Below are positions 1-64,000 of a DNA stretch of 64,000 nt, in pieces (the stretch's first letter is position 1; every line of letters starts with the position of its first letter). Under the pieces are notes generated by a model. It saw nothing but the letters and a program-made list of their open reading frames with translations. It searched no databases and was not told the DNA's origin. The position numbers and the translations under genes are program-made. The DNA comes from Halomonas sp. QHL1 (GTDB lineage Bacteria; Pseudomonadota; Gammaproteobacteria; Pseudomonadales; Halomonadaceae), in contig NZ_MINL01000001.1 of assembly GCF_001882345.1 (NCBI RefSeq), positions 2,711,357 through 2,775,356 of the forward strand, given 5' to 3'.

Positions 1-206
1 GTCTGACTGCCCAGGGCATTGAGCAGGTTGACACCGGCCCAGTACTCTTCTTCGGTGACGTCAAAGTCGTCGATCAGCTTAAACAGATCGCCGACCAGGC
101 GATGCACAATTTGCTTGGCACGGTCATTGCCACCGGTTTTATCAAAGCCGGCCACGGTTTTAATGAAGTCTTGCACGTCGGGGGTATCGAATATCTTCAC
201 GGTCAT
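1..206 (-). CDS. catA: catechol 1,2-dioxygenase, N-terminal part (cut by window edge)
   Basis: Intradiol dioxygenase that opens catechol to cis,cis-muconate with non-heme Fe(III). Only the first 68 or so residues are visible; the iron ligands lie beyond the left edge. The start MTVKIFDTPDVQDFIKTVAG and the following helical segment (FKLIDDFDVTEEEYWAG) match the N-terminal dimerisation domain of CatA proteins. The ATG at 206 has an AGGG Shine-Dalgarno about 8 bases upstream. It is the last visible gene of a catB-catC-catA operon, 65 bases after catC, the order usual in Pseudomonas. The family identity is firm; completeness cannot be judged. Confidence 0.88.
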   Translation of the reverse strand, partial: MTVKIFDTPDVQDFIKTVAGFDKTGGNDRAKQIVHRLVGDLFKLIDDFDVTEEEYWAGVNLLNALGSQ

Positions 207-271
207 GGTGAAACCCTCTGTTTGTTATAGGGTGTTGTTTTATAATTCGAGCTGGCGTGTTCTGTAGGTAA

Positions 272-562
272 TTAGCTGTCGTCGTCACGCACCGAAGAGG
301 GATGACGACACAGCGGCTTGACGTTAATTTCCATATAGGGGAACAGTGGTAGATTACTGACCAGCTCTTGCAGTTCAGCGTTGTCTTCCACGTCAAAAAT
401 ACTGACGTTCGAGTAGCTGCCCGCTACCCGCCACAAGTGGCGCCATTTGCCCTCACGCTGCAGGTCTTGGGAATACGCCTTTTCAGTCGCCTTAATCTTG
501 GCCGCTTGCTCCGCGGGCATATCGGTTGGCAACTTAACGGTCATCTCTACTTGAAACAGCAT
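272..562 (-). CDS. catC: muconolactone delta-isomerase
   Basis: Isomerises muconolactone to 3-oxoadipate enol-lactone, the third step of the catechol branch; cytosolic oligomer. The 96-residue length is standard for CatC. The protein opens MLFQVEMTVKLPTDMP and keeps the family's WRHLWRVAGSYSNVSIFDV core and the FPYMEINVKPLCRHP tail. The ATG at 562 is chosen over an upstream in-frame start at 595 because a GAGGAGAG ribosome site sits 5 bases before it. It lies between catB and catA in the same direction with gaps of 57 and 65 bases, so co-transcription is likely. Confidence 0.93.
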   Translation of the reverse strand: MLFQVEMTVKLPTDMPAEQAAKIKATEKAYSQDLQREGKWRHLWRVAGSYSNVSIFDVEDNAELQELVSNLPLFPYMEINVKPLCRHPSSVRDDDS

Positions 563-619
563 ACGTCTCTCCTCTTGGATCGCGGGCGAACGCAAACGTC
601 GGCTTTATTTACGTGACTT

Positions 620-1738
620 TTACTTACGTGAATAATGCGCCAACTTATCTTCATCTAAGGTAATGCCCAGCCCAGCCCCTTGCGGCACATCAACACCAAA
701 CTCGGTGTAGTTGAGTGGCTCAACGACAATGTCATCTTTTAGCAGCAGCGGGCCGAACATTTCCGTGCCCCAGGCCATTTCCGGCAACGTCGACCAGGCG
801 TGGAGTGAGGCGGCGGTACCAATGGTGCCCTCCAGTAACGTGCCGCCGTATAAACCAACCCCAGCCGCTTGAGCGACATGGGCAAGCTCCAGCGCGCCGT
901 AAATACCACCTGATTTAGCAATCTTCAGCGCAAAGGCACCACTGAATCCGCCGCAGACAAGATCTAGTCCATCGCGGGCGTCCTGCACGGCCTCGTCAGC
1001 CAGCATTGGCACGTTGAAACGGTTAGCTAAGCGAACTAGCCCTGCATGTTCGCGGGCGGGAATAGGCTGCTCAATTAACTCAATACCGGCATCCTGCAGC
1101 ACCTGAATGCCGCGAACCGCCATGGATTCATTCCACGCCTGATTAACGTCAACGCGCACGCTGGCACGATCACCCAACGCCGCTTTAATCGCCGCCACAT
1201 GACGGACGTCTTGATCGACCGGATTGGCGCCAATTTTCAACTTGAAGTCACAATGCCGGCGCTGCTCTATGCGCAGCAGCGCCTCATCAATATCTTTGGC
1301 GGTATCGCCGCTGGCAAGGGTCCAAAGCACGGGTAACTGTTGTTGGTGCGCGCCACCGAGAAGGTCAGCGATACTCAAGCCCAAGCGCTTGCCCTGGGCA
1401 TCTAATAACGCGGTTTCTAGCGCTGACTTGGCGATCATATTGCCGCGGGCGTGGCGGTTAAGTCGGGCGCGCAGCTGATGGACATTGTGAGAAGGCTGAC
1501 CGATCAACAGCGGTGCAAGGTAGGTATCGATATTACGCTTGATGCTCTCCGGACTTTCCGGGCCATAGGCTAAGCCGCCAATCGTGGTGCCCTCGCCCAG
1601 CCCTTCGATGCCATCGGAGTGGCGCATGCGCACAATGACCATGGTTTGGCAGGCCATGGTGGTCATGGAAAGCTTGTGAGGACGGATGGTCGGTAAATCG
1701 ACCAGTAGTGTCTCAATGTGTTGGATGACGGTTGACAT
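620..1738 (-). CDS. catB: muconate cycloisomerase
   Basis: Converts cis,cis-muconate to (+)-muconolactone. Member of the enolase superfamily, 372 residues. Visible active-site features are the KxK pair at K166/K168 (DFKLKIG), the metal ligands D197 (RVDVNQAW), E223 (LIEQPIP) and D248 (MLADEAV). These lie one residue from the positions I recall for Pseudomonas CatB. The N-terminus LLVDLPTIRPHKLSM is typical. The start at 1738 has CGGAG upstream and is preferred over an ATG at 1759. First gene of catBCA; a LysR-type ATAC-N7-GTAT site lies about 90 bases upstream. Confidence 0.95.
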   Translation of the reverse strand: MSTVIQHIETLLVDLPTIRPHKLSMTTMACQTMVIVRMRHSDGIEGLGEGTTIGGLAYGPESPESIKRNIDTYLAPLLIGQPSHNVHQLRARLNRHARGNMIAKSALETALLDAQGKRLGLSIADLLGGAHQQQLPVLWTLASGDTAKDIDEALLRIEQRRHCDFKLKIGANPVDQDVRHVAAIKAALGDRASVRVDVNQAWNESMAVRGIQVLQDAGIELIEQPIPAREHAGLVRLANRFNVPMLADEAVQDARDGLDLVCGGFSGAFALKIAKSGGIYGALELAHVAQAAGVGLYGGTLLEGTIGTAASLHAWSTLPEMAWGTEMFGPLLLKDDIVVEPLNYTEFGVDVPQGAGLGITLDEDKLAHYSRK

Positions 1739-1826
1739 GAAGGCTCCGGCGTCTGGCAATCATTTAACTTGCTATCAGTCTGATTGGCGTTAGAGGTCGG
1801 AACCAATATTGTTTAGGTGCCTAGTC

Positions 1827-1841
1827 ATACCGAGGAGGTAT
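1827..1841 (-). promoter_or_regulatory. ATAC-N7-GTAT LysR site upstream of catB
   Basis: The 15 bases read ATAC, seven bases, GTAT, exactly the dyad described for the muconate-responsive LysR regulators CatM and BenM. Flanking bases extend the symmetry (GTGATAC against GTATGAC on the minus strand). It sits 89-103 bases upstream of the catB start codon, a normal place for an activator site. No CatM/CatR-type gene is inside the window, so the cognate regulator is either beyond the left edge or the NahR-like protein at 3711. Confidence 0.6.
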
Positions 1842-2213
1842 CACTACAGGGTGGTGACTGCTCAGTTTTTAGCGACCAACTATTATTATTTAGCTGCCTC
1901 TTTCTTTTCCCAGTTCTCTAACACCTCCTCATTACCAAAATTTTCTATTATTTATCAACATTTTGAATAAAATAATATTGCTTGAATGATAAGCTATTCA
2001 CAAAGGGGATAGTAACTAGCGGCTAACTATAACGATGTATTCAACGCACAAACTCTGCTACTAACTATTAAGGGAGCGGCAAGCTTGCCCCTTTTTCATC
2101 ACGCGCCCCCAGTGGAGTAACTTTTGCGATAAAAGAGTGAGGCACTGTGGCAAAGCAACGAATTACTCGGCGTAACTGTTAGTTAAAACTAGCTAATTGT
2201 TAAAACCGTATGG
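1842..2213. other. AT-rich gene-free stretch between catB promoter and salicylate hydroxylase
   Basis: This stretch carries no convincing reading frame. It is AT-rich, notably around 1920-2000. A perfect 12-base palindrome GGCAAGCTTGCC lies at 2078-2089 and is followed on the plus strand by CCTTTTT. It resembles an intrinsic terminator for plus-strand transcription, but no plus-strand gene ends here. Read on the minus strand, where salicylate hydroxylase ends at 2214, it lacks a T tract. Its role is unknown. Confidence 0.4.
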
Positions 2214-3506
2214 TTATGGCGAAGTAGCTAACGCTACTATCTGTCGCGCCGCCACTACATCGTCGTGAGGGTTGTGGTGCCAGAGCCACTCGAAGCGAGT
2301 TTCCAGGTTGTTGATTAACTTTGCTTCATCATCGCCGATGCCCTCTCCTGCATATTCGTAGACATCACCCGCCTCATGAGAAGTGCGCTGCACTTTGCAG
2401 GTTCGACTATGGCGCACCTGTTCAAAGGCGGACAAAATAGTGCTCACATTATGGCGATGGCAATTCGCATCAGCCAGCAGGCTGGCAAGCACATAGGCGT
2501 CTTCCAGTGCCTGACCGGCGCCTGCCCCCTGGTGGGGCACTAATGCATGGGCAGCATCACCAACAATCAGTACGCGGTCGCGATGGTAGCGGACAAGCTC
2601 AGGTAACTCATGCAGCGCCCAGCGCGTTGGCTCAGGAATACATTCAAGGATTGCTTGGCAGGCAGGGCTCCAGCCTTCAAACACCTCCAGCATCTCCTCT
2701 TGAGTGGTGGCTTGTACCCACTCTTCATGTTGGCGCAGCATGGGAATAGGCGTTGAGCGGTCGGTGATAAAAGCAACAACGTTAATCAATTGGGAGTGCT
2801 TAACCGGGAATGTCAGAATATGGCGGTCCTTGCCCAGATACATCTGGGGCACCAACGCTAATCGTTTCTCGCTGCCTTTAGCTTCTAGCGCAGACTCCAA
2901 CTGGCCGGTGGGGATCATGCCACGATAAGCGTAAGTGCCACTCCAAAACGGGGTAATCTCCCCGTACTGCTCCGGGGGTAGCACATGGGACCGCACCGCA
3001 GACTTAATACCGTCAAAGCCAATAATCACATCGCCAGTAAAGTGAGTACCGTCGTCGAAGATGGCCGTTGCGCTGTCGGCATCTTGCTTAACGTCTATAC
3101 AGCATTTGCCAAAGTGGGCGATGCCCTCTGGCAGATTGGCAACAATAGCATCTAGAAAATCGGCGCGATGTACCGACGACTGCCCCACTCCCGGTGCTAG
3201 GCTGGCGGTAAGGTAGGCATCATCGCTACCGCGACGCCACTCAAACCAGACATCCTCGAAGGGCGCTGGCGAAGCGTCGGCAATACGCTGATAAGAGGCA
3301 TCTAGGCCCAACAGGTGAATGGCCTTCACCGCATTGGGGCCAAAGGAAACCCCGGCACCAATTTCGGAGAACTGGGGAGCGGCTTCGAAAAGTTGAACAT
3401 GAAGACTGCTGTCTCGGGATAGCGCGACAGCAAAGGCCACGCCGCCGATACCACCGCCGACGATACCAATCGAGAGTCGTTTCTGCTGAATCTGTTTGGC
3501 TTGCAT
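2214..3506 (-). CDS. salicylate 1-hydroxylase (FAD monooxygenase)
   Basis: Decarboxylating flavoprotein that turns salicylate, NADH and O2 into catechol, feeding the adjacent cat genes. The 430 residues carry the FAD dinucleotide motif GGGIGG at about 17-22 and the segment GAGVSFGPNAVKAI. DVWFEWRRGSD and GVGQSSVHRADFLDA follow, with the FAD-ribityl motif GDAAHALVPHQGAGAGQ near 310-326. All strongly resemble NahG/SalA. It is divergent from a NahR-like regulator at 3711, the usual arrangement for salicylate-inducible genes. A related aromatic-ring hydroxylase is possible, but the full-length resemblance makes salicylate the best guess. Confidence 0.88.
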   Translation of the reverse strand: MQAKQIQQKRLSIGIVGGGIGGVAFAVALSRDSSLHVQLFEAAPQFSEIGAGVSFGPNAVKAIHLLGLDASYQRIADASPAPFEDVWFEWRRGSDDAYLTASLAPGVGQSSVHRADFLDAIVANLPEGIAHFGKCCIDVKQDADSATAIFDDGTHFTGDVIIGFDGIKSAVRSHVLPPEQYGEITPFWSGTYAYRGMIPTGQLESALEAKGSEKRLALVPQMYLGKDRHILTFPVKHSQLINVVAFITDRSTPIPMLRQHEEWVQATTQEEMLEVFEGWSPACQAILECIPEPTRWALHELPELVRYHRDRVLIVGDAAHALVPHQGAGAGQALEDAYVLASLLADANCHRHNVSTILSAFEQVRHSRTCKVQRTSHEAGDVYEYAGEGIGDDEAKLINNLETRFEWLWHHNPHDDVVAARQIVALATSP

Positions 3507-3710
3507 GTTTTCACTCTGCTCAGGGATTTATGGTTATCATGTTGAGCCTTATGCTCTGCCCCTAACGCTATTACGATGAAACAGCGGTCACCACATAGCC
3601 CCCTTCATTTGGACTATAAACGGTGCTAATAACAATATGAAATAACGAGTTGAAAAATCTCTATGCGGCTTAGGTAGACTATTATCGAATACCCGACATG
3701 GCGCATCCTA
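3507..3710. promoter_or_regulatory. divergent promoter region, salicylate hydroxylase / NahR-like gene
   Basis: About 200 bases separate two divergent start codons. A TTCAT...ATGAA inverted pair lies near 3605-3645, and an AT-rich TAGACTATTATCG sits about 35 bases before the regulator start and could be its -10 region. I could not match the NahR consensus published for Pseudomonas, so the operator itself is not located. Confidence 0.35.
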
Positions 3711-4616
3711 ATGTTTAAGCTTGCCAATATCGACCTGAACTTGCTGGTTGTATTTGACCTGCTGTACCAAGAGCAAAATACTCAGCGGGTTGCGTTACGC
3801 TTAGGTATTACACAGCCAGCGGTAAGTCATGCACTGAAGCGCTTACGCCACTTACTGAATGACGAGCTCTTCGAGCGTACCTCACAAGGGCTCCAACCAA
3901 CGCCGCGCGCCAGCCAGCTTCATCCCGGCATAGCAGATGCGTTGGCACGCCTGAGTGACACCTTAAACCTACACGACGATTTTAACCCAGCGTTGAGTGA
4001 GCGCACTTTTAATATCAACATGACGGATATTGGCGAAATTGTCTTTCTACCACCCTTATTGCAGCACCTCTCACACTTAGCACTGGGCGTCTCGCTTAGC
4101 ACTGTGCGCAGCCACCATAATGGCCTGAAGCAAGAGATGGAGGAGGGGCAGATCGATCTAGCCGTTGGCTTGATTCCCCAACTAAGGGCCGGTTTCTATC
4201 AGCAGCGGCTATTTGTGCAACGCTATGTCTGCCTAATGCGTCATGACCATCCCCTCGCTATAGGTGACTTTAGCTTAGAGGCGTTTCGCTCAGCTGCCCA
4301 TGCTGTCGTTGTTGCCCAGGGAACCGGTCACGGCGTGGTAGAAGAGCAGCTTGCCCGATCTGGGGTTGTTCGTCCCGTCAGGCTAACCCTGCCGAATTTC
4401 GCCGCCGTTCCCTATATCGTCAGTAGCAGCGATCTCGTGGTGACAGTGACCTACAAGTTAGCCGAAGCAATGCAAGCCCGTTTCGGTTTAGCCGTTCGTG
4501 AGCACCCGCTGACGTTCCCAGAAATCCCGATTAATCTTTTCTGGCATCGTCGCTTTCACCAAGACCCCGGCAACCGCTGGTTGCGTGAGTTGGTGTTTTC
4601 TATGTTCTCTGAATAG
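3711..4616 (+). CDS. LysR-family regulator, NahR/SalR-like
   Basis: Predicted salicylate-responsive transcriptional activator, 301 residues. The N-terminal winged helix-turn-helix (about 7-65) has the LysR signature LGITQPAVSHALKRLRHLL followed by DELFERTSQGLQPTP. The effector domain keeps FNINMTDIGEIVFLPPL and NLFWHRRFHQDPGNRWLREL, which closely resemble NahR. It is transcribed away from the salicylate hydroxylase, supporting direct control of that gene. It may also act on catBCA, which has a LysR dyad but no other LysR gene in view. Confidence 0.85.
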   Translation: MFKLANIDLNLLVVFDLLYQEQNTQRVALRLGITQPAVSHALKRLRHLLNDELFERTSQGLQPTPRASQLHPGIADALARLSDTLNLHDDFNPALSERTFNINMTDIGEIVFLPPLLQHLSHLALGVSLSTVRSHHNGLKQEMEEGQIDLAVGLIPQLRAGFYQQRLFVQRYVCLMRHDHPLAIGDFSLEAFRSAAHAVVVAQGTGHGVVEEQLARSGVVRPVRLTLPNFAAVPYIVSSSDLVVTVTYKLAEAMQARFGLAVREHPLTFPEIPINLFWHRRFHQDPGNRWLRELVFSMFSE

Positions 4617-4635
4617 AGCTACCTCCCCCCTACCA

Positions 4636-5043
4636 TTAAGAGTTGGGCTTTGCCCACGCCGCACGGGTGCTGTGGGCTGCCGTTTTATTGGTAATTTTCC
4701 AAGCACCGTCGACCTTCACCAGGGCAATCACATCGACCCAGGAATCCGCAAGGTTTTCACTATTGTCAAAGCCTAGCAACACGCTGGCCACCTCCCCAGC
4801 CTGGGTCACCGCAATAAAGCGGCCCTTTACCGCCCGGTGACTATCAGCCCAGCGTTCGAAGCGATCACTGATCAGATCAGTCGCTAACGCACCGTCAGCG
4901 TCCAAAGCAAAAATCCACGCATCCTTATGGAACGCTTTCTCCAGCTTTTCTCTACTGCCTTGAAAGCCATCAACATATAGCTGGACAACACGCTTAATCT
5001 CGTCGATCTCAGGTGCATCACCCACGACAGTGACATCGGTCAT
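4636..5043 (-). CDS. small NTF2-like fold protein
   Basis: A 135-residue protein whose pattern fits the NTF2-like/SnoaL superfamily with a cone-shaped fold. Supporting segments are IDEIKRVVQLYVDGFQGSRE, AFHKDAWIFALDADG, GRFIAVTQAGEVASVLLGF and a C-terminal WVDVIALVKVDGAWKITNK. Some relatives are annotated as putative lumazine-binding proteins. It starts 39 bases after the BKACE gene in the same direction, so the two share one transcript and the PcaR-type operator at 5917. Function unknown; a small enzyme or ligand-binding accessory for the BKACE step is possible. Confidence 0.7.
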   Translation of the reverse strand: MTDVTVVGDAPEIDEIKRVVQLYVDGFQGSREKLEKAFHKDAWIFALDADGALATDLISDRFERWADSHRAVKGRFIAVTQAGEVASVLLGFDNSENLADSWVDVIALVKVDGAWKITNKTAAHSTRAAWAKPNS

Positions 5044-5082
5044 AACTTAACTCCTGCAGTTTAATTGTCGGTTTTATATTGT

Positions 5083-5904
5083 TTATAACCCAAGCATCTC
5101 TCGAGCCTGCTGCCAGGTAGCCACCGGACGCTGATACTTTTCGCATAGTGCTACGGAGCGCTCGACCAAAGCCGCGTTGGAAGGCGCGAGCGTATTGCTA
5201 TCCAGGCGCACGTTATCTTCTAGCCCCGTACGGGTATGGCCGCCTGCCGCAATTGACCACTCGTTAAGTAGGTATTGGTTGGCACCAATGCCTGCGCCAC
5301 ACCACTGCGCATCAGGCGCTAAACGCTTGAGCGTCTCAATATAAAAATCAAAAGTAGGTTTGTCCGCTGGCATTGAGTTTTTAACGCCCATGACAAACTG
5401 TACGTAGAGCGGCGTCTTTAACTTGCCCTGCTTGGAAAGACTCACCGCTTGGTGGATATGTGACAAATCAAATGCTTCGATTTCAGGCTTTACGCCGTAC
5501 TTGAGCATCTCATCGGCAAGCCACTCCACGAGCTGCGGCGGATTCTCGTAAACACGATTGGGGAAGTTATTAGAGCCTACCGAGAGACTGGCCATATCGG
5601 GCTTCAGCGGCAGCATCCCGCCGCGTGCCTCACCTGCGCCGGAGCGACCACCGGTTGAGAGCTGAATAATCATACCGGGACAGTGTTTCTTGAGCCCTTC
5701 CATCAAGCGGCCAAACTTCTCCGGGTCTGAAGAGGGCGTTTGATCATCGTTGCGTACGTGGCAGTGGGCAATAGTGGCGCCCGCCTCAAACGCCGCCTGA
5801 GTACTTTCAATCTGCTCTTCAACCGTAATCGGCACGGCAGGATTGTTCTCTTTGCGCGGCAGGCTGCCGGTGATAGCGACACAAATAATACAGGACTTAG
5901 ACAT
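5083..5904 (-). CDS. beta-keto acid cleavage enzyme (BKACE, DUF849)
   Basis: The family, founded by the lysine-fermentation enzyme Kce, transfers the acyl part of a beta-keto acid to CoA using acetyl-CoA and releases acetoacetate. The 273 residues have the zinc ligands H47 and H49 (AHCHVR) and E229 in RTGLEDN, with R225, D230 and E143. All line up within one residue of Kce positions I recall. The substrate is not readable from sequence. The PcaR-type operator 15 bases upstream and the pca setting point to 3-oxoadipate or a close relative. In that case the products would be succinyl-CoA and acetoacetate. Confidence 0.85.
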   Translation of the reverse strand: MSKSCIICVAITGSLPRKENNPAVPITVEEQIESTQAAFEAGATIAHCHVRNDDQTPSSDPEKFGRLMEGLKKHCPGMIIQLSTGGRSGAGEARGGMLPLKPDMASLSVGSNNFPNRVYENPPQLVEWLADEMLKYGVKPEIEAFDLSHIHQAVSLSKQGKLKTPLYVQFVMGVKNSMPADKPTFDFYIETLKRLAPDAQWCGAGIGANQYLLNEWSIAAGGHTRTGLEDNVRLDSNTLAPSNAALVERSVALCEKYQRPVATWQQAREMLGL

Positions 5905-5916
5905 GGAAGCCTCTCT

Positions 5917-5954
5917 TTGTTCTTATTGCGAACATTAATTTGTAATACGAACAA
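5917..5954 (-). promoter_or_regulatory. PcaR-type operator upstream of BKACE gene
   Basis: Three half-sites are visible on the plus strand: GTTCT (5919), CGAAC (5929) and CGAAC (5948). Both the 5-base gap between the first two and the 19-base step to the third are identical to the operator before pcaI at 16982. The nearest half-site is 15 bases from the BKACE start codon. I infer binding by the IclR protein encoded at 26403. Confidence 0.6.
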
Positions 5955-6041
5955 AATAGAGCAGATATTTATTTGCGTCAAACTCTTTAGACAAGTTCGA
6001 CTCATACCAGTTGCGATAGGTGTTTTATGGGCTTTAAGCAC

Positions 6042-6067
6042 AAAAAAGCCCAAGCAGATGCTTGGGC
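6042..6067 (-). terminator. intrinsic terminator after pobA
   Basis: On the minus strand an 8-bp perfect stem GCCCAAGC/GCTTGGGC with a 4-base loop is followed by six T residues. It lies 31 bases after the pobA stop codon and separates pobA from the BKACE promoter. Confidence 0.88.
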
Positions 6068-6097
6068 AATGAGGAAAACTGGAAAAAAGGCTAAGCG

Positions 6098-7371
<1,274 letters not shown>

Positions 7372-7428
7372 ATCATTGGACATTTAGCGCTTTATCACCC
7401 CACCTTAGTCGTATAGGAGATATAGGTG

Positions 7429-8340
7429 ATGCCAGCCTCGTCGGCAACGTCCGTTCCAGTATTTAAGCTCTATGGCGAGACGCAGCATTGGCCCACGCCA
7501 GACTTGCTCCACTGCGAATCCATTCCCGAGCGCAGCCAGCTACATGACTGGCGTATACGCCCGCATCGCCACGCCGATCTAGTGCATATTCTGTTTGTTT
7601 CTCAAGGTAGCGTTGAGTTAGAGCTGGAGGGAACGAGCCATCAGCTGCAGAGCGCCATCGCTATCGTTGTGCCCGCCATGACCATTCATGGCTTTCACTT
7701 CTCGCCCGATGTGCAGGGGCACATTATCACTCTGGCCAAGCCATTGGCAGACCACTTACATACGCTAATGGGTGAGAGCAGCACGCTAAAAAAAGCAGAT
7801 TTCTACCCTCTTCTCCAGGCAAATCGGGCTGCGCGAATTGCCACCCTGGTGTCGCAGATTGATCAGGAGTACCGCCAACCTGCCCCCGGACGCAACAGCC
7901 TACTCGAAGCACTTATTCAAGCCTTGGTGGTCGAGCTATCGCGTCTTTGTGCTTATACAGGCAACACGGTAAAACGTTATGGCCCCCGCCAAAGTGATAA
8001 AGGTCGGCAGCATTTAGAGCACTATCAAGCGCTGATCGAAGCGCGCTATCGCGAGCAGCCGAGTATTGAGTATTTAGCCGAGCAGATAGGGGTGAGTAGT
8101 GCGCACTTGAATATGCTGTGCCGCCAACTCGCCGGGCGCAGCGCCCTGCAGTTGCTGCACGAACGCCTACTGCTGGAAGCCAAGCGCCAGCTAACTTATA
8201 CCAATATGACCATTGGCCAAGTCTCCGACAGCTTAGGCTTCTCTGAGCCGGCTTACTTCACACGCTTTTTTAAACGTAATACCACTCTATCGCCTCGTGA
8301 CTTCCGGTTTCGGCAGTCAACAGGCGTTAACAACACTTAG
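7429..8340 (+). CDS. pobR: AraC-family activator of pobA
   Basis: Predicted 4-hydroxybenzoate-responsive activator, about 303 residues. The N-terminal cupin-like sensor holds RPHRHADLVHILFVSQGSVE and a barrel region. The C-terminal AraC DNA-binding domain (about 205-300) has two helix-turn-helices, IEYLAEQIGVSSAHLNMLCR and IGQVSDSLGFSEPAYFTRFF, then KRNTTLSPRDFR. AGGAG lies 9 bases before the ATG at 7429; a GTG at 7426 is an alternative start. It is divergent from pobA. Its stop codon overlaps the convergent TRAP permease stop by four bases. Confidence 0.9.
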   Translation: MPASSATSVPVFKLYGETQHWPTPDLLHCESIPERSQLHDWRIRPHRHADLVHILFVSQGSVELELEGTSHQLQSAIAIVVPAMTIHGFHFSPDVQGHIITLAKPLADHLHTLMGESSTLKKADFYPLLQANRAARIATLVSQIDQEYRQPAPGRNSLLEALIQALVVELSRLCAYTGNTVKRYGPRQSDKGRQHLEHYQALIEARYREQPSIEYLAEQIGVSSAHLNMLCRQLAGRSALQLLHERLLLEAKRQLTYTNMTIGQVSDSLGFSEPAYFTRFFKRNTTLSPRDFRFRQSTGVNNT

Positions 8341-9626
8341 AGTAAAAAGAAGGTCGAGAGTACCGGGAAGAGGATTAACAGGGTTAAACGCAGTAAATCA
8401 GACACCACGAAGGGAGTTACCCCTTTAAATATCTCCCCTAACCCAACATGCGGCGCCATCGCTTTAATCACAAACACGTTCATTCCCACCGGCGGGGTCA
8501 TTAGCCCCAGCTCTACCGTCAGCACGGTCAAAATACCGAACCATACCGGGTCGATACCCATCGCCTGAATAATGGGGTAAACCACCGGTACGGTGATCAC
8601 CAGCATGGCGATGGAGTCCATAAACATACCCAGCACAAAGTAGAGCGCCAGGATGCACAGCACCACAACAATAGGGGTGAGATCCATGCCGTAGAGCAGG
8701 TCAGTAATGGAAAACGAAATGCGCGACACCGAAATGAAGTAACCGAGCGTTTCAGCCCCCACCAGCATAAAGAACACCACCGCAGAGAGCGCCAAGGTCT
8801 CCTGTACGCTATGCCATAGCTGCGCACCGCGCATGCCTTTCACAAGGGCATAAAGCAGCGTGGCGAACGCTCCAACACTGGCCCCTTCCGTCGGTGTAAA
8901 GGCACCAAAATAGATACCTAAAATCATTACCAGGAAAACGCCAAAGAAGGGCACTAAGCCGGTCAACGAGAGTAGCTTCTCTTTCCAAGCAGTGGGCTCA
9001 CCCGCAACGGCTAGAGAGGGGCGCAGATACATCACTACCGTAATGGTTAGAGAATACATCACCAGACCTAGCAAACCGGGAATCAGCCCCGCCATGAACA
9101 TATCGCCAACGGACTGCTCGGTTAGAATGGCGTAGATAAGCAGCGCGATACTGGGTGGAATCATAATCCCCAACGTGCCGCCTGCAGCCAGCGCGCCGGT
9201 CGCTAAGCCACGGTTATAGCCATAGCGCTCCATCTCCGGCAGCGCCACCCGGGTCATAGTGCTCGCCGTGGCTAACGAAGAACCGGAGATAGCGGAGAAG
9301 ATGCCGCAAGAGCCCACGGCTGCAATCGCCAGGCCGCCCTTCCAGCCGCCGCAAATGACGCGGGTTGAATCAAACAGCTTACCGGCCATGCCTGAATGGG
9401 CAGCCAAAACGCCCATTAAGATAAACATGGGCACCGCGCTGAAACTGTAGTTAGAGAGCACTTCCACCGGCACGGTTTTTAGCTGAGCAATGGCTGCATC
9501 CCAGCTGATGATGTAGGCAAACCCCCCCACGCCCACGACCAGCATGGTTAACGCCACGGGAACACGCAAAATCATCAGTACCAGCAGACACCCAAGCCCA
9601 ATGGCGCCAATCGCTTCACTCCCCAT
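8337..9626 (-). CDS. TRAP transporter large permease (DctM)
   Basis: Membrane subunit of a tripartite ATP-independent periplasmic importer driven by an ion gradient. The 429 residues are mostly hydrophobic with about 12 helices. The family signatures GGTLGIMIPPSIALLIYAILTE and LMTPPVGMNVFVIKA are present. The start at 9626 follows a strong GAGGAGG site and overlaps the end of the small permease gene by 11 bases. Co-transcribed with dctQ and dctP behind a PcaR-type site, so the substrate is probably an aromatic acid or pathway intermediate; the exact ligand cannot be read. Confidence 0.9.
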   Translation of the reverse strand: MGSEAIGAIGLGCLLVLMILRVPVALTMLVVGVGGFAYIISWDAAIAQLKTVPVEVLSNYSFSAVPMFILMGVLAAHSGMAGKLFDSTRVICGGWKGGLAIAAVGSCGIFSAISGSSLATASTMTRVALPEMERYGYNRGLATGALAAGGTLGIMIPPSIALLIYAILTEQSVGDMFMAGLIPGLLGLVMYSLTITVVMYLRPSLAVAGEPTAWKEKLLSLTGLVPFFGVFLVMILGIYFGAFTPTEGASVGAFATLLYALVKGMRGAQLWHSVQETLALSAVVFFMLVGAETLGYFISVSRISFSITDLLYGMDLTPIVVVLCILALYFVLGMFMDSIAMLVITVPVVYPIIQAMGIDPVWFGILTVLTVELGLMTPPVGMNVFVIKAMAPHVGLGEIFKGVTPFVVSDLLRLTLLILFPVLSTFFLL

Positions 9627-10143
9627 GAGACGCCTCCTCACCCGCAGCATAAACGACGCCGAGCAAGGCGTGAATAAAACTACGTATTCCCAGAAGTAAA
9701 CTGAGCACCGCTGCCAACTGGTAAATCGGCCCCATGGGCAGTCGCAGGTCTTGGGTTATTTCGCCATGCCGACTGGCGGCTGCGGCCGAATCAAGCAAAC
9801 CCACAAATAGAATCAGCCCCAGCGCCATGAAGCCGAGGAAAAAGAGCCCTTGCAGGCGATTTTTTATCGCTTGCGGCAAGCCGTGAGAGAACGCCTCTAC
9901 CACCACTTGGCTTTTCTCCACATTAGCGGCCATGGCAGCTAATAGCGCAAACAGCATCAAATAGCTGACCAGCTCTACACTGCCGGAAACGCGCAGCGCA
10001 ATAGCACCTTCCGTTACACGCGATAGATAACGCGTACTGACATCGGCAATGGTCACTGCCAGCAGTCCAACCAGCGCGATGCCAGCCACCAAGCGACAAA
10101 TGAGGGCCAGCCAGTGGCTGGCCCTATAGAGAGTAGACTTCAT
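9616..10143 (-). CDS. TRAP transporter small permease (DctQ)
   Basis: Four-helix membrane subunit that joins the binding protein to the large permease. At 175 residues it fits the family, with hydrophobic segments near 10-32, 50-72, 90-112 and 135-160 and the TIADVSTRYLSR motif typical of DctQ first loops. It starts 12 bases after the binding-protein gene and overlaps the DctM gene. Confidence 0.87.
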   Translation of the reverse strand: MKSTLYRASHWLALICRLVAGIALVGLLAVTIADVSTRYLSRVTEGAIALRVSGSVELVSYLMLFALLAAMAANVEKSQVVVEAFSHGLPQAIKNRLQGLFFLGFMALGLILFVGLLDSAAAASRHGEITQDLRLPMGPIYQLAAVLSLLLGIRSFIHALLGVVYAAGEEASHGE

Positions 10144-10155
10144 AAAACCTTACCC

Positions 10156-11181
10156 CTATTGGGTACCACAAGACTCACTGGCTGCCAGTGCAGCTTGATA
10201 TACATCTCGAGCTTGATCCAAACCGCGCTCTTCCAACTGCGTTAGGTAGTTTTCAATACCGGTTTCGAGCGGTTCTTGCCAATCAGGATGCGCTAACGGA
10301 TTTTCGATTTCGCGAATGGTATGGCCAGCATCAGCAGCTTCTTGTTTGCCTTCTACGTCTAGGCGGTCAAACACTTCACCGGCGTTTTCAGCCCACTTCA
10401 TGCCTGAGTTATTATCGATTACCGCCTGCTGTTCAGGCGTCAAATTATCGTACGAGCGCTGATTCATGGTGGCGACAAAGATCAATGTGTAAAACGGCAC
10501 TTCGGTGTGGTAACTCACCAGCTCGTTAATGCGGAAGCCTTTTAAACCTTCCCAGGGAAAACTTAGGCCATCGATAACACCGCGCTGCATAGAGGTGTAA
10601 ATATCGGGAGCTGGCATGCCCACGGGGCTTGCGCCCATATTTTCCAGCATCTCACCCGCCACAGCGGTGGGGCGGCGAATGCGCAGCCCTTCCAGATCGG
10701 CAGGGGTTTGCACATCGGTGTCGATGGTGTGGATGCCACCGGGGCCCGTAGTAAACATAAATAGCGGGCGGGTATCTTCGTATTCGCTATCCAAATGGCC
10801 GTCGTCGTAGAGCGTCTGTAGCACGCACGCCCCTTGCGTTGCCGTAGAGGCCACACCTGGCAGCTCAACAATTTGCGACAGCGGGAAACGGCCAGCGGTG
10901 TAGCCCTGAGCGGTGGCGCCGATATCAGCAATACCGTTGGCGGCGGCTTCGTAGATGGAGTCCGGCTTGGCTAACGTGCCTGCTGGGAACATTTGAATAG
11001 TCAAATCGCCATTCGACTCTTCGGCAATGGTATCCGCCCACGCTTGCAAAACATCTTGGTTAACGCCTGAAGGGCCAGGCCAAAAATGCGCCATGCGTAG
11101 CGTGGTCTCTGCCTGGGCCGAACTAACGGCAAGGCCAGCAATCGCTGCTGCCAAAACACACCGGGATAAGGTCATTTTCAT
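10156..11181 (-). CDS. TRAP transporter substrate-binding protein (DctP)
   Basis: Periplasmic solute receptor, 341 residues. A Sec signal peptide of about 26 residues ends SSAQA. The mature part starts ETTLRMAHFWPGPSG and contains the conserved ligand-arginine region LEGLRIRRPTAVAGE and the SFPWEGLK segment. The ATG at 11181 has GGAGG upstream and is preferred over a start 24 codons earlier. First gene of a dctPQM operon. A PcaR-type inverted repeat 35 bases upstream links it to protocatechuate metabolism; 4-hydroxybenzoate, protocatechuate or a keto acid are candidate ligands. Confidence 0.88.
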   Translation of the reverse strand: MKMTLSRCVLAAAIAGLAVSSAQAETTLRMAHFWPGPSGVNQDVLQAWADTIAEESNGDLTIQMFPAGTLAKPDSIYEAAANGIADIGATAQGYTAGRFPLSQIVELPGVASTATQGACVLQTLYDDGHLDSEYEDTRPLFMFTTGPGGIHTIDTDVQTPADLEGLRIRRPTAVAGEMLENMGASPVGMPAPDIYTSMQRGVIDGLSFPWEGLKGFRINELVSYHTEVPFYTLIFVATMNQRSYDNLTPEQQAVIDNNSGMKWAENAGEVFDRLDVEGKQEAADAGHTIREIENPLAHPDWQEPLETGIENYLTQLEERGLDQARDVYQAALAASESCGTQ

Positions 11182-11215
11182 AAGAGGCCTCCAGGACTTT
11201 TTTGGATTATTGTAA

Positions 11216-11239
11216 GTTCGCACAGCGAATAGTAGTTCG
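11216..11239 (-). promoter_or_regulatory. variant PcaR-type operator upstream of TRAP operon
   Basis: Half-sites GTTCG (11216), CGAAT (11226) and GTTCG (11235) are visible on the plus strand. The first two form the same 5-base-spaced inverted repeat as the pca operator with one mismatch. The third has the opposite orientation and different spacing, so regulation may differ. Position: 35-58 bases before the dctP start. Confidence 0.5.
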
Positions 11240-11440
11240 CTCTTAGCAACCACATTAGTCCACTATCAGGCGTAGAGCTAATCGACATTCGTCTATGTCT
11301 AAGTACCGCAATACACCTTTTTGCCACTACTGCCTATCGCTTTCAGTGTTGCGAGCCATATACCTGCATCAAAAGGTACAATGGTAATAAAAACTTGGAC
11401 TTTTCCAATATCACGCCAAGACCATGGTCGTATCCAAATA

Positions 11441-11474
11441 AAAAAGCGTTGCCTATAAGTGAACAACGCTTTTT
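11441..11474 (-). terminator. intrinsic terminator after pcaG
   Basis: An 11-base inverted repeat AAAAAGCGTTG/CAACGCTTTTT with a 12-base loop gives a hairpin followed by a T-rich tail on the minus strand, 33 bases after the pcaG stop. It is symmetrical and could also act on plus-strand transcripts. It separates the pca operon from the TRAP promoter. Confidence 0.85.
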
Positions 11475-11506
11475 GTTTGAGGAGAAACGCTTACCCGTGA
11501 CAACGG

Positions 11507-12139
11507 CTAATAATCAAAAAACACCGTCTCACCCTCGCCCTGCAGACGGATATCTAGCTTGTAACGCACCTTACCATCAACCTCTTCGCGCTTGGCGATC
11601 AGGGTTTGGCGGCGCGCCGGTGATTCGATGCGCGTGAGCACCGGGCACTGTGCGTTCGCTTCAGCTTCATCATCAAAGTAGAGCCGTGTTTGCAGGTGAA
11701 TATTCACCCCACGGGCAAACAGCGTGAGGTTAATGTGCGGCGCCATTGGCTGGCCGCTGGGATGCTGCACCGCGCCGGGCTTGATGGTGGTCAGCGACCA
11801 CTCGCTACCGTGATCAAAGGTAGTCGCAGTGCGGCCAAAGCTATTGAATGGTTTGCTAAGGTCGTAATCGGCCTGGTAGTAGCCGTTAGCATCCGTTTGC
11901 CACGCTTCTACAAAAGCATCGCGCACCAGATCACCATTGCCGTCGATGACGGTGCCGACGACTTCGATATGCTCGCCCTCGGCGTCGGGCTTGGCCATCT
12001 CGTTCCAGATCTCTTCGTCCCGCACCGGGTTGCCCGCCGCCGCGAGGGCCAAGCCAATATGCACATAGGGGCCAGCGGTTTGCGAGGCGGTTTCCCGCAG
12101 CATCAGGTCACTGGTTGGCTGGTTATTAGGCTGCTTCAT
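11507..12139 (-). CDS. pcaG: protocatechuate 3,4-dioxygenase alpha subunit
   Basis: Non-catalytic-iron partner of PcaH in the intradiol dioxygenase that opens protocatechuate to 3-carboxymuconate. The 210 residues have the intradiol fold segments TASQTAGPYVHIG, VIDGNGDLVRDAFVEAWQ, FGRTATTFDHGSEWSL and APHINLTLFARGVNIHL. It follows pcaH by 11 bases and is the last gene of pcaIJF-pcaL-pcaHG, ahead of a terminator. The length and motifs are normal. Confidence 0.96.
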   Translation of the reverse strand: MKQPNNQPTSDLMLRETASQTAGPYVHIGLALAAAGNPVRDEEIWNEMAKPDAEGEHIEVVGTVIDGNGDLVRDAFVEAWQTDANGYYQADYDLSKPFNSFGRTATTFDHGSEWSLTTIKPGAVQHPSGQPMAPHINLTLFARGVNIHLQTRLYFDDEAEANAQCPVLTRIESPARRQTLIAKREEVDGKVRYKLDIRLQGEGETVFFDY

Positions 12140-12150
12140 GAGGTATCCCC

Positions 12151-12885
12151 TTATTGATTCTCAAAATAAGTTTGCAGCTCACCGCGCACCACCAAATCAA
12201 AGCGATAGGCCAAGCAGTCCATCGGTTTGCTGTGGGCCATATCGAGCCGCCCAATCATGGTCTCAACCGCGAGAGGGTCTTTCAGCGTATGCACGATGGG
12301 GCACAGGGGAATCAGCGGGTCACCCTCAAAATACATTTGAGTAATCAGCCGGGTCGAGATCGAAGGGCCGGTTACCGATACGTGAATATGCGCTGGGCGC
12401 CAGCTGTTCATATCGTTGGGCCAAGGGTAGGGGCCAGGCTTGATGGTGCGGAAACGGTACATACCCTGCTCATCGGTCAGGCAGCGACCTACACCGCCGA
12501 AGTTAGGATCCAGCGGTGCCAGATACCTATCGTTTTTATGCCGATAGCGACCACCCGCGTTGGCCTGCCACATTTCCACCAAGGTATGCGGTATCGGTTT
12601 GCCAAACTGATCTACCACGCGGCCAAACATCATAATCCGCTCGCCCTGGGGCAGCCCTTGGCCTTGGCTCGAATCTTGGCGGAAGTTCAGCAGTAGATCG
12701 TTATCGTGGGGGCCCATGCGCAGGTGGCTGAAATCGGGGCCGGTCAGTTCAGAAACGGTCGGTTGCTGCATACTCACCAGCGCCTGCTGGGGCGAACGCG
12801 CTACCGAGGTTTTATAACCCGGCGCGTAGGCGGGTGGATGCCAGTTGCGGTCGCGGGCCACAAAGCGTTTATTGTCGTGGGTCAT
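12151..12885 (-). CDS. pcaH: protocatechuate 3,4-dioxygenase beta subunit
   Basis: Carries the catalytic Fe(III) of the intradiol dioxygenase. The 244-residue protein shows the ligands Y114 (GGRYRHKND), Y153 (PGPYPWPND), H166 and H168 (RPAHIHVSV). Spacings of 39, 13 and 2 residues are exactly those of the known enzyme. Typical substrate-pocket segments include LLLNFRQ and [13 protein letters not shown]. It lies 45 bases after pcaL and 11 before pcaG. Receives protocatechuate from pobA and quiC. Confidence 0.97.
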
Positions 12886-12930
12886 CGCCCTTACCTCTTA
12901 TTTGAATCGATGTTTATCATCGTCACTAAC

Positions 12931-14100
12931 CTACTCGCCCCAGCCCAGCTCTTTAGCGAGGGCAAAAGCGTGATTGGCTGCCGGTACGCCGCCGTAAATT
13001 GCCACGTGCATCAATACTTGACGCAGCTCGGCTTCCGTTAGGCCAATCCGTTTAGCGGTTTTTAGGTGCAGCGTTAGCTCTTCACGGCCGAGCGCAGCAA
13101 GAATCCCGGTGGTGATCATGCTTCGTTCGCGGCGGGTTAAGTCGTCATTGCTCCACAGTTCGCCCCAGGCCAGGCGGGTAATCATCTGCTGGAAGGGCGC
13201 ATCCAGGCTGTTGGCATTGGCGGTGGAGCGCTCAACGTGCTCGCCACCCAATACCTGCTTGCGGGTCTCCAGACCGGTAGCGTACGCCACACCGTGGTTC
13301 GCCACGTCGCCCAGATCAGTTGCCAGCACCGCTAGGAGCTTTTGTGCAAACAGCGCCGGGGCTTCTACCGCAGGCACGTGACCCACGCCGTCAAAAATCT
13401 CCAGCGGTGCGCCATCAAGTTCTGCCGCCAGGGCTTCCAGCGTCGCGGGGGGTGTAGCCATATCTTCACTGCCGCCAAATAGCTGCACTTTGGCCTGCTT
13501 TGCCGATAATTTGCCAGTGAAGGTGTTGCGGCCGAGCATTTCGCACAGCTGGGCGTAGGACTCATCGTCGCCACGGCCCATTTGGGTGCACCAGCCTGCT
13601 TTCAGCGCAGGGCTTGCCTCAAAGGCTGCCGGAGCAAACCAGCGCGGCACGATTTCTTGTGACATCGCCGCCAAGCCTTCCTGGCGCACGCGACCCGCAC
13701 GGGTGTTCCAGAGATCAGGGTTGCCAATCACCGCGCCGGTGTTGGTCAGCGTGACGGAGAGCAGGCGATCGCTATGCTCGGCAATCAGTTGCTGGCCGAC
13801 CACGCCACCAATGGAGGTACCGGCAAAGTGAAAGCGTGCAGCGCCCGCAAGCTCTACCAAAGCCAATGCTTCGGCGGCCAGGTCAGCGGGGGCGATCTGC
13901 TCACCGCTGACTGCTTGGCTGGCGCCGTGGCCAGGGAGATCCCAGGTCAGCACCCGGTAGCGAGGCAGCAGTGCGGGAATGATGTCGTCCCAGACCGCTT
14001 GGCTCATGCCCAGCGGATGCGCCAGTACGATAAGTGGATTCACTTCCGAGCCAAGCAGCCGATAGGCCACGCTGCGGCCATTGATGGTATGAAATGCCAT
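12931..14100 (-). CDS. pcaL: fused 3-oxoadipate enol-lactonase / 4-carboxymuconolactone decarboxylase
   Basis: One 389-residue chain combines two pathway steps. Residues 1 to about 260 form an alpha/beta-hydrolase lactonase (PcaD) with the nucleophile S96 in GTSIGG, probable acid D213 and H241 (VGHVP). Residues about 270-389 form the decarboxylase (PcaC), with TRRERSMITTGILAALGRE and MHVAIYGGVPAANHAF. This fusion is known as PcaL in some bacteria. The lactonase half is also needed by the catechol branch (catBCA), which has no lactonase of its own here. Gaps of 11 bases to pcaF and 45 to pcaH. Confidence 0.95.
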   Translation of the reverse strand: MAFHTINGRSVAYRLLGSEVNPLIVLAHPLGMSQAVWDDIIPALLPRYRVLTWDLPGHGASQAVSGEQIAPADLAAEALALVELAGAARFHFAGTSIGGVVGQQLIAEHSDRLLSVTLTNTGAVIGNPDLWNTRAGRVRQEGLAAMSQEIVPRWFAPAAFEASPALKAGWCTQMGRGDDESYAQLCEMLGRNTFTGKLSAKQAKVQLFGGSEDMATPPATLEALAAELDGAPLEIFDGVGHVPAVEAPALFAQKLLAVLATDLGDVANHGVAYATGLETRKQVLGGEHVERSTANANSLDAPFQQMITRLAWGELWSNDDLTRRERSMITTGILAALGREELTLHLKTAKRIGLTEAELRQVLMHVAIYGGVPAANHAFALAKELGWGE

Positions 14101-14111
14101 GACGGTCTCCG

Positions 14112-15329
14112 TTAAACGCGTTCAATCAACGTAGCGATACCCTGACCCACGCCTACGCACATGGTGCACAGTGCATAGCGCTTGCCGCTGTTTTGTAGCT
14201 CATGAGCGGCGGTGAGCAGTAGCCGTGCGCCGGACATGCCCAACGGGTGCCCTAGTGCAATCGCGCCGCCGTTCGGGTTGACGCGAGGGTCGTCATCGGC
14301 CAGCCCCAGGTCGCGCATACAGGCTAACGCCTGGGCGGCGAACGCTTCGTTGAACTCGAATATATCAATATCGTCCATGGCGATACCGGTGCGCTTGAGC
14401 AGTTTCTGCACTGCCGGTACCGGCCCATAGCCCATAATCCGCGGCTCAACGCCCGCCGTGGCCATGCCGATGATTTTGGCCATCGGTGTCAGGCCATGCT
14501 GTTTAACCGCCGCTTCACTGGCCACCAGCATCGCCGCCGCGCCGTCGTTAACACCCGACGCATTGCCTGCGGTAACGCTGCCGCCTTCCCGGAAAGGGGT
14601 AGGTAGGCCCGCCAGCTTCTCCAAAGTGGTTTCCCGAAGGTGCTCATCCTGATCAAAGATCAGCGGATCCTGCTTGCGGCGCGGGATCTCGATGGCGGTG
14701 ATCTCTTGAGCAAAGCGCCCCGCCTTTTGGGCGGCCGCGGCTTTCTGCTGGGAGCGCAGGGCAAAAGCGTCCTGATCTTCGCGAGAGATATGGAACTGCT
14801 CGGCGACGTTCTCTGCGGTCTCCGGCATCGAATCGACGCCGTAGGCTTTCTTCATCAGCGGATTGATCAAGCGCCAGCCAATGGTAGTATCTTCAAGTTT
14901 TTGATTGCGGGCGAAGGCACTGTCGGCCTTGCCCATCACATAGGGCGCGCGGGACATGGACTCCACGCCGCCTGCCAGCGCCAGCGCCATCTCGCCCGCT
15001 TTAATGGCGCGAAACGCCGTGCCGACCGCGTCCATACCCGAGCCGCACAGGCGATTCATGGTCGTGCCGGGCACCGATGTAGGAATGCCCGCCAGCAGCG
15101 ACGACATACGCGCCACGTTGCGGTTATCTTCACCGGCCTGATTGGCGCAGCCCATAAAGACTTCTTCAATGGCAGCAGGGTCGAGATCCGGCGCTTGTGC
15201 CAGCACGGCTTTAAAAATGCTCGCGGCTAAGTCATCGGGGCGTACGCTGGCCAGCGTACCGCCAAAGCGTCCCACGGCGGTGCGGCGGGGATGACATAGA
15301 AAGACGTCTTGCATAACAACATCGCTCAT
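14112..15329 (-). CDS. pcaF: 3-oxoadipyl-CoA thiolase
   Basis: Last step: cleaves 3-oxoadipyl-CoA with CoA to succinyl-CoA and acetyl-CoA. The 405 residues show thiolase signatures: the acyl-carrying C95 in NRLCGSGMD, the histidine in [11 protein letters not shown] and the C-terminal cysteine in [10 protein letters not shown]. The NEAFAAQ motif is also present. AAGGAGC precedes the ATG at 15329. It lies 11 bases after pcaJ in the same operon. The operon setting makes the beta-ketoadipyl-specific assignment far likelier than a general acetyl-CoA acetyltransferase. Confidence 0.95.
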
Positions 15330-15340
15330 AAATAGCTCCT

Positions 15341-16114
15341 TTATGCGTCCGCGTGGGCCCGCTCGGTGCGCACTTTGAGCTCACGCAAAATCGTCAGCTC
15401 GTTTTCGCTGGGTTCAGGAGTGCTCTCAAGCTGTTCGGCAAAGCGAATCTCCCAGCCGGTCGCCTCGGTCACGTCTTCGCGACTAACGCCCGGATGCAGT
15501 GACACCACTACCAGCTCTTTGCTGTCCAGGTCGGGTTTCATCACACACAAGTCGGTGATTACGCGGGTGGGGCCCTTGCCGATATTGGGCACGTTGTCGC
15601 GCCCTTTGCCGTCGCGGCCAAAGCCTAGCGTGGTCACAAAGTCGACATCTTTCACAAAGGCGCGCTTGGAGTGCTTCAGGGTGATAAAGACTTCACCGGC
15701 GTTGGTGGCGATTTCCGGCGCACCGCCCCCACCCGGCAGTCGAACCTTGGGCGCTTTGTAATCGCCGATCAGCGTGGTGTTAAGGTTAGCAAAGCGGTCG
15801 ATTTGCGCGGTACCTAAAAAGCCCACGTCGACTTTGCCGCCCTGAAGCCAGTAGCGGAACATCTCCGGCACTGCCACAGTGGTCAGCGCTGATTCGCACA
15901 GCTCACCGTCACCGATGGAGAGCGGCAGAATATCGGGCTTGGTCTGCAGCGTGCCGGACTCGTAAATCAGCACCACATCAGGGGCGTGGGTCAGCCGCGC
16001 CAGGTTGGCGGCTTCAGAGGGCAGGCCGATGCCTACAAAACAGGTCATGCCGTTTTCCAGCGCCCGTGCGGCGGTCACCGACATCATTTCAGAAGAGGTA
16101 TATTCCAGACTCAT
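15341..16114 (-). CDS. pcaJ: 3-oxoadipate CoA-transferase beta subunit
   Basis: With PcaI moves CoA from succinyl-CoA to 3-oxoadipate. The 257-residue beta subunit carries the catalytic glutamate E52 in LIYESGTL and the glycine-rich RLPGGGGAPEIATNAGE segment. Its ATG overlaps the pcaI stop by one base (TGATG), which indicates translational coupling. Succinyl-CoA:3-oxoacid transferases are relatives, but the operon fixes the role. Confidence 0.95.
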   Translation of the reverse strand: MSLEYTSSEMMSVTAARALENGMTCFVGIGLPSEAANLARLTHAPDVVLIYESGTLQTKPDILPLSIGDGELCESALTTVAVPEMFRYWLQGGKVDVGFLGTAQIDRFANLNTTLIGDYKAPKVRLPGGGGAPEIATNAGEVFITLKHSKRAFVKDVDFVTTLGFGRDGKGRDNVPNIGKGPTRVITDLCVMKPDLDSKELVVVSLHPGVSREDVTEATGWEIRFAEQLESTPEPSENELTILRELKVRTERAHADA

Positions 16115-16944
16115 CAGGCTTGGCCTCCCACGTTATCGGCGGCATTAAAGACGTTGTCATCGAGCCACTGGGTGAAGGTGTCACGATCTCGGGCGATGGC
16201 ATCCCACTCCTTGTAGAAGAGGTTGCTGCGACCGTAATAGCCGTGGGTGTACGAGGGCAGCGCGCCTTTCTCGGCTACTGCAATGGCGCTGATCGCCCAG
16301 CTGGGAATCACACAGGCATTGGGAGTAGCCCCCAAGTCATCGACGATCTCTTCCACCGTAACGATGCTGTGCTTCGACGCAAGCACGGCCTCTTTCTGAA
16401 CGCCAACGATCCCTTCCACCAGCACGTTTCCCTGACGATCCGCCCGCTGGGCGTGAATGATCGAGACATCCGGACGCACCGACGGCACGGCCGCTAGACG
16501 CTCACCGGTGAAGGGGCACTCGATGAACTTAATTTGGTCGTTGACGCTGGGCAGCTCGCTGCCGATGTAGCCACGGAAAACCGCCAGCGGCAGCCCTGCG
16601 GCGCCTGCTTCAAAAGCGCAGGCCATGGCGGCGTGACTATGCTCAAGAATTTCAACCTTATGCGGCCAGCCTTTCTCAACCGCATCGCGCAGACGATGCA
16701 GCGAGCCCACACCGGGGTTACCGCCCCAAGAGAAGATCACTTTTTTAGCGCAGCCCGCGCCAATCATTTGATCGTAGATGATATCGGGGGTCATGCGGAT
16801 CAGTGTCAGGTCGCGCTTTTTCTGGCGGATCACTTCGTGACCGGCGGCAAACGGAATCAGGTGGGTAAAGCCTTCCATAGCCACGGTGGCGCCGTCTTGG
16901 ACGTAGCGCGCTACCGCGTCATGCAAGCTGAGAAACTCGGCCAT
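16114..16944 (-). CDS. pcaI: 3-oxoadipate CoA-transferase alpha subunit
   Basis: Partner of PcaJ, 276 residues, first gene of the pcaIJF-pcaL-pcaHG operon. It keeps the class I CoA-transferase alpha features: VAMEGFTHLIPFAAGHE (oxyanion region), SWGGNPGVGSLHRLRDA, and a large C-terminal Rossmann-like part. A 48-base operator with three half-sites lies about 40 bases upstream, so the whole operon should answer to the IclR regulator at 26403 and its inducer (protocatechuate or 3-oxoadipate). Confidence 0.95.
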   Translation of the reverse strand: MAEFLSLHDAVARYVQDGATVAMEGFTHLIPFAAGHEVIRQKKRDLTLIRMTPDIIYDQMIGAGCAKKVIFSWGGNPGVGSLHRLRDAVEKGWPHKVEILEHSHAAMACAFEAGAAGLPLAVFRGYIGSELPSVNDQIKFIECPFTGERLAAVPSVRPDVSIIHAQRADRQGNVLVEGIVGVQKEAVLASKHSIVTVEEIVDDLGATPNACVIPSWAISAIAVAEKGALPSYTHGYYGRSNLFYKEWDAIARDRDTFTQWLDDNVFNAADNVGGQA

Positions 16945-16981
16945 GATGGGTGCCTCTTAGCGTGTCGTTGCCTACTTATGG

Positions 16982-17029
16982 GTAACTTGTTCGTCAAACG
17001 AACATAGATTCTCTATACGAACAAGTTAC
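16982..17029 (-). promoter_or_regulatory. PcaR-type operator of the pca operon
   Basis: A perfect 12-base inverted repeat, GTAACTTGTTCG (16982-16993) against CGAACAAGTTAC (17018-17029), flanks an internal CGAAC at 16999. The pair GTTCG-TCAAA-CGAAC at 16989-17003 is a perfect 15-base inverted repeat. Three half-sites fit the tripartite sites described for IclR regulators PcaU and PcaR. It lies 38-85 bases upstream of pcaI. Confidence 0.75.
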
Positions 17030-17132
17030 TGCCGAACGCTATGAGGGTCAAATTCCGTGACGCTGACTAATTGCCAAGATTGACTTAACCCTTTTTTCGT
17101 CCAAGGGGTTAAAGGCAAACTTTTTCAGTTGC

Positions 17133-18461
17133 TTATGAATTTTTCAGCCATTCCTTGGCGCGTAATACTTGGGCAGCGCTGCTACCAAGGTATAAAGCAG
17201 GGTCGCAGGCATGACGCAACGCCTCGACGTCAACGCCGCCTTTCACATCGGGGTGCTCAGCAAGCACATCAGAATAGGGGCGTGCTTCCCGGCGTGAGGT
17301 TTCTGACGCTTCCGCGCTAACCGCTTTGGCTCTATCCGCCCCTAGCGTAGGCGCCAGCAAACGTGCGACCGGCTCGGCCATAATGCCACCGCCGGTGGCC
17401 GTCAGGTTGCGCCACATGTTATCGGGGTAGACCTCGAGCCCTTCCAGCAGCACGGCCACTTGCTCTAGCGCGCCCTCTACCAACAGAGCACTCTCCATGA
17501 GCGGTGCCCACTCCGCATGCCACTCACCCAATCCACGCTCTAGGGGTTGGGCGGCAGCGTTGATCAACACGCTGGTGTGACCATGCACTTGCCGCGCCGC
17601 ACCACGGATCAGCGCGCTGCGCACCGGGTTACGTTTATGGGGCATGGATGACGACTCCCCCATTCCCGGCGCGGAAGGTTCCGCTACTTCACCGACTTCG
17701 GTTTGCGTCAGTAGCGACACATCCAAGGCGATTTTCTCGGCAGCCCCGGCGACCGCATCCAACGACGTGCCGAGTGCATGAATCGGATAGCGGTCGGTAT
17801 GCCAGGGCAGTACCGGCACCGACAAGCCTAGCCGCTCGGCCAAGGCGTCCATCCACTCAAGCCCGAGACTATCCCAACCCGAGTGCACTCCTACCGCACC
17901 ACCAAACTGCACGGGTAGCTCAACAGCGCTTAAACGGCGGCGCGCTTGCTCCAAGCCCAGCGCCCAGTGGGCCACCTTGACTCCAAAAGTGATCGGCAGC
18001 GCCTGCTGCATCAAGGTGCGCCCCACCATGGGTGTATCGATATGAGTATCCATAAGTGCTACCGCGGCCGAGCGGCAGCGCAAGAGCAGATTGTCTAGCG
18101 CTGCTAAGCGTGACTTAAGCAGCAGCATCAGCGCGGAGTCGACCACGTCCTGACTCGTCGCCCCCTGGTGCCAGTAGCGCTTGAGGTCATCGGCTAGGAG
18201 CGCACGGCTCTGTTTAACGAAGGGAATCGCCACATTGCCACCGCTGGCGATACCCTCGGCGATCTCATCGACATTAACCTTGGCGCGCTCAAGTTGCTGA
18301 CGCATTTGCTGGCTAATCCCGGCAGGCACGGCTCCGCTGGCTTCTTGAACCTCGGCTAGGGCCAACTCAAAGGCCAGCATGGCACCCACCATGGCGTCAT
18401 CGTCACACTCAGCGACGGCGAGCTGGCTCATAAAGGAGTGTTTTAAAAATACAGAGGGCAT
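17133..18461 (-). CDS. pcaB: 3-carboxy-cis,cis-muconate cycloisomerase
   Basis: Converts 3-carboxymuconate to 4-carboxymuconolactone, the step between PcaHG and the PcaC half of PcaL. The 442-residue protein belongs to the fumarase/aspartase superfamily, with the signature GESSSMPHKRNPV in the middle and HQGATSQDVVDSA upstream. The start at 18461 (MPSVFLKHSFMSQLAVAECD) has AGGAAG upstream and replaces a longer in-frame start at 18527. It is a separate transcription unit from pcaIJF, with its own GTTCG-N5-CGAAC site 79 bases upstream. Confidence 0.94.
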   Translation of the reverse strand: MPSVFLKHSFMSQLAVAECDDDAMVGAMLAFELALAEVQEASGAVPAGISQQMRQQLERAKVNVDEIAEGIASGGNVAIPFVKQSRALLADDLKRYWHQGATSQDVVDSALMLLLKSRLAALDNLLLRCRSAAVALMDTHIDTPMVGRTLMQQALPITFGVKVAHWALGLEQARRRLSAVELPVQFGGAVGVHSGWDSLGLEWMDALAERLGLSVPVLPWHTDRYPIHALGTSLDAVAGAAEKIALDVSLLTQTEVGEVAEPSAPGMGESSSMPHKRNPVRSALIRGAARQVHGHTSVLINAAAQPLERGLGEWHAEWAPLMESALLVEGALEQVAVLLEGLEVYPDNMWRNLTATGGGIMAEPVARLLAPTLGADRAKAVSAEASETSRREARPYSDVLAEHPDVKGGVDVEALRHACDPALYLGSSAAQVLRAKEWLKNS

Positions 18462-18539
18462 GGCGGTAGGCTTCCTATTAACGCTGTCCAGCGCCTCAAA
18501 ATAGCTTATAAGCATGGCCCAGGACAAAATTGTACATAT

Positions 18540-18554
18540 GTTCGCTCTTCGAAC
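18540..18554 (-). promoter_or_regulatory. PcaR-type operator upstream of pcaB
   Basis: GTTCG-CTCTT-CGAAC is a perfect 15-base inverted repeat with the same 5-base spacer as the pcaI site. A further CGAAC lies at 18576, 26 rather than 19 bases after the second half-site. It lies 79-93 bases before the pcaB start codon. Confidence 0.65.
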
Positions 18555-18658
18555 TATACGCTAACTAGGTAGGGACGAACTCACAAACGTCGCCCTGCTT
18601 CGGAAGGCAAGCTTGCGGACTAACATGCACTGACTTTTGCTCACCATTAAGGGGTTGC

Positions 18659-19324
18659 TTAGTCAGGACGCACGTAACGCAGCACCATATCGGTAACATG
18701 ATCTTCTAATTTTTGCTGATTCTCTGGCGCGGCTTGGTGCCAATCAAAAATCCGCGAAAAGGTGTGCTGGTTTGAGACATTGAAAAACGACAGCGCGCTA
18801 ATCAGCCAGTGCAGCTCCCGAGGATCCAGACCTTCGCGAAAACAACCCTCCTCTACACCGCGGCTATAGACGTTGCTAAGTACATCAATCACCCCGGCAT
18901 TGAGTGATTGAATCAACTCTGACTGCGCCAAAAAGCGGCCATGATGAATATTTTCGATCATTACCAGGCGAATAAAGTCAGGGTTTTTGGCGTGATGACA
19001 AAAGGTAAACCGCACCAGCCGACTAAGCGCCTCTAGCGGGGCCAGGTGGTCAAGATCCAGCTCAGCCTCCTGCAGGCGCACTTTCTGGTAGGCGGCTTCC
19101 AAGGTGTGCAGATAGAGCGTCTCTTTATCATTAAAGTAGTAGTAAATCATGCGCTTGGAGGCTTGGGTTTTCTCGGCGATCTCATCGATTCGTGCCCCAG
19201 AGAGGCCTTTTTCTGAGAATTCGCGGGTGGCCACCGCAAGAATATCGGCGCGCACAGATTCGGGGTTATTTTTACGCCGACGCCGCGCGGCAGGGGGGCT
19301 GGCCTTGGTCGAAGAGGCTGTCAT
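18659..19324 (-). CDS. TetR-family regulator of the quinate/shikimate TRAP-quiC operon
   Basis: A 221-residue TetR regulator. The N-terminal helix-turn-helix spans about 25-70 (ILAVATREFSEKGLSGARID, then TQASKRMIYYYFNDKETLY), and a larger all-helical ligand domain follows. A basic, Ala/Pro-rich leader precedes it. It is divergent from the TRAP-quiC-dehydrogenase operon that starts at 19493, and the shared gap holds an imperfect palindrome suited to a TetR dimer. Likely a repressor lifted by quinate, shikimate, 3-dehydroshikimate or a CoA derivative; the inducer is not readable. Confidence 0.85.
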   Translation of the reverse strand: MTASSTKASPPAARRRRKNNPESVRADILAVATREFSEKGLSGARIDEIAEKTQASKRMIYYYFNDKETLYLHTLEAAYQKVRLQEAELDLDHLAPLEALSRLVRFTFCHHAKNPDFIRLVMIENIHHGRFLAQSELIQSLNAGVIDVLSNVYSRGVEEGCFREGLDPRELHWLISALSFFNVSNQHTFSRIFDWHQAAPENQQKLEDHVTDMVLRYVRPD

Positions 19325-19381
19325 AGAGCGTGCCTTTTATTGTCGTGGTCGTCTTTTGTCTAGTATGCCACAGCTTGACTG

Positions 19382-19401
19382 AACGTACCATTTCGTACAT
19401 T
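19382..19401. promoter_or_regulatory. candidate TetR operator between the regulator and TRAP operon
   Basis: The stretch AACGTACCATTTCGTACATT pairs at seven of ten positions about its centre, with two GTAC blocks. It can also be read as a direct repeat CGTAC-N5-CGTAC with a 10-base period. It lies 58 bases upstream of the regulator start and 92 upstream of the binding-protein start. Confidence 0.45.
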
Positions 19402-19492
19402 GTTGATCGGGAAAGGATGAAAAAGCCAGGCACGCCATGGCTAAAGGCTTTTTCCAACCCCATGACAACGGCCCGACAAGAGGACAACAACA

Positions 19493-20539
19493 ATGTCTCT
19501 ACACCCACTGTTCGCACTAAAACAAACGTCTATAAAACGCACGCTAGCAGCTGCTATCGCCGCCACCACGCTGGTTGCCGCAGCAAATGCCTCCGCCCAG
19601 ACGCTACGCTTCGCCCACGTTGACCCAGATGACTGGACCACCTCGAAAAAGGGCGCGGCCGGACAGGTGTTTAAAAACCTGGTGGAAGCCGAAACCGATC
19701 TCACCGTAGAGCTCTACCCCGCTGGCTCGCTAGGCGGTGAAACCGAGCTGATTGAAGGCGCCCAGGATGGCACCATCAGCATTGCGATGGTCTCCGGCGC
19801 CTACGCTAATTTCTGCCCGGCGGTCGCCGTAACGGATATCCCTTACACCTTCCCGTCAGCGCCAGTGGCGTGGCAAGTAATGGACGGCGAGTTTGGTACA
19901 GCACTAGCCGAGCACTGCTTGCAACAGACAGGCCTACGCACACTGGCTTACGGCGAAACGGGCTTCCGCCACTTCACCAACTCCGTGCGCCCGATCAACT
20001 CGCCTGAGGATATGCAGGGCCTGAAGTTCCGCGTGCAGACTATTCCGCTATACCTGGAAATGGTCAGTGCTTTAGGTGGAGAGCCCCAGGGCATCGCCTG
20101 GGGTGAAGTACCCACAGCCCTAGCCACCGGCGTAGTCGATGGCCAGGAGAACCCCATCTCGGTGATCTACGGCAATAACTTCTATGAGTTTCAGGATTAC
20201 TTGACCCTGGATCGCCACGTTTACGGCGTTGACCACCTGCTGATTAACGATGAGATATTCCAGTCGCTTACCGAAGAGGAACAAGCAGCAGTGAAGCGCG
20301 CCGCTGTGGTCGCGGGCACTACAGGTCGTGCAATTCAACAGTTCAACTCGGCAGAGGGGATCACCAAACTGGAAGCAGAGGGTATGGAGATCACCCAGCC
20401 CACCGCTGAACAGATGGAGGCCTTCCGCGAAGCCGCCCAGCCGCCGGTTCAGGCGTATTTGAGCGAAGAGCTTGGCGATGACGCAGAGTGGATCGAGCGC
20501 CTCTCTTCCGCTGTGGAAGAGGTTTCCGCACGCTTCTAA
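19493..20539 (+). CDS. TRAP substrate-binding protein, probable quinate/shikimate receptor
   Basis: Periplasmic DctP-family receptor of 348 residues. It has an unusually long signal region (about 36 residues; charged KQTSIKR, then a hydrophobic stretch ending NASAQ) before TLRFAHVDPDDW. The family's ligand-arginine segment is LKFRVQTIPLYLEMVSALGG, followed by EVPTALATGVVDGQENP. It leads an operon with dctQ, dctM, quiC and a shikimate/quinate dehydrogenase, so quinate, shikimate or 3-dehydroshikimate is the likely ligand. That is inference from context. Confidence 0.88.
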   Translation: MSLHPLFALKQTSIKRTLAAAIAATTLVAAANASAQTLRFAHVDPDDWTTSKKGAAGQVFKNLVEAETDLTVELYPAGSLGGETELIEGAQDGTISIAMVSGAYANFCPAVAVTDIPYTFPSAPVAWQVMDGEFGTALAEHCLQQTGLRTLAYGETGFRHFTNSVRPINSPEDMQGLKFRVQTIPLYLEMVSALGGEPQGIAWGEVPTALATGVVDGQENPISVIYGNNFYEFQDYLTLDRHVYGVDHLLINDEIFQSLTEEEQAAVKRAAVVAGTTGRAIQQFNSAEGITKLEAEGMEITQPTAEQMEAFREAAQPPVQAYLSEELGDDAEWIERLSSAVEEVSARF

Positions 20540-20625
20540 GCCCGCCTGAACAAAGCGCTTGCGAGTGGGCCTTCGGCGGCTCACTCGTGCCACTGCGTGC
20601 CTGACTATCGATTGAAGGTGCTCCT

Positions 20626-21123
20626 ATGTCTCCTCTCCTCGCCCGGATACACCGTGGCCTGATCCTGTTCAATGGCAGCTTGGCTGGACTTGCCATGGTG
20701 CTGATTTTTCTGCTGGTCGCAGGCAATGCCTTTGCGCGCTACACCTATGGCGGCTCCATTACCTGGGGGGAAGATACCGCCATTTACTTAATGATTTACG
20801 GCCTTATGTTTGGCATGTCCTGGGCGTACCTACAGGACAAACACATCGGTTTTGACCTTATTCGACGCCTGCTGCCGCCACGCTGGGTGCGCTGGCAAGC
20901 CGTGGCTGTCGACCTGATAGTACTCGTAGTGGGCATCGGCTTAATGGTGTCGGCGGTTGAATTTATCGCCGCGCGTGGAGGGCGCACCTCATCAAGCACG
21001 GGTATGCCAATGTGGCTTTTTCAAGCCTCCATGCTGATTGGCGGTGGGCTGCTCAGTCTCTCTGCACTGGTGATGGGTGCGCTGCGTTTGAGCGAGCACG
21101 CCAGTGAGGAGGTCTCCTCATGA
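20626..21123 (+). CDS. TRAP transporter small permease (DctQ)
   Basis: A 165-residue four-helix membrane subunit with AGNAFARYTYGGSITWGEDT, the typical DctQ NxxxRY...W region, and hydrophobic segments near 15-35, 50-65, 90-110 and 125-148. The stop overlaps the DctM start (ATGA). It is 86 bases downstream of the binding protein. Confidence 0.88.
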   Translation: MSPLLARIHRGLILFNGSLAGLAMVLIFLLVAGNAFARYTYGGSITWGEDTAIYLMIYGLMFGMSWAYLQDKHIGFDLIRRLLPPRWVRWQAVAVDLIVLVVGIGLMVSAVEFIAARGGRTSSSTGMPMWLFQASMLIGGGLLSLSALVMGALRLSEHASEEVSS

Positions 21124-22385
21124 TCTTTGTACTGCTTTTAGCCCTCGTACTGCTTGGCGTGCCGTTTGCCTTTGCCATTCTGGGTACGCTTACGGTGTTA
21201 ATGAGTAGCGGCGATTTGCCTTACCACATCCGCATCGTTTCGCAGCAGTTTTTCGGCGGCATGGAGTCCTTCCCACTGCTGGCGATACCACTGTTCATTC
21301 TGGCCGGCGAGCTGATGAACGAAGCGGGTATCACCCATCGAATTATTAACCTGGCCACCGCCATTGTCGGCCGCCTGAAAGCCGGACTGGCACACGTCAA
21401 TATCTGGGCCTCGGTGATTTTTGCTGGTCTTTCAGGTTCGGCGATTGCCGACACCTCCGCGCTAGGGCGGGTCTTCATTCCGTCAATGGAAAAAGAGGGC
21501 TACCCACGCGATTTTGCCGCTGCGCTTACCGCTGCCTCTTCGGTGATTGGCCCGATTATTCCACCCAGTATTCCGGTGATTATCTACGCATTGACGGTCT
21601 CCGGTGTGTCGGTACCGGGGCTATTTTTGGCCGGTATCGTGCCAGGCTTTTTGCTGGCATTGGGGCTTTCCATCTACGTCTACTTTTTTGCCGGTGACCT
21701 TGGCGCAACCCAATCAAAACAGCAGTCGCGCCGCCACGCCCTTCTCCACGGTCTGCTGCCTGCGCTCATGCCAGTGTTTGTGGTCGGGGCGATTCTTGCC
21801 GGTATCGTCACGCCCACCGAGGCGGCGGCCTTTGCAGTGGTCTACGCACTGCTTCTAGGCGTGGTGCTCTACCGCAATATCAAGCTGGTTAACCTGCCCG
21901 GTATCTTCGCCCGGGCCATGCGCGATAGCGCAGTGATTATGGTCATCATGGGCGCCGTAGCGGCGGCCAACTGGGTACTAACCTTCGAGCGCGTACCCAA
22001 TATGCTCACAGAGTGGGCGCTGATGAGTATCGACACCCAGTGGACATTCCTAATTGCCGTGATTCTCCTACTACTGGTGGTAGGGCTGTTTTTGGAAGGC
22101 ATCGCGGCCATTTTGGTACTGGTGCCGATCCTTCACCCCATCGCCATGGCGCTGGGTATCGACCCACTGCATTTCGGCATCGTGGTGATCTTCAACCTGA
22201 TGATGGGGCTGATCACACCGCCCATGGGGCTCTGCCTGTTTGTCGCCGACTCTGTCTCTGGGGTGGGAATGGGGCCGATTATCCGCCGCATTCTGCCAAT
22301 GCTTGCCGTGCAGTTTTTGATTCTGCTGCTGATTACCTTCGTACCAGCGCTGGTCACTTTCCTGCCGCGCCTGGCGGGTTACTGA
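21120..22385 (+). CDS. TRAP transporter large permease (DctM)
   Basis: A 421-residue polytopic protein with DctM signatures GLSGSAIADTSALGRVFIPS, ASSVIGPIIPPSIPVIIYAL and LMMGLITPPMGLCLFVA. Overlaps dctQ by four bases and is followed 28 bases later by quiC, so uptake and catabolism of the substrate are on one transcript. Confidence 0.92.
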   Translation: MIFVLLLALVLLGVPFAFAILGTLTVLMSSGDLPYHIRIVSQQFFGGMESFPLLAIPLFILAGELMNEAGITHRIINLATAIVGRLKAGLAHVNIWASVIFAGLSGSAIADTSALGRVFIPSMEKEGYPRDFAAALTAASSVIGPIIPPSIPVIIYALTVSGVSVPGLFLAGIVPGFLLALGLSIYVYFFAGDLGATQSKQQSRRHALLHGLLPALMPVFVVGAILAGIVTPTEAAAFAVVYALLLGVVLYRNIKLVNLPGIFARAMRDSAVIMVIMGAVAAANWVLTFERVPNMLTEWALMSIDTQWTFLIAVILLLLVVGLFLEGIAAILVLVPILHPIAMALGIDPLHFGIVVIFNLMMGLITPPMGLCLFVADSVSGVGMGPIIRRILPMLAVQFLILLLITFVPALVTFLPRLAGY

Positions 22386-22413
22386 TATTACTCAATGTAA
22401 GGAGCGTGATGCC

Positions 22414-24300
22414 ATGTACTCATCCATTGCCACGGTTTGCCTAAGCGGCTCACTGGAAGAGAAGGTAGACGCCATTGCTCAGGCAGGCTTTGAGGGGCTT
22501 GAGCTGTTTGAAAATGACCTAACGGCGTTCACCGGCACGCCCCGGGAAGCGGGTGAGCTGATTTGCTCCCGCGGCCTTAAGCTGGTCACGCTCCAGCCAT
22601 TTCGCGATTTTGAAGGTCTGCAGGGCCGCGCACGTGAGCGGGCGTTTGATCGCGCCGAGCACAAGTTTGATCTGATGGAGGAGCTGGGCACGGATCTGCT
22701 CATGGCGTGCAGTACCGTCCACCCTGATTCGCTACCAGGATTGAGCCGCGCCGCCGATGACTACTATGAGCTCGGCGAGCGTGCCGCGCGGCGTAATCTG
22801 CGCGTGGCCTATGAGGCGCTGGCCTGGGGCCGCCATATTCACGATTACCGCGACAGCTGGGAAGTCGTGCGCCGTGCCGCCCATCCCAATGTCGGCCTGG
22901 TGCTGGACACTTTCCATATCTTCTCCCGTCAGACCGAGCTAGGCACCATTGGCCGCATTCCGGGGGATCGCATCTTTCTGGTACAGACCGCCGATGCGCC
23001 GCGTCTCTCCATGGATCACCTGTCGTGGAGTCGCCACTACCGCTGCTTCCCCGGCCAGGGCGAGCTGCAGATGGATAAGTTCATGGCCATGTTGGATGAG
23101 ACCCGTTACGACGGCCCGCTCTCCCACGAGATCTTTAACGATGTCTTTCGCATGGGTCACAGCGATCAGACGGCCCGGGACGGGCTGCGTTCCTACAACT
23201 TGCTGCGCAGCATGCAGAGCGACAGCGGCATTCCCGCGCCGCAACCGATCGAGTCGGTCGCCTTTCTGGAAATCGCCGTTGAGCCTACGGATTTAGCATC
23301 GCTGCGCGAGTTGCTCAGCGCTTTGGGCATGGCCTGCGTGGGGCGCCACCACACGCTTAACGCCGAGCGCTGGGCCGCGGGCGACGTAAATCTTGTGCTC
23401 AACACCGAAGCAAGTTTTACCGGCCGTGTGCCGGGGCGCGACGCTACCGCCATCACCGCCATCGGCCTGCGCGTAGGCAACGCCTATGAAGCGTTCAAAC
23501 GGGCGGACAAGCTTGGTTACGCGATCGTCGAGCCCGAGGAGGTGGGTGCCAGCCACCGCATGAGTGCACTGCGCAATGTGGATGGCAGCCTCTCCTATAT
23601 TATTGATGACTCGCAGCTAAGCCGCACCTGGGATCGCGAATTCACTGTCGATGTTCAGCCCGTCCCCCAGGGCGCGCTGGTGGATATCGACCATATCAGC
23701 GTGGCGCTCTCCTACCACGACTACCTCTCGCTGATGCTGCAGTACCGCGCTATTTTCCAGTTGGAGCCAACGCCCTCCTTCGATGTCACCGATCCACGCG
23801 GGTTGATCCAAAGTCAGGTGCTGCAGAACTACAACGGCCGCTTTCGCCTGGCGCTTAACGCCAGTGCCTCGCCGGATACCGCCAGCAACCGCTTTGTGCG
23901 CCAGTACGGCGGCTCGGGGATTCACCATGTCGCCCTGCGTACAAACTCCATGCGCGACACCAGCGCAGCACTGCAGCAGGCGGGCACGCCGGTACTGCCG
24001 ATTCCCGGTAATTACTACCGCGACCTGGCCGCGCGCTTCGACCTACCGGTGCAAACCCTGCAATGGATGCAGGAGCATCACATCCTTTTTGATCAGGACA
24101 GCGACGGCGACTTCCATCAGCTGTATACCCAGCCCGGCCGCCAAGCGTTCTTTTTCGAGCTGGTGCAGCGGGAAGGTTACCAAGGGCTGGGCGCGCCGAA
24201 TGCCTTTGTACGCGTGACCGCGCAGCAGCGCCTGGAGGCTGAAATTGATGGCATTGCCCAAGAAACGCCAAACCACACGTCGGGAGGAGGCCAAGCATGA
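22414..24300 (+). CDS. quiC: 3-dehydroshikimate dehydratase (two-domain QuiC type)
   Basis: Dehydrates 3-dehydroshikimate to protocatechuate. The 628 residues split in two. An N-terminal TIM-barrel of the sugar-phosphate isomerase type (about 1-280) has metal ligands E134 (YEALAWG), D165 (VLDTFHIF), Q191 (LVQTADAP) and E239 (SHEIFND), matching positions I recall for QuiC1. A C-terminal 4-hydroxyphenylpyruvate-dioxygenase-like VOC part (about 290-610) keeps HIS, GIHHVALR and FFFELVQREG. The end overlaps the dehydrogenase start by four bases. It connects quinate and shikimate to pcaHG. Confidence 0.94.
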   Translation: MYSSIATVCLSGSLEEKVDAIAQAGFEGLELFENDLTAFTGTPREAGELICSRGLKLVTLQPFRDFEGLQGRARERAFDRAEHKFDLMEELGTDLLMACSTVHPDSLPGLSRAADDYYELGERAARRNLRVAYEALAWGRHIHDYRDSWEVVRRAAHPNVGLVLDTFHIFSRQTELGTIGRIPGDRIFLVQTADAPRLSMDHLSWSRHYRCFPGQGELQMDKFMAMLDETRYDGPLSHEIFNDVFRMGHSDQTARDGLRSYNLLRSMQSDSGIPAPQPIESVAFLEIAVEPTDLASLRELLSALGMACVGRHHTLNAERWAAGDVNLVLNTEASFTGRVPGRDATAITAIGLRVGNAYEAFKRADKLGYAIVEPEEVGASHRMSALRNVDGSLSYIIDDSQLSRTWDREFTVDVQPVPQGALVDIDHISVALSYHDYLSLMLQYRAIFQLEPTPSFDVTDPRGLIQSQVLQNYNGRFRLALNASASPDTASNRFVRQYGGSGIHHVALRTNSMRDTSAALQQAGTPVLPIPGNYYRDLAARFDLPVQTLQWMQEHHILFDQDSDGDFHQLYTQPGRQAFFFELVQREGYQGLGAPNAFVRVTAQQRLEAEIDGIAQETPNHTSGGGQA

Positions 24301-25175
24301 TCAAACTCGGACTGGTAGGGGAAGGCATTGCCAAATCGCAATCCCCCGATTTGCACGAACGCCTGGGTGCCTCACTGGGCGAGCCAGTGCGCTACGATTT
24401 AGTCGATAGCCGGGGCGTGGCAGATTTTGACTTTCCCAGCGCCATACAAAGGCTGCGTGCCGAGGGCTACCGGGGCACCAACGTTACGTTCCCCTTTAAG
24501 GAGAAAGCCGCGCAGCTCGCCGAAATCCGCGGTGAAGGCGTACGGCGGGTAGGCACCGCCAACACCCTGCTGTTTGACGCTGACGGTCTGCGCGCTGAAA
24601 ACACCGATTACACCGGTTTTATCAGCGCCTACCGCCACTCTTTCGCTAGCCAGCCCGCTGGTGAGGTTCTACTGATCGGCGCCGGTGGCGTGGGCCGTGC
24701 GGTGGCGTGTGCGCTGGGGGAGCTTTCTGTTAGTTGCATACACATTCTTGAACATGACAGCGCCCGGGCAGAGAGCCTCAGCCGTGATCTAAACGCCATG
24801 GGGATTAACGCAGCGTGCATCACGCCAGAGCAGGCGCAGCGAGAACTTCCTCATTGGCAGGGCGTGGTCAACTGCTCGCCGATTGGTCACATCAACCACC
24901 CCGGCTGCCCCATCGATACCGCCGGGTTGGGTGCCCAACACTGGGTCTTTGATGCAGTCTACATCCCCGCCCATACCGAGCTGTTAAACGCCGCTCATCA
25001 GGCGGGCGCCAAAACGCTTTCGGGTGTTGACCTGTTTGTGTTTCAGGGCGTGGATGCGTTTCGCTTTTTCACCGCCGATTGCATCACTCCTGAACAGATC
25101 GATCCCCATGTCATCCCACTACGAACGCACTATATAGAACAGCTCGTCACCCCTGCTGTTCGCTCCGTACCGTGA
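24297..25175 (+). CDS. shikimate/quinate dehydrogenase, AroE superfamily, catabolic
   Basis: Oxidises shikimate or quinate using NAD(P). The 292 residues have the substrate lysine K68 (NVTFPFKEK), aspartate D104 (ENTDYTGF) and the nucleotide loop GAGGVGRA at about 128-135. It resembles the NAD-dependent catabolic QsuD/YdiB branch more than biosynthetic AroE. GVGR at the dinucleotide loop and the operon with quiC support this. With AroQ at 27175 it would give a soluble, PQQ-independent route from quinate to 3-dehydroshikimate. Overlaps quiC by four bases. Confidence 0.83.
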   Translation: MIKLGLVGEGIAKSQSPDLHERLGASLGEPVRYDLVDSRGVADFDFPSAIQRLRAEGYRGTNVTFPFKEKAAQLAEIRGEGVRRVGTANTLLFDADGLRAENTDYTGFISAYRHSFASQPAGEVLLIGAGGVGRAVACALGELSVSCIHILEHDSARAESLSRDLNAMGINAACITPEQAQRELPHWQGVVNCSPIGHINHPGCPIDTAGLGAQHWVFDAVYIPAHTELLNAAHQAGAKTLSGVDLFVFQGVDAFRFFTADCITPEQIDPHVIPLRTHYIEQLVTPAVRSVP

Positions 25176-25200
25176 AGCGCCAAAGAAATAGCGTACAATT

Positions 25201-25215
25201 ATTCGTTATTCGAAC
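25201..25215 (+). promoter_or_regulatory. PcaR-type operator upstream of AEC carrier
   Basis: ATTCG-TTATT-CGAAC keeps nine of ten half-site bases and the 5-base spacer of the pcaI operator. It lies 26 bases after the dehydrogenase stop and 34 before the carrier start. This implies that the carrier has its own promoter rather than reading through from the quiC operon. Confidence 0.55.
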
Positions 25216-25249
25216 ACTACCATTTGCCTTCATGCGCTAAGGGGCCAAC

Positions 25250-26200
25250 ATGCTCCCTATACTTGGGATTACCACGCCCATATTCCTACTCATTAGCTTA
25301 GGGTATATAGCGAGATGGAGCGGCATTATCCAGCGCGAGCAGATGCAGGGGGTAGGCGTCTTTGTGCTCTACTGCGCGCTGCCCGCGCTCGTTATTCGCG
25401 CGCTCACCCAGCAACCTCTCGAAGAGGTTTTCAAGCTCAACTATCTGGTGGCTTACGGGCTGGGCTCTATCGCCGTTTTCGGTGCAGGGTTACTGCTCTG
25501 CTTAAAACTACAGCGCCAACCCCTTAACGTCAGCGCCATGCAGGCGCTCGGCATGGCGGCCGCCAATAGCGGCTTTGTCGGCTATCCCGTGGCCGCCATG
25601 GTCATCGGTTCGCCTGCGGCAGTTCTGTTAGCGCTCAATATGCTCATTGAAAACCTGCTGGTTATTCCCGCAGCACTGATTCTGGCCGAAATGGGTAACC
25701 ACCAAGGTGCTAGCGTATGGAAAACAGTTAAGCAGACAGCCCTTAGCCTGATCAAAAACCCCGTATTGGTAGGCTTACTGATCGGCATTTGTCTGGCCGT
25801 TTCCGGCATTAAGATTCCCACGCCGCTGTTTAAAGCCATTGATATGCTGGCCGACGCAGCGGGCCCGGCGGCGCTATTAGTGATCGGCGGCGCGCTATTT
25901 GGCTTGCAGGTTAAAGGCATGGCGAGTGATGTTGGCCAGATCGTAGTCGGCAAACTGCTTATTCATCCGCTGGTCATTTTCATCGCCTTCTATTTTGTTC
26001 CAGACATTGATCCACTTTATATGGCAGGTGCATTGCTGTTTGCTGCCTCGCCAATGATCAGTATTTACCCATTGTTTGGCCAACGCTATGGTTTAGGTGG
26101 CGTTAGTGCTGCCTCAATGCTTGTGGCGACGGTAGCCTCCTTCTTCACGCTTAGCCTGATAATCGGGTTGTTGTCACTCTCTGGGCTAATAGCGTTTTGA
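25250..26200 (+). CDS. AEC-family (auxin efflux carrier type) transporter
   Basis: A 316-residue membrane protein with about ten hydrophobic helices in two halves. ALGMAAANSGFVGYPVAAMV and the later GPAALLVIGGALFGLQVKG mark the AEC fold. Family members move small organic acids such as malonate or malate. The PcaR-type site in front places it in the protocatechuate regulon, so it may import or export an aromatic acid, 3-oxoadipate or an overflow product. The direction of transport and substrate cannot be read. Confidence 0.82.
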   Translation: MLPILGITTPIFLLISLGYIARWSGIIQREQMQGVGVFVLYCALPALVIRALTQQPLEEVFKLNYLVAYGLGSIAVFGAGLLLCLKLQRQPLNVSAMQALGMAAANSGFVGYPVAAMVIGSPAAVLLALNMLIENLLVIPAALILAEMGNHQGASVWKTVKQTALSLIKNPVLVGLLIGICLAVSGIKIPTPLFKAIDMLADAAGPAALLVIGGALFGLQVKGMASDVGQIVVGKLLIHPLVIFIAFYFVPDIDPLYMAGALLFAASPMISIYPLFGQRYGLGGVSAASMLVATVASFFTLSLIIGLLSLSGLIAF

Positions 26201-26336
26201 ATAATGAGATCTTATCGAAAGCAATATTGACATCACTCTGATGCTAACCCTTTTAAGAAAAAAGTTAGCTCGATGATACGAGCTACACAGATGAGCCGGT
26301 AAGAAGCCCACTTTTCAGATCATTTCACACTCATTA

Positions 26337-26351
26337 GTTCGCATTGCGAAC
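26337..26351 (+). promoter_or_regulatory. PcaR-type operator upstream of its own gene
   Basis: GTTCG-CATTG-CGAAC is a perfect 15-base inverted repeat with the regulon's 5-base spacer. It lies 51 bases before the IclR start codon, a position suited to autorepression, which is known for PcaU and PcaR. Confidence 0.7.
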
Positions 26352-26402
26352 TTTTTTGCGTTAACCTTTTATATCAAGTTTCAAGATAATGGATAGTAAG
26401 AA

Positions 26403-27182
26403 ATGCAGGAAGAAATGCTGAGTGAAGACAGCCGCGATTTTGTAACTGCGCTTGCTAGCGGCTTGGAAGTTATTCAGGCATTCGATCATGAGCACCCGCG
26501 CATGACACTAAGCGAGGTCGCAGCGCGGACGGGAATGAATAGAGCAAAAGCGAGGCGCTTCTTGCTCACTCTGCATGCACTGGGTTATGTGCGAAAACAG
26601 CAACGCTACTTCGAATTGGCACCCCGCGTGCTTCAGCTCGGCTATGCCTTTTTATCGGCTAATAATTACCGAGATGTTATTCAGCAACATCTCGAAGACA
26701 TTACCGCTGAAACCGGGGAATCCTCGTCACTTGGCGTGCTAGATGGCAACGATGTTATTTATGTAGCCCGCTCGGCAGCAAAACATCGCTTGATGGCAAT
26801 TACACTTTCTGTGGGCACCCGGCTACCAGCGGCTCATACCTCTATGGGGCGCATGCTACTGGCTCAGCTCAGCGATACGGACCTCGATCACTTCCTATCG
26901 TCGGTTGCTTTAGAGCCCTACACCGATAAAACGGTGACAGATGTTAGTGAACTACGAAGCCAGATACTAAAAGCTCGGCAGCAAGGCTATGCGATTTCGG
27001 ATCAAGAGCTTGACTCAGGATTACGCTCTATCGCCGTTCCTGTTTATGACGCCAAGCAGCATTTAATGGGCGCAATCAACATCAGCACTAACGCTGCTCG
27101 GGTCGATCTTGATAGGTTGATTAATGTTTACTTACCTGTTTTACAAAACAAAGTAGCTCAAATAAGGGCGCATATTAATTAG
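26403..27182 (+). CDS. pcaR: IclR-family regulator of protocatechuate genes (PcaR/PcaU type)
   Basis: A 259-residue IclR protein. The N-terminal winged helix (about 10-75) contains [20 protein letters not shown] and [20 protein letters not shown]. The effector domain has [35 protein letters not shown] and [19 protein letters not shown]. These segments are characteristic of the PcaR/PcaU/PobR subgroup that senses protocatechuate or 3-oxoadipate. The ATG at 26403 has only a weak ribosome site, and an ATG at 26415 is possible. Six matching inverted repeats in the window probably form its regulon. Its 3' end overlaps convergent aroQ by eight bases. Confidence 0.9.
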
Positions 27183-27618
27183 ACCCTACCATCACCGCCT
27201 CTAGCGCAGCTCGATAACCTTGAACCCCTAAACCGGCAATGACTCCATCGGCGCGTAGTGATACGTAGGAGTGATGGCGAAAGGCTTCGCGCTTGTGAAC
27301 ATTGGACAAATGCACCTCAATCACTTTGCCATCAAAGGCATTGAGGGCATCAAGAATAGCTACAGAGGTATGTGTATAGGCAGCGGGGTTGATAATAATC
27401 GCTTGGGTGCCGTCCAGGCGCGCGGCATGAATAGCATCAATCAGTTCGCCTTCATGATTGCTCTGCAGGCAAGTGATGTCCCAGTCGGCCATCACCGCTT
27501 TCTCCCGCAAGAGGTTATTCACGTCGTCTAACGTCTCGTACCCGTATATCTCTGGCTGACGGCTACCCAGCAGGTTTAGATTGGGACCATGCAATACCAA
27601 TACCTTTCCTTGACTCAT
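27175..27618 (-). CDS. aroQ: 3-dehydroquinate dehydratase, type II
   Basis: Interconverts 3-dehydroquinate and 3-dehydroshikimate. The 147 residues show the type II motif [17 protein letters not shown] with catalytic Y25, the [12 protein letters not shown] histidine segment and [18 protein letters not shown]. The start at 27618 (MSQGKVLV) has AAGAGAG upstream; a TTG four codons earlier is less likely. The location between the IclR regulator and the island edge suggests a catabolic role (quinate to quiC). It could equally be the only biosynthetic enzyme, since no other copy is visible here. Confidence 0.93.
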
Positions 27619-27676
27619 AACTCTCTTCAACCTTGTGTGTTGGTGGGTAAATCGCCGATACAGCCTGTTCTATCAC

Positions 27677-29038
27677 TTAACCCGCCAACTGCGCCAGCGC
27701 CTGTTCAAGCGATGCCTGTTGGCGCTGGGTATACAGCGCGATTTCATCGATTACAGCACTCCCTAACGCCTGCTCAAACTCTTGCTGGCTTGCGCTGCTG
27801 GCGTAGTGGTCGTGACTGCTTCCACCCAGGTTGGATTGAAAAATACCAGCCGCACTCACGGGTAAGAAATCTTCATAAATCATGGGGGTAACGCTAAGAG
27901 CGCCTTGATCAATCAAGCTATCCACCTGCTCAACCGAGATCGGCCCTTGCACAGATACACCTTGAACCGCTTGATAGTGGAAAAATGCTAACCCTTCACG
28001 GCGCAGGTCTTCATAAGCATCGGGAAAGTCTTTAAATACTGCTGATAAATGCGCTTGATGGGCGTCGTTATTCGCTACTTGGGGTGCACTTTCCTTGGCA
28101 ACTGCTAGCAGGCGGTCATATAGCTCGCGCCCTTTGCGCGTTAAGGCGATGCCGCGCTGTTCGATTTCGCCAAAGCGAGCGGTGTGTTTACCCTCTGCCG
28201 CATCCGCGAAGGCGATCGTCTCCTCGAGAGCTTTAAAGCTGGTTTGGCGAAGAAGGATGGGACAGTCGCGACGTGGCGGGCCTTCAATAGTCGCTTTGGG
28301 GTCGATGCCAACGCTTGGCATGCGTCGCTGTACTTCATCAATATCCAGCGTTCGCGGCGTTAGGTGGTTAATGTGCGGGCCGCGGAAGCAGACAACATCA
28401 GCAATTAAACGGTGCTCATCGTGTAACCGCTCATAGGCAGCCAAATCGGCCGTGGCGTTATCGTGCCAGCGGAACGTTTCCAACGCTTCCTGCACAAACT
28501 GTTTGGCATCGTCGGTGCTTAGGCCGCCCTGCTGTTCAAAACGCCCGATAAGCGTTTTGACGTTGGCAGTGAAGATATCGCGGGCGCTTAAAATTTCACT
28601 CGCCTGCTCTCTTAGCTCGGCCTTTTCAATCAGTTCAAGCCGCAGTAGCGAGGTAAATACGCGAAAAGGGTTTCGCTTCAGCGCGCTATCAGCGACCGGT
28701 CTAAACGCAGTGGAGTGTACCGGCACGCCTGCGGTAGATAAGTCGTAGTAGCCCACCGGCTCCATCCCCATGACCGCGAACATCCGCCGCAGCATGGCAA
28801 GCTCGTCAGGACTGCCCGCACGAATAGCGCCGTGGCGTTCAACGTTGATACGCGCCAGCTCATCGCCATTTTGCAATTCACTTTTTAGCTCTGGGTTAGC
28901 GGCTAGCACCTCCTGATTAACCGCCTCAACCAGCGACAGCAAGGTGCCGTATTGCGGCACCTCCTGCTGATACATTGCCGACATTGCGCGGGAAAACTGG
29001 TCGCGGATTTCATCACTGCTAACGTAAGCTGAACACAT
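27677..29038 (-). CDS. 2-oxoadipate dioxygenase/decarboxylase (HglS/YdcJ, DUF1338)
   Basis: Fe(II) enzyme of the VOC-like DUF1338 family that converts 2-oxoadipate to D-2-hydroxyglutarate in D-lysine catabolism. The 453 residues match the family length. Likely metal-site segments are INVERHGAIR (H69) and CFRGPHINHLTPRTLDI, with TARFGEIEQRGIALT following. GYYDLSTAGVPVHSTAFRP is also conserved. A start at 29038 is supported by AGGA seven bases upstream. It lies 58 bases downstream of the convergently placed aroQ start, in the same direction, but without clear operon signals. Confidence 0.85.
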   Translation of the reverse strand: MCSAYVSSDEIRDQFSRAMSAMYQQEVPQYGTLLSLVEAVNQEVLAANPELKSELQNGDELARINVERHGAIRAGSPDELAMLRRMFAVMGMEPVGYYDLSTAGVPVHSTAFRPVADSALKRNPFRVFTSLLRLELIEKAELREQASEILSARDIFTANVKTLIGRFEQQGGLSTDDAKQFVQEALETFRWHDNATADLAAYERLHDEHRLIADVVCFRGPHINHLTPRTLDIDEVQRRMPSVGIDPKATIEGPPRRDCPILLRQTSFKALEETIAFADAAEGKHTARFGEIEQRGIALTRKGRELYDRLLAVAKESAPQVANNDAHQAHLSAVFKDFPDAYEDLRREGLAFFHYQAVQGVSVQGPISVEQVDSLIDQGALSVTPMIYEDFLPVSAAGIFQSNLGGSSHDHYASSASQQEFEQALGSAVIDEIALYTQRQQASLEQALAQLAG

Positions 29039-29252
29039 GGCGCTATCCTGTTCGTAAAAGGCTATACCTGCCCAACTAGGGCTTTACCCACCATAGTAGC
29101 GCTATCGGCGTCTTAACAATTTCACATTTTCCGCACCTTGCTATACATAAAAGCCATGCAAAGCCCATATAAAAGCCGCCATGCACGCTTAACGGGCTGG
29201 GCTCTTAACCTGTTACATTAGCGCTTGATCTTGTTGACGTAGGTTGGCCCCC

Positions 29253-30107
29253 ATGACGCTTCCTCTTTATCTAGGTTTGCCTATGTGGGCCAATCAAGAC
29301 TGGCTTGGCAACCTTTATCCACGCCATGCCAAAACCGAGCTGTTAAGCGATTATGCCGCGGTGTTTTCCAGCGTTGAGGGTAACACTACCTTTTATAGCG
29401 GCACCCCAAAGCCGGAAACCATTGCTGCCTGGGCGCGCCAGGCACCTCCCCACTTTCGCTTTTGTTTTAAACTACCTGCTAGCGTGACTCACGACCAACG
29501 GCTAACGCGGTTAGAAGATGCATGGGCATTTTTAGCGGCCCTTGAACCGCTTCACGATCGCCTTGGACCCATCATGGTGCAACTACCCCGGGATTTTGGT
29601 CCACAAGAGCTTCCCCAGCTTGAAGCGCTGCTCGCCGCATGGCCTGGTCATTTACCTTGTGCGGTCGAGGTACGCCACCCAGCGTTTTTCCACAAAGGCG
29701 CCGCCGAGACGGCCCTTAACCGCCTGTTGATAACTTATTCGGCCAACCGCGTAATGCTAGACGTGCGCCCGCTCTTCTCAACCCCGGCAAATGACCATTT
29801 GGGCCTCGCCCACGCCCAGCAAGAAAAGCCGAAACTCCCGCTACACGTGCTTTCCACGGCAAATTTTCCTGTCATTCGTTTCATTGGCCATATTGACAAA
29901 ACAATTAATAGCGGCTACTTCACCGCTTGGATAGCTCGTCTAAAGCTGTGGATAAATCAGGGGAAAACCCCTTTCTTATTTGTGCATACTGCGGATAACC
30001 GTGAGTCTCCCCACATGGCTCGTTTACTCTATAACGCGCTAGGAGAAGTAACGCCATTACCCCCGCTTGGGCCCTTCGCGGGTGAAAAGCAAAGCCAACT
30101 GTTTTAA
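29253..30107 (+). CDS. DUF72 (YecE-like) family protein
   Basis: A TIM-barrel-like DUF72 protein of 284 residues; biochemical role unknown. Recognisable segments are VFSSVEGNTTFYSGTPKPET, FRFCFKLPASVTHD, GPIMVQLPRDFGP, CAVEVRHPAFF and FLFVHTADNRESPHMARLL. The start is the ATG at 29253 after an AGG site; a TTG three codons earlier is in frame. It is a single-gene unit, with a short intergenic gap full of repeats before the next gene. Confidence 0.82.
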   Translation: MTLPLYLGLPMWANQDWLGNLYPRHAKTELLSDYAAVFSSVEGNTTFYSGTPKPETIAAWARQAPPHFRFCFKLPASVTHDQRLTRLEDAWAFLAALEPLHDRLGPIMVQLPRDFGPQELPQLEALLAAWPGHLPCAVEVRHPAFFHKGAAETALNRLLITYSANRVMLDVRPLFSTPANDHLGLAHAQQEKPKLPLHVLSTANFPVIRFIGHIDKTINSGYFTAWIARLKLWINQGKTPFLFVHTADNRESPHMARLLYNALGEVTPLPPLGPFAGEKQSQLF

Positions 30108-30142
30108 CCCATCTTTTTAGGCCAGCTAACTGGCATGCTTCC

Positions 30143-30192
30143 TTTCGATCAGATAAATTGCGCTTACTTTCGATCAGATAAATTGCGCTTAC
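30143..30192. repeat. exact 25-bp tandem duplication
   Basis: The unit at 30143-30167 (begins TTTCGATCAG, ends TTGCGCTTAC) is repeated without a mismatch at 30168-30192, and its first five bases recur at 30193. It is intergenic, between the DUF72 gene and the NSS transporter. It looks like a recent slippage duplication and may alter promoter spacing for the transporter. Confidence 0.9.
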
Positions 30193-30232
30193 TTTCGGAA
30201 AAGTACGCTGGCAATGACTCATTTTTCCGAAA
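30193..30232. repeat. inverted repeat upstream of NSS transporter
   Basis: TTTCGGAAAA at 30193-30202 is matched by TTTTCCGAAA at 30223-30232, a perfect 10-base inverted repeat with a 20-base spacer. It could be a paired operator or a weak hairpin. It directly follows the tandem duplication and lies 56-95 bases before the transporter start. Confidence 0.6.
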
Positions 30233-30287
30233 ACTAGCGTGCACAGCACGCAGTAACTTACACAACAATCGACTTAATGGGTGATGT

Positions 30288-31631
30288 ATGGCGAAGCTTG
30301 CACATGCACAGTGGTCATCGCGAATGACCTTTGTGCTGGCCGCCGCTGGTTCAGCGGTGGGTCTTGGGAATATCTGGAAATTTCCATATATGGTGGGTGA
30401 AAGTGGCGGCGCTGCTTTCGTATTTGTGTATTTGCTCTGTATCGCACTGATTGGCTTGCCCATTCTCGTCTCAGAGTGGCTGTTGGGGCGGCGCGGCCAG
30501 AAGAACCCCGCCAGCACTATGTCAGAGCTGGCGCGCACGGCGAAAAAGCCCAAAGCCTGGGCCATTGTGGGCATCAGCGGCATTGTCGGGGCCTTCTTGA
30601 TTTTGTCGTTTTACAGTGTGATTGGCGGCTGGTCGCTCTACTACACCGTCAACTCGGTGAGTGGTGCTTTCACCGGCCAAGATGCCGATGGGATTGGCGC
30701 GCTATTTAATGGCATGTTGAGTAACCCTGGGTTGCTGCTGCTGGGTCACTCGGTGTTTATGCTGCTGGTCATTGGCATTGTTGCCCGTGGCGTTACCAAA
30801 GGGCTTGAAGGTGCAGTACGCATTCTAATGCCAGTACTCGCGCTGCTGCTGGTGGTGCTGATCGGTTACGGAATGACGACCGGCCACTTTGGTGAGGCGT
30901 TGACGTATATGTTCAACCCTGACTGGAGCAAGCTCACGGCAGAAACCGTGCTAGCCGCTCTGGGCCACGCCTTCTTCACCCTCTCGCTGGGTATGGGCAT
31001 CATGATGGCTTACGGCTCTTACCTGGGCAAAGACATCGATCTGCTTCAAACCGCCCGCACGGTCATCATCATGGATACCGTCATCGCTTTAGGCGCTGGT
31101 TTAGCCATCTTCCCGATCGTGTTTGCTAATAATCTGGATGTCGCTTCGGGCCCAGGGCTGATTTTCGTCACCCTGCCGCTGGCCTTTGGCAATATTGATG
31201 GTGGTTTACTTTTAGGTTTGATGTTCTTTTTGCTGCTGACGTTTGCGGCATTAACGTCGGCCATTTCACTGCTCGAGCCCGTGGTGGAGTTCATTGAAGA
31301 ACGCACGCCGCTAAGCCGTGTTACCGCAACTATTGTGGCTGGTGTGGGAGCTTGGCTACTGGGTATTGCGGCACTGCTGTCGTTCAACGTGTGGAGCGAA
31401 CCGGTGCTGTTTGGACTGGGTGTGTTTGACCTGCTGGATACACTGACCAGCAAAATCATGCTGCCGCTAACGGGGCTGGGTGCGATTCTATTCACCGCAT
31501 GGTGCCTGGAGCGCAACAGCGTGGAGGACGAGCTGGGTCTTTCCGCGACCGGCAAGAGCGTATGGAACATCATCGCGCGCTATTTAGCGCCCGCTGGCGT
31601 TATTGCTGTGTTCGTGACAGGGCTTATTTAA
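30288..31631 (+). CDS. sodium-dependent symporter, NSS/SNF family
   Basis: A Na+-coupled transporter for amino acids or related amines, 447 residues. The N-terminus AGSAVGLGNIWKFPYMVGES holds the family signature and unwound first helix with Na+ and substrate contacts. There are 11-12 hydrophobic segments in the LeuT-like inverted-repeat layout, including ALGHAFFTLSLGMGIMMAYG and LTFAALTSAISLLEPVVEF. The substrate is not readable. It stands alone, with short duplications on both sides. Confidence 0.9.
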   Translation: MAKLAHAQWSSRMTFVLAAAGSAVGLGNIWKFPYMVGESGGAAFVFVYLLCIALIGLPILVSEWLLGRRGQKNPASTMSELARTAKKPKAWAIVGISGIVGAFLILSFYSVIGGWSLYYTVNSVSGAFTGQDADGIGALFNGMLSNPGLLLLGHSVFMLLVIGIVARGVTKGLEGAVRILMPVLALLLVVLIGYGMTTGHFGEALTYMFNPDWSKLTAETVLAALGHAFFTLSLGMGIMMAYGSYLGKDIDLLQTARTVIIMDTVIALGAGLAIFPIVFANNLDVASGPGLIFVTLPLAFGNIDGGLLLGLMFFLLLTFAALTSAISLLEPVVEFIEERTPLSRVTATIVAGVGAWLLGIAALLSFNVWSEPVLFGLGVFDLLDTLTSKIMLPLTGLGAILFTAWCLERNSVEDELGLSATGKSVWNIIARYLAPAGVIAVFVTGLI

Positions 31632-31647
31632 GATAAGTCGTCACTAC

Positions 31648-31677
31648 CCTGCTGTTTGCTAGCCTGCTGTTTACTAG
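31648..31677. repeat. 15-bp tandem duplication after NSS transporter
   Basis: CCTGCTGTTTGCTAG at 31648-31662 is followed immediately by CCTGCTGTTTACTAG, 14 of 15 bases identical. It occupies the gap between the transporter stop and the convergent small gene, and shows no terminator hairpin. Confidence 0.8.
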
Positions 31678-31679
31678 AC

Positions 31680-31895
31680 TCAGTGTAATTCGCTCTCTTG
31701 CCGCTCTTCATCGGGCAAGGGGGCGATATCCCGCGATAATTTTTGGAACTCCCTGTGCAGCTCAATGCCACGGCGCGCTCTTAAGCTACGCTGGGCAGCG
31801 CTACGCTGGCGCTGAGCATGTTCATCCACTTGTAAACTCATAAAAATGTCGAGCAATTCGCTTTTAACCGAGGTGATTCGTTCGACGTTTCTCAT
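31680..31895 (-). CDS. small conserved-looking hypothetical protein
   Basis: A 71-residue, highly charged, probably helical protein: MRNVERITSVKSELLDIFMS, then QRQRSAAQRSLRARRGIELH and an acidic tail. A strong GGAGGA lies nine bases before the ATG, which argues that it is translated. No domain recognised. It is convergent with the NSS transporter; its upstream gap is shared with hexR. Confidence 0.5.
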   Translation of the reverse strand: MRNVERITSVKSELLDIFMSLQVDEHAQRQRSAAQRSLRARRGIELHREFQKLSRDIAPLPDEERQESELH

Positions 31896-32221
31896 AATCG
31901 ACGTTCCTCCAGATGAATATGCCTTCGTCCACCTGCATCCGTGACGACTGTTATGATGCAGTGCGGCACTTCAATTATTACTATAACCTACTTGACAAAA
32001 TGATGACGGATCTTAAAAAACTCACTAACGACCTTTAAACGCTGAAGAAACACGGCCCGATAGTTAGTGGCCCTATCCACTCATTGAGGCATACTGTGAG
32101 AATCAGCATTGAATTAACGCAAAGCATAACAATGAACAGACAGACGGAAACGATCGTTTCAAACGACCGTATATTGGCGTACTGTTGAATACCTGTTGGT
32201 TGAGCACCCAAGGAGCTGAAC
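31896..32221. promoter_or_regulatory. divergent promoter region with a 14-bp palindrome before hexR
   Basis: About 325 bases between two divergent starts. The main feature is GAAACGATCGTTTC at 32147-32160, a perfect 14-base palindrome 62 bases before hexR. Its half-site GAAACG is of the kind used by LacI/GalR-type regulators. I do not find the TGTARTN-type HexR consensus. AAGGAG precedes the hexR GTG. Confidence 0.55.
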
Positions 32222-33076
32222 GTGAGTCGCGCCCTGTTCGATGAAATGAGACGCCGCATGGAGCACTTTCGACGCTCCGAGCAAAAAGTGGCGCGGTTTG
32301 TACTGCGCAACCCCGAAGAGGTCATCCACATGCGTATTGTGGATCTGGCCACCGAAGCCACCGTTAGCGAACCCACCGTGGTGCGCTTTTGCCGTGCGCT
32401 GGGTTGCAACGGCTTTCAGGACTTCAAGCTACAGCTAGCGCAAATGCTGGCCAGCGGCAGCCAGTTTGCCCAGTTCTCCATGAACGATAGCGACTCGGTC
32501 GCTGAGTTTTCCCACAGCATCTTCGACTCGACCGTGGGTACGCTACTATCTGTGCGTGACCGGCTAGATAACGAGGCCCTGGGCCGTGCGGTGAACGCAC
32601 TGGCAATGGCCAACCGGGTCGAGTTCTATGGCTTTGGGGCTTCCGGTGCCGTGGCCTTTGATGCCCAGCACAAGTTTTTCCGCCTACAAATCTCCACTTC
32701 TGCCTACGCCGACCCGCATATGCAGAATATGTCGGCAGTGACCTTGAATGATGGCGACGTGGTGGTGGCCATTTCGCAAACTGGCCGTACCAAAGCGCTG
32801 GTCGCCAGCGTGCGTTTGGCTCGTGAAGCGGGCGCGACGGTCATTGGCCTCTGCCCAAGCGGCTCGCCGCTCGCCGAAGAAGTCAGTCTGCCGCTCTATA
32901 TCGATGTCCACGAAGACACCGAAATCTACACCCCGCTTAGTTCGCGCATTGCCCATCTGGTGCTGATTGACGTACTTGCCGTGGGCGTGGCCAAAACCCG
33001 TGGCCCGAAACTCGCCGAACAGCTCAAAGCGGTTAAAAAGAGCCTTAATACACTGCGTTTTCCTGAAGAGTCTTAG
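32222..33076 (+). CDS. hexR: HexR-like RpiR-family regulator of central carbon metabolism
   Basis: A 284-residue MurR/RpiR protein. The N-terminal helix-turn-helix (about 1-77) includes ATEATVSEPTVVRFCRALGC, and a C-terminal SIS sugar-phosphate domain (about 125-255) contains YGFGASGAVAFDAQHKF and VVVAISQTGRTKALVASVRL. HexR senses the Entner-Doudoroff intermediate KDPG and represses zwf, edd and related genes. None of those is adjacent here. The start is GTG with AAGGAG upstream. Confidence 0.88.
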   Translation: MSRALFDEMRRRMEHFRRSEQKVARFVLRNPEEVIHMRIVDLATEATVSEPTVVRFCRALGCNGFQDFKLQLAQMLASGSQFAQFSMNDSDSVAEFSHSIFDSTVGTLLSVRDRLDNEALGRAVNALAMANRVEFYGFGASGAVAFDAQHKFFRLQISTSAYADPHMQNMSAVTLNDGDVVVAISQTGRTKALVASVRLAREAGATVIGLCPSGSPLAEEVSLPLYIDVHEDTEIYTPLSSRIAHLVLIDVLAVGVAKTRGPKLAEQLKAVKKSLNTLRFPEES

Positions 33077-33107
33077 TTTTTGTCTACACGTTCTGAATAA
33101 CCGAGTG

Positions 33108-33200
33108 CGAGGGCAGGTTTCCGCGAGGGCGCTGTAGACCCATCCATGGGCGCTACTTTTGACATCCCTGTCAAAAGACCCTCGCTTCAACCTGCCCTCG
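33108..33200. repeat. nested multi-hairpin intergenic element
   Basis: The outer arms CGAGGGCAGGTT (33108-33119) and AACCTGCCCTCG (33189-33200) pair perfectly over 12 bp. Inside, GCGAGGG (33123) pairs with CCCTCGC (33179). Inside that are two side-by-side hairpins: GTAG-A-CCCAT/ATGGG-CG-CTAC (33134-33156) and TTTTGACA-TCCC-TGTCAAAA (33157-33176). Together they make a three-way-junction cruciform of about 93 bases between hexR and uvrD. It resembles mobile intergenic palindromic units; no second copy is in this window. Confidence 0.7.
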
Positions 33201-33233
33201 ACGCAGAGGCGGGAAGATTGCCACACCTGTATA

Positions 33234-33255
33234 CACAGCCAGTTCGCTGGCTGTG
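33234..33255 (+). other. 9-bp hairpin with TTCG tetraloop upstream of uvrD
   Basis: CACAGCCAG-TTCG-CTGGCTGTG is a perfect stem with the very stable UUCG loop. It ends 40 bases before the uvrD ATG and is followed by CTATTTTTTG after 15 bases. It may be a terminator for readthrough from hexR or part of the uvrD leader. Confidence 0.6.
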
Positions 33256-33295
33256 CTAGACTAGCCGCCTATTTTTTGATCCGGCAGCGGCTACT

Positions 33296-35494
33296 ATGGA
33301 CGACGTCACGGCGATTCTCGATCAGCTCAACTCCGCCCAGCGCGAAGCAGTGAGCGCCCCCCAAGGTAATCTATTGGTGCTCGCAGGCGCAGGCTCAGGC
33401 AAAACCCGTGTGCTGGTTCATCGCATCGCCTGGCTGATGCAGGCCGAAGGGCTTTCACCCTACGCCCTGCTGGCGGTTACCTTTACCAATAAAGCCGCCA
33501 AAGAAATGCGTACCCGCCTTGAGGCGCTGTTGAGCATCTCGATGCGCCATGTGTGGGTGGGCACCTTTCACTCCATCGCCCACCGCCTGCTGCGCACCCA
33601 CTGGCAGGACGCCCGGCTGCCGCAACACTTCCAGATTATCGATTCTGACGATCAGTTACGCCTAGTCAAACGGCTGCTGAAAGATTACTCCATCGACGAC
33701 GAACGCTATCCGCCCCGCCAGGTGCAACACTTTATCTCCGGCTGCAAAGAGGAGGGGCTACGCCCGCACCAGGTGAATGTCGATGGCGATGCCTACATGG
33801 GCCAGATGGTCGAGCTCTACGAGCGCTACCAACTTACCTGCGAGCGCGGCGGCTTGGTCGATTTCGGTGAACTGCTGCTGAGAAGCCTGGAGCTACTGCG
33901 CGATAACCCGGCACTGTTAAACCACTACCAGGAGCGCTTTGGTCACGTACTGGTAGATGAGTTTCAAGATACCAATACCCTGCAATACGCCTGGCTAAAA
34001 CTGCTCACCGGTATGAAAACGCCGATGACCGCCGTCGGTGATGATGACCAATCAATCTACGGCTGGCGCGGCGCCAAAGTGGAGAATATCAGCCGCTTTG
34101 AGCAGGAGTTCCCACAAACTCACACCGTAAGGCTCGAGCAAAACTATCGCTCCACCAGCGCGATTCTTGAAGCTGCCAATACGCTGATCAGCCACAACAG
34201 CGAGCGGATGGGTAAAAACCTGTGGACCGACGGCATCGAAGGCGAGCCGATCTCGATCTACGCCGGGTTTAACGACTTGGAAGAAGCGCGCTATATCGTC
34301 GACACCATCAAAGAGAAGGTCGACGAAGGCTTTAACCGCCGCGACATTGCCATTCTCTACCGCTCAAACGCCCAGTCGCGGCTCATGGAAGAGACGCTGA
34401 TTCGCCAAGGAATGCCCTACCGTATTTACGGCGGTCACCGCTTCTACGAGCGCTTGGAAATCAAAAATGCCCTGGCCTATTTGCGCCTGATGCTCAACCG
34501 CGATGACGACGCCTCGCTGGAGCGAGTGATCAACGTACCCACCCGCGGTATCGGCACACGTACGGTGGAGATTGTCCGCCTGCGCGCCCGTGAACAAGGT
34601 ATTCAGCTGTGGCAGGCGCTCCACGATGCGATTAATGACGGCACCTTGAAAGGCCGCGCGGCCAATGCCGTGCAAACCTTCGCCAACCTGATCGAGCAGC
34701 TCGATAACGATGCTTCCGGCATGGCGCTGCACGAAATTATCGATCACGTCACGGTTCACACCGGTTTGATAGAGCATCACAAAAGCGAACGCGGCGAGAA
34801 AGGCCAGGCGCGGGTCGAGAACCTCGAAGAGCTGGTCAACGCTGCCCGCGCCTTTACCCAAGGCGATGTCTTTGAAGCCCCCGAAGCGGGCGAAGGCATG
34901 GCCGCACTGGAAGCGTTTCTCTCAGAAGCCGCGCTTAACGCAGGCGACCACGAAGCCGAAGAGTTTGAAGACAGCGTACAGCTAATGACGCTGCACTCCG
35001 CCAAAGGCCTGGAGTTTCCCGTGGTATTTATTGCCGGTGTCGAGGAGGGTCTGTTTCCGCACAAGATGTCCCTGGAGGAACCGGGTAGGCTCGAAGAGGA
35101 GCGTCGGCTCTGTTACGTCGGTGTCACCCGCGCCATGCAGAAGCTCTACCTGACCCACGCCGAAACCCGCCGCCTGCACGGCAAAGAGGTGTTCCCACGC
35201 CCGTCGCGTTTTTTGCGCGAGCTGCCGCCGCACTTGCTCGAAGAAGTGCGCCTGCGTGGGCATATTTCACGCCCGGTCACCGCATCACGCACCTCCTTTG
35301 CCCAACAAAGCGTCGAGAGCAGCGGTGATATACCCGCCTTACATGTCGGCCAGGGGGTTGAGCACCCGGTATTTGGCGAAGGGATTATTCTTAACGCGGA
35401 AGGCGAAGGTGCCCGCGCCCGGGTACAGGTCAGCTTTGAAGGCGAAGGGGTGAAATGGCTAGTGCTCGGTTTTGCTAAGCTGACACCGCTCTAG
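33296..35494 (+). CDS. uvrD: DNA helicase II
   Basis: Superfamily 1 3'-5' helicase for mismatch and excision repair, 732 residues. Motifs: Walker A GAGSGKT at 31-37, TFTNKAAKEMR, VDEFQDTN (motif II), GDDDQSIYGWRGA (III), LEQNYRSTS (IV), LMTLHSAKGLEFPVVF (V) and VGVTRAMQK (VI). The C-terminal Tudor-like tail ends GEGVKWLVLGFAKL, which distinguishes UvrD from Rep. The start MDDVTAILDQLNSAQREAV aligns with UvrD. Confidence 0.96.
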   Translation: MDDVTAILDQLNSAQREAVSAPQGNLLVLAGAGSGKTRVLVHRIAWLMQAEGLSPYALLAVTFTNKAAKEMRTRLEALLSISMRHVWVGTFHSIAHRLLRTHWQDARLPQHFQIIDSDDQLRLVKRLLKDYSIDDERYPPRQVQHFISGCKEEGLRPHQVNVDGDAYMGQMVELYERYQLTCERGGLVDFGELLLRSLELLRDNPALLNHYQERFGHVLVDEFQDTNTLQYAWLKLLTGMKTPMTAVGDDDQSIYGWRGAKVENISRFEQEFPQTHTVRLEQNYRSTSAILEAANTLISHNSERMGKNLWTDGIEGEPISIYAGFNDLEEARYIVDTIKEKVDEGFNRRDIAILYRSNAQSRLMEETLIRQGMPYRIYGGHRFYERLEIKNALAYLRLMLNRDDDASLERVINVPTRGIGTRTVEIVRLRAREQGIQLWQALHDAINDGTLKGRAANAVQTFANLIEQLDNDASGMALHEIIDHVTVHTGLIEHHKSERGEKGQARVENLEELVNAARAFTQGDVFEAPEAGEGMAALEAFLSEAALNAGDHEAEEFEDSVQLMTLHSAKGLEFPVVFIAGVEEGLFPHKMSLEEPGRLEEERRLCYVGVTRAMQKLYLTHAETRRLHGKEVFPRPSRFLRELPPHLLEEVRLRGHISRPVTASRTSFAQQSVESSGDIPALHVGQGVEHPVFGEGIILNAEGEGARARVQVSFEGEGVKWLVLGFAKLTPL

Positions 35495-35549
35495 CGATCG
35501 GTTCGCTCACGTCCCATTGCAAGCGCCCAGGCGCCGTATAGAGGTCACT

Positions 35550-36029
35550 ATGAAACAACGCTTAAAACGCCTATTTCCAGAAGTGTCTAACGGTTGGCAG
35601 GCGCTCAGCGGCTACCAGCGTTTTGAACGCTTGATTTCGATGGTACTGACCCTCGCCATCGGCGGCGCTGTGCTGGTCGCCATGTATTATCTGGTCATTC
35701 ATGTGGTGCAGCTGCTGTTTATTCAAAGCCGCGACCCCTTTGACTACCGCGTGTTTCAAGCATTGTTCGACATGATTCTTACCGTCTTGATTGCCATGGA
35801 GTTCAACAACTCCATCATCCGCACAATGACCAGTGGTAAAGGCTTCATTCACGTTGAGATTGTGGTGCTAATTGCCATTATGGCGCTGGTGCGTAAGTTT
35901 ATGGTGCTAGATATGGAAGTCATCGACCCCTGGCAAATTGGCGCACTTTCGCTTGCGGTCTTGGCGTTAGGCGGCTGCTATTGGCTGGTACGCCATGGCA
36001 ACAGCATGAAAGACGCCTCGGATGATTAA
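35550..36029 (+). CDS. PsiE-like phosphate-starvation membrane protein
   Basis: A 159-residue integral membrane protein with about four hydrophobic segments (about 30-55, 70-90, 103-120, 128-147) and the PsiE-family stretch MILTVLIAMEFNNSII and VEIVVLIAIMALVRKFMVLD. PsiE is phosphate- and cAMP-controlled in E. coli; function unknown. The ATG at 35550 with GAGG upstream is preferred to one 11 codons earlier. The pst/pho genes follow about 2 kb downstream, but I see no Pho box here. Confidence 0.78.
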   Translation: MKQRLKRLFPEVSNGWQALSGYQRFERLISMVLTLAIGGAVLVAMYYLVIHVVQLLFIQSRDPFDYRVFQALFDMILTVLIAMEFNNSIIRTMTSGKGFIHVEIVVLIAIMALVRKFMVLDMEVIDPWQIGALSLAVLALGGCYWLVRHGNSMKDASDD

Positions 36030-36133
36030 TCAGGCTTGCGGGTTAAATTCGCTATACAGCATACTAATAAGCGGACACCGCGCGCTTAGCGCCCTACAAC
36101 AACAGTATGATTATCTTTGGAGTTTTGCTCACC

Positions 36134-37228
36134 ATGCAACGCCGTCACTTCCTCAAAACTGCCAGCCTTGGCGTCGCCGGGGCCGTTGCCGCCCCTTTCG
36201 TAACCACCTCAAGTGCACGCGCACAAGAAACCTTCACCTGGGACATGGTAACCTCGTGGCCGAAAAACTTCCCTGCCCTGGGCACCGGTGCCAATGATTT
36301 CGCCCGCCGGGTAGAACAGCTTTCCAACGGTCGCATGCAGATCCGCGTCCACGGTGCCGGTGAACTGGTACCTGCCCTGGAAGTGTTCGATGCAGTGGCT
36401 GCCGGCACCGCTGAAATGGGCCACTCTGCCTCTTACTACTGGCGCGGCAAAGTGGCTGCCTCGCAGTTCTTTACCGCCGTTCCGTTCGGCATGACTACCA
36501 CCGAAATGAACGCCTGGTTATACCATGGCGGCGGTCAGGAGCTTTGGGATGAGATCTACGCCAACCACAACCTGAAGCCTTTTGCTGTGGGCAATACCGG
36601 CACGCAGATGGGGGGCTGGTTCAAGAAAGAGATCAACTCGCTAGACGATATGCAGGGGCTGAAACTGCGTCTGCCTGGCCTCGCGGGTGAAGCGATGAAC
36701 GGCATTGGTGTCAGTACCGTTAATATACCGGGTTCGGAAATCTTCACCTCACTGCAAACCGGCGCACTGGATGCTGCTGATTGGGTAGGGCCGTATAACG
36801 ACTTGGCATTTGGTTTGCACCAGGTGGCTGACTATTACTACACCTCAGCGTGGAACGAGCCCTCTGCTGTATTGGAAGGCACGATTAACCTGGATGCCTG
36901 GAACTCGCTGCCGGAAGACCTGCAGAACGTAGTCCGTGAAGCGGCACGGGCGTCTAACCTGGCCATGATCAGCGAATTCGCCTTCCGCAACGCCGAGGCC
37001 CTGGAAGCGCTGGTCGATGAGCATGGCGTTCAGCTGCGTACCTTCCCTGACGACGTAATGGCAGCACTTTACACCTCCTCCCTGGAAGCCGTTCAGCGTC
37101 AGGTCGATAACGACGAAGAGTCTCGCCGTGTTTACGAATCTTATTCGGCGTTCCAGAAGCTACTGCGCCCATTCAGCGATGTGGGTGAATACGCCTACCT
37201 CAAGAACCGCGATAACGTCGGTGGTTAA
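36134..37228 (+). CDS. orphan TRAP substrate-binding protein, Tat-exported, TakP-like
   Basis: A DctP-family receptor of 364 residues with a twin-arginine signal QRRHFLKTASLGVAGA, cleaved near SARAQ. The mature part starts ETFTWDMVTSWPKNFPALG, with LKLRLPGLAGEAMNGIG and AADWVGPYNDLAFGLHQVAD. This is the pattern of the TakP/alpha-keto-acid subgroup. No DctQ or DctM gene lies next to it, so it must use permeases encoded elsewhere. GGAG lies before the ATG at 36134. A strong terminator follows. Confidence 0.88.
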   Translation: MQRRHFLKTASLGVAGAVAAPFVTTSSARAQETFTWDMVTSWPKNFPALGTGANDFARRVEQLSNGRMQIRVHGAGELVPALEVFDAVAAGTAEMGHSASYYWRGKVAASQFFTAVPFGMTTTEMNAWLYHGGGQELWDEIYANHNLKPFAVGNTGTQMGGWFKKEINSLDDMQGLKLRLPGLAGEAMNGIGVSTVNIPGSEIFTSLQTGALDAADWVGPYNDLAFGLHQVADYYYTSAWNEPSAVLEGTINLDAWNSLPEDLQNVVREAARASNLAMISEFAFRNAEALEALVDEHGVQLRTFPDDVMAALYTSSLEAVQRQVDNDEESRRVYESYSAFQKLLRPFSDVGEYAYLKNRDNVGG

Positions 37229-37257
37229 TAAACCGCCAAGAGGGTAAGCGACAGATA

Positions 37258-37292
37258 CAGCAAAGGGCGCATATAGCGCCCTTTGCTGTTTT
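37258..37292 (+). terminator. intrinsic terminator after the orphan TRAP binding protein
   Basis: A perfect 13-bp stem CAGCAAAGGGCGC/GCGCCCTTTGCTG with a 5-base loop (ATATA) is followed by TTTT. It lies 30 bases after the stop codon. Confidence 0.9.
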
Positions 37293-37314
37293 GGGAAGCA
37301 ATTTTAGTGAGGCA

Positions 37315-37731
37315 CTAGTCGCTATGCACCGCTCGGATGCGACCGTTATCGTCCAGCGCAACCATCACAAAGCGCGCCTCGGTGACTTTTTGGCGCTCCT
37401 CAATGCGCTGCCCATGATGAGGACGAACCCAAACCTCTACGTCAATTTTGATCGAGCTGTGGCCAATCTCTTGTACCTGGGTATAGACACTGACCATGGA
37501 GCCCACGCGCACCGGGCTTAAAAAGTCCATGGCTTCAATCGCCACAGTCGCTGTGCGACCGCCCGCTTCACGCCCGGCAGCCAGTTCAGCTGCCTGATCC
37601 ATTTGATTGACCAGCCACCCCCCGGGAATATCACCATAAAAATTGGTATCTTGGCGGGAGGCCAGTAATTTTAAAGTAAGTTGGCCCTGAGGGGCGGGTA
37701 CGTCGTCCAAATCGGTTTCCAGAAGAGTCAT
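37315..37731 (-). CDS. acyl-CoA thioesterase, YciA-like hotdog fold
   Basis: A 138-residue hotdog-fold thioesterase. It contains the family core FYGDIPGGWLVNQMDQAAEL around 31-50, then VAIEAMDFLSPVRVGSMVSV and DVEVWVRPHHG. Members hydrolyse a range of acyl-CoA esters. The fold assignment is good; substrate preference cannot be read. It is divergent from pstS and convergent with the TRAP terminator. Confidence 0.82.
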   Translation of the reverse strand: MTLLETDLDDVPAPQGQLTLKLLASRQDTNFYGDIPGGWLVNQMDQAAELAAGREAGGRTATVAIEAMDFLSPVRVGSMVSVYTQVQEIGHSSIKIDVEVWVRPHHGQRIEERQKVTEARFVMVALDDNGRIRAVHSD

Positions 37732-37849
37732 GAGTTCGTCGCTTAGTCAGTTTATTGTTGTAAACGTTGCAGAGTGGCACGTTGTTTATGCGTGTTGTTG
37801 CATCGCAACACAAAGGAATGGATTTAGTTAACCATAAGAGGACGCTCGT

Positions 37850-38836
37850 TTGAATACTCGTTTGACGACTCTTTTAACAACTTTTTTAACAAACAGGGGC
37901 TCAACTTTCGCTATAAAGTACGCATTAGTGCGCGTAGTAGTGTCCCTGCTGCTGTTAACGCCCCTGGCCTGGGGACAACAGCCAGCACCCATTAGCGGCA
38001 CCTTGGGCGCGGTGGGTTCCGACACCATGGCGGGACTAATGCTGCGCTGGGGCGAAACCCTTACCACCCGTTACCCAGACGTAAAGCTGCAATTCCAAGC
38101 GAGTGGTTCGGCTAGCGCGCCCACGGCACTGGTGGCTGGCACCACACGGCTTGGACCTATGTCCCGCCCGATGACCAGCGAAGAGCGCGATAACTTTATT
38201 GAGCGCTATGGCTACCCGCCCCTGGAATTAAAAGTCGCCCGTGACGCGCTTATCGTTGTCGTACACCGCCATAACCCGCTGCGCGCGCTAAGCCGCCAGC
38301 AGGTCGATGCGATCTTCTCAACCTCACGTGTTTGCGGTGGCGATACGCCGATCAGGCGCTGGGAGCAACTTCCGGCAACCCGTGACTGGTCATTTGGCAG
38401 TATTGCGTTACATGGGCGTAACCTTGCCTCGGGCACCCATGGCCTATTTCAAGAGCGGGCGCTATGCGACGGACATTTTCGCAACGATATCAGCGAACAC
38501 CCTGGTTCATCGGCAGTGGTTGCCGCTGTCGGCGAATCCGCCAATGCGATGGGATACGCCGGGTTTAACCACCTGACTCCTGCGGTACACCCGTTAAGCC
38601 TCTATAACGATGACGGCACCGCCATACCGCCCGATGTCGAAGCGATACAAAGCGGTGACTATCCACTGTCCCGCTACCTTTATCTCTACGTGAACTTACC
38701 GCCTGGCGAGACCTCACCCTCAGCTGAGCAGGCACTCGTCAGCTTGATTATGTCCGATGAAGGCCAACAGATTGCCCGCGCATCCGGCTTTGTCCCGTTA
38801 ACCCCCAGTGTCCTTAACGCACAGCAAAGGTGGTAA
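37850..38836 (+). CDS. pstS: phosphate ABC transporter substrate-binding protein
   Basis: Periplasmic phosphate receptor of about 328 residues. Typical PstS segments: GAVGSDTMAGLMLRWGE, LQFQASGSASAPTAL (phosphate loop), GTTRLGPMSRPMTSEE and GYAGFNHLTPAVHPL. The start is probably TTG at 37850 with AGAGGA upstream. This gives a long N-region before the hydrophobic signal core VVVSLLLLTPLAWG; a GTG nearer the core (about 37928) is possible. A Pho box lies just after the gene, not before it. Confidence 0.86.
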   Translation: MNTRLTTLLTTFLTNRGSTFAIKYALVRVVVSLLLLTPLAWGQQPAPISGTLGAVGSDTMAGLMLRWGETLTTRYPDVKLQFQASGSASAPTALVAGTTRLGPMSRPMTSEERDNFIERYGYPPLELKVARDALIVVVHRHNPLRALSRQQVDAIFSTSRVCGGDTPIRRWEQLPATRDWSFGSIALHGRNLASGTHGLFQERALCDGHFRNDISEHPGSSAVVAAVGESANAMGYAGFNHLTPAVHPLSLYNDDGTAIPPDVEAIQSGDYPLSRYLYLYVNLPPGETSPSAEQALVSLIMSDEGQQIARASGFVPLTPSVLNAQQRW

Positions 38837-38840
38837 ACCA

Positions 38841-38873
38841 CTGTCATCTAACTGACACATAATTGTCTTAGGG
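38841..38873 (+). promoter_or_regulatory. Pho box between pstS and pstC
   Basis: Three successive 11-base units, CTGTCATCTAA, CTGACACATAA and TTGTCTTAGGG, match the PhoB direct-repeat pattern (CTGTCAT-N4-CTGTCAY). They lie 80-112 bases upstream of pstC. This points to a phosphate-starvation promoter for pstCAB-phoU that is independent of pstS. Confidence 0.8.
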
Positions 38874-38952
38874 TAAGGAACCTATCTATGCACTGTTTTT
38901 CACTACATCCTGGTCAGCGCTATGATCAACTCGGTTTTGCCATGATATCGAT

Positions 38953-40071
38953 ATGACCCCACCTCGTTTAACCTCTTCTCGACAGCCGCTGCGGCTGCTG
39001 CAGGATCGCGTGGCCACCGGGTTAATCACCGCTGGCGGCGTGGGTGTGCTGCTGGCAATTCTGGCTATCGGCATCTTTTTGGTGTGGGAAACGCTCCCGT
39101 TGCTGGCGATTGGCGATACCTTAGCGCTGGCTAAGCTCTCTCCTCTGGCGTGGGGCACCCTCAAAGCCGCGTTAGCCGCGCTGCTGTTCGCCATTCCCGT
39201 TGCCTTGGGGGCAGCCATTTACTCAGCGCTGTTTATGTCTGCGCGCCTGCGCTCGCGGATCAAACCCGCGCTCGAAATGATGGAGGCTATTCCCGGGGTG
39301 GTGGTGGGCTTTATTGCCGGGCTTATTTTGGCACCCTGGGTAGAGCGTCATCTCGCCAGCGCTTTAGTGCTGATCATTTGGCTGCCGCTTAGTGCCGCGC
39401 TTGCCGGCATGTTCTGGCAGTTGGCCAAAACACGCCTACGCCGCCGCTTACCGCTCTCCTGGGCGGGCCTCTGGCTCGTTCCCTGGCTCGCTATCATGGT
39501 GGGGATAGCACTATGGCTCGCGCCCTGGATGGAGCAGCAGTGGTTAGGCGGTGATCTACGCCAGTTACTCGACCAGCGCTACGGCATGGACTACGCCACC
39601 CGTAACGCGCTGATTGTCGGCATTGCCATGGGCTTTGCCGTTATCCCCAGTATTTACTCACTGGCGGAGGACGCGCTCGCCGATGTGCCTTCGTCCTTAA
39701 TAGAGGGCGCCCAGGCGCTGGGGGCCAGCCGCTGGCAGGCGCTGTGGAAAGTGGCGCTGGTGGCAGCGGGCCCAGGTATCTTCTCAGCCGTAATGATTGG
39801 TGCGGGCCGGGCGGTGGGCGAAACCATGATTGTGCTAATGGCCAGCGGTAATACCGCCCTGTTTAGCGCCAGCCCCTTCGAAGGCATGCGCTCTATGGCC
39901 GCGGCTATTGCCATCGAGCTGCCTGAAGCGTCACCCGGTGGCCAGACCTACCATTTACTAATTTTGGCCGCCCTGGTGTTGTTTATATTCACGTTTCTGG
40001 TCAACACCCTCGCCGAGGTCGTTCGCCAGCGTTTGCGCCGTCGCTTCCGCCAGATGGGGGGCACATTATGA
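38953..40071 (+). CDS. pstC: phosphate ABC transporter permease
   Basis: Inner-membrane subunit of the Pst importer, 372 residues with about six to eight hydrophobic segments. The ABC permease EAA-like region reads SSLIEGAQALGASRWQALWK, followed by VMIGAGRAVGETMIVLMASG, both typical of PstC. Upstream LEMMEAIPGVVVGFIAG is also conserved. The ribosome site is weak. The stop overlaps the pstA start (ATGA). Confidence 0.92.
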   Translation: MTPPRLTSSRQPLRLLQDRVATGLITAGGVGVLLAILAIGIFLVWETLPLLAIGDTLALAKLSPLAWGTLKAALAALLFAIPVALGAAIYSALFMSARLRSRIKPALEMMEAIPGVVVGFIAGLILAPWVERHLASALVLIIWLPLSAALAGMFWQLAKTRLRRRLPLSWAGLWLVPWLAIMVGIALWLAPWMEQQWLGGDLRQLLDQRYGMDYATRNALIVGIAMGFAVIPSIYSLAEDALADVPSSLIEGAQALGASRWQALWKVALVAAGPGIFSAVMIGAGRAVGETMIVLMASGNTALFSASPFEGMRSMAAAIAIELPEASPGGQTYHLLILAALVLFIFTFLVNTLAEVVRQRLRRRFRQMGGTL

Positions 40072-41498
40072 CCTCTGCGACCTCTGCGACCCCCGCCACC
40101 TCTCGCCGCCTTCGTTTTAGACGGGTAAATGATGTATGGCCCTGGCTTTGCGCGGCCAGCGTAGCGCTCTCACTGCTGATGCTGGGCGCCTTACTGACGC
40201 TACTACTAGTCCGCGGGCTAGGGCACTTCTGGCCCGCCACGCTGGAAGAGGTCACCCTTGACTCGGGTGACACCTTTGCGGGCCAAGCCGTACGTGAGGT
40301 CGCGCTACCCCAGCAGGAGGGGAATGAGCGCCTCTACTTTACCGGCAACCAGGATATAGAGGGTGTTCGCTGGCGCTGGGTGGCGATTGATGACATTGCC
40401 GAGCGCGCCCAGCCAGACGATCTTATTCGTCTTAATCGCAGCCCCTGGGGCGACTTTATTGGCCGTTTGGTGGCCATTGAGCAGCCTGATCAACGCTGGG
40501 AGGGGGACGCTGCCTGGCAGCGATTAAACGCTTTATTGGCACTTCCCGCCAACCAACGCCAAGATAGCCAACTGCTGCTTACCACCGTGGACGGCCAAAC
40601 CCTGCGCCAGCCGCTGGCCAGCGTGGTGAGTGCTCAGGCTCCCAATGCCATGAGCGTGTGGCAGAAAACGCTCGCCTGGGGGGATGCGGTTTGGCGGTTT
40701 CTGAGTGAGGGCCCACGGGCCGCCAATACCGACGGTGGCGTCTGGCCCGCGATATTTGGCACGATGCTAATGGTGATTTTAATGTCGGTGATGGTGACCC
40801 CGTTTGGGGTGCTGGCCGCCATTTATCTCAATGAAATCGCTCACCAGGGGCGGTTGACCCGGCTGGTGCGCATTGGTGTGCGCAATCTCGCGGGCGTTCC
40901 GTCGATTGTGTATGGCGTATTTGGTTTGGGCGTGTTTGTTTACGGCATCGGCGGCTCGCTGGATGAGTGGTTTTTCAGCGATACGCTGCCCTCACCCACG
41001 TTTGGCACCGGCGGCCTGCTATGGGCGTCACTTACCCTGGCGCTGCTGACCCTGCCGGTGGTGATTGTGGCCACAGAGGAGGGGCTAGCGCGGATTCCCG
41101 AAGCTCAGCGTGAAGGAGCCGTGGCGCTGGGCGCTACGCGCTTAGAAATGCTCACCCGCATCGTGCTGCCCATGGCGGCCCCCGCTATGCTGACGGGGGT
41201 CATTTTAGCGGTAGCCCGCGCAGCCGGCGAAGTGGCGCCGCTGATGCTGGTTGGCGTCGCTAAGCTGGCGCCTCAAATGCCCATCGATGGTGAGTTTCCT
41301 TACCTACATTTAGAGCGCAAGTTCATGCACCTTGGCTATCATTTATTTGATACCGCCTTTCACGGCGAAGATGTGCAGTCCGCCATTCCGTTGGTTTACG
41401 CCACGGCGCTACTTTTAGTGTTGATTGTGCTGGTGCTTAACCTAACTGCCATATTTCTGCGTCATTATCTTAGGCGTCAACGGGGAAACGAATGCTAG
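40068..41498 (+). CDS. pstA: phosphate ABC transporter permease, long form
   Basis: Second Pst permease. At 476 residues it is much longer than the roughly 290 of E. coli. The extra part (about 60-210) lies after the first helix and reads like a periplasmic domain ([34 protein letters not shown]). Long PstA forms of this kind also occur in Pseudomonas. The conserved C-terminal permease has [20 protein letters not shown] and [20 protein letters not shown]. Short CGACCTCTG repeats lie at the 5' end. Overlaps pstB by seven bases. Confidence 0.92.
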
Positions 41499-42307
41499 CG
41501 TCATTACATTCAGCCAATACCTCTCAGGCACCAGTGGCGCACTTTTCGTCTGAACACAGCTGCCTGAGTATTGATCACCTTAGCCTCGCCTACGCGGGGA
41601 AAGAGGCGTTGCGCGACTTAACCCTCAGCGTTCCGCGTCATCGTGTAACGGCCTTCATTGGTCCGTCAGGCTGCGGTAAGTCGACGTTATTACGGGCGAT
41701 TAACCGCTTGCACGACCTCAATGAATCGGTAACCCATAGCGGTCAGGTCAGGCTGGAAGGGCAAGATATTCATGACCCGCAAATGAATGTGACCGAGCTA
41801 CGGCGGCGTGTCGGGATGGTATTTCAAACGCCCAACCCCTTTCCCATGTCAATTTATGAAAACGTGGCCTTTGGCCTGCGACTGCAACAGCGCCTTCCCA
41901 AGCGCAAAAGAGACGACATTATTGAGTGGGCATTAACATCCGCCGCCTTATGGGATGAAGTAAAAGATCGCCTGCATCGCTCCGCCTGGCAGCTTTCCGG
42001 TGGTCAGCAGCAGCGTCTGGTAATTGCCCGCACCTTAGCAGTTCAGCCCGACGTGCTGCTACTTGATGAACCTGCGTCCGCGCTCGACCCGATTTCAACC
42101 CTCAAAATTGAGGAGCTGATCCGTAACCTCAAGTCGGAGCTGACGCTAGTACTGGTCACCCACAATATGCAACAAGCGGCGCGTGTATCGGATTACACCG
42201 CCTTCTTGCATCAAGGTGAGCTGGTTGAATACGGGCCTACCGATCAGGTCTTCACCAACCCCCGTTTGCAACGCACCGAAAACTACATCACCGGCCGGAT
42301 CACCTAG
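41492..42307 (+). CDS. pstB: phosphate ABC transporter ATP-binding protein
   Basis: ATPase of the Pst system, 271 residues. Walker [11 protein letters not shown]-loop [20 protein letters not shown], signature LSGGQQQRL, Walker [14 protein letters not shown] and switch H in [14 protein letters not shown] are all intact. The Q-loop [13 protein letters not shown] is diagnostic of PstB. Overlaps pstA by seven bases and is followed by phoU after 31 bases. Confidence 0.96.
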
Positions 42308-42338
42308 GCCTTAGCGACTGAAACGTCAGGAGTGCTCC

Positions 42339-43064
42339 ATGGATATTACGAGCGATACCCACAGCCAGCATATCTCTCGCCAGTTCAACCAGGAGCTGGA
42401 AGAGCTGAAAACCCACCTGATGGCCATGGGCGGCCTGGTGGAAAAACAAGTGCAGGATGCTGTCTTTGCCCTACTGGAAGGCGACACCCGCTTAGCCGAG
42501 CAGGTGCGTGACAATGATCGTCAGGTCAACGATCTGCAGCTGCAAATCGACGACGAATGTACCCGCGTACTGGCGCGCCGTCAGCCTGCAGCGTCCGATT
42601 TACGCTTGGTACTGGCCGTCATCCGTGCCACCTCAGACTTAGAGCGCATTGGCGATGAAGCCAGCAAAATCGCCCGCAACGCACTGTTACTGAGCGAAAA
42701 CACCAGCACCATTCGTGGCTTGGTGGAGGTGCGTCACATTAGCGAGCACGTACGTAAAATGCTGCGCGATGCGCTCACCGCCTTTGCCCGCTTTGATACC
42801 GACCTGGCTATGCAGGTCGTGCGCGAAGACGAGCTGGTTGACGACGAGTACAGCAGCGCTATGCGCTCGTTAATGACCTTTATGATGGAAGATTCGCGCT
42901 CGATTACGTCAGTGCTCAGTATCATGTGGGTACTACGCGCTCTGGAACGGGTAGGCGACCACGCCGACAACCTCGCTGAGTACGTGGTCTATCTCGTCAA
43001 AGGCCTGGATATTCGCCATAGCGACACCGACGACCTGGATCCGAAGGTGCTAAAAAAGTCTTGA
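42339..43064 (+). CDS. phoU: phosphate transport regulator
   Basis: Negative regulator linking Pst to PhoR, 241 residues, built of two three-helix bundles. The metal-binding repeats RATSDLERIGDEASKIAR and MWVLRALERVGDHADNLAE are clear. Last gene of pstCAB-phoU, followed by a hairpin. Confidence 0.96.
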   Translation: MDITSDTHSQHISRQFNQELEELKTHLMAMGGLVEKQVQDAVFALLEGDTRLAEQVRDNDRQVNDLQLQIDDECTRVLARRQPAASDLRLVLAVIRATSDLERIGDEASKIARNALLLSENTSTIRGLVEVRHISEHVRKMLRDALTAFARFDTDLAMQVVREDELVDDEYSSAMRSLMTFMMEDSRSITSVLSIMWVLRALERVGDHADNLAEYVVYLVKGLDIRHSDTDDLDPKVLKKS

Positions 43065-43089
43065 CCTGATAGGGGTTTCCTCCTGCAAT

Positions 43090-43113
43090 ACGTCCAGGCT
43101 GCGGCCTGGACGT
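43090..43113 (+). terminator. hairpin after phoU
   Basis: ACGTCCAGGC/GCCTGGACGT forms a perfect 10-bp stem with a TGCG loop, 25 bases after the phoU stop. The T tract is short (GTTTG), so termination may be partial. Confidence 0.65.
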
Positions 43114-43138
43114 TTGAATCACGAGGAGCTCACCCAAC

Positions 43139-43870
43139 ATGCTGGATGCTGTCACTGCGCTTAGCCGAGGTACACGCTGTGTGTATCAGCCGGGTATGCG
43201 CCGCTATATTTTTCTGCCGATTCTCGTCAACCTGATTGTCTATGTGAGTATGTTCAGCTTTGTCCTCAACCGCTTCGATGGCTGGTTGGCTCACTGGATG
43301 AACATGGTGCCCGCCTGGCTCGATTGGCTGACGTGGCTTATCTGGCCCCTGTTCGTGATTAGCCTGTTAGTAGTGGTGTTTTTTACCTTTACGCTGGTTA
43401 CCAGCCTAATTGCAGCCCCTTTTTACGGCTTTTTGGCCGCCAAAGTTGAAATCCAAGCCACCGGCCGTGAACCGCTTGATGACCGAAATCTGACCAAAAC
43501 AGCCATCGATGCCATCGGTCGCGAGTTCGTTAAGCTCGCCTATATTCTGCCGCGTGCTGCGGGCCTGTTTGTGATTAGCTGGATTCCTGGCGTGAATTTA
43601 GTTGCCCCATTACTGTGGGGGCTATTTTCTGCCTGGGTGATGGCCATCACTTATTTGGATTACCCAATGGATAACAACAAGGTGACGTTTACCGATATGC
43701 GTCAACGGCTCTCTAAACGCTGGTGGCAAAGCCTCAGTTTTGGAGGTCTGGTCACGCTCATCACCTGGATCCCTCTGGCTAATCTATTTCTAATTCCCGG
43801 CGCCGTAGCGGGTGCCGTACTGCTCTGGGATGACCATTACAGAGACGTACGTGGCATCACGCCGCAGTAG
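43139..43870 (+). CDS. cysZ: sulfate transporter CysZ-like (EI24 family)
   Basis: A 243-residue inner-membrane protein. The first part has YQPGMRRYIFLPILVNLIVY, then hydrophobic segments near 25-50, 65-100, 140-170 and 205-230. FTFTLVTSLIAAPFYGFLAA and GVNLVAPLLWGLFSAWVMAI are typical of CysZ, which imports sulfate for cysteine synthesis. GAGGAG precedes the ATG. Its location after phoU is probably incidental. Confidence 0.85.
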   Translation: MLDAVTALSRGTRCVYQPGMRRYIFLPILVNLIVYVSMFSFVLNRFDGWLAHWMNMVPAWLDWLTWLIWPLFVISLLVVVFFTFTLVTSLIAAPFYGFLAAKVEIQATGREPLDDRNLTKTAIDAIGREFVKLAYILPRAAGLFVISWIPGVNLVAPLLWGLFSAWVMAITYLDYPMDNNKVTFTDMRQRLSKRWWQSLSFGGLVTLITWIPLANLFLIPGAVAGAVLLWDDHYRDVRGITPQ

Positions 43871-43957
43871 ACGCTTATTACCCAGGCTACGTCACTTTGC
43901 TACTTTTACGTTTTGCTCGTCTATCCTGAACTCAATCAACAATAAAGGAATAAATGC

Positions 43958-44455
43958 ATGTTAAAACCGATGGCTTGGCTGGGTGGCGTACTTTTGATTG
44001 GCGCCATGTCTATTTCGATGGCGTCTATGGCGATAGCCCACGACGTACAAACAGACGCTATGCGTATCGCCCACCCCTTCGCGACACCCACCCCGCCAAG
44101 TGCTGTCAACGGCGCCGCCTACGTCGATATCACCGCCCTTTCAGACCCCGTTACCCTGGTTGGCGCAAGCAGCCCTGTGAGCAGCAACGTTGAGCTGCAC
44201 GAGATGCAAATGGACGGCGATATGATGCAGATGCGGCATGTGGAAGAGATTCGTATCGAGGCTGGGGAGACCTACACCATGCGTCCTGGTGGCGGCTTTC
44301 ACTTAATGTTGATTGGATTAACGGAGCCGCTAAAAGAGGGTGAGCAATTCCCCCTCACGCTCACCTTTGCTGAACAAGGTGATGTGGACATAGAGGTCTG
44401 GATCCAAAGCGCCCAGGAAGGCAGCAAAGCAGCTGATGGACACCATCACCATTAG
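43958..44455 (+). CDS. PCu(A)C-type periplasmic copper chaperone
   Basis: A 165-residue exported protein with a signal peptide (about 1-27, ending SMAIA). The Cu(I) motif H-x-M...M...H-x-M is met by VELHEMQMDGDMMQMRHVEE and GGGFHLMLIGL. The family delivers copper to cytochrome oxidase CuA centres. The C-terminus ends in four histidines (DGHHHH), which may add a metal-binding site. It stands alone after cysZ; the downstream 1 kb has no protein gene. Confidence 0.9.
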   Translation: MLKPMAWLGGVLLIGAMSISMASMAIAHDVQTDAMRIAHPFATPTPPSAVNGAAYVDITALSDPVTLVGASSPVSSNVELHEMQMDGDMMQMRHVEEIRIEAGETYTMRPGGGFHLMLIGLTEPLKEGEQFPLTLTFAEQGDVDIEVWIQSAQEGSKAADGHHHH

Positions 44456-44478
44456 TGGCTGGGGCTGTTGTCGCTTAT

Positions 44479-44508
44479 AAAAAACTAGACCCCGCAACAG
44501 CGGGGTCT
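44479..44508 (-). terminator. intrinsic terminator of sRNA copy A
   Basis: On the minus strand AGACCCCGC-TGTT-GCGGGGTCT, a 9-bp stem, is followed by AGTTTTTT. The T tract is on the minus-strand side only, so it does not serve the copper chaperone gene. Confidence 0.88.
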
Positions 44509-44672
44509 AATGACACTATGCTTTGACAATGACTAACGCTAGCTTCCTTTCCTTTTGCGGGACTCCAACCTTGGAATTTAACCCTCACCAGCGCTCTGAT
44601 TGTCGTTTGATTCATTCCTTGAATCGTCGTGCATCCGTATCGGTGTGACATGCTTTCGCATGTTTAACTTGC
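44479..44672 (-). ncRNA. candidate CsrA/RsmA-titrating small RNA, copy A
   Basis: About 194 nt read on the minus strand from a promoter at 44679-44706 to an intrinsic terminator at 44479-44508. GGA motifs recur: GATTCA-AGGAA-TGAATC is a hairpin with GGA in the loop (44609-44625), ACGGATG lies 5' of it, and TTGGAGTCC and AAGGAAAGGAAG lie 3'. An ACATGC-GAAA-GCATGT hairpin sits near the 5' end. The central domain closes by GACAAT/ATTGTC and AGCGCTGG/CTAGCGTT. Copy B 430 bases away conserves these pairings. The features fit RsmX/Y/Z or CsrB RNAs under GacA; no GacA upstream box was found. Confidence 0.68.
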
Positions 44673-44678
44673 ACTACA

Positions 44679-44706
44679 ATCGTAATGTATTTCTTCATAA
44701 TTGCAA
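44679..44706 (-). promoter_or_regulatory. sigma70-type promoter of sRNA copy A
   Basis: On the minus strand TTGCAA (44706-44701) is separated by 16 bases from TACGAT (44684-44679). This predicts a transcript start near 44672. The -35 differs from TTGACA at two positions and the -10 from TATAAT at two. Confidence 0.5.
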
Positions 44707-44911
44707 ACTTTTGTTACCAAACGTTTCTATTACCTTCAGCATGTGTCAAATTTTTTCTGTGTATTCCGCATGAGCACTAGTGCGACGCGTACTCTACCTG
44801 AATAAATACGTCTCATAACCGAAGGCAAAAACCTAGGCAGGTTTAGAGAGAAACGAGAAAAATGCTGGATAAGAGAGAGGGAGAGTAAATGTGGGGAGAA
44901 TAGTAGGTAGC

Positions 44912-44938
44912 AAAAAATTAGGCCCCGCTAGGGGCCCC
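44912..44938 (-). terminator. intrinsic terminator of sRNA copy B
   Basis: On the minus strand GGCCCC-TAGC-GGGGCC is followed by TAATTTTTTG. It gives copy B its own 3' end upstream of copy A's promoter, so the two RNAs are separate transcripts. Confidence 0.85.
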
Positions 44939-45198
44939 GATATCAGAATTGGCTACAGATAATGACTAACGCTAGCTTCCACTCCTTGTGCGGGACTCCA
45001 ACCTTGGAATTTACCCTGACTAACGTTCTGATTATCTATTGATTCATCCGTGAATCGAGAAAACATCCTTGCCTTCGCAACATCCTGTTGCTGGCATCTT
45101 CGTCCTACGAAGAAGCATTCAATGATATCTAAAAAGGTAAAAATATTAGATGTCGCTGTTTTTTCCTGAACAACATCATCTGTGTCGTAATGCGTCCT
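44912..45198 (-). ncRNA. candidate CsrA/RsmA-titrating small RNA, copy B
   Basis: Minus-strand RNA ending at a terminator at 44912-44938; the 5' end is uncertain (a TATAGT at 45210-45205 suggests about 45198). Successive hairpins present GGA in the loop: CTTCG-TAGGA-CGAAG (45098-45112), GCAACA-GGA-TGTTGC (45077-45091) and GATTCA-CGGA-TGAATC (45041-45056), with an unpaired AAGGATG between. The core (44958-45056) is about 80 percent identical to copy A, including AATTCCAAGGTTGGAGTCCC. This hairpin series is the hallmark of CsrB/RsmY-type RNAs that sequester CsrA/RsmA. Confidence 0.75.
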
Positions 45199-45415
45199 TA
45201 TCTAACTATATGCATCAAGCATTCCAAACAACCATAATAAAAATAAAATGGTTTAAAATCAATAATTTATTTAAAACGAACTTGTGCCAAAAATAGCTTT
45301 AATTACCAAAATACGTCGCCCAACACTGTGTAAAAATGGCACATGCGAAAAATCTCACCAATCTTGCATGCCAATATTGCACACTTCTACAAATGTTGTG
45401 CGGCGGGATGGTAAA

Positions 45416-46702
45416 TTAAACAAGACGCGAGGAGGGGAAGGCGCAGCGAAACAGCGCGCCCTTGCCGGGGTGAGACTCAATTTGCAGCTGCGCATCGTGA
45501 CGCAACAGCACATGTTTAACGATCGCCAGGCCTAAGCCTGTGCCGCCAGTCGCAGTGCTGCGCCCCTTATCGACACGGTAAAAACGTTCAGTTAGGCGAG
45601 GAATATGAACAGGATCAATCCCTTCACCGTTATCTTCCACCTCAATATAGCCGCCGCCAGTAGCGCTAGCTTTCCAGCGCAGTGTGATTTGGCTGCCTGC
45701 TGGCGTGTAGCGAACCGCATTAAAGGCGAGGTTAGAGACGGCGCTGCGAATTTCCTGTTCACTGCCCAACAGCCGCGCATCGCTCTCAAGCGCCACGGTA
45801 ATGGTATGACGCTGATGCGACAGGGCCAGCGCATCATCACACACGCTTTTTAGTAAAGGCTCGAGCGACAGCGGATGATGATCTTTACCGCCCTGGTCGA
45901 TCTCCAAACGCGAAAGCAACAATAAATCGTTGACCAGATTCTGCATCCGCTGGGTCTGTTCCTGCATTTGTTGGATGCTGCGACCCAATCGTGGCGGAAG
46001 TTGATCAGCAATATCGCTGTAGGTTTCCAAATAGCCCGAAAGGACGGTCAGAGGAGTGCGTAGCTCGTGGGAGACGTTGGCGACAAAGTCACGCCGCATC
46101 TGCTCAAGGCGATGCAAACGGGTAATATCCCTGGCCATCACCAAGCGCTCGTCGTCACCGTAAAGGGTAATTTGATACTGCAGGATGCGCCGTTCATCAA
46201 TGGGAGAAATGAGCGTTAACGGCTCACTGTAGTCACGCGCATTAAAGTAGCTAATAAAACTAGGGTCGCGCAGCAGGTTGGTAATGTGCTGACCACGGTC
46301 GTGGGCGGTTTGTAGCCCTAGCATGGCGGTAGCGGCGCTGTTCCACCACTCCAGGTCTCCGTGGCGGTCAAGCATAACCACGCTATCGCGCATTGCTTCA
46401 GACGACTCTTGAATACGCGCCAAGGTAGCGCGCAGACGGCTCTGGGTAATGCGCTGACTTTTTTGATAGCGGTATAAACGATCGAATAGCTCGCCCCACA
46501 TTCCGCTGGCGGCAGGCGGCTCATCGTGAGGATGGAGGGTGAGCCACCGATAGAGTTCGCGTAACTGTCGCAAGTGGTAAAACAGGCATCCCGAAAGCCC
46601 TGCCGCGAGCCCCAGCCCTGCCGAGCCCAATAGCCAGCCTAGGCAAGTGCCCAGCGTGGCCAGCCACGCTATTCGCCACAGCTCACGACTCCATAAACGC
46701 AC
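45416..46702 (-). CDS. phoR: phosphate-regulon sensor kinase
   Basis: Membrane histidine kinase, 428 residues. Two hydrophobic segments near the N-terminus (about 10-42) form the anchor, a PAS-like domain covers about 95-190, and the H box MRRDFVANVSHELRTPLT has H212. N, G1 and G2 boxes follow (NLAFNAVRYTP, VEDNGEGID, GGTGLGLAIVKHVL). The start is GTG at 46702, two bases after the phoB stop, so the two are co-translated. Activates PhoB when PstSCAB-PhoU signals phosphate shortage. Confidence 0.95.
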   Translation of the reverse strand: MRLWSRELWRIAWLATLGTCLGWLLGSAGLGLAAGLSGCLFYHLRQLRELYRWLTLHPHDEPPAASGMWGELFDRLYRYQKSQRITQSRLRATLARIQESSEAMRDSVVMLDRHGDLEWWNSAATAMLGLQTAHDRGQHITNLLRDPSFISYFNARDYSEPLTLISPIDERRILQYQITLYGDDERLVMARDITRLHRLEQMRRDFVANVSHELRTPLTVLSGYLETYSDIADQLPPRLGRSIQQMQEQTQRMQNLVNDLLLLSRLEIDQGGKDHHPLSLEPLLKSVCDDALALSHQRHTITVALESDARLLGSEQEIRSAVSNLAFNAVRYTPAGSQITLRWKASATGGGYIEVEDNGEGIDPVHIPRLTERFYRVDKGRSTATGGTGLGLAIVKHVLLRHDAQLQIESHPGKGALFRCAFPSSRLV

Positions 46703-46704
46703 AC

Positions 46705-47394
46705 TTACACCCGTGCAGAGAAACGGTAACCGGTACCCCGAACCGTTTGAATCAGGTTTTGATGCACATCACCCAGCGCTTTACGCAAGCGGCGAATATG
46801 CACATCGACCGTACGCTCTTCAACGTAAACATTGCCACCCCACACTTGGTCAAGCAACTGGCTGCGTGTGTAAGCGCGCTCTTGATGGGTCATAAAAAAC
46901 TGCAGCAGACGGTACTCGGTGGGGCCCATTTCCAGCGCTTTGCCGTGGGCGCTTACCCGATGGCTCACCGGATCAAGCAGCAAACCGTTAATCTCAATCG
47001 GGTCTTCAACGCCACGCGGGGTTGCGCGACGCAGCACCGCCTTTAACCGAGCCACCAATTCCCGAGGTGAAAAAGGCTTGGTGATATAGTCATCTGCACC
47101 GGCTTCAAGCCCTTGAATTTTATTATCCTCTTCGCCTTTGGCGGTGAGCATAATAATCGGTATTTCGGCAGTGGCTTCTTCACGCTTTAGGCGTCTCGCC
47201 AGCTCAATACCGCTAGTACCGGGCATCATCCAGTCCAGCAGTAGCAGGTCGGGTTGATGGTCGACCACCATGGCATGAGCATCCTGGGCGTTGTCCGCTT
47301 CGAGCACGCGATAGTCAGCCATTTCCAGCGCGACCGCGATCATCTCGCGAATCGACGCCTCGTCATCGACAATCAGAACGGTCTTGGCGGTCAT
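46705..47394 (-). CDS. phoB: phosphate-regulon response regulator
   Basis: OmpR-family activator, 229 residues. The receiver domain has D10/D11, phospho-acceptor D54 (LLLDWMMPG), and MLTAKGEE with the conserved lysine. The winged-helix domain includes [20 protein letters not shown] and [14 protein letters not shown], typical of PhoB. A Pho box lies 98-115 bases upstream, implying autoactivation. Co-transcribed with phoR. Confidence 0.97.
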
Positions 47395-47491
47395 ACCAGA
47401 GCCTCACGGTGTTCGAAAAAACTAGTTCAACGAAAGCGAATTCAAAGATAAAAGTTCAATGACATGTCAGTGACGATAACACCATGACTTG

Positions 47492-47509
47492 ATGACAATT
47501 ATATGACAT
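47492..47509 (-). promoter_or_regulatory. Pho box upstream of phoB
   Basis: On the minus strand ATGTCATATAATTGTCAT contains two TGTCAT units with an 11-base period, matching PhoB direct repeats. It lies between the ubiA stop and phoB. Confidence 0.75.
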
Positions 47510-47518
47510 TCATAGAAA

Positions 47519-48409
47519 TTAGCCCGCCGCAGGCCACCAACTTAGCGCGATACCGGCAAAAATCAGCAGGCCCGACCAGTGATTATTAAGAAATGCCTGG
47601 AAGCAGGGATCCCGCTCCTGATTGCGAATTAAGCGCTGCTGATGCAGAAAAGTCGCCGCCATTGCCGCAAGCCCTAGCCAGAAGAAACCACCTAAACCAA
47701 CCCGCCAGCCTACCCAGGCCAGCAATCCCAAGGTGGCTAGCTGGAGTAAGCCGATAATCAAACGGTCCGCATTTCCAAACAGCACGGCCGTTGATTTAAT
47801 ACCAATTTTTAAATCATCGTCGCGATCGACCATGGCGTACTGGGTATCGTAAGCCACTGTCCAACACACGTTAGCGCAGAACAGCAACCATGCTTCCAGC
47901 GGCACGTAGCCCAGCACGGCGCCAAAAGCCATCGGAATCGCCCAGGAAAACGCAGCGCCCAGCACCACCTGAGGAAAGTGGGTATAACGCTTCATGAACG
48001 GATAAATAATCGCCAGCAGCACCCCGCCCAACGAGAGCAGCACCGTAAACCAGTTGGTCAGTAATACTAGAATAAACGCAGCGGCCACCAGGGCGATAAA
48101 CAGTAACTGGGCTTCGGTTTCGCTGATACGGCCTGTCGCTAGGGGACGATGCTTAGTGCGCTTCACATGGCCGTCAAAGTGACGGTCAGCATAGTCATTG
48201 ACCACGCAGCCCGCAGCCCGCATCACATAAACTCCGGCCACAAAAATCAGCAGCACATTTCTCCCTGGTACACCTTCCGCAGCTACCCATAGTGCCCACA
48301 GGGTCGGCCACATCAAAAGCCATGTGCCTATCGGCCGATTCAAGCGCATTAGCTGTAAAAAGTCTGCCACGCGAGCCCATCCCTTCGGCCGCAACAGTGA
48401 ACGATCCAT
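47519..48409 (-). CDS. ubiA: 4-hydroxybenzoate polyprenyltransferase
   Basis: Prenylates 4-hydroxybenzoate in ubiquinone synthesis; inner-membrane protein, 296 residues. The first aspartate-rich motif [10 protein letters not shown] starts at N71 and is followed by [12 protein letters not shown]. The second is [20 protein letters not shown]. About eight to nine hydrophobic helices. It follows ubiC by 35 bases; GAGG precedes the ATG. Competes with PobA for 4-hydroxybenzoate in principle. Confidence 0.96.
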
Positions 48410-48444
48410 GCTTACCTCACGAAGAATAAGATGCAGGCGCTAGC

Positions 48445-49008
48445 CTAGCGCGAAGGCAGGCCAAGATCATCCGCCATCGCCCCCAAAAAATACTCTTGCA
48501 CTAATAACGACAGGCAGCCGTGATAAAAGACGGAGCGCCTTCCCCAGGCCCAACTCCCATCTATACCATTCACGCTAATAAAATGCGGGGGTTGCTTCGT
48601 CGCTTCTAACGGCCCACGAACTAAATCTGGCTGTCGAAATAGCCAACTGCCTAGCGAGCGCTCGCCCAAACTCTCCAAACGCTGGCCCTTTAGCTGCGTG
48701 AGGGGGGCGACCGAGCGTGCCACCACCCACGGTGTTTCATCCAAGCACAGCGCCACTTCCCTCAGCCAAGCGTAGCGCTTGGCGCCAATGCCTAGCGCCT
48801 GAGCCTCATCCTGGCGCGGCCAGCCGACACCCTGTCTTAGCAGCCGTACTCGAAACGGCTTCTCGCCACCCGCGGCCATTAAGCGGGCGGTTAACGAGTC
48901 GGTGGAGGCAACCCACTGCCACCAGGGAGCACTCATTGCAGGCCGCGCCGCATCAATTGGGCGCCAGCGGGAAAATAGAGGAGTTTGCCGATAAGCAGCA
49001 GCCGTCAC
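48445..49008 (-). CDS. ubiC: chorismate pyruvate-lyase
   Basis: Makes 4-hydroxybenzoate from chorismate, the first committed step of ubiquinone synthesis. The 187 residues show the UbiC pattern: WWQWVASTDSLTARLMA near the N-terminus, REVALCLDETPWVVARSVAP, LGERSLGSWLF and a C-terminal FYHGCLSLLVQEYFL. The start is GTG at 49008 with GGAG upstream. Operon with ubiA. Confidence 0.92.
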   Translation of the reverse strand: MTAAAYRQTPLFSRWRPIDAARPAMSAPWWQWVASTDSLTARLMAAGGEKPFRVRLLRQGVGWPRQDEAQALGIGAKRYAWLREVALCLDETPWVVARSVAPLTQLKGQRLESLGERSLGSWLFRQPDLVRGPLEATKQPPHFISVNGIDGSWAWGRRSVFYHGCLSLLVQEYFLGAMADDLGLPSR

Positions 49009-49133
49009 CGAGTTCTCCAGGGCAATTAACGGGTTGGCTAGTGTAACATGGGCACTGAAAGGCTTTTGTTTCAGCTACTTTTTTAACGATTCGGTTTAGC
49101 GCCTCTTTTTTCGCAACTTTTTTTGGTGTCTGC

Positions 49134-50324
49134 ATGCCCGCAACCCAAACACAGAAAACGTCTTCTCACGCTGCGCTGGTGATTATTGGCACTGGCATGG
49201 CTGGTGTTGGCCTTGCCCGTGCATTGCGGCGCCTGGGCGACCAACGCTCAATCACGCTGGTAAGCGCTGACAGCGGCGATGATTACAGCAAGCCGTTGCT
49301 CTCCACCGGCTTCGCCAAGGGCATCGCGCCCGAGCAATTAGCCCAGCGTAGCGCTGCTGAACTAGGCGAAGAGCTAAATGCCCAGATGGTTATCCACACC
49401 CAGGTAGACGCACTGGATGTGGATAACCAAGCAATTCTTCTTGAAGACGGCATGCTGCTCGGCTACGACACACTGGTGCTGGCCACCGGCGCTGCACCAC
49501 GGTTGCCCTTCAGCATTGAGCCCAGCGTAGCCCCACGCTGCTTTACCATCAACGACTTAGACGACTACCGCCGCTTTCACATGGCGCTAGACCACGGCCC
49601 AGCACGGGTGGCGATTATTGGCGCGGGGCTGGTCGGCTGTGAATTTGCCAACGACCTTCACGCTGGTGGTCATCACGTCAGCGTCATTGCCCCCGAGGGA
49701 AGCCTGCTTCCCCGCTTGCTGCCACCGCCCTTAGGGAACGCCCTGGGCGATGCCTTTAGCGAAGCAGGGATCCACCTTCACCTTGGCCGTTCGATTGATT
49801 CCATCGCGGCCGAAAACGGCGAAGACATCGTATTACGTCTGGATAACGGCGGCACCGTCTGCGCTGATCTCGTGCTGATGGCAACCGGCCTTGCCCCTCG
49901 TACGGCGCTTGCCGAAGCGGCTGGTTTAAGCGTCTCGCCTAGCGGTATAGTCGTTGACCGCCAGTTGCGTACTTCGCACCCCAATATCTACGCTCTGGGC
50001 GATGCGGCCTGCGTGGAGGGCGTTAATGCTATGTACGTTCAGCCCTTGCAAGCCAGCGCTAAGGCGCTGGCGGCAACCCTTTCAGGCTCGCCCACACCGG
50101 TTAGCTTTGGCGCTTGGCCGGTAGTGGTTAAAACGCCGCTGCTGCCAGTGGTGGCCTACCCGCCAACCACCACGCCCGAACGCTGGAGAATTGAAGGCGA
50201 AGGCGTTGATATCAGTGCCTTGGCTGAAAATAAAGACGGACGTTTGATTGGTTTTGCGTTGACAGGCGGCTGCGTGAGAAGGAAAGTGGAGCTTTCCAGA
50301 GCAGCGCCTGCGCTGCTAGGCTGA
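49134..50324 (+). CDS. rubredoxin reductase-like FAD/NAD oxidoreductase
   Basis: NADH-dependent flavoprotein, 396 residues. It has FAD loop IIGTGMAGVGLARALRR near 17-33, LVLATGAAPRLPF, the NAD loop VAIIGAGLVGCEFANDL near 158-174 and the second FAD motif NIYALGDAACV. It resembles Pseudomonas RubB/AlkT, which reduces rubredoxin for alkane hydroxylation or oxidative stress defence, and lies in the equivalent place near ubiC and HU. No rubredoxin gene (about 55 codons, CxxC pairs) is beside it. The ribosome site is weak. Confidence 0.82.
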   Translation: MPATQTQKTSSHAALVIIGTGMAGVGLARALRRLGDQRSITLVSADSGDDYSKPLLSTGFAKGIAPEQLAQRSAAELGEELNAQMVIHTQVDALDVDNQAILLEDGMLLGYDTLVLATGAAPRLPFSIEPSVAPRCFTINDLDDYRRFHMALDHGPARVAIIGAGLVGCEFANDLHAGGHHVSVIAPEGSLLPRLLPPPLGNALGDAFSEAGIHLHLGRSIDSIAAENGEDIVLRLDNGGTVCADLVLMATGLAPRTALAEAAGLSVSPSGIVVDRQLRTSHPNIYALGDAACVEGVNAMYVQPLQASAKALAATLSGSPTPVSFGAWPVVVKTPLLPVVAYPPTTTPERWRIEGEGVDISALAENKDGRLIGFALTGGCVRRKVELSRAAPALLG

Positions 50325-50432
50325 TTTTCGTCGCGTTCACGACTAGGCTAGAGAAGCTAACCTAATCGGCTACGCACCCAACAACATGCATTTGTTTGAT
50401 GTTTGATTTCTTTTAAAAAGGGGAGATTCCTT

Positions 50433-50705
50433 ATGCGCAAACCTGAACTCGCTGCAGCCATCGCTGAAAATGCCGACCTGTCCAAAGATAAAGCCGGCCA
50501 AGTGCTGAACGTTATTCTGGACGAGATCACCAACAGCGTTGCTAAGGGCGAAGACGTTGCTCTGATTGGTTTTGGCACCTTCACAGTACGTGAGCGCGCA
50601 GCCCGCACCGGCAAAAACCCCCAGACCGGTGCTCCGCTGCAAATTCCGGCTAGCAAAAACGTTGCCTTTAAGCCAGGCAAAGGACTTAAGGACGCCGTTT
50701 CCTAA
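50433..50705 (+). CDS. HU-family DNA-binding protein
   Basis: A 90-residue nucleoid protein. The HU signature is GFGTFTVRERAARTGKNPQTG, with IPASKNVAFKPGKGLKDAV at the end. MRKPELAAAIAENADLSK begins the helical part. GGGGAG precedes the ATG at 50433, which is chosen over one ten codons earlier. Its stop overlaps the next start by one base. Confidence 0.94.
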   Translation: MRKPELAAAIAENADLSKDKAGQVLNVILDEITNSVAKGEDVALIGFGTFTVRERAARTGKNPQTGAPLQIPASKNVAFKPGKGLKDAVS

Positions 50706-51061
50706 TGAAGCTCAAGCTGACGCTGTGGCTGCTGGGCGTACTGCTCAAACGCGCCCTGCGCCGCAAGCCGCGCTTTCGTGAACAGCTAGAACGCATGCGC
50801 GGCCTGGATTGGGGAATTGCCACAGAAGATCTAAGTATTGCCCGCCACTACCGGATGACACCGAAAAGTGTCAGTACCGGCAAAGGGCTGCCCGTGGACT
50901 TAGATCTTGAGCTACGCTTCCGTGATCAGGATACCGCCTTGAAAGTGCTCAAAAAGCCAACCCAGCAGGCCTTTCTCGACGGCATGATGAACGGCGACGT
51001 GCGCTTGGTGGGTGATTCCGCCGATATGAATAAGCTGCAAAAACTACTCAAGTATTTGTAG
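50705..51061 (+). CDS. conserved hypothetical protein, possible SCP2-like domain
   Basis: A 118-residue basic protein translated directly after HU (TAATG overlap). It has a hydrophobic or amphipathic N-terminus (LKLTLWLLGVLLKRALRRKP) and an alpha/beta C-terminal part. The end, AFLDGMMNGDVRLVGDSADM then NKLQKLLKYL, resembles SCP2-like lipid-binding domains. A small gene also neighbours the HU-like gene in Pseudomonas as I recall it. Function not known. Confidence 0.65.
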   Translation: MKLKLTLWLLGVLLKRALRRKPRFREQLERMRGLDWGIATEDLSIARHYRMTPKSVSTGKGLPVDLDLELRFRDQDTALKVLKKPTQQAFLDGMMNGDVRLVGDSADMNKLQKLLKYL

Positions 51062-51067
51062 CTTTTA

Positions 51068-51089
51068 CCCGCCACGTAAATGTGGCGGG
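51068..51089 (+). terminator. hairpin after the HU operon
   Basis: CCCGCCAC-GTAAAT-GTGGCGGG is a perfect 8-bp GC-rich stem seven bases after the stop codon. The following ATTCCCC is poor in T, so the call is tentative. Confidence 0.55.
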
Positions 51090-51238
51090 ATTCCCCTTCA
51101 AGATCCCCTTTCAATGAGCCTCGACTTCTGCCTACCCTTTATTGGCTGCTTTCTACCGTCACTTAAAAACAACCACCGCTTTAAGCCTACACACTAAGCA
51201 TTTATACTAAAGTCTAATAATTACCCATAAGAGCCTCT

Positions 51239-53449
51239 ATGCCCATTTCTTTGCCGCTGCGGCGCCTTTGGACCCTGGATAAATTCGCCTACAGCCTGCG
51301 CGTTTTTATAGCGTTCAGCGGTGCGCTGCTGTTCAGCGGTTTAATGGGCAATGTAGCGCTGGTTATTCCGCTTTTTCTGGGCATTATCGCCTGTGCGCTG
51401 TCTGAAACCGACGACAGCTGGCAAGGCCGTTTCCAAGCGCTGCTGGTAACACTCGTGTGTTTTACCTCGGCGTCATTTATTGTGCAGTGGCTGTTTCCCT
51501 GGCCGTGGCTGTTTGTTGTGGGGCTAGGGCTTTCGACCTTTACCCTGATAATGCTCGGCGCTATCGGTCAGCGTTACGCCACCATCGCTTCAGGCACGCT
51601 AATACTGTCGATCTATTCGATGATCAATATCGAGCAGCACGGCGGGGTGGATGAAGACGTGGCAGCGCGCCAACTGCTGCTATTGGCCGGAGCGGTGTGG
51701 TACGGGGTCATCTCCATAGTGTGGTGCGCGCTGTTTTCGCGCCAGCCGGTCAAGCAGAGCATGGCACGGGTGTATAAAGCGCTAGGCGAGTTCCTGATAC
51801 TGAAATCGGCGCTGTTTGAACCGGTGCGCGGTGTCGATGTGGAAGCGCGTCGGGTGGCTTTGGCGCGCCAAAACGGCAAAGTTGTCGCTGCGCTCAATCA
51901 AGCTAAAGAGATGATTTTCAGGCGCTTAGAGGGGCAGCGCGGCGACCAAAAACTCAACCGCTACCTACGCATCTACTTTATCGCACAGGATATTCACGAA
52001 CGCGCCAGCTCCACTCACTACCCCTATAGCGCGCTCAGCAAAGCCTTTTTCCACCATGATGTGCTGTTTCGCTGTCAGCGGCTGCTGGATCAACAGGGGC
52101 GCGCTTGTCGCCAACTGGCCAAATCGCTGCTGCTCAATCGTCCATTTGACCACCAGCAGAGCGAAGAAGCCCTGGCCGACTTACACGCCTCGATTGAGAA
52201 CCTGCGTGACCGGGGTAAGCCCGAGTGGCGCCCGCTGCTGTACCCCCTAAGCGCTCTAGCCGACAACTTAGCTACCCTGGAGAACCAGCTCGCCAGCGCC
52301 CACAATCCCGGCGTCAGCGATGAGCGACGCGACAGTTCGCTATATGACCGCTCACCGTCAAGTTTACTGGAAGCATGGAAGCGGGTGCGCCTGAATTTTA
52401 CCCTTGGCTCCCCCACTTTTCGCCATGCGGTGCGGCTCTCCATTGCCCTAATGACCGGTTACGGGCTAATGCAGTGGATCGACCCCGAGCAGGGCTTTTG
52501 GATTCTGCTGACCACGCTGTTTGTCTGCCGACCCAATTTTGCGACGACGCGGCGATTTTTGTCCCAGCGGATTATGGGCACGGTACTGGGCCTTACAGTG
52601 GGGTGGGCGTCGATCAGCCTCTTTCCGCACCCGCTAGTGCAGAGCATGATCGCCGTGGCCGCCGGAGTTTCCTTTTTCGCCAACCGCGAAAAACACTACG
52701 TCATCGCCACCGCTTCCATCACCCTATTGGTGCTGTGCAGTTTCAACCAGGTAGGCGATGGCTTTAACCTGATCTTGCCACGTCTGCTCGATACCTTGAT
52801 TGGCTCACTGATTGCGGGCTTAGCGGTGTTTTTTATTCTGCCCGACTGGCAGGGCCGCAGGCTTTATCGCGAAGCCGCCAACGCGCTCAATAACCACCGC
52901 CGCTACCTGGATGAGATTATCCACCAGTACGAGGAGGGCAAGCAGGATGATTTGGCCTATCGCCTAGCGCGGCGCAATGCCCATAACGCCGACGCAGCGC
53001 TCTCCACCCTGCTCACCAATATGCTCCATGAGCCGGGGCACTACCGAAAGCAGGACGCGGACAACGGGCTGCGCTTTTTAGTGCTCTCCAATACTCTGCT
53101 CAGCCATCTCTCTGCACTGGGCGCTCATCGCCACCAGTTGGCAGACGATGAAGATGACGCCACGCTGGTGCCGGTATCAAAACGCATCGGTGAGCTGCTG
53201 GGACAGATCGCCGAGCGATTAAACCAGCGCCAGCCGGTTGAACCACTCACGGATCAAGCTGCCGAGTTATTAGCCCAGCTAGAAGAGAAAAGTGCGCTAT
53301 CAGCAGATGAAAAAGCCGTTACGCTCTACCGTCCTATCCAAAGCCAACTGCGACTTATTACCGAGCAGCTCTCCCCGCTGGGTGAGGCCGCCAATCGATT
53401 GGTGGGAAGCGAAGAGCAGACACTAAGCGCTCCCACTTCAACTGCTTAA
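51239..53449 (+). CDS. yccS: YccS-like FUSC-family membrane protein
   Basis: A 736-residue inner-membrane protein with two hydrophobic blocks (about 20-160 and 395-530) and two soluble regions, the layout of FUSC/aromatic acid exporter proteins. The N-terminus resembles E. coli YccS (LGAIGQRYATIASGTLILSI and DDSWQGRFQALLVTLVCFTS). Related proteins (AaeB) export hydroxybenzoates; that role is not shown here. Its stop overlaps the convergent recG stop by four bases. Confidence 0.85.
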   Translation: MPISLPLRRLWTLDKFAYSLRVFIAFSGALLFSGLMGNVALVIPLFLGIIACALSETDDSWQGRFQALLVTLVCFTSASFIVQWLFPWPWLFVVGLGLSTFTLIMLGAIGQRYATIASGTLILSIYSMINIEQHGGVDEDVAARQLLLLAGAVWYGVISIVWCALFSRQPVKQSMARVYKALGEFLILKSALFEPVRGVDVEARRVALARQNGKVVAALNQAKEMIFRRLEGQRGDQKLNRYLRIYFIAQDIHERASSTHYPYSALSKAFFHHDVLFRCQRLLDQQGRACRQLAKSLLLNRPFDHQQSEEALADLHASIENLRDRGKPEWRPLLYPLSALADNLATLENQLASAHNPGVSDERRDSSLYDRSPSSLLEAWKRVRLNFTLGSPTFRHAVRLSIALMTGYGLMQWIDPEQGFWILLTTLFVCRPNFATTRRFLSQRIMGTVLGLTVGWASISLFPHPLVQSMIAVAAGVSFFANREKHYVIATASITLLVLCSFNQVGDGFNLILPRLLDTLIGSLIAGLAVFFILPDWQGRRLYREAANALNNHRRYLDEIIHQYEEGKQDDLAYRLARRNAHNADAALSTLLTNMLHEPGHYRKQDADNGLRFLVLSNTLLSHLSALGAHRHQLADDEDDATLVPVSKRIGELLGQIAERLNQRQPVEPLTDQAAELLAQLEEKSALSADEKAVTLYRPIQSQLRLITEQLSPLGEAANRLVGSEEQTLSAPTSTA

Positions 53450-55524
53450 ACCTGCCCGTAGCGCCCTGCTGCTTCGCCTAGCCAGCGGCGCACCAGCACG
53501 GCGGTGACGTCGGAGTTACCTTGCAGGGTTTGCGCCATGGCGCTGACTCGTTCCAGAAGGTCGGCATCGCGCTCCAGGTCGGCGATTTTCATCTGCGCCA
53601 GGCCGGTTTGGCGAGTGCCGAGCACTTCGCCGGGGCCGCGGATTTCCAGGTCTTTCTCGGCAATGCGGAAGCCATCGGTGGTTTCGCGCATGACCGCCAA
53701 ACGTTGGCGGGAGCTTTTCGACAGCGGCGGGTGGTAGAGCAGCACACAGAAGCTTTCCGTGCTGCCGCGGCCCACGCGGCCACGTAGCTGGTGCAGCTGG
53801 GAAAGCCCCAGGCGCTCGGGGTTTTCGATAATCATCAGGCTGGCGTTGGGTACATCGACCCCCACCTCGATCACCGTGGTGGCCACCAGCAGATCCAGTT
53901 CACCTGCTTTGAAGGCGGTCATCACCTCGGCTTTCTCGCTCGACTTCATCCGCCCGTGAACCAAGCCCACCGCCAGCTCGGGCAGCGCTATGGTTAGCTC
54001 GTCGCGGGTGACCTCGGCGGCCTGGCACTGCAACACCTCTGATTCATCGATCAGCGTGCACACCCAGTACGCCTGACGGCCTTCGCTGCAGGCCAGCCGA
54101 ATACGCTCAACCACTTCTGGGCGGCGTTCGTCGGGCACGACCACGGTTTTTACCGGCGTGCGGCCGGGGGGTAGCTCGTCGATCACCGAGACATCCAGAT
54201 CCGCGTAGGCGCTCATGGCCAAAGTGCGGGGAATCGGCGTGGCGGTCATAATCAGTTGGTGCGGAGTTAGTCCGCCCGCCTCGCCTTTCTCGCGCAGCGC
54301 CAGGCGCTGATGGACGCCAAAGCGGTGCTGCTCGTCAATGATCGCCAATCCCAGGCACTGGAAGTGCACATCGTCCTGAAACAGAGCGTGGGTGCCCACC
54401 ACCATACGCGCGCGCCCATCGGCAATTGCCGCTTTGGCATCCAGCCGCGCCTTGCCTTTGAGCTTGCCCGCCAACCACGCCACTTCGATACCCAGCGGCT
54501 CAAACCAGGCTTTAAACGAGCGGTAGTGCTGCTCGGCGAGGATCTCTGTGGGCGCCATGATCGCCGCCTGACAGTTGCCCGCCAGGGCGCTCAGCGCGGC
54601 CATGGCGGCGACCACGGTTTTTCCCGAGCCGACATCGCCTTGAATCAGCCGCAGCATCGGCGCCGGGCGGCTTAAATCGTGACTGATCTCCTCCAGCACG
54701 CGGCGCTGCGCGCCGGTTAAGGCAAATGGCAGTTGGGCCAAAAAGCGCGCCTGAAGACTGCGCCCGGAGGGTAGCGTCGGTGCGCCATCCGCCTGAATAC
54801 GCAGGCGAACTTCACGCAGGCTTAGTTGGTGGGCGAGCAGCTCCTCCAGCGCCAGCCGCCGAGTGGCCGGGTGCTGACCGCTGGTCAGCTGTTCTAGATT
54901 CACATCGGGAGGCGGCTGGTGCAGCAAGTGCAGGCTGGCATGCAGGCCCGGCAGTTGAAAGCGCGTGAGAAGCGCATCGGGTATCACGTCGGGCAAGGCT
55001 TCAGGGGCGTTGTCCAGTAAACCGAGCGCCTGCTGCGCCAGGGCGCGTAGTCGCGGCTGGTTCAAGCCTTCGGTGGTGGGGTAAATAGGCGTGAAATACT
55101 CCTCCACCGGGGTTTCGCTCCCACCGCTTAATCGATACTCAGGGTGATAGATCTCTAAACCGGTCGCCCCAGCTCGCGCTTCACCAAAAGCCCGCACCGT
55201 GGCACCGGGGCGCAGCTGTTGCTGCTGGGCAGGCGAGAAGTGAAAAAAGCGCAGGCTCAAAATACCGCTAGTATCTCGCAGGCGCACCAGCAGGCTGCGG
55301 CGGCGCCCTTTGACCACGTCGCAGGCGGTCACTTCGCCCTCGATCACCGCCTCCTGCCCCGCGCGCAGCAGGCCAATAGGCGTCAGCCGCGTGCGATCCT
55401 GATAGCGCAGCGGCAGGTGAAACAAAAGGTCGCTCACCCGCTCGATTCCCAAGCGGCCAAGTTTCAGCGCCAGCGCTTCGCCCACGCCCTTCAGCGCGGT
55501 TATTGGCGCGGAGAGATCGCTCAT
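53446..55524 (-). CDS. recG: ATP-dependent DNA helicase RecG
   Basis: Branch-migrating helicase for stalled forks, 692 residues. The N-terminal wedge (OB fold) domain covers about 1-200. Helicase motifs: LIQGDVGSGKTVVAAMAAL (Walker A), MAPTEILAEQHYRSF, IIDEQHRFGVHQR (DEQH box), MTATPIPRTLAMSAYGD-like MTATPIPRTLAMSAYAD, and VGVDVPNASLMIIENPERLG with QLRGRVGRG. The start at 55524 (MSDLSAPITALKGVGEAL) overlaps the oxyR stop (ATGA). This fits E. coli RecG better than a start 12 codons earlier. Confidence 0.95.
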   Translation of the reverse strand: MSDLSAPITALKGVGEALALKLGRLGIERVSDLLFHLPLRYQDRTRLTPIGLLRAGQEAVIEGEVTACDVVKGRRRSLLVRLRDTSGILSLRFFHFSPAQQQQLRPGATVRAFGEARAGATGLEIYHPEYRLSGGSETPVEEYFTPIYPTTEGLNQPRLRALAQQALGLLDNAPEALPDVIPDALLTRFQLPGLHASLHLLHQPPPDVNLEQLTSGQHPATRRLALEELLAHQLSLREVRLRIQADGAPTLPSGRSLQARFLAQLPFALTGAQRRVLEEISHDLSRPAPMLRLIQGDVGSGKTVVAAMAALSALAGNCQAAIMAPTEILAEQHYRSFKAWFEPLGIEVAWLAGKLKGKARLDAKAAIADGRARMVVGTHALFQDDVHFQCLGLAIIDEQHRFGVHQRLALREKGEAGGLTPHQLIMTATPIPRTLAMSAYADLDVSVIDELPPGRTPVKTVVVPDERRPEVVERIRLACSEGRQAYWVCTLIDESEVLQCQAAEVTRDELTIALPELAVGLVHGRMKSSEKAEVMTAFKAGELDLLVATTVIEVGVDVPNASLMIIENPERLGLSQLHQLRGRVGRGSTESFCVLLYHPPLSKSSRQRLAVMRETTDGFRIAEKDLEIRGPGEVLGTRQTGLAQMKIADLERDADLLERVSAMAQTLQGNSDVTAVLVRRWLGEAAGRYGQV

Positions 55525-56450
55525 GGGGCGCTTTTCACAGCTTTGGCAGGTTGTCGGCAATGACTGATCGCCTGAATCAGCGCCTCGATGGCTTTGGGGC
55601 GGGGAAAGCTCGCCCGCCAGGCAATCGCCACAGTGCGCGACGGCGCTGGATCAACGAAGGGCCGACTGACCAGCATGGCATTTTCATATTGATCAGTGCC
55701 CAGCGCGGACTGCGGCAGCACCGTGATTCCCAATCGAGAGGCCACCATATGGCGAATGGTTTCCAGCGACCCGCCTTCGGCGATCAGCGTATTGTTGGGG
55801 CTGTTGAGCTTTTGGGTAATCGCCGGGCAGGCTTCAAGAATTTGATCCCGGAAACAGTGACCTTCGCCAAGCAGCAGCAGGCGCTCTTCGAGTAGGTCCT
55901 CTTTATTGATCGCTTCCCGCTCGACCCACGGATGATTGGCGGGAATGAGCACTTCAAAGGCTTCGTCGTAGATCGGCTTGGTCACTACATCGGTTTCGGT
56001 AAACGGCAGTGCCACAATAATCACATCCAGCTCGCCGCTTCTAAGCTTGGCGCGCAGCGTACCGGTCATGCCCTCTTCAATATACAGCGGCATCTGCGGT
56101 GCCGCGTTCGCCAGGGCAGGCACCAGATGCGGAAACAGGTAGGGCCCAATGGTGTAAATCGCCCCAATGCGTAGCGGGTTAGCCAGCTGATCTTTACCCG
56201 CACTGGCAAGCTCAAAAATCAGGCTGCTCTGCTCCAGCACACGCTGGGCCTGGGCGACGATTTTTTCACCCAGCGGAGTAACCTGGACGGTGGACTTGGA
56301 ACGCTCGAATAACGGCGTTTCGAGCTCCTCTTCCAGCTTTTTCACCGCCACCGAGAGCGTGGGCTGTGAAACGTGGCAGCGTTCTGCCGCGCGGCCAAAA
56401 TGACGCTCCTGGGCAAGGGTTACGATGTAGCGAAGTTCTGTTAAAGTCAT
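55521..56450 (-). CDS. oxyR: peroxide-sensing LysR regulator
   Basis: A 309-residue LysR regulator. Helix-turn-helix GRAAERCHVSQPTLSVAVKK at about 19-38. The redox pair C199 and C208 (HCFRDQILEAC) sits at the same numbers as in E. coli OxyR. The start MTLTELRYIVTLAQERHFGR at 56450 is chosen over a much longer in-frame start at 56618, which would add an unsupported 56 residues. It overlaps recG by four bases, so the two are coupled, as in Pseudomonas. Confidence 0.96.
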   Translation of the reverse strand: MTLTELRYIVTLAQERHFGRAAERCHVSQPTLSVAVKKLEEELETPLFERSKSTVQVTPLGEKIVAQAQRVLEQSSLIFELASAGKDQLANPLRIGAIYTIGPYLFPHLVPALANAAPQMPLYIEEGMTGTLRAKLRSGELDVIIVALPFTETDVVTKPIYDEAFEVLIPANHPWVEREAINKEDLLEERLLLLGEGHCFRDQILEACPAITQKLNSPNNTLIAEGGSLETIRHMVASRLGITVLPQSALGTDQYENAMLVSRPFVDPAPSRTVAIAWRASFPRPKAIEALIQAISHCRQPAKAVKSAP

Positions 56451-56686
56451 AGCGGTGCCAGTGGCATCCTCTCGTAGCAGCTCGTAACTAAGGTTTATAT
56501 AAAAAGCTAGGGTTTGTATAAAAATAGTGTTGTATGCAAGACCTAGTATCATGACAGTCAGCGGGATGGAAAAGGACAAGCAAGCTCTGCCGTCGGTTTT
56601 CTCACCCGACAATGTCACGGTTCAATGTAATCGTTGATAGAGACTTTGCATCTAATAGGGAATATTAATCAAGAGGAGTGAGCACG

Positions 56687-57568
56687 GTGAAGCTAACCGT
56701 ACTGATTATCGGCTGTGGCGATATAGGGATCAACCTTGGGCGCGAACTGCTCGAGGAAGGACACCAGGTGATTGGCCTGCGCCGCAACGTGGAAGCCTTA
56801 AAAGGCACCGGCATTAAACCGCTAGCATTGGACCTGGATAGCCTTGAGGACGCCGATGCCAAAAGCCTCCCCCAGGCTGACTATGTGGTTTATACCGTCA
56901 GCGCTGACCATTTCGATGAGAGCGCCTATCAAAGCGCCTACCCTGGGGGCTTGAAGCGCGTGCTGAGCGTAATGGAGCAGCACAAAACGCCGCCGCGTCG
57001 GGTGTTTTTTGTCTCATCGACCAGCGTGCATGGCCAGCAGGAGGGCGAAGTCGTTAACGAAGAGAGCCCGACCGACCCCACGAGCTTCTCTGGCACGCTG
57101 ATGTGCGAAGCCGAACAGGCGTTGATCAATCACCCCCTGCCCGGCACCGTCATTCGCTTTTCAGGTATTTACGGCCCAGGCCGCGATCGGCTGATTCATC
57201 AGGTGGCTGAAGGCCGCGTGGCTGCGATCACCCCGGTCATTTACTCCAACCGTATCCACCGCGACGACTGCACCGGCATTATCGCGCACCTAATTCGCTA
57301 TCAGGAGAGCGGTGAGACGCTGGCGGATATCTACTTGGGTAGCGACTGTGAGCCCGTTACCATGCACAACGTAATGATGTGGCTCGCCGAGCAGCTTAAA
57401 GTCGAAGCCACCGAGACCATGCAGTCCCCTTTACGTCGGCGAACGAGCAAACGCTGCGATAACCAGCGCCTATTGAGCACTGGTTACCAGTTCCGCTTCC
57501 CCAGCTACCGCGAAGGCTATGCACAGGTACTTAAAGAGGGCGGCTTTTTAGAACTAAATAAAGCCTAG
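56687..57568 (+). CDS. NAD-dependent epimerase/SDR-like protein (YeeZ type)
   Basis: An extended-SDR or YeeZ-like Rossmann protein, 293 residues. Nucleotide loop [15 protein letters not shown] near 6-20, [34 protein letters not shown] (the YxxxG region) and [17 protein letters not shown]. The likely start is GTG at 56687, eight bases after GAGGAG; a GTG three codons earlier overlaps that site. Substrate unknown. Convergent with ridA by four bases and divergent from oxyR. Confidence 0.82.
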
Positions 57569-57954
57569 TCACCGATGACCATCACCGCTTCCGCTTCCAC
57601 TTGGCTGCCTTTGGGCAGCGCTTTCACGCCAACGGCGGCGCGGGCAGGGAAAGGAGCGGTAAAGAACTCCTCCATGACTTGGTTAACAATCGCAAAGTTA
57701 TCCAAGTCCACCAAGTACAGATTTAGCTTCACGATATCGCTTAGCGAACCCGCCGCTTCTTCACACACTGCCTGCAGGTTGGTGAAGACTTGGCGCGCCT
57801 GCGCTTCAAAATCCTCAGACACAATCGCCATGGTCGCGGGATCCAGCGGGATCTGTCCGGAAAGATACACCGTGTTACCTGCTTTAATGGCCTGAGAGTA
57901 AGGGCCAATAGCAGCGGGGGCTTTGCTGGTGTTGATAACAGCTTTATTGCTCAT
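57565..57954 (-). CDS. ridA: RidA-family enamine/imine deaminase
   Basis: Hydrolyses reactive 2-aminoacrylate and related enamines. The 129 residues have [33 protein letters not shown], the R in [20 protein letters not shown] and C-terminal EAEAVMVIG. It lies directly downstream of spoT in the same direction, a placement also seen in Pseudomonas and enterobacteria. Confidence 0.95.
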
Positions 57955-58052
57955 GCGAGGTCTCGCTCCTGTAATGGGTAATACTTAATTATTTGAAACT
58001 GAAAAATAGTGATCGCTGCCGATTATTTATCAGCATGTCGTTATATACGGTG

Positions 58053-60197
58053 TTAATTAGCGAGTCGGGTAATTTTGCCCACGTTGGGGAGATTACGAAT
58101 ACGTTTGATAATCCGCGCCAAGTGCACCCGGCCTTTCACCGACAGGGTCAGATTGACGGTGGAAAGGCGGGCATCGCGCTCTTCGATGCCAATCCGCTCA
58201 ATGTTGGCATCGGCATCGGTAACCAGCCCGGCAAGCTCTGCGACCAACCCGCGACGGCTCTCAATTTCGATACGTAGCGCGACCGGGAAGTCTTCATCAA
58301 TGGTGTCCGACCACTCCAACGCGAAGAGCTTATCGGGGTCGTTTTTATCGGCGAAGTTCTTATCAACAACGTTTTTACACTCAGCGCGATGCACCACCAA
58401 GCCTTTGCCTGTGGAAAGGTGGCCCACCACGGGGTCGCCCGGCAGCGGATGGCAACAGCGCGCAAAGTTAATCACCATGCCCTCGCTGCCGCTGATCAGG
58501 ACAGCTTGGTTGCCTTCCCCGCCTGCAGAGTGTTCATAAGTATCGCCATGCGCCGCAGCTACTAAGCGGCGTGCCACCACGTGCGTCATGCGGTTGCCCA
58601 GCCCGAGCGATTCCAGCAGTGACTCCTCAGAAGAGACATCCAACTCTTTGAAGGCGCGCTTAAGAGCGCTCTCATCCAGCTCTTCCAGGCTGGTATCGAA
58701 TGGCGCCAGCGCCTTATTGAGTAATCGCCGGCCCAACATGACCGCTTCGGTCTGCTGCTGATATTTGAGCGCGTGGCGGATTGCCGAACGCGCCTTTGCG
58801 GTGGTGACAAAATTAAGCCAGGCAAGATTCGGGCGCGCACCGGGGGCAGTGATAATTTCCAGCGTCTGGCCGCTCTCTAAGCGCGTCGAGAGCGGCGCCA
58901 AATGCCGATCAATCCGGCAAGCGATGCAGTTATTGCCGATGTCCGTGTGCACGGTGTAGGCGAAGTCGATCACGGTGGCGCCCTGGGGCAGCTCCATAAT
59001 GTCGCCTTTAGGCGTAAACACGTAGATATCGTCGGGGAAAAGATCGTTTTTAACGTGTTCGATAAACTCTAACGAATCGCCTGCGTGACGCTGCATTTCG
59101 AGCAGCCCTTTCACCCAGGCGCGAGCGCGGGCGTGGCTGCCTTCGGCAATCGGGTGCGACGTTTGCCCCGCCTTATAAAGCCAGTGGGCAGCGATGCCGT
59201 TATTGGCCATGGCCTCCATTTCACGGGTGCGTATCTGCACCTCGATGGGCATACCGCGGGAGCCAAACAGGGTGGTATGCAGGCTTTGGTAGCCGTTGGC
59301 CTTGGGAATCGCAATATAGTCTTTAAAACGCCCAGGCACCGGCTTATAGAGGTTATGCACCACGCCTAAAATTCGGTAACAGCTGGCCACGTCTTCGGTA
59401 ATGATGCGGAACCCGAACACATCCATGATTTCAGCAAAGGGCTTACGCTGGTCGCGCATCTTCTTATAGATCGACAGTAGATGCTTTTGACGCCCAATCA
59501 CCGTGCCATTCAGGCTATCTTCATCCAGGCTTTTTTGCAGCGAAGACTGTATTTCGCGCATAGCGCTGCGCCGATGTCCCCGCGCACTGGCAACGGCGCG
59601 TTTAATACGCTCCGAGCGCATAGGATGAATCGCTTGAAAGGAGAGATCCTCAAGCTCAATACGAATCGTATTGATACCCAGCCGCCCAGCGATGCGTGCG
59701 TAAATTTCCAGCGTCTCACGGGCGATGCGGCGTTTCTTGTCCGGACGCAGGGCGCCCAGAGTGCGCATATTATGCAACCGGTCGGCCAGCTTAACGATGA
59801 TGACGCGAATGTCCCGCGACATCGCCAGCACCATCTTTTGAAAATTTTCCGCCTGGGCGACGGCTTTGTCTTCAAAGGTGATTTGGGTAAGTTTGGATAC
59901 CCCGTCTACCAGTTCGGCTACCGGTTTACCAAACTGAGCCTCAAGGGCCTTTTTGGAAACGCCTGTGTCTTCGATAACGTCGTGCAGCATGGCAGCCATC
60001 AAGCTTTGATGATCCATGTGCATATTGGCAAGAATATTCGCCACCGCGAGCGGGTGGGTGACATAAGGCTCGCCGGAACGCCGACGCTGGCCGTCATGGG
60101 CCTGCTCAGCGTAGTAAAAGGCGCGTTTGACCTGCTGGATTTCATCCGAGGGTAAATAGCCGCCAAGTCGGTCGGCCAGGTCATCAATGGTGAACAT
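58053..60197 (-). CDS. spoT: bifunctional (p)ppGpp synthase/hydrolase
   Basis: RelA/SpoT homologue, 714 residues. An intact HD hydrolase domain (AAMLHDVIEDTG, H72/D73) indicates hydrolase activity. The synthetase domain has MDVFGFRIITEDVASCYRIL, AIPKANGYQSLHTTLFG and EVQIRTREMEAMANNGIAAH. TGS (EITA.. and VIDFAYTVHTDIGNNC) and C-terminal ACT domains follow. Because the HD box is complete, this is SpoT and not RelA. Operon order gmk-rpoZ-spoT-ridA. Confidence 0.96.
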   Translation of the reverse strand: MFTIDDLADRLGGYLPSDEIQQVKRAFYYAEQAHDGQRRRSGEPYVTHPLAVANILANMHMDHQSLMAAMLHDVIEDTGVSKKALEAQFGKPVAELVDGVSKLTQITFEDKAVAQAENFQKMVLAMSRDIRVIIVKLADRLHNMRTLGALRPDKKRRIARETLEIYARIAGRLGINTIRIELEDLSFQAIHPMRSERIKRAVASARGHRRSAMREIQSSLQKSLDEDSLNGTVIGRQKHLLSIYKKMRDQRKPFAEIMDVFGFRIITEDVASCYRILGVVHNLYKPVPGRFKDYIAIPKANGYQSLHTTLFGSRGMPIEVQIRTREMEAMANNGIAAHWLYKAGQTSHPIAEGSHARARAWVKGLLEMQRHAGDSLEFIEHVKNDLFPDDIYVFTPKGDIMELPQGATVIDFAYTVHTDIGNNCIACRIDRHLAPLSTRLESGQTLEIITAPGARPNLAWLNFVTTAKARSAIRHALKYQQQTEAVMLGRRLLNKALAPFDTSLEELDESALKRAFKELDVSSEESLLESLGLGNRMTHVVARRLVAAAHGDTYEHSAGGEGNQAVLISGSEGMVINFARCCHPLPGDPVVGHLSTGKGLVVHRAECKNVVDKNFADKNDPDKLFALEWSDTIDEDFPVALRIEIESRRGLVAELAGLVTDADANIERIGIEERDARLSTVNLTLSVKGRVHLARIIKRIRNLPNVGKITRLAN

Positions 60198-60229
60198 CTA
60201 CCGCGCCTCTATCGGTTTCGTTGAAAACG

Positions 60230-60487
60230 TTAGTCGTCGATATGGGTAGGCGCCATAGCCGGGCGCGGACGGACAGCGGCTTCAACGGGTTCGTCTAGTA
60301 CGGTGTGATCAACCAGGCCTGCGGCAATTTCACGCAGCGCCATCACCGTAGGCTTGTCGTTTTCCCAGGGCAACAGGGCATCGCGGGAGCCGCGCGCCAG
60401 CTGACGAGCACGCTGGGTGGAAATCATCACCAGCTTAAAGCGGTTTTCAACGTGATCTAGACAATCTTCAACGGTTACGCGAGCCAT
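60230..60487 (-). CDS. rpoZ: RNA polymerase omega subunit
   Basis: An 85-residue omega subunit: [20 protein letters not shown], then [12 protein letters not shown] and [19 protein letters not shown]. The start at 60487 matches the family; an in-frame ATG 12 codons earlier does not. Lies between gmk and spoT. Confidence 0.96.
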
Positions 60488-60581
60488 GGGAGCCTTCCTG
60501 TTATGACGGAACCGGGCCGACACCGTTTTAGAGTTGAAAAACGGCGTCGACCCAGCGAAAAAAGATGTAGAACCGAATAGA

Positions 60582-61232
<651 letters not shown>

Positions 61233-61363
61233 TTAGCGAAAATAAGTAGCGGAAAACGTAGTAAACACGAGTAGAGCGACTGCAGCAGAGCAATAAAGCT
61301 GCGCAGTATCGCACACCCTTCGCTACGACTGTAGCGTTGGCGGTGACATACAGGGAGGTAGGC

Positions 61364-62059
61364 ATGCGCAGTACGCTGTTTATTTTAGTCTTGATTGCAC
61401 TGGGCGTAGCCCTGCAAAAAGGCCTTATAGACATTCCTCGCCACTGGGCGCCTTGGGCACCGCTGCATATTGACGACCCCATTACGCCGGTCACGCAACT
61501 CAAGCTAAGCCGCTTGGCGGATGACCGCGCAGGCTGTTTAGCTGCGTTAGATACCGTCCCAGATGGTGAGCTACGCTACACACCGTTAGCCGACTACGCT
61601 CCCACGGCGAGCTGCCCGCTTTCCAATATCGTGCGCATGCAGTCTAGCGGGGTCGCCTTCAATCAGGGTTTCGTGGCCTCCTGCCCGATGGCATTGGCGT
61701 GGGTTATGTATGAACGCCACGCGTTACAGCCTGCTGCCGAGGAGATTATGGGCAGCCGGGTGAGCCAGGTTAACCATGTGGGTAGCTTTGCCTGCCGTAA
61801 TGTTTATGGTCGCGAAACGGGCAGGCGCAGCGAGCACGCCACCGCCGAAGCGCTGGATGTGGTGGGGTTTCAGTTTGACAACGGCCAGCGTATTACGCTG
61901 ATCAATGACTGGGATGATGAAGGCGAGGTTGGGGAGTTTTTACGCGCCGCCCGTGATGGCGCCTGCAATACCTTCGGAAATGTATTGGGGCCTGATTACA
62001 ACGCCGCGCATGCTGATCACTTTCATATGGGCATGCGCGGATTTAGGCTGTGTCGCTAA
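61364..62059 (+). CDS. extensin-like C-terminal domain protein
   Basis: A 231-residue protein with one N-terminal hydrophobic segment (about 1-20), so membrane-anchored or exported. The extensin-like domain includes VAFNQGFVASCPMALAW, VGSFACRNVYGRETGRRSEH, ATAEALDVVGFQFDNGQRIT and NAAHADHFHMGMRGF. Conserved histidines and cysteines (SCP, FACRN, CNTFGN) suggest a metal or disulfide site like that of D,D-peptidase-like relatives; the activity is not established. GGAGG precedes the ATG at 61364. Confidence 0.83.
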   Translation: MRSTLFILVLIALGVALQKGLIDIPRHWAPWAPLHIDDPITPVTQLKLSRLADDRAGCLAALDTVPDGELRYTPLADYAPTASCPLSNIVRMQSSGVAFNQGFVASCPMALAWVMYERHALQPAAEEIMGSRVSQVNHVGSFACRNVYGRETGRRSEHATAEALDVVGFQFDNGQRITLINDWDDEGEVGEFLRAARDGACNTFGNVLGPDYNAAHADHFHMGMRGFRLCR

Positions 62060-62074
62060 TAGATCAACCACTAC

Positions 62075-62326
62075 TTATTCGAGGTTGATGTCATCTTCAT
62101 CTGTGGCGGCACCGGTGGCAGCACCAACGCCACCGCCGATAACGGCGCCTCGAACGACACTACCACCCGTTACGGCTGCGGCACCCGCGCCTACGGCAGC
62201 ACCGACACCGGCGCCGCTAGTAGCGCGCTCCCCGGTGGAGGTACCGCAACCCGCCAAGCCAATGGTTAACACCACCACCGCTAAGAGGGGTAATATCCGT
62301 GTCGAATTCAATACCTGAATGTGCAT
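62075..62326 (-). CDS. glycine-zipper lipoprotein
   Basis: An 83-residue lipoprotein. A signal of about 25 residues ends in the lipobox LAGC, then comes a Gly/Ala-rich zipper (GAGVGAAVGAGAAAVTGGSV and VRGAVIGGGVGAATGAA) and an acidic tail DEDDINLE. AAGGAG lies six bases before the ATG at 62326, which is why that start is preferred over an ATG two codons earlier. Probably an outer-membrane-associated small lipoprotein of unknown role. Confidence 0.82.
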   Translation of the reverse strand: MHIQVLNSTRILPLLAVVVLTIGLAGCGTSTGERATSGAGVGAAVGAGAAAVTGGSVVRGAVIGGGVGAATGAATDEDDINLE

Positions 62327-62447
62327 GGTCATCTCCTTATGGGTTACTGCTCTTACACATTAGAGAGAATTCAACTTTTTAGCCATATTAATTATCACTG
62401 TTCGATAACTAGGCAATTGGTCAATATCTAGGCAACGTCAGGCAAAG

Positions 62448-63659
62448 CTATGCACGCTGGGCCACGACGCCATAGGTACGCTTGTCCAGCCAGCGCCCAG
62501 CGGCAAAAATCACCAAGCCGCAGAGCGCCAAACCCGCACCAACTAAGCCCGTGCTCGACCAGCTAAAGCCCGCACTGATTGCCAGCCCCGCTAGCCACGC
62601 TCCTAAGGCATTGGCACCGTTAAAGGCCGCGTGGTTCAACGAGGCCGCCATGGTTTGGGCATCCTCTGCTACGTCCATCAAGCGGGTCTGTAAAGAAGGC
62701 GCCAGGGCCATGCTGGTACCCACCAGGCCAACAAACAGCAGCCCCGTCCACACGTTATTCGCCGCAAAGTAAAACAGCCCCTGGATCACGCCACACCAGA
62801 GCAGGATGATGGGTATGGCGCGCATCAGGTTTTTATCCGCCATGCGCCCGCCGATTAAATTGCCGGCAATGGAACCCAGGCCGAAGATCACCAGCACCAG
62901 CGGACCCAGCGCCTCGCTCATGCCCGCCTGCTGGGTTAACGTCGGCATGACATAGCTAAAAATTGCGAACATGCCCCCGCAACCGATACAGGCAAGCGCC
63001 AGGGTGACCAACACCCGCTGCTTAAGCAGCGCGGACAGTTCACGCACAGGGCTTGCGAGGGTATCGACGGGCTGCACCGGCACATACAGCCGAATTAACA
63101 GAGCGGTGAGCAGCGCAATGCCGCCGACACCCGCAAAGGCGATCTGCCAGCCCAACAGGTTACCCGCCCAGGTACCCAGCGGCGCACCGATCAAAATCGC
63201 TATGGTTAAGCCCAACATTACCCGCGAAATTGCCCGCGCTCGTTGGTCTACTGGCACCGCTCCCGCCGCTACCAGCGCCGCGATGCCAAAATAGGCCCCA
63301 TGGGGCAAGCCAGCCAGAAAACGCAGCCCCACGAATGACCAAAACCCCGGTGCCATGGCGCTGGCAATATTGCCCACCGCAAATACAAGCATCAGAATGA
63401 TCAACAGTGGTCGCCTCGGCACCCGCGCGGCCAGCGCGGAAATCAGCGGCGCGCCGACCACCACGCCCAGCGCGTAGCTGCTTATGGCATAACCCACTTG
63501 CGGCACGGTTACGGCTAAATCACCCGCCACGCGGTTCATCAAGCCCATAATGACGAACTCGCTGGTGCCAATCCCAAAGCCACCTAACGCCAACACAAAT
63601 TCGGCCAGGCGCGGATTACGCGCCAGCCCTTGAGACGACGATGGTGTCGAATCCTGCAT
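62448..63659 (-). CDS. MFS transporter, DHA1-type drug/sugar efflux
   Basis: A 403-residue major facilitator with about 12 helices. FVLALGGFGIGTSEFVIMGL begins helix 1 and resembles the AraJ/YdhP/NepI arabinose- and drug-efflux group. Further conserved parts are VGYAISSYALGVVVGAPLIS, RFLAGLPHGAYFGIAALVA and GAPLGTWAGNLLGWQIAF. The substrate is not readable. Stands alone, with about 120 bases to the lipoprotein and 160 to the next gene. Confidence 0.87.
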   Translation of the reverse strand: MQDSTPSSSQGLARNPRLAEFVLALGGFGIGTSEFVIMGLMNRVAGDLAVTVPQVGYAISSYALGVVVGAPLISALAARVPRRPLLIILMLVFAVGNIASAMAPGFWSFVGLRFLAGLPHGAYFGIAALVAAGAVPVDQRARAISRVMLGLTIAILIGAPLGTWAGNLLGWQIAFAGVGGIALLTALLIRLYVPVQPVDTLASPVRELSALLKQRVLVTLALACIGCGGMFAIFSYVMPTLTQQAGMSEALGPLVLVIFGLGSIAGNLIGGRMADKNLMRAIPIILLWCGVIQGLFYFAANNVWTGLLFVGLVGTSMALAPSLQTRLMDVAEDAQTMAASLNHAAFNGANALGAWLAGLAISAGFSWSSTGLVGAGLALCGLVIFAAGRWLDKRTYGVVAQRA

Positions 63660-63819
63660 GCTTAACTCCTAGGGATACCGCCCGGTTGGTATCTTGATTA
63701 GCGTTAAATGATCGCAGGATTAGACGAAAGTAGAAACATGCTGCGTTTAAAAAGTTAGCGGGCGAACTCAATCGTTAAGTTGGGCTGAATAGGAAATATT
63801 TGGATAAGGTGCTTGGCGG

Positions 63820-64000
63820 TCAGGCGCTAGGGGGTTCCACTGAAAGCAAACGCTCACGCAGCTGACGGTTACGCGGCACCAAGCCGGTTTGCAGACCTAG
63901 CGGGCGGAATACTTGGTTGAGTAGGGATAGTGTAGGGCTTGCTTTATCGGCCTCTAGATCAGACAAGGAGCGACGGCTGATACCCACCAGCTCGGCATAT
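63820..64000 (-). CDS. XRE/HipB-like helix-turn-helix protein, C-terminal part (cut by window edge)
   Basis: About 59 residues are visible before the stop at 63820: YAELVGISRRSLSDLEADKA, PTLSLLNQVFRPLGLQTGLV, then RNRQLRERLLSVEPPSA. The first part is the second half of a Cro/C1-type helix-turn-helix, and the LGLQTGLVPR pattern is common in HipB-like proteins. A partner toxin would lie either beyond the right edge or nowhere nearby; nothing in the window supports a HipA. Confidence 0.7.
   Translation of the reverse strand, partial: YAELVGISRRSLSDLEADKASPTLSLLNQVFRPLGLQTGLVPRNRQLRERLLSVEPPSA

Follow-up and report, generated by a model that had tools for sequence, protein, structure and literature searches.

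Among described regulatory RNAs, the closest in design to the locus discussed here are the CsrA sponges CsrB/C and RsmX/Y/Z. CsrA requires a GGA, and the upstream GacA/UvrY box, TGTAAGN6CTTACA, is defining for RsmX/Y/Z and CsrB/C. Other regulatory RNAs, such as GlmY and Qrr, are sigma54-dependent. In Pseudomonas, two papers describe CrcZ and CrcY as CbrB- and sigma54-dependent decoy RNAs that sequester Hfq (PMC6296734; PMC8871633). Messenger RNAs can also antagonize CsrA through their leaders, the examples being flaA of Campylobacter jejuni and fimAICDHF of Salmonella (PMC4894983). For Halomonas anticariensis, a table in a 2020 comparative-genomics paper gives the CsrA antagonist RNA as “Unknown” (PMC7366521). 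Here, we analyze a pair of non-coding units in a 64,000-nucleotide stretch of the genome of Halomonas sp. QHL1 (the window), and compare them with these systems. Our best reading, which we consider reasonably probable from the comparison of sequences, is that they include a second CsrA-titrating RNA, controlled by sigma54 and a two-component system, that would have arisen from an mRNA.

The two related units occupy 45200-44478 on the minus strand, each closed by a terminator, and are flanked by phoR (45416-46702, minus strand) and pcuC (43958-44455, plus strand) (Table 1). The gap between phoR and pcuC contains short mechanical open reading frames (ORFs) only, none with signs of being a gene. 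A sequence-only reading of this stretch had described two tandem, sRNA-like minus-strand units ending in terminators; the sequence and a terminator scan agree with that description, and the three hairpins that it quoted are all found in the minus-strand sequence. The scan gives three terminator-like sites in 1.7 kb versus 1.7 expected from shuffles, the two on the minus strand at 44937-44920 and 44511-44484, and both copies fold better than their shuffles.

Table 1. Features of the two units and of the region upstream of copy 1, in window coordinates.
Feature	Position	Strand	Evidence
Upstream half of enhancer region, AAGTGTGCAATATTGGCA, aligned with AAGTGTGYCA..GGCA in relatives	45369..45386	-	Alignment of 50 upstream regions; function predicted
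UAS CATGTGCCATTTTTACACA, predicted enhancer-binding-protein site	45327..45345	-	Consensus scan, alignment
IHF-like site TAAATTATTGATT, between UAS and promoter	45257..45269	-	Perfect consensus match; putative binding
Sigma54 -24/-12 element TGGAATGCTTGATGCA	45211..45226	-	Spacing to UAS as in relatives; predicted start ~45200
RNA copy 1, ~290 nt, non-coding in window	44912..45200	-	Sequence, fold z -3.1, relatives, GGA loops, conservation
GGA hairpin CTTCG-TAGGA-CGAAG, copy 1	45098..45112	-	GGA-in-loop count
GGA hairpin GCAACAGGATGTTGC, copy 1	45077..45091	-	GGA-in-loop count
GGA hairpin GATTCA-CGGA-TGAATC, copy 1	45041..45056	-	Loop count; homologous hairpin covaries
Copy 1 core: helix AACGTTAG/CTAGCGTT around GGG/CCC and hairpin TCCA-AGGT-TGGA, then GGA-rich single strand	44966..45027	-	Alignments, covariation, G033
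GGA hairpin CAC-AAGGA-GTG (copy 1 type, within core)	44980..44990	-	GGA-in-loop count
Intrinsic terminator, copy 1	44912..44937	-	Terminator scan; terminator pairs covary
RNA copy 2, paralogue, putative 5' end inside 3'-end remnant of ORF2	44478..44735	-	Fold z -5.0, relatives, ORF2 deletion, conservation
Copy 2 hairpin CATGC-GAAA-GCATG, without GGA	44649..44662	-	
Sole GGA hairpin of copy 2, GATTCA-AGGAA-TGAATC	44609..44625	-	GGA-in-loop count
Copy 2 core module	44533..44595	-	Alignment, covariation
Intrinsic terminator, copy 2	44479..44511	-	Terminator scan

Copy 1 carries four GGA triplets in hairpin loops, a number attained by 8 of 500 dinucleotide shuffles (mean 0.94), and copy 2 carries one versus 0.52, which by itself is no excess (208 of 500 shuffles reach one). 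Across 49 distinct homologous 5' parts, 128 GGA fall in loops, compared with 18.1 ± 5.0 in 20 shuffles; no other of the 64 trinucleotides is as enriched as AGG and GGA. The motif CANGGATG, which we take to resemble the CsrA binding consensus, occurs 72 times in 53 units (0.74 in shuffles). Among these units, the nine of copy-2 type, distinguished through their core motif, have exactly one GGA loop each and the other 44 have two to five; that one copy is poorer in GGA hairpins, as the sequence-only reading noted, is therefore a conserved trait. The stems covary as well. In 23 aligned single-copy units (22 distinct), 90.9% of the cells of three GGA hairpins are paired, with 8 double-sided changes versus 2.1 ± 1.3 in shuffles, and in 49 sequences the core and terminator are 98.3% paired, with 51 such changes versus 10.7 ± 2.9 (none of 500 shuffles reaches the observed value in either case; the shuffles keep the relatedness of the sequences and these comparisons are therefore support rather than probabilities). 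Sliding the partners by one to three columns lowers pairing to 27-40% in the GGA-hairpin alignment and to 29-60% in the core/terminator alignment. The middle (second) GGA hairpin is the weakest, with 78% of cells paired and an outer pair that does not form in 14 of the 22 sequences. Since covarying CsrA-type GGA hairpins sit on sRNA-like units, the best inference is that the RNA would work like a CsrA sponge.

The proposal that the units are RsmX/Y/Z-like stands as far as these hairpins and their covarying stems go, but not as regards family membership. At gathering score, Rfam gives no family in the window, none of the CsrB, CsrC, RsmX, RsmY and RsmZ covariance models included, and at a relaxed threshold it gives sub-threshold matches only, several of them on a terminator; on the minus strand, RsmY reaches 16.1 bits at best versus the 57 needed. 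The CsrB, CsrC and RsmX models were run on the window, and those of RsmY and RsmZ also on the whole genome, where nothing exceeds the cut-off and 14 control genomes show the same noise in 13 and 12 cases, respectively. No GacA box lies upstream of the units between 44478 and 46691, and the window as a whole holds 13 matches with up to three mismatches (16.6 expected). Genome-wide, the box occurs with at most one mismatch at 14 positions, 5 of them perfect (1 in the reversed control), of which six were fetched and inspected. At G000:C1:3595760 (L203:761-1120) a perfect box is followed ~170 nt downstream by a GGA-rich RNA with a terminator, ~10 kb from csrA, which is present in this genome. This RNA has 11 GGA in the 340 nt scanned, is conserved in the relative G017 and is likewise missed by Rfam; we classify it by the box, the density of GGA and the terminator, because its loop count (2 GGA in loops versus 0.97) is not significant by our simple measure. 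We regard it as the likely Gac-controlled sponge of the genus. Hence, although GGA hairpins, terminators, duplication and weak sub-threshold RsmY matches are all what duplicated but otherwise ordinary Gac-controlled RsmX/Y/Z sRNAs would display, that explanation of the units is very improbable, given the silence of Rfam at gathering score, the lack of a GacA box upstream of them, the GGA-rich RNA behind a perfect box elsewhere, and the sigma54 architecture found here instead.

That architecture points to an enhancer-type sigma54 promoter in front of copy 1. In the aligned upstream regions (50 regions, among the rows listed), the UAS CATGTGYCATTNNTRCACA is accompanied by an IHF-like site and a -24/-12 element. 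In the window, the consensus scan yields a single UAS match, with no mismatch although three were allowed. A looser UAS pattern matches the QHL1 genome at this locus only (0 in the reversed control) and gives 16 matches in 11 of 17 relatives: 13 at the phoR-linked locus, one before an ORF3-type gene on another contig and two elsewhere. The distance from UAS to -24 is 107-111 nt in 43 pairs from 29 of 30 loci (109 nt in the window); the diverged UAS of L071 was missed by the spacing scan, and the first unit of L050 has a GG-N9-GC spacing. Scanning with the IHF consensus places a perfect site 43-44 nt before the -24 in 17 of the 43 promoters, the window included (0.7 in shuffles), and a relaxed form in 32 (6.2 in shuffles). 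The -24 of the window reads TGGAA rather than TGGCA, a -24/-12 match is by itself no rarity (4 in the window versus 2.76 expected), and between UAS and -24 the window shares 78% identity with the relative G033, no better than the spacer between the units (81%), with the UAS itself unchanged. Copy 1 has the GG-N10-GC element and conserved UAS that mark sigma54-dependent regulatory RNAs, at the spacing usual for the family. Copy 2 of the window, from which the UAS, IHF site, -24/-12 element and ORF2 start have been deleted, does not: neither UAS nor sigma54 element is found before it, nor does a simple promoter scan give a sigma70 promoter.

In 24 of 30 loci, an ORF of ~99-122 amino acids (with longer start choices for some) lies between this promoter and the RNA. 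Its stop codon precedes the core motif by 113-218 nt in 23 of the 24, the core of the remaining one being missed by the pattern, and ORF and RNA would share one transcript. A codon comparison for 18 of the 24 loci gives a median dN/dS of 0.14 (25 pairs with dS <1) or 0.29 (all 121 pairs), and the product behind the signal peptide has a net charge of -18 to -26 (18 loci). The small proteins have no NCBIfam match and only sub-threshold noise in Pfam. A paralogous ORF is found in the second units of many loci, and in five loci that we read further downstream there are such small-protein genes without the GGA RNA. Extra sigma54-driven small-protein genes also stand in tandem downstream of phoR as third units of L046, L047, L048 and L050; those of L046 and L047, read beyond the ORF, are without GGA RNA. 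In L044, L053 and other relatives, the 5' leader of unit 1 forms a stem AAGGAAG/CTTCCTT with an ACCGC loop that could pair, pseudoknot-like, with a downstream GCGGT before the small-protein start codon.

Six of the 30 loci (the window, G033 and L068-L071) have the RNA and lack the ORF. The window and G033 have lost the ORF of unit 1 by deletion, and the deletion in unit 2 takes the leader and most of ORF2 along with the promoter; G290, which misses the unit-2 promoter and retains a shortened ORF1, is an intermediate. The RNA bodies are conserved despite these losses. Between the window and G033, identity is 99/102 for the copy 1 hairpins, 73/73 for its core, 107/110 for the copy 2 hairpin plus core and 96/107 for the 5' part of copy 2, and 133/164 (81%) for the spacer, against 97-100% for hairpins and cores. 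Versus G290, the copy 1 hairpins match at 72/102 positions, its core at 65/70 and the copy 2 hairpin plus core at 96/109, and the spacer at 73/166 (44%) compared with 88-93% for the core parts, the spacer figure being rough because the promoter part aligns poorly with G290. Because of this conservation relative to both G033 and G290, we reject decay as the sole explanation of the non-coding units.

A DNA search finds matches in 31 of 58 genomes, among them 30 of 37 from the genus of the window; the 31st, from another family, is weak and partial (E 0.0094) and is regarded as chance. phoR lies upstream in all 29 fetched stretches, as in the window, and pcuC falls inside the fetched stretch in 10 of the 29. 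The exact core pattern retrieves 34 stretches from a named genome collection, 33 from records of Halomonas, Vreelandella or Halovibrio and one a chance hit; L079, a chance match in Parasutterella, was dropped. A covariance model built from 49 units and run with stricter filters, which can lose weak matches, detects the RNA in 69 of 275 genomes of the family, all within the genus of the window (69 of 82), and in none of 193 genomes from 23 sister genera. Two copies are seen in 22 of the 69 positive genomes and one copy at that threshold in the rest, so that the tandem duplication described for the window holds for part of the genus. The RNA is not seen in the 550 nt after phoR in 12 of the 13 RNA-negative genus members (the 13th has no phoR match) or in seven genomes of other genera; in most of the negative genomes read past phoR, the neighbouring gene follows closely. 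In a phoR tree (30 RNA-positive, 12 negative and 4 outgroup rows), one clade comprises 29 of the 30 positive rows, with L068-L070 at its base and L071 outside it.

The genome encodes six sigma54 activators. The most likely activator of copy 1, judging from its distribution and gene neighbourhood, is the NtrC-family protein G000:C1:1762338-1763750, which has receiver, AAA+ and Fis-type domains and whose gene is preceded by one for a histidine kinase. It is present in 68 of the 69 RNA-positive genus members (missing in G262, which is 80% complete, and broken in G290), in 2 of the 13 RNA-negative members, both times as a partial match, and, beyond the genus, in 61 of 193 genomes. The Fisher p of this co-occurrence (6.5e-11) is not used as a probability given phylogenetic clustering, and the association may reflect few events, because all but one of the 30 RNA-positive rows fall into a single clade of the phoR tree. 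We take another protein, L154, to be CbrB-like. CbrB is not our first choice, because its published site, TGTTAC-N12-14-GTAACA (PMC8871633), differs from the UAS; the UAS gap of 11 nt does not fit a NifA-like site, TGT-N10-ACA (PMC6296734).

A composite UAS/sigma54 pattern is present in 99 of the 275 genomes, the genus accounting for 66 (8 matches in the reversed control), and in six sister-genus genomes, four of them read in sequence, it lies 0.9-1.2 kb from the regulator gene. In the QHL1 genome, an acidic lipoprotein gene beside the regulator (L212:3445-3882) has UAS-like and IHF-like sites upstream and a degenerate sigma54 element with a poor -12; related operons adjoin the regulator in other genera. 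Away from phoR, L138 (G024:C9:993104) shows a second UAS and sigma54-like site followed by a GGA-bearing stretch, possibly a member of the same regulon. Of 41 pattern matches in sister genera, 12 were read, picked for resemblance to the UAS or nearness to the regulator; among the other 29, G081 at 313326 and G189 at 616538 were placed by coordinate, and many of the remaining 27 are probably chance. All 12 stretches run into genes whose products are small, strongly acidic lipoproteins or exported proteins, and each stretch has an ORF whose signal peptide is close to MMSKEFLKKIGILGVSFGLIASPLAFA. Their non-coding parts, cut by hand into 14 segments of which five are close homologues from one genus and two have no GGA hairpin, contain 16 GGA hairpins versus 4.6 ± 2.0 (0 of 300 shuffles), whereas four coding segments contain 4 versus ~4.7, which is no excess. 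The simplest account would be a sigma54/two-component regulon of dual transcripts, each encoding an acidic exported protein and carrying an untranslated part that binds CsrA, with the 3' part left as a free-standing sRNA wherever the ORF disappeared.

The position of the hairpins in these operons bears on another explanation, in which they are translation-control sites of small-protein mRNAs, themselves targets of CsrA, and the window units are leftovers of gene loss. In most sister-genus operons that we read, the GGA hairpins do lie between two ORFs, where translation control is possible, and in the window the ORFs are lost. In the genus of the window, however, the RNA lies behind the ORF, and in the sister-genus genome G248 the single ORF is followed by four GGA hairpins before the terminator (a count that none of 300 shuffles attains; the other segments are singly not significant). 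Together with the presence of the RNA without an ORF in 6 of 30 loci, and with hairpins and cores kept far better than the spacer between the window and G033, this makes the leftover explanation improbable.

The ~65-nt covarying core poses a different question. In alignment A1, 31 of the 35 invariant columns fall in the core, making it more conserved than the GGA hairpins, although its invariance is inflated because all 49 rows were excised by the core pattern; L047, L051, L056, L061, L062, L065 and L067 (7 of 30 loci) have no row in it, as do single copies elsewhere. The loop of the core hairpin is AGGT in nearly all A1 rows. Units outside the pattern have TGGT, CGGT or GGGT, and the AAGGA stretch varies too, GGT being constant in those read. 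The core hairpin CCA-AGGT-TGG (45027-44966 and 44595-44533) resembles a CsrA hairpin with GGA turned to GGT. CsrA titration does not explain this conserved core, whose hairpin loop has GGT and not GGA. If the RNA were instead a structured sRNA from a 3'UTR with a main task other than CsrA titration, its core binding a different protein or base-pairing with mRNAs and its GGA hairpins being secondary, this would account both for the conservation and for the retention of the core in copy 2 beside just one GGA hairpin. We nevertheless think it unlikely: GGA loops and CANGGATG are strongly enriched, their stems covary, and the sister-genus operons, in which the core model has no match, carry GGA hairpins as well.

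We therefore return to titration of CsrA by a sigma54-controlled RNA as the reading that we prefer. Transcription of copy 1 would start at a sigma54 promoter dependent on IHF and on an enhancer-binding response regulator, presumably G000:C1:1762338-1763750 together with the histidine kinase whose gene immediately precedes it. On a signal to the kinase, the RNA would be made and terminated behind the core module, its GGA loops would bind CsrA dimers, and CsrA target mRNAs would be freed. It would thus form a second input to the Csr system, beside a Gac-type input through the separate GGA-rich RNA near csrA. The RNA itself would be the former 3' end of the mRNA for the small acidic exported protein, left as a pure sRNA in the window lineage when the reading frame was lost. 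Copy 2, a conserved duplicate with one GGA hairpin and without the sigma54 promoter, probably has a narrower or different role. A wider version of the proposal, that the Halomonadaceae have a dedicated two-component/sigma54 system of dual-function mRNAs, coding for a tiny, extremely acidic exported protein and with CsrA-sponge untranslated parts, from which deletion of the coding part at least once (in the window lineage), and possibly in two further lineages, produced a pure sponge sRNA, is tentative, and we put it a little short of an even chance.

If the dual-function reading is true, one cell would control CsrA through two unrelated signal pathways, and a way in which CsrB-type RNAs are born would become visible. 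For the genus, the analysis offers two candidate antagonist RNAs, a GGA-rich one near csrA with a GacA box in front of it and another, distinct from it, under putative sigma54 control, and the latter would tie the Csr system to another signal. Furthermore, a series of genomes in which an mRNA appears to turn into a regulatory RNA makes the origin of sponge RNAs testable in culturable halophiles.

A literature search in which subscription journals were thinly covered found no report of the present combination, and the locus shares features with each of the systems introduced above. With CsrB/C and RsmX/Y/Z it has in common several GGA in hairpin loops (copy 1), an intrinsic terminator, non-coding units in the window and a csrA gene in the genome; unlike them, the units have no Rfam match or GacA box, and copy 1 has a putative sigma54/IHF/UAS promoter, a proposed origin in an mRNA 3' end and a long conserved core. 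With CrcZ/CrcY it shares the promoter logic of a two-component enhancer-binding protein, IHF, sigma54 and a decoy RNA, whereas its UAS CATGTGYCATTNNTRCACA differs from the CbrB sites TGTTAC-N12-14-GTAACA, its candidate activator is another protein, and it presents CsrA-type GGA hairpins rather than an Hfq decoy. With flaA and fimAICDHF it would share the use of an mRNA region as CsrA antagonist; those are 5' leaders, whereas here a 3' part with several GGA hairpins, apparently sigma54-driven, would play that role, and in some species the RNA is present without the ORF.
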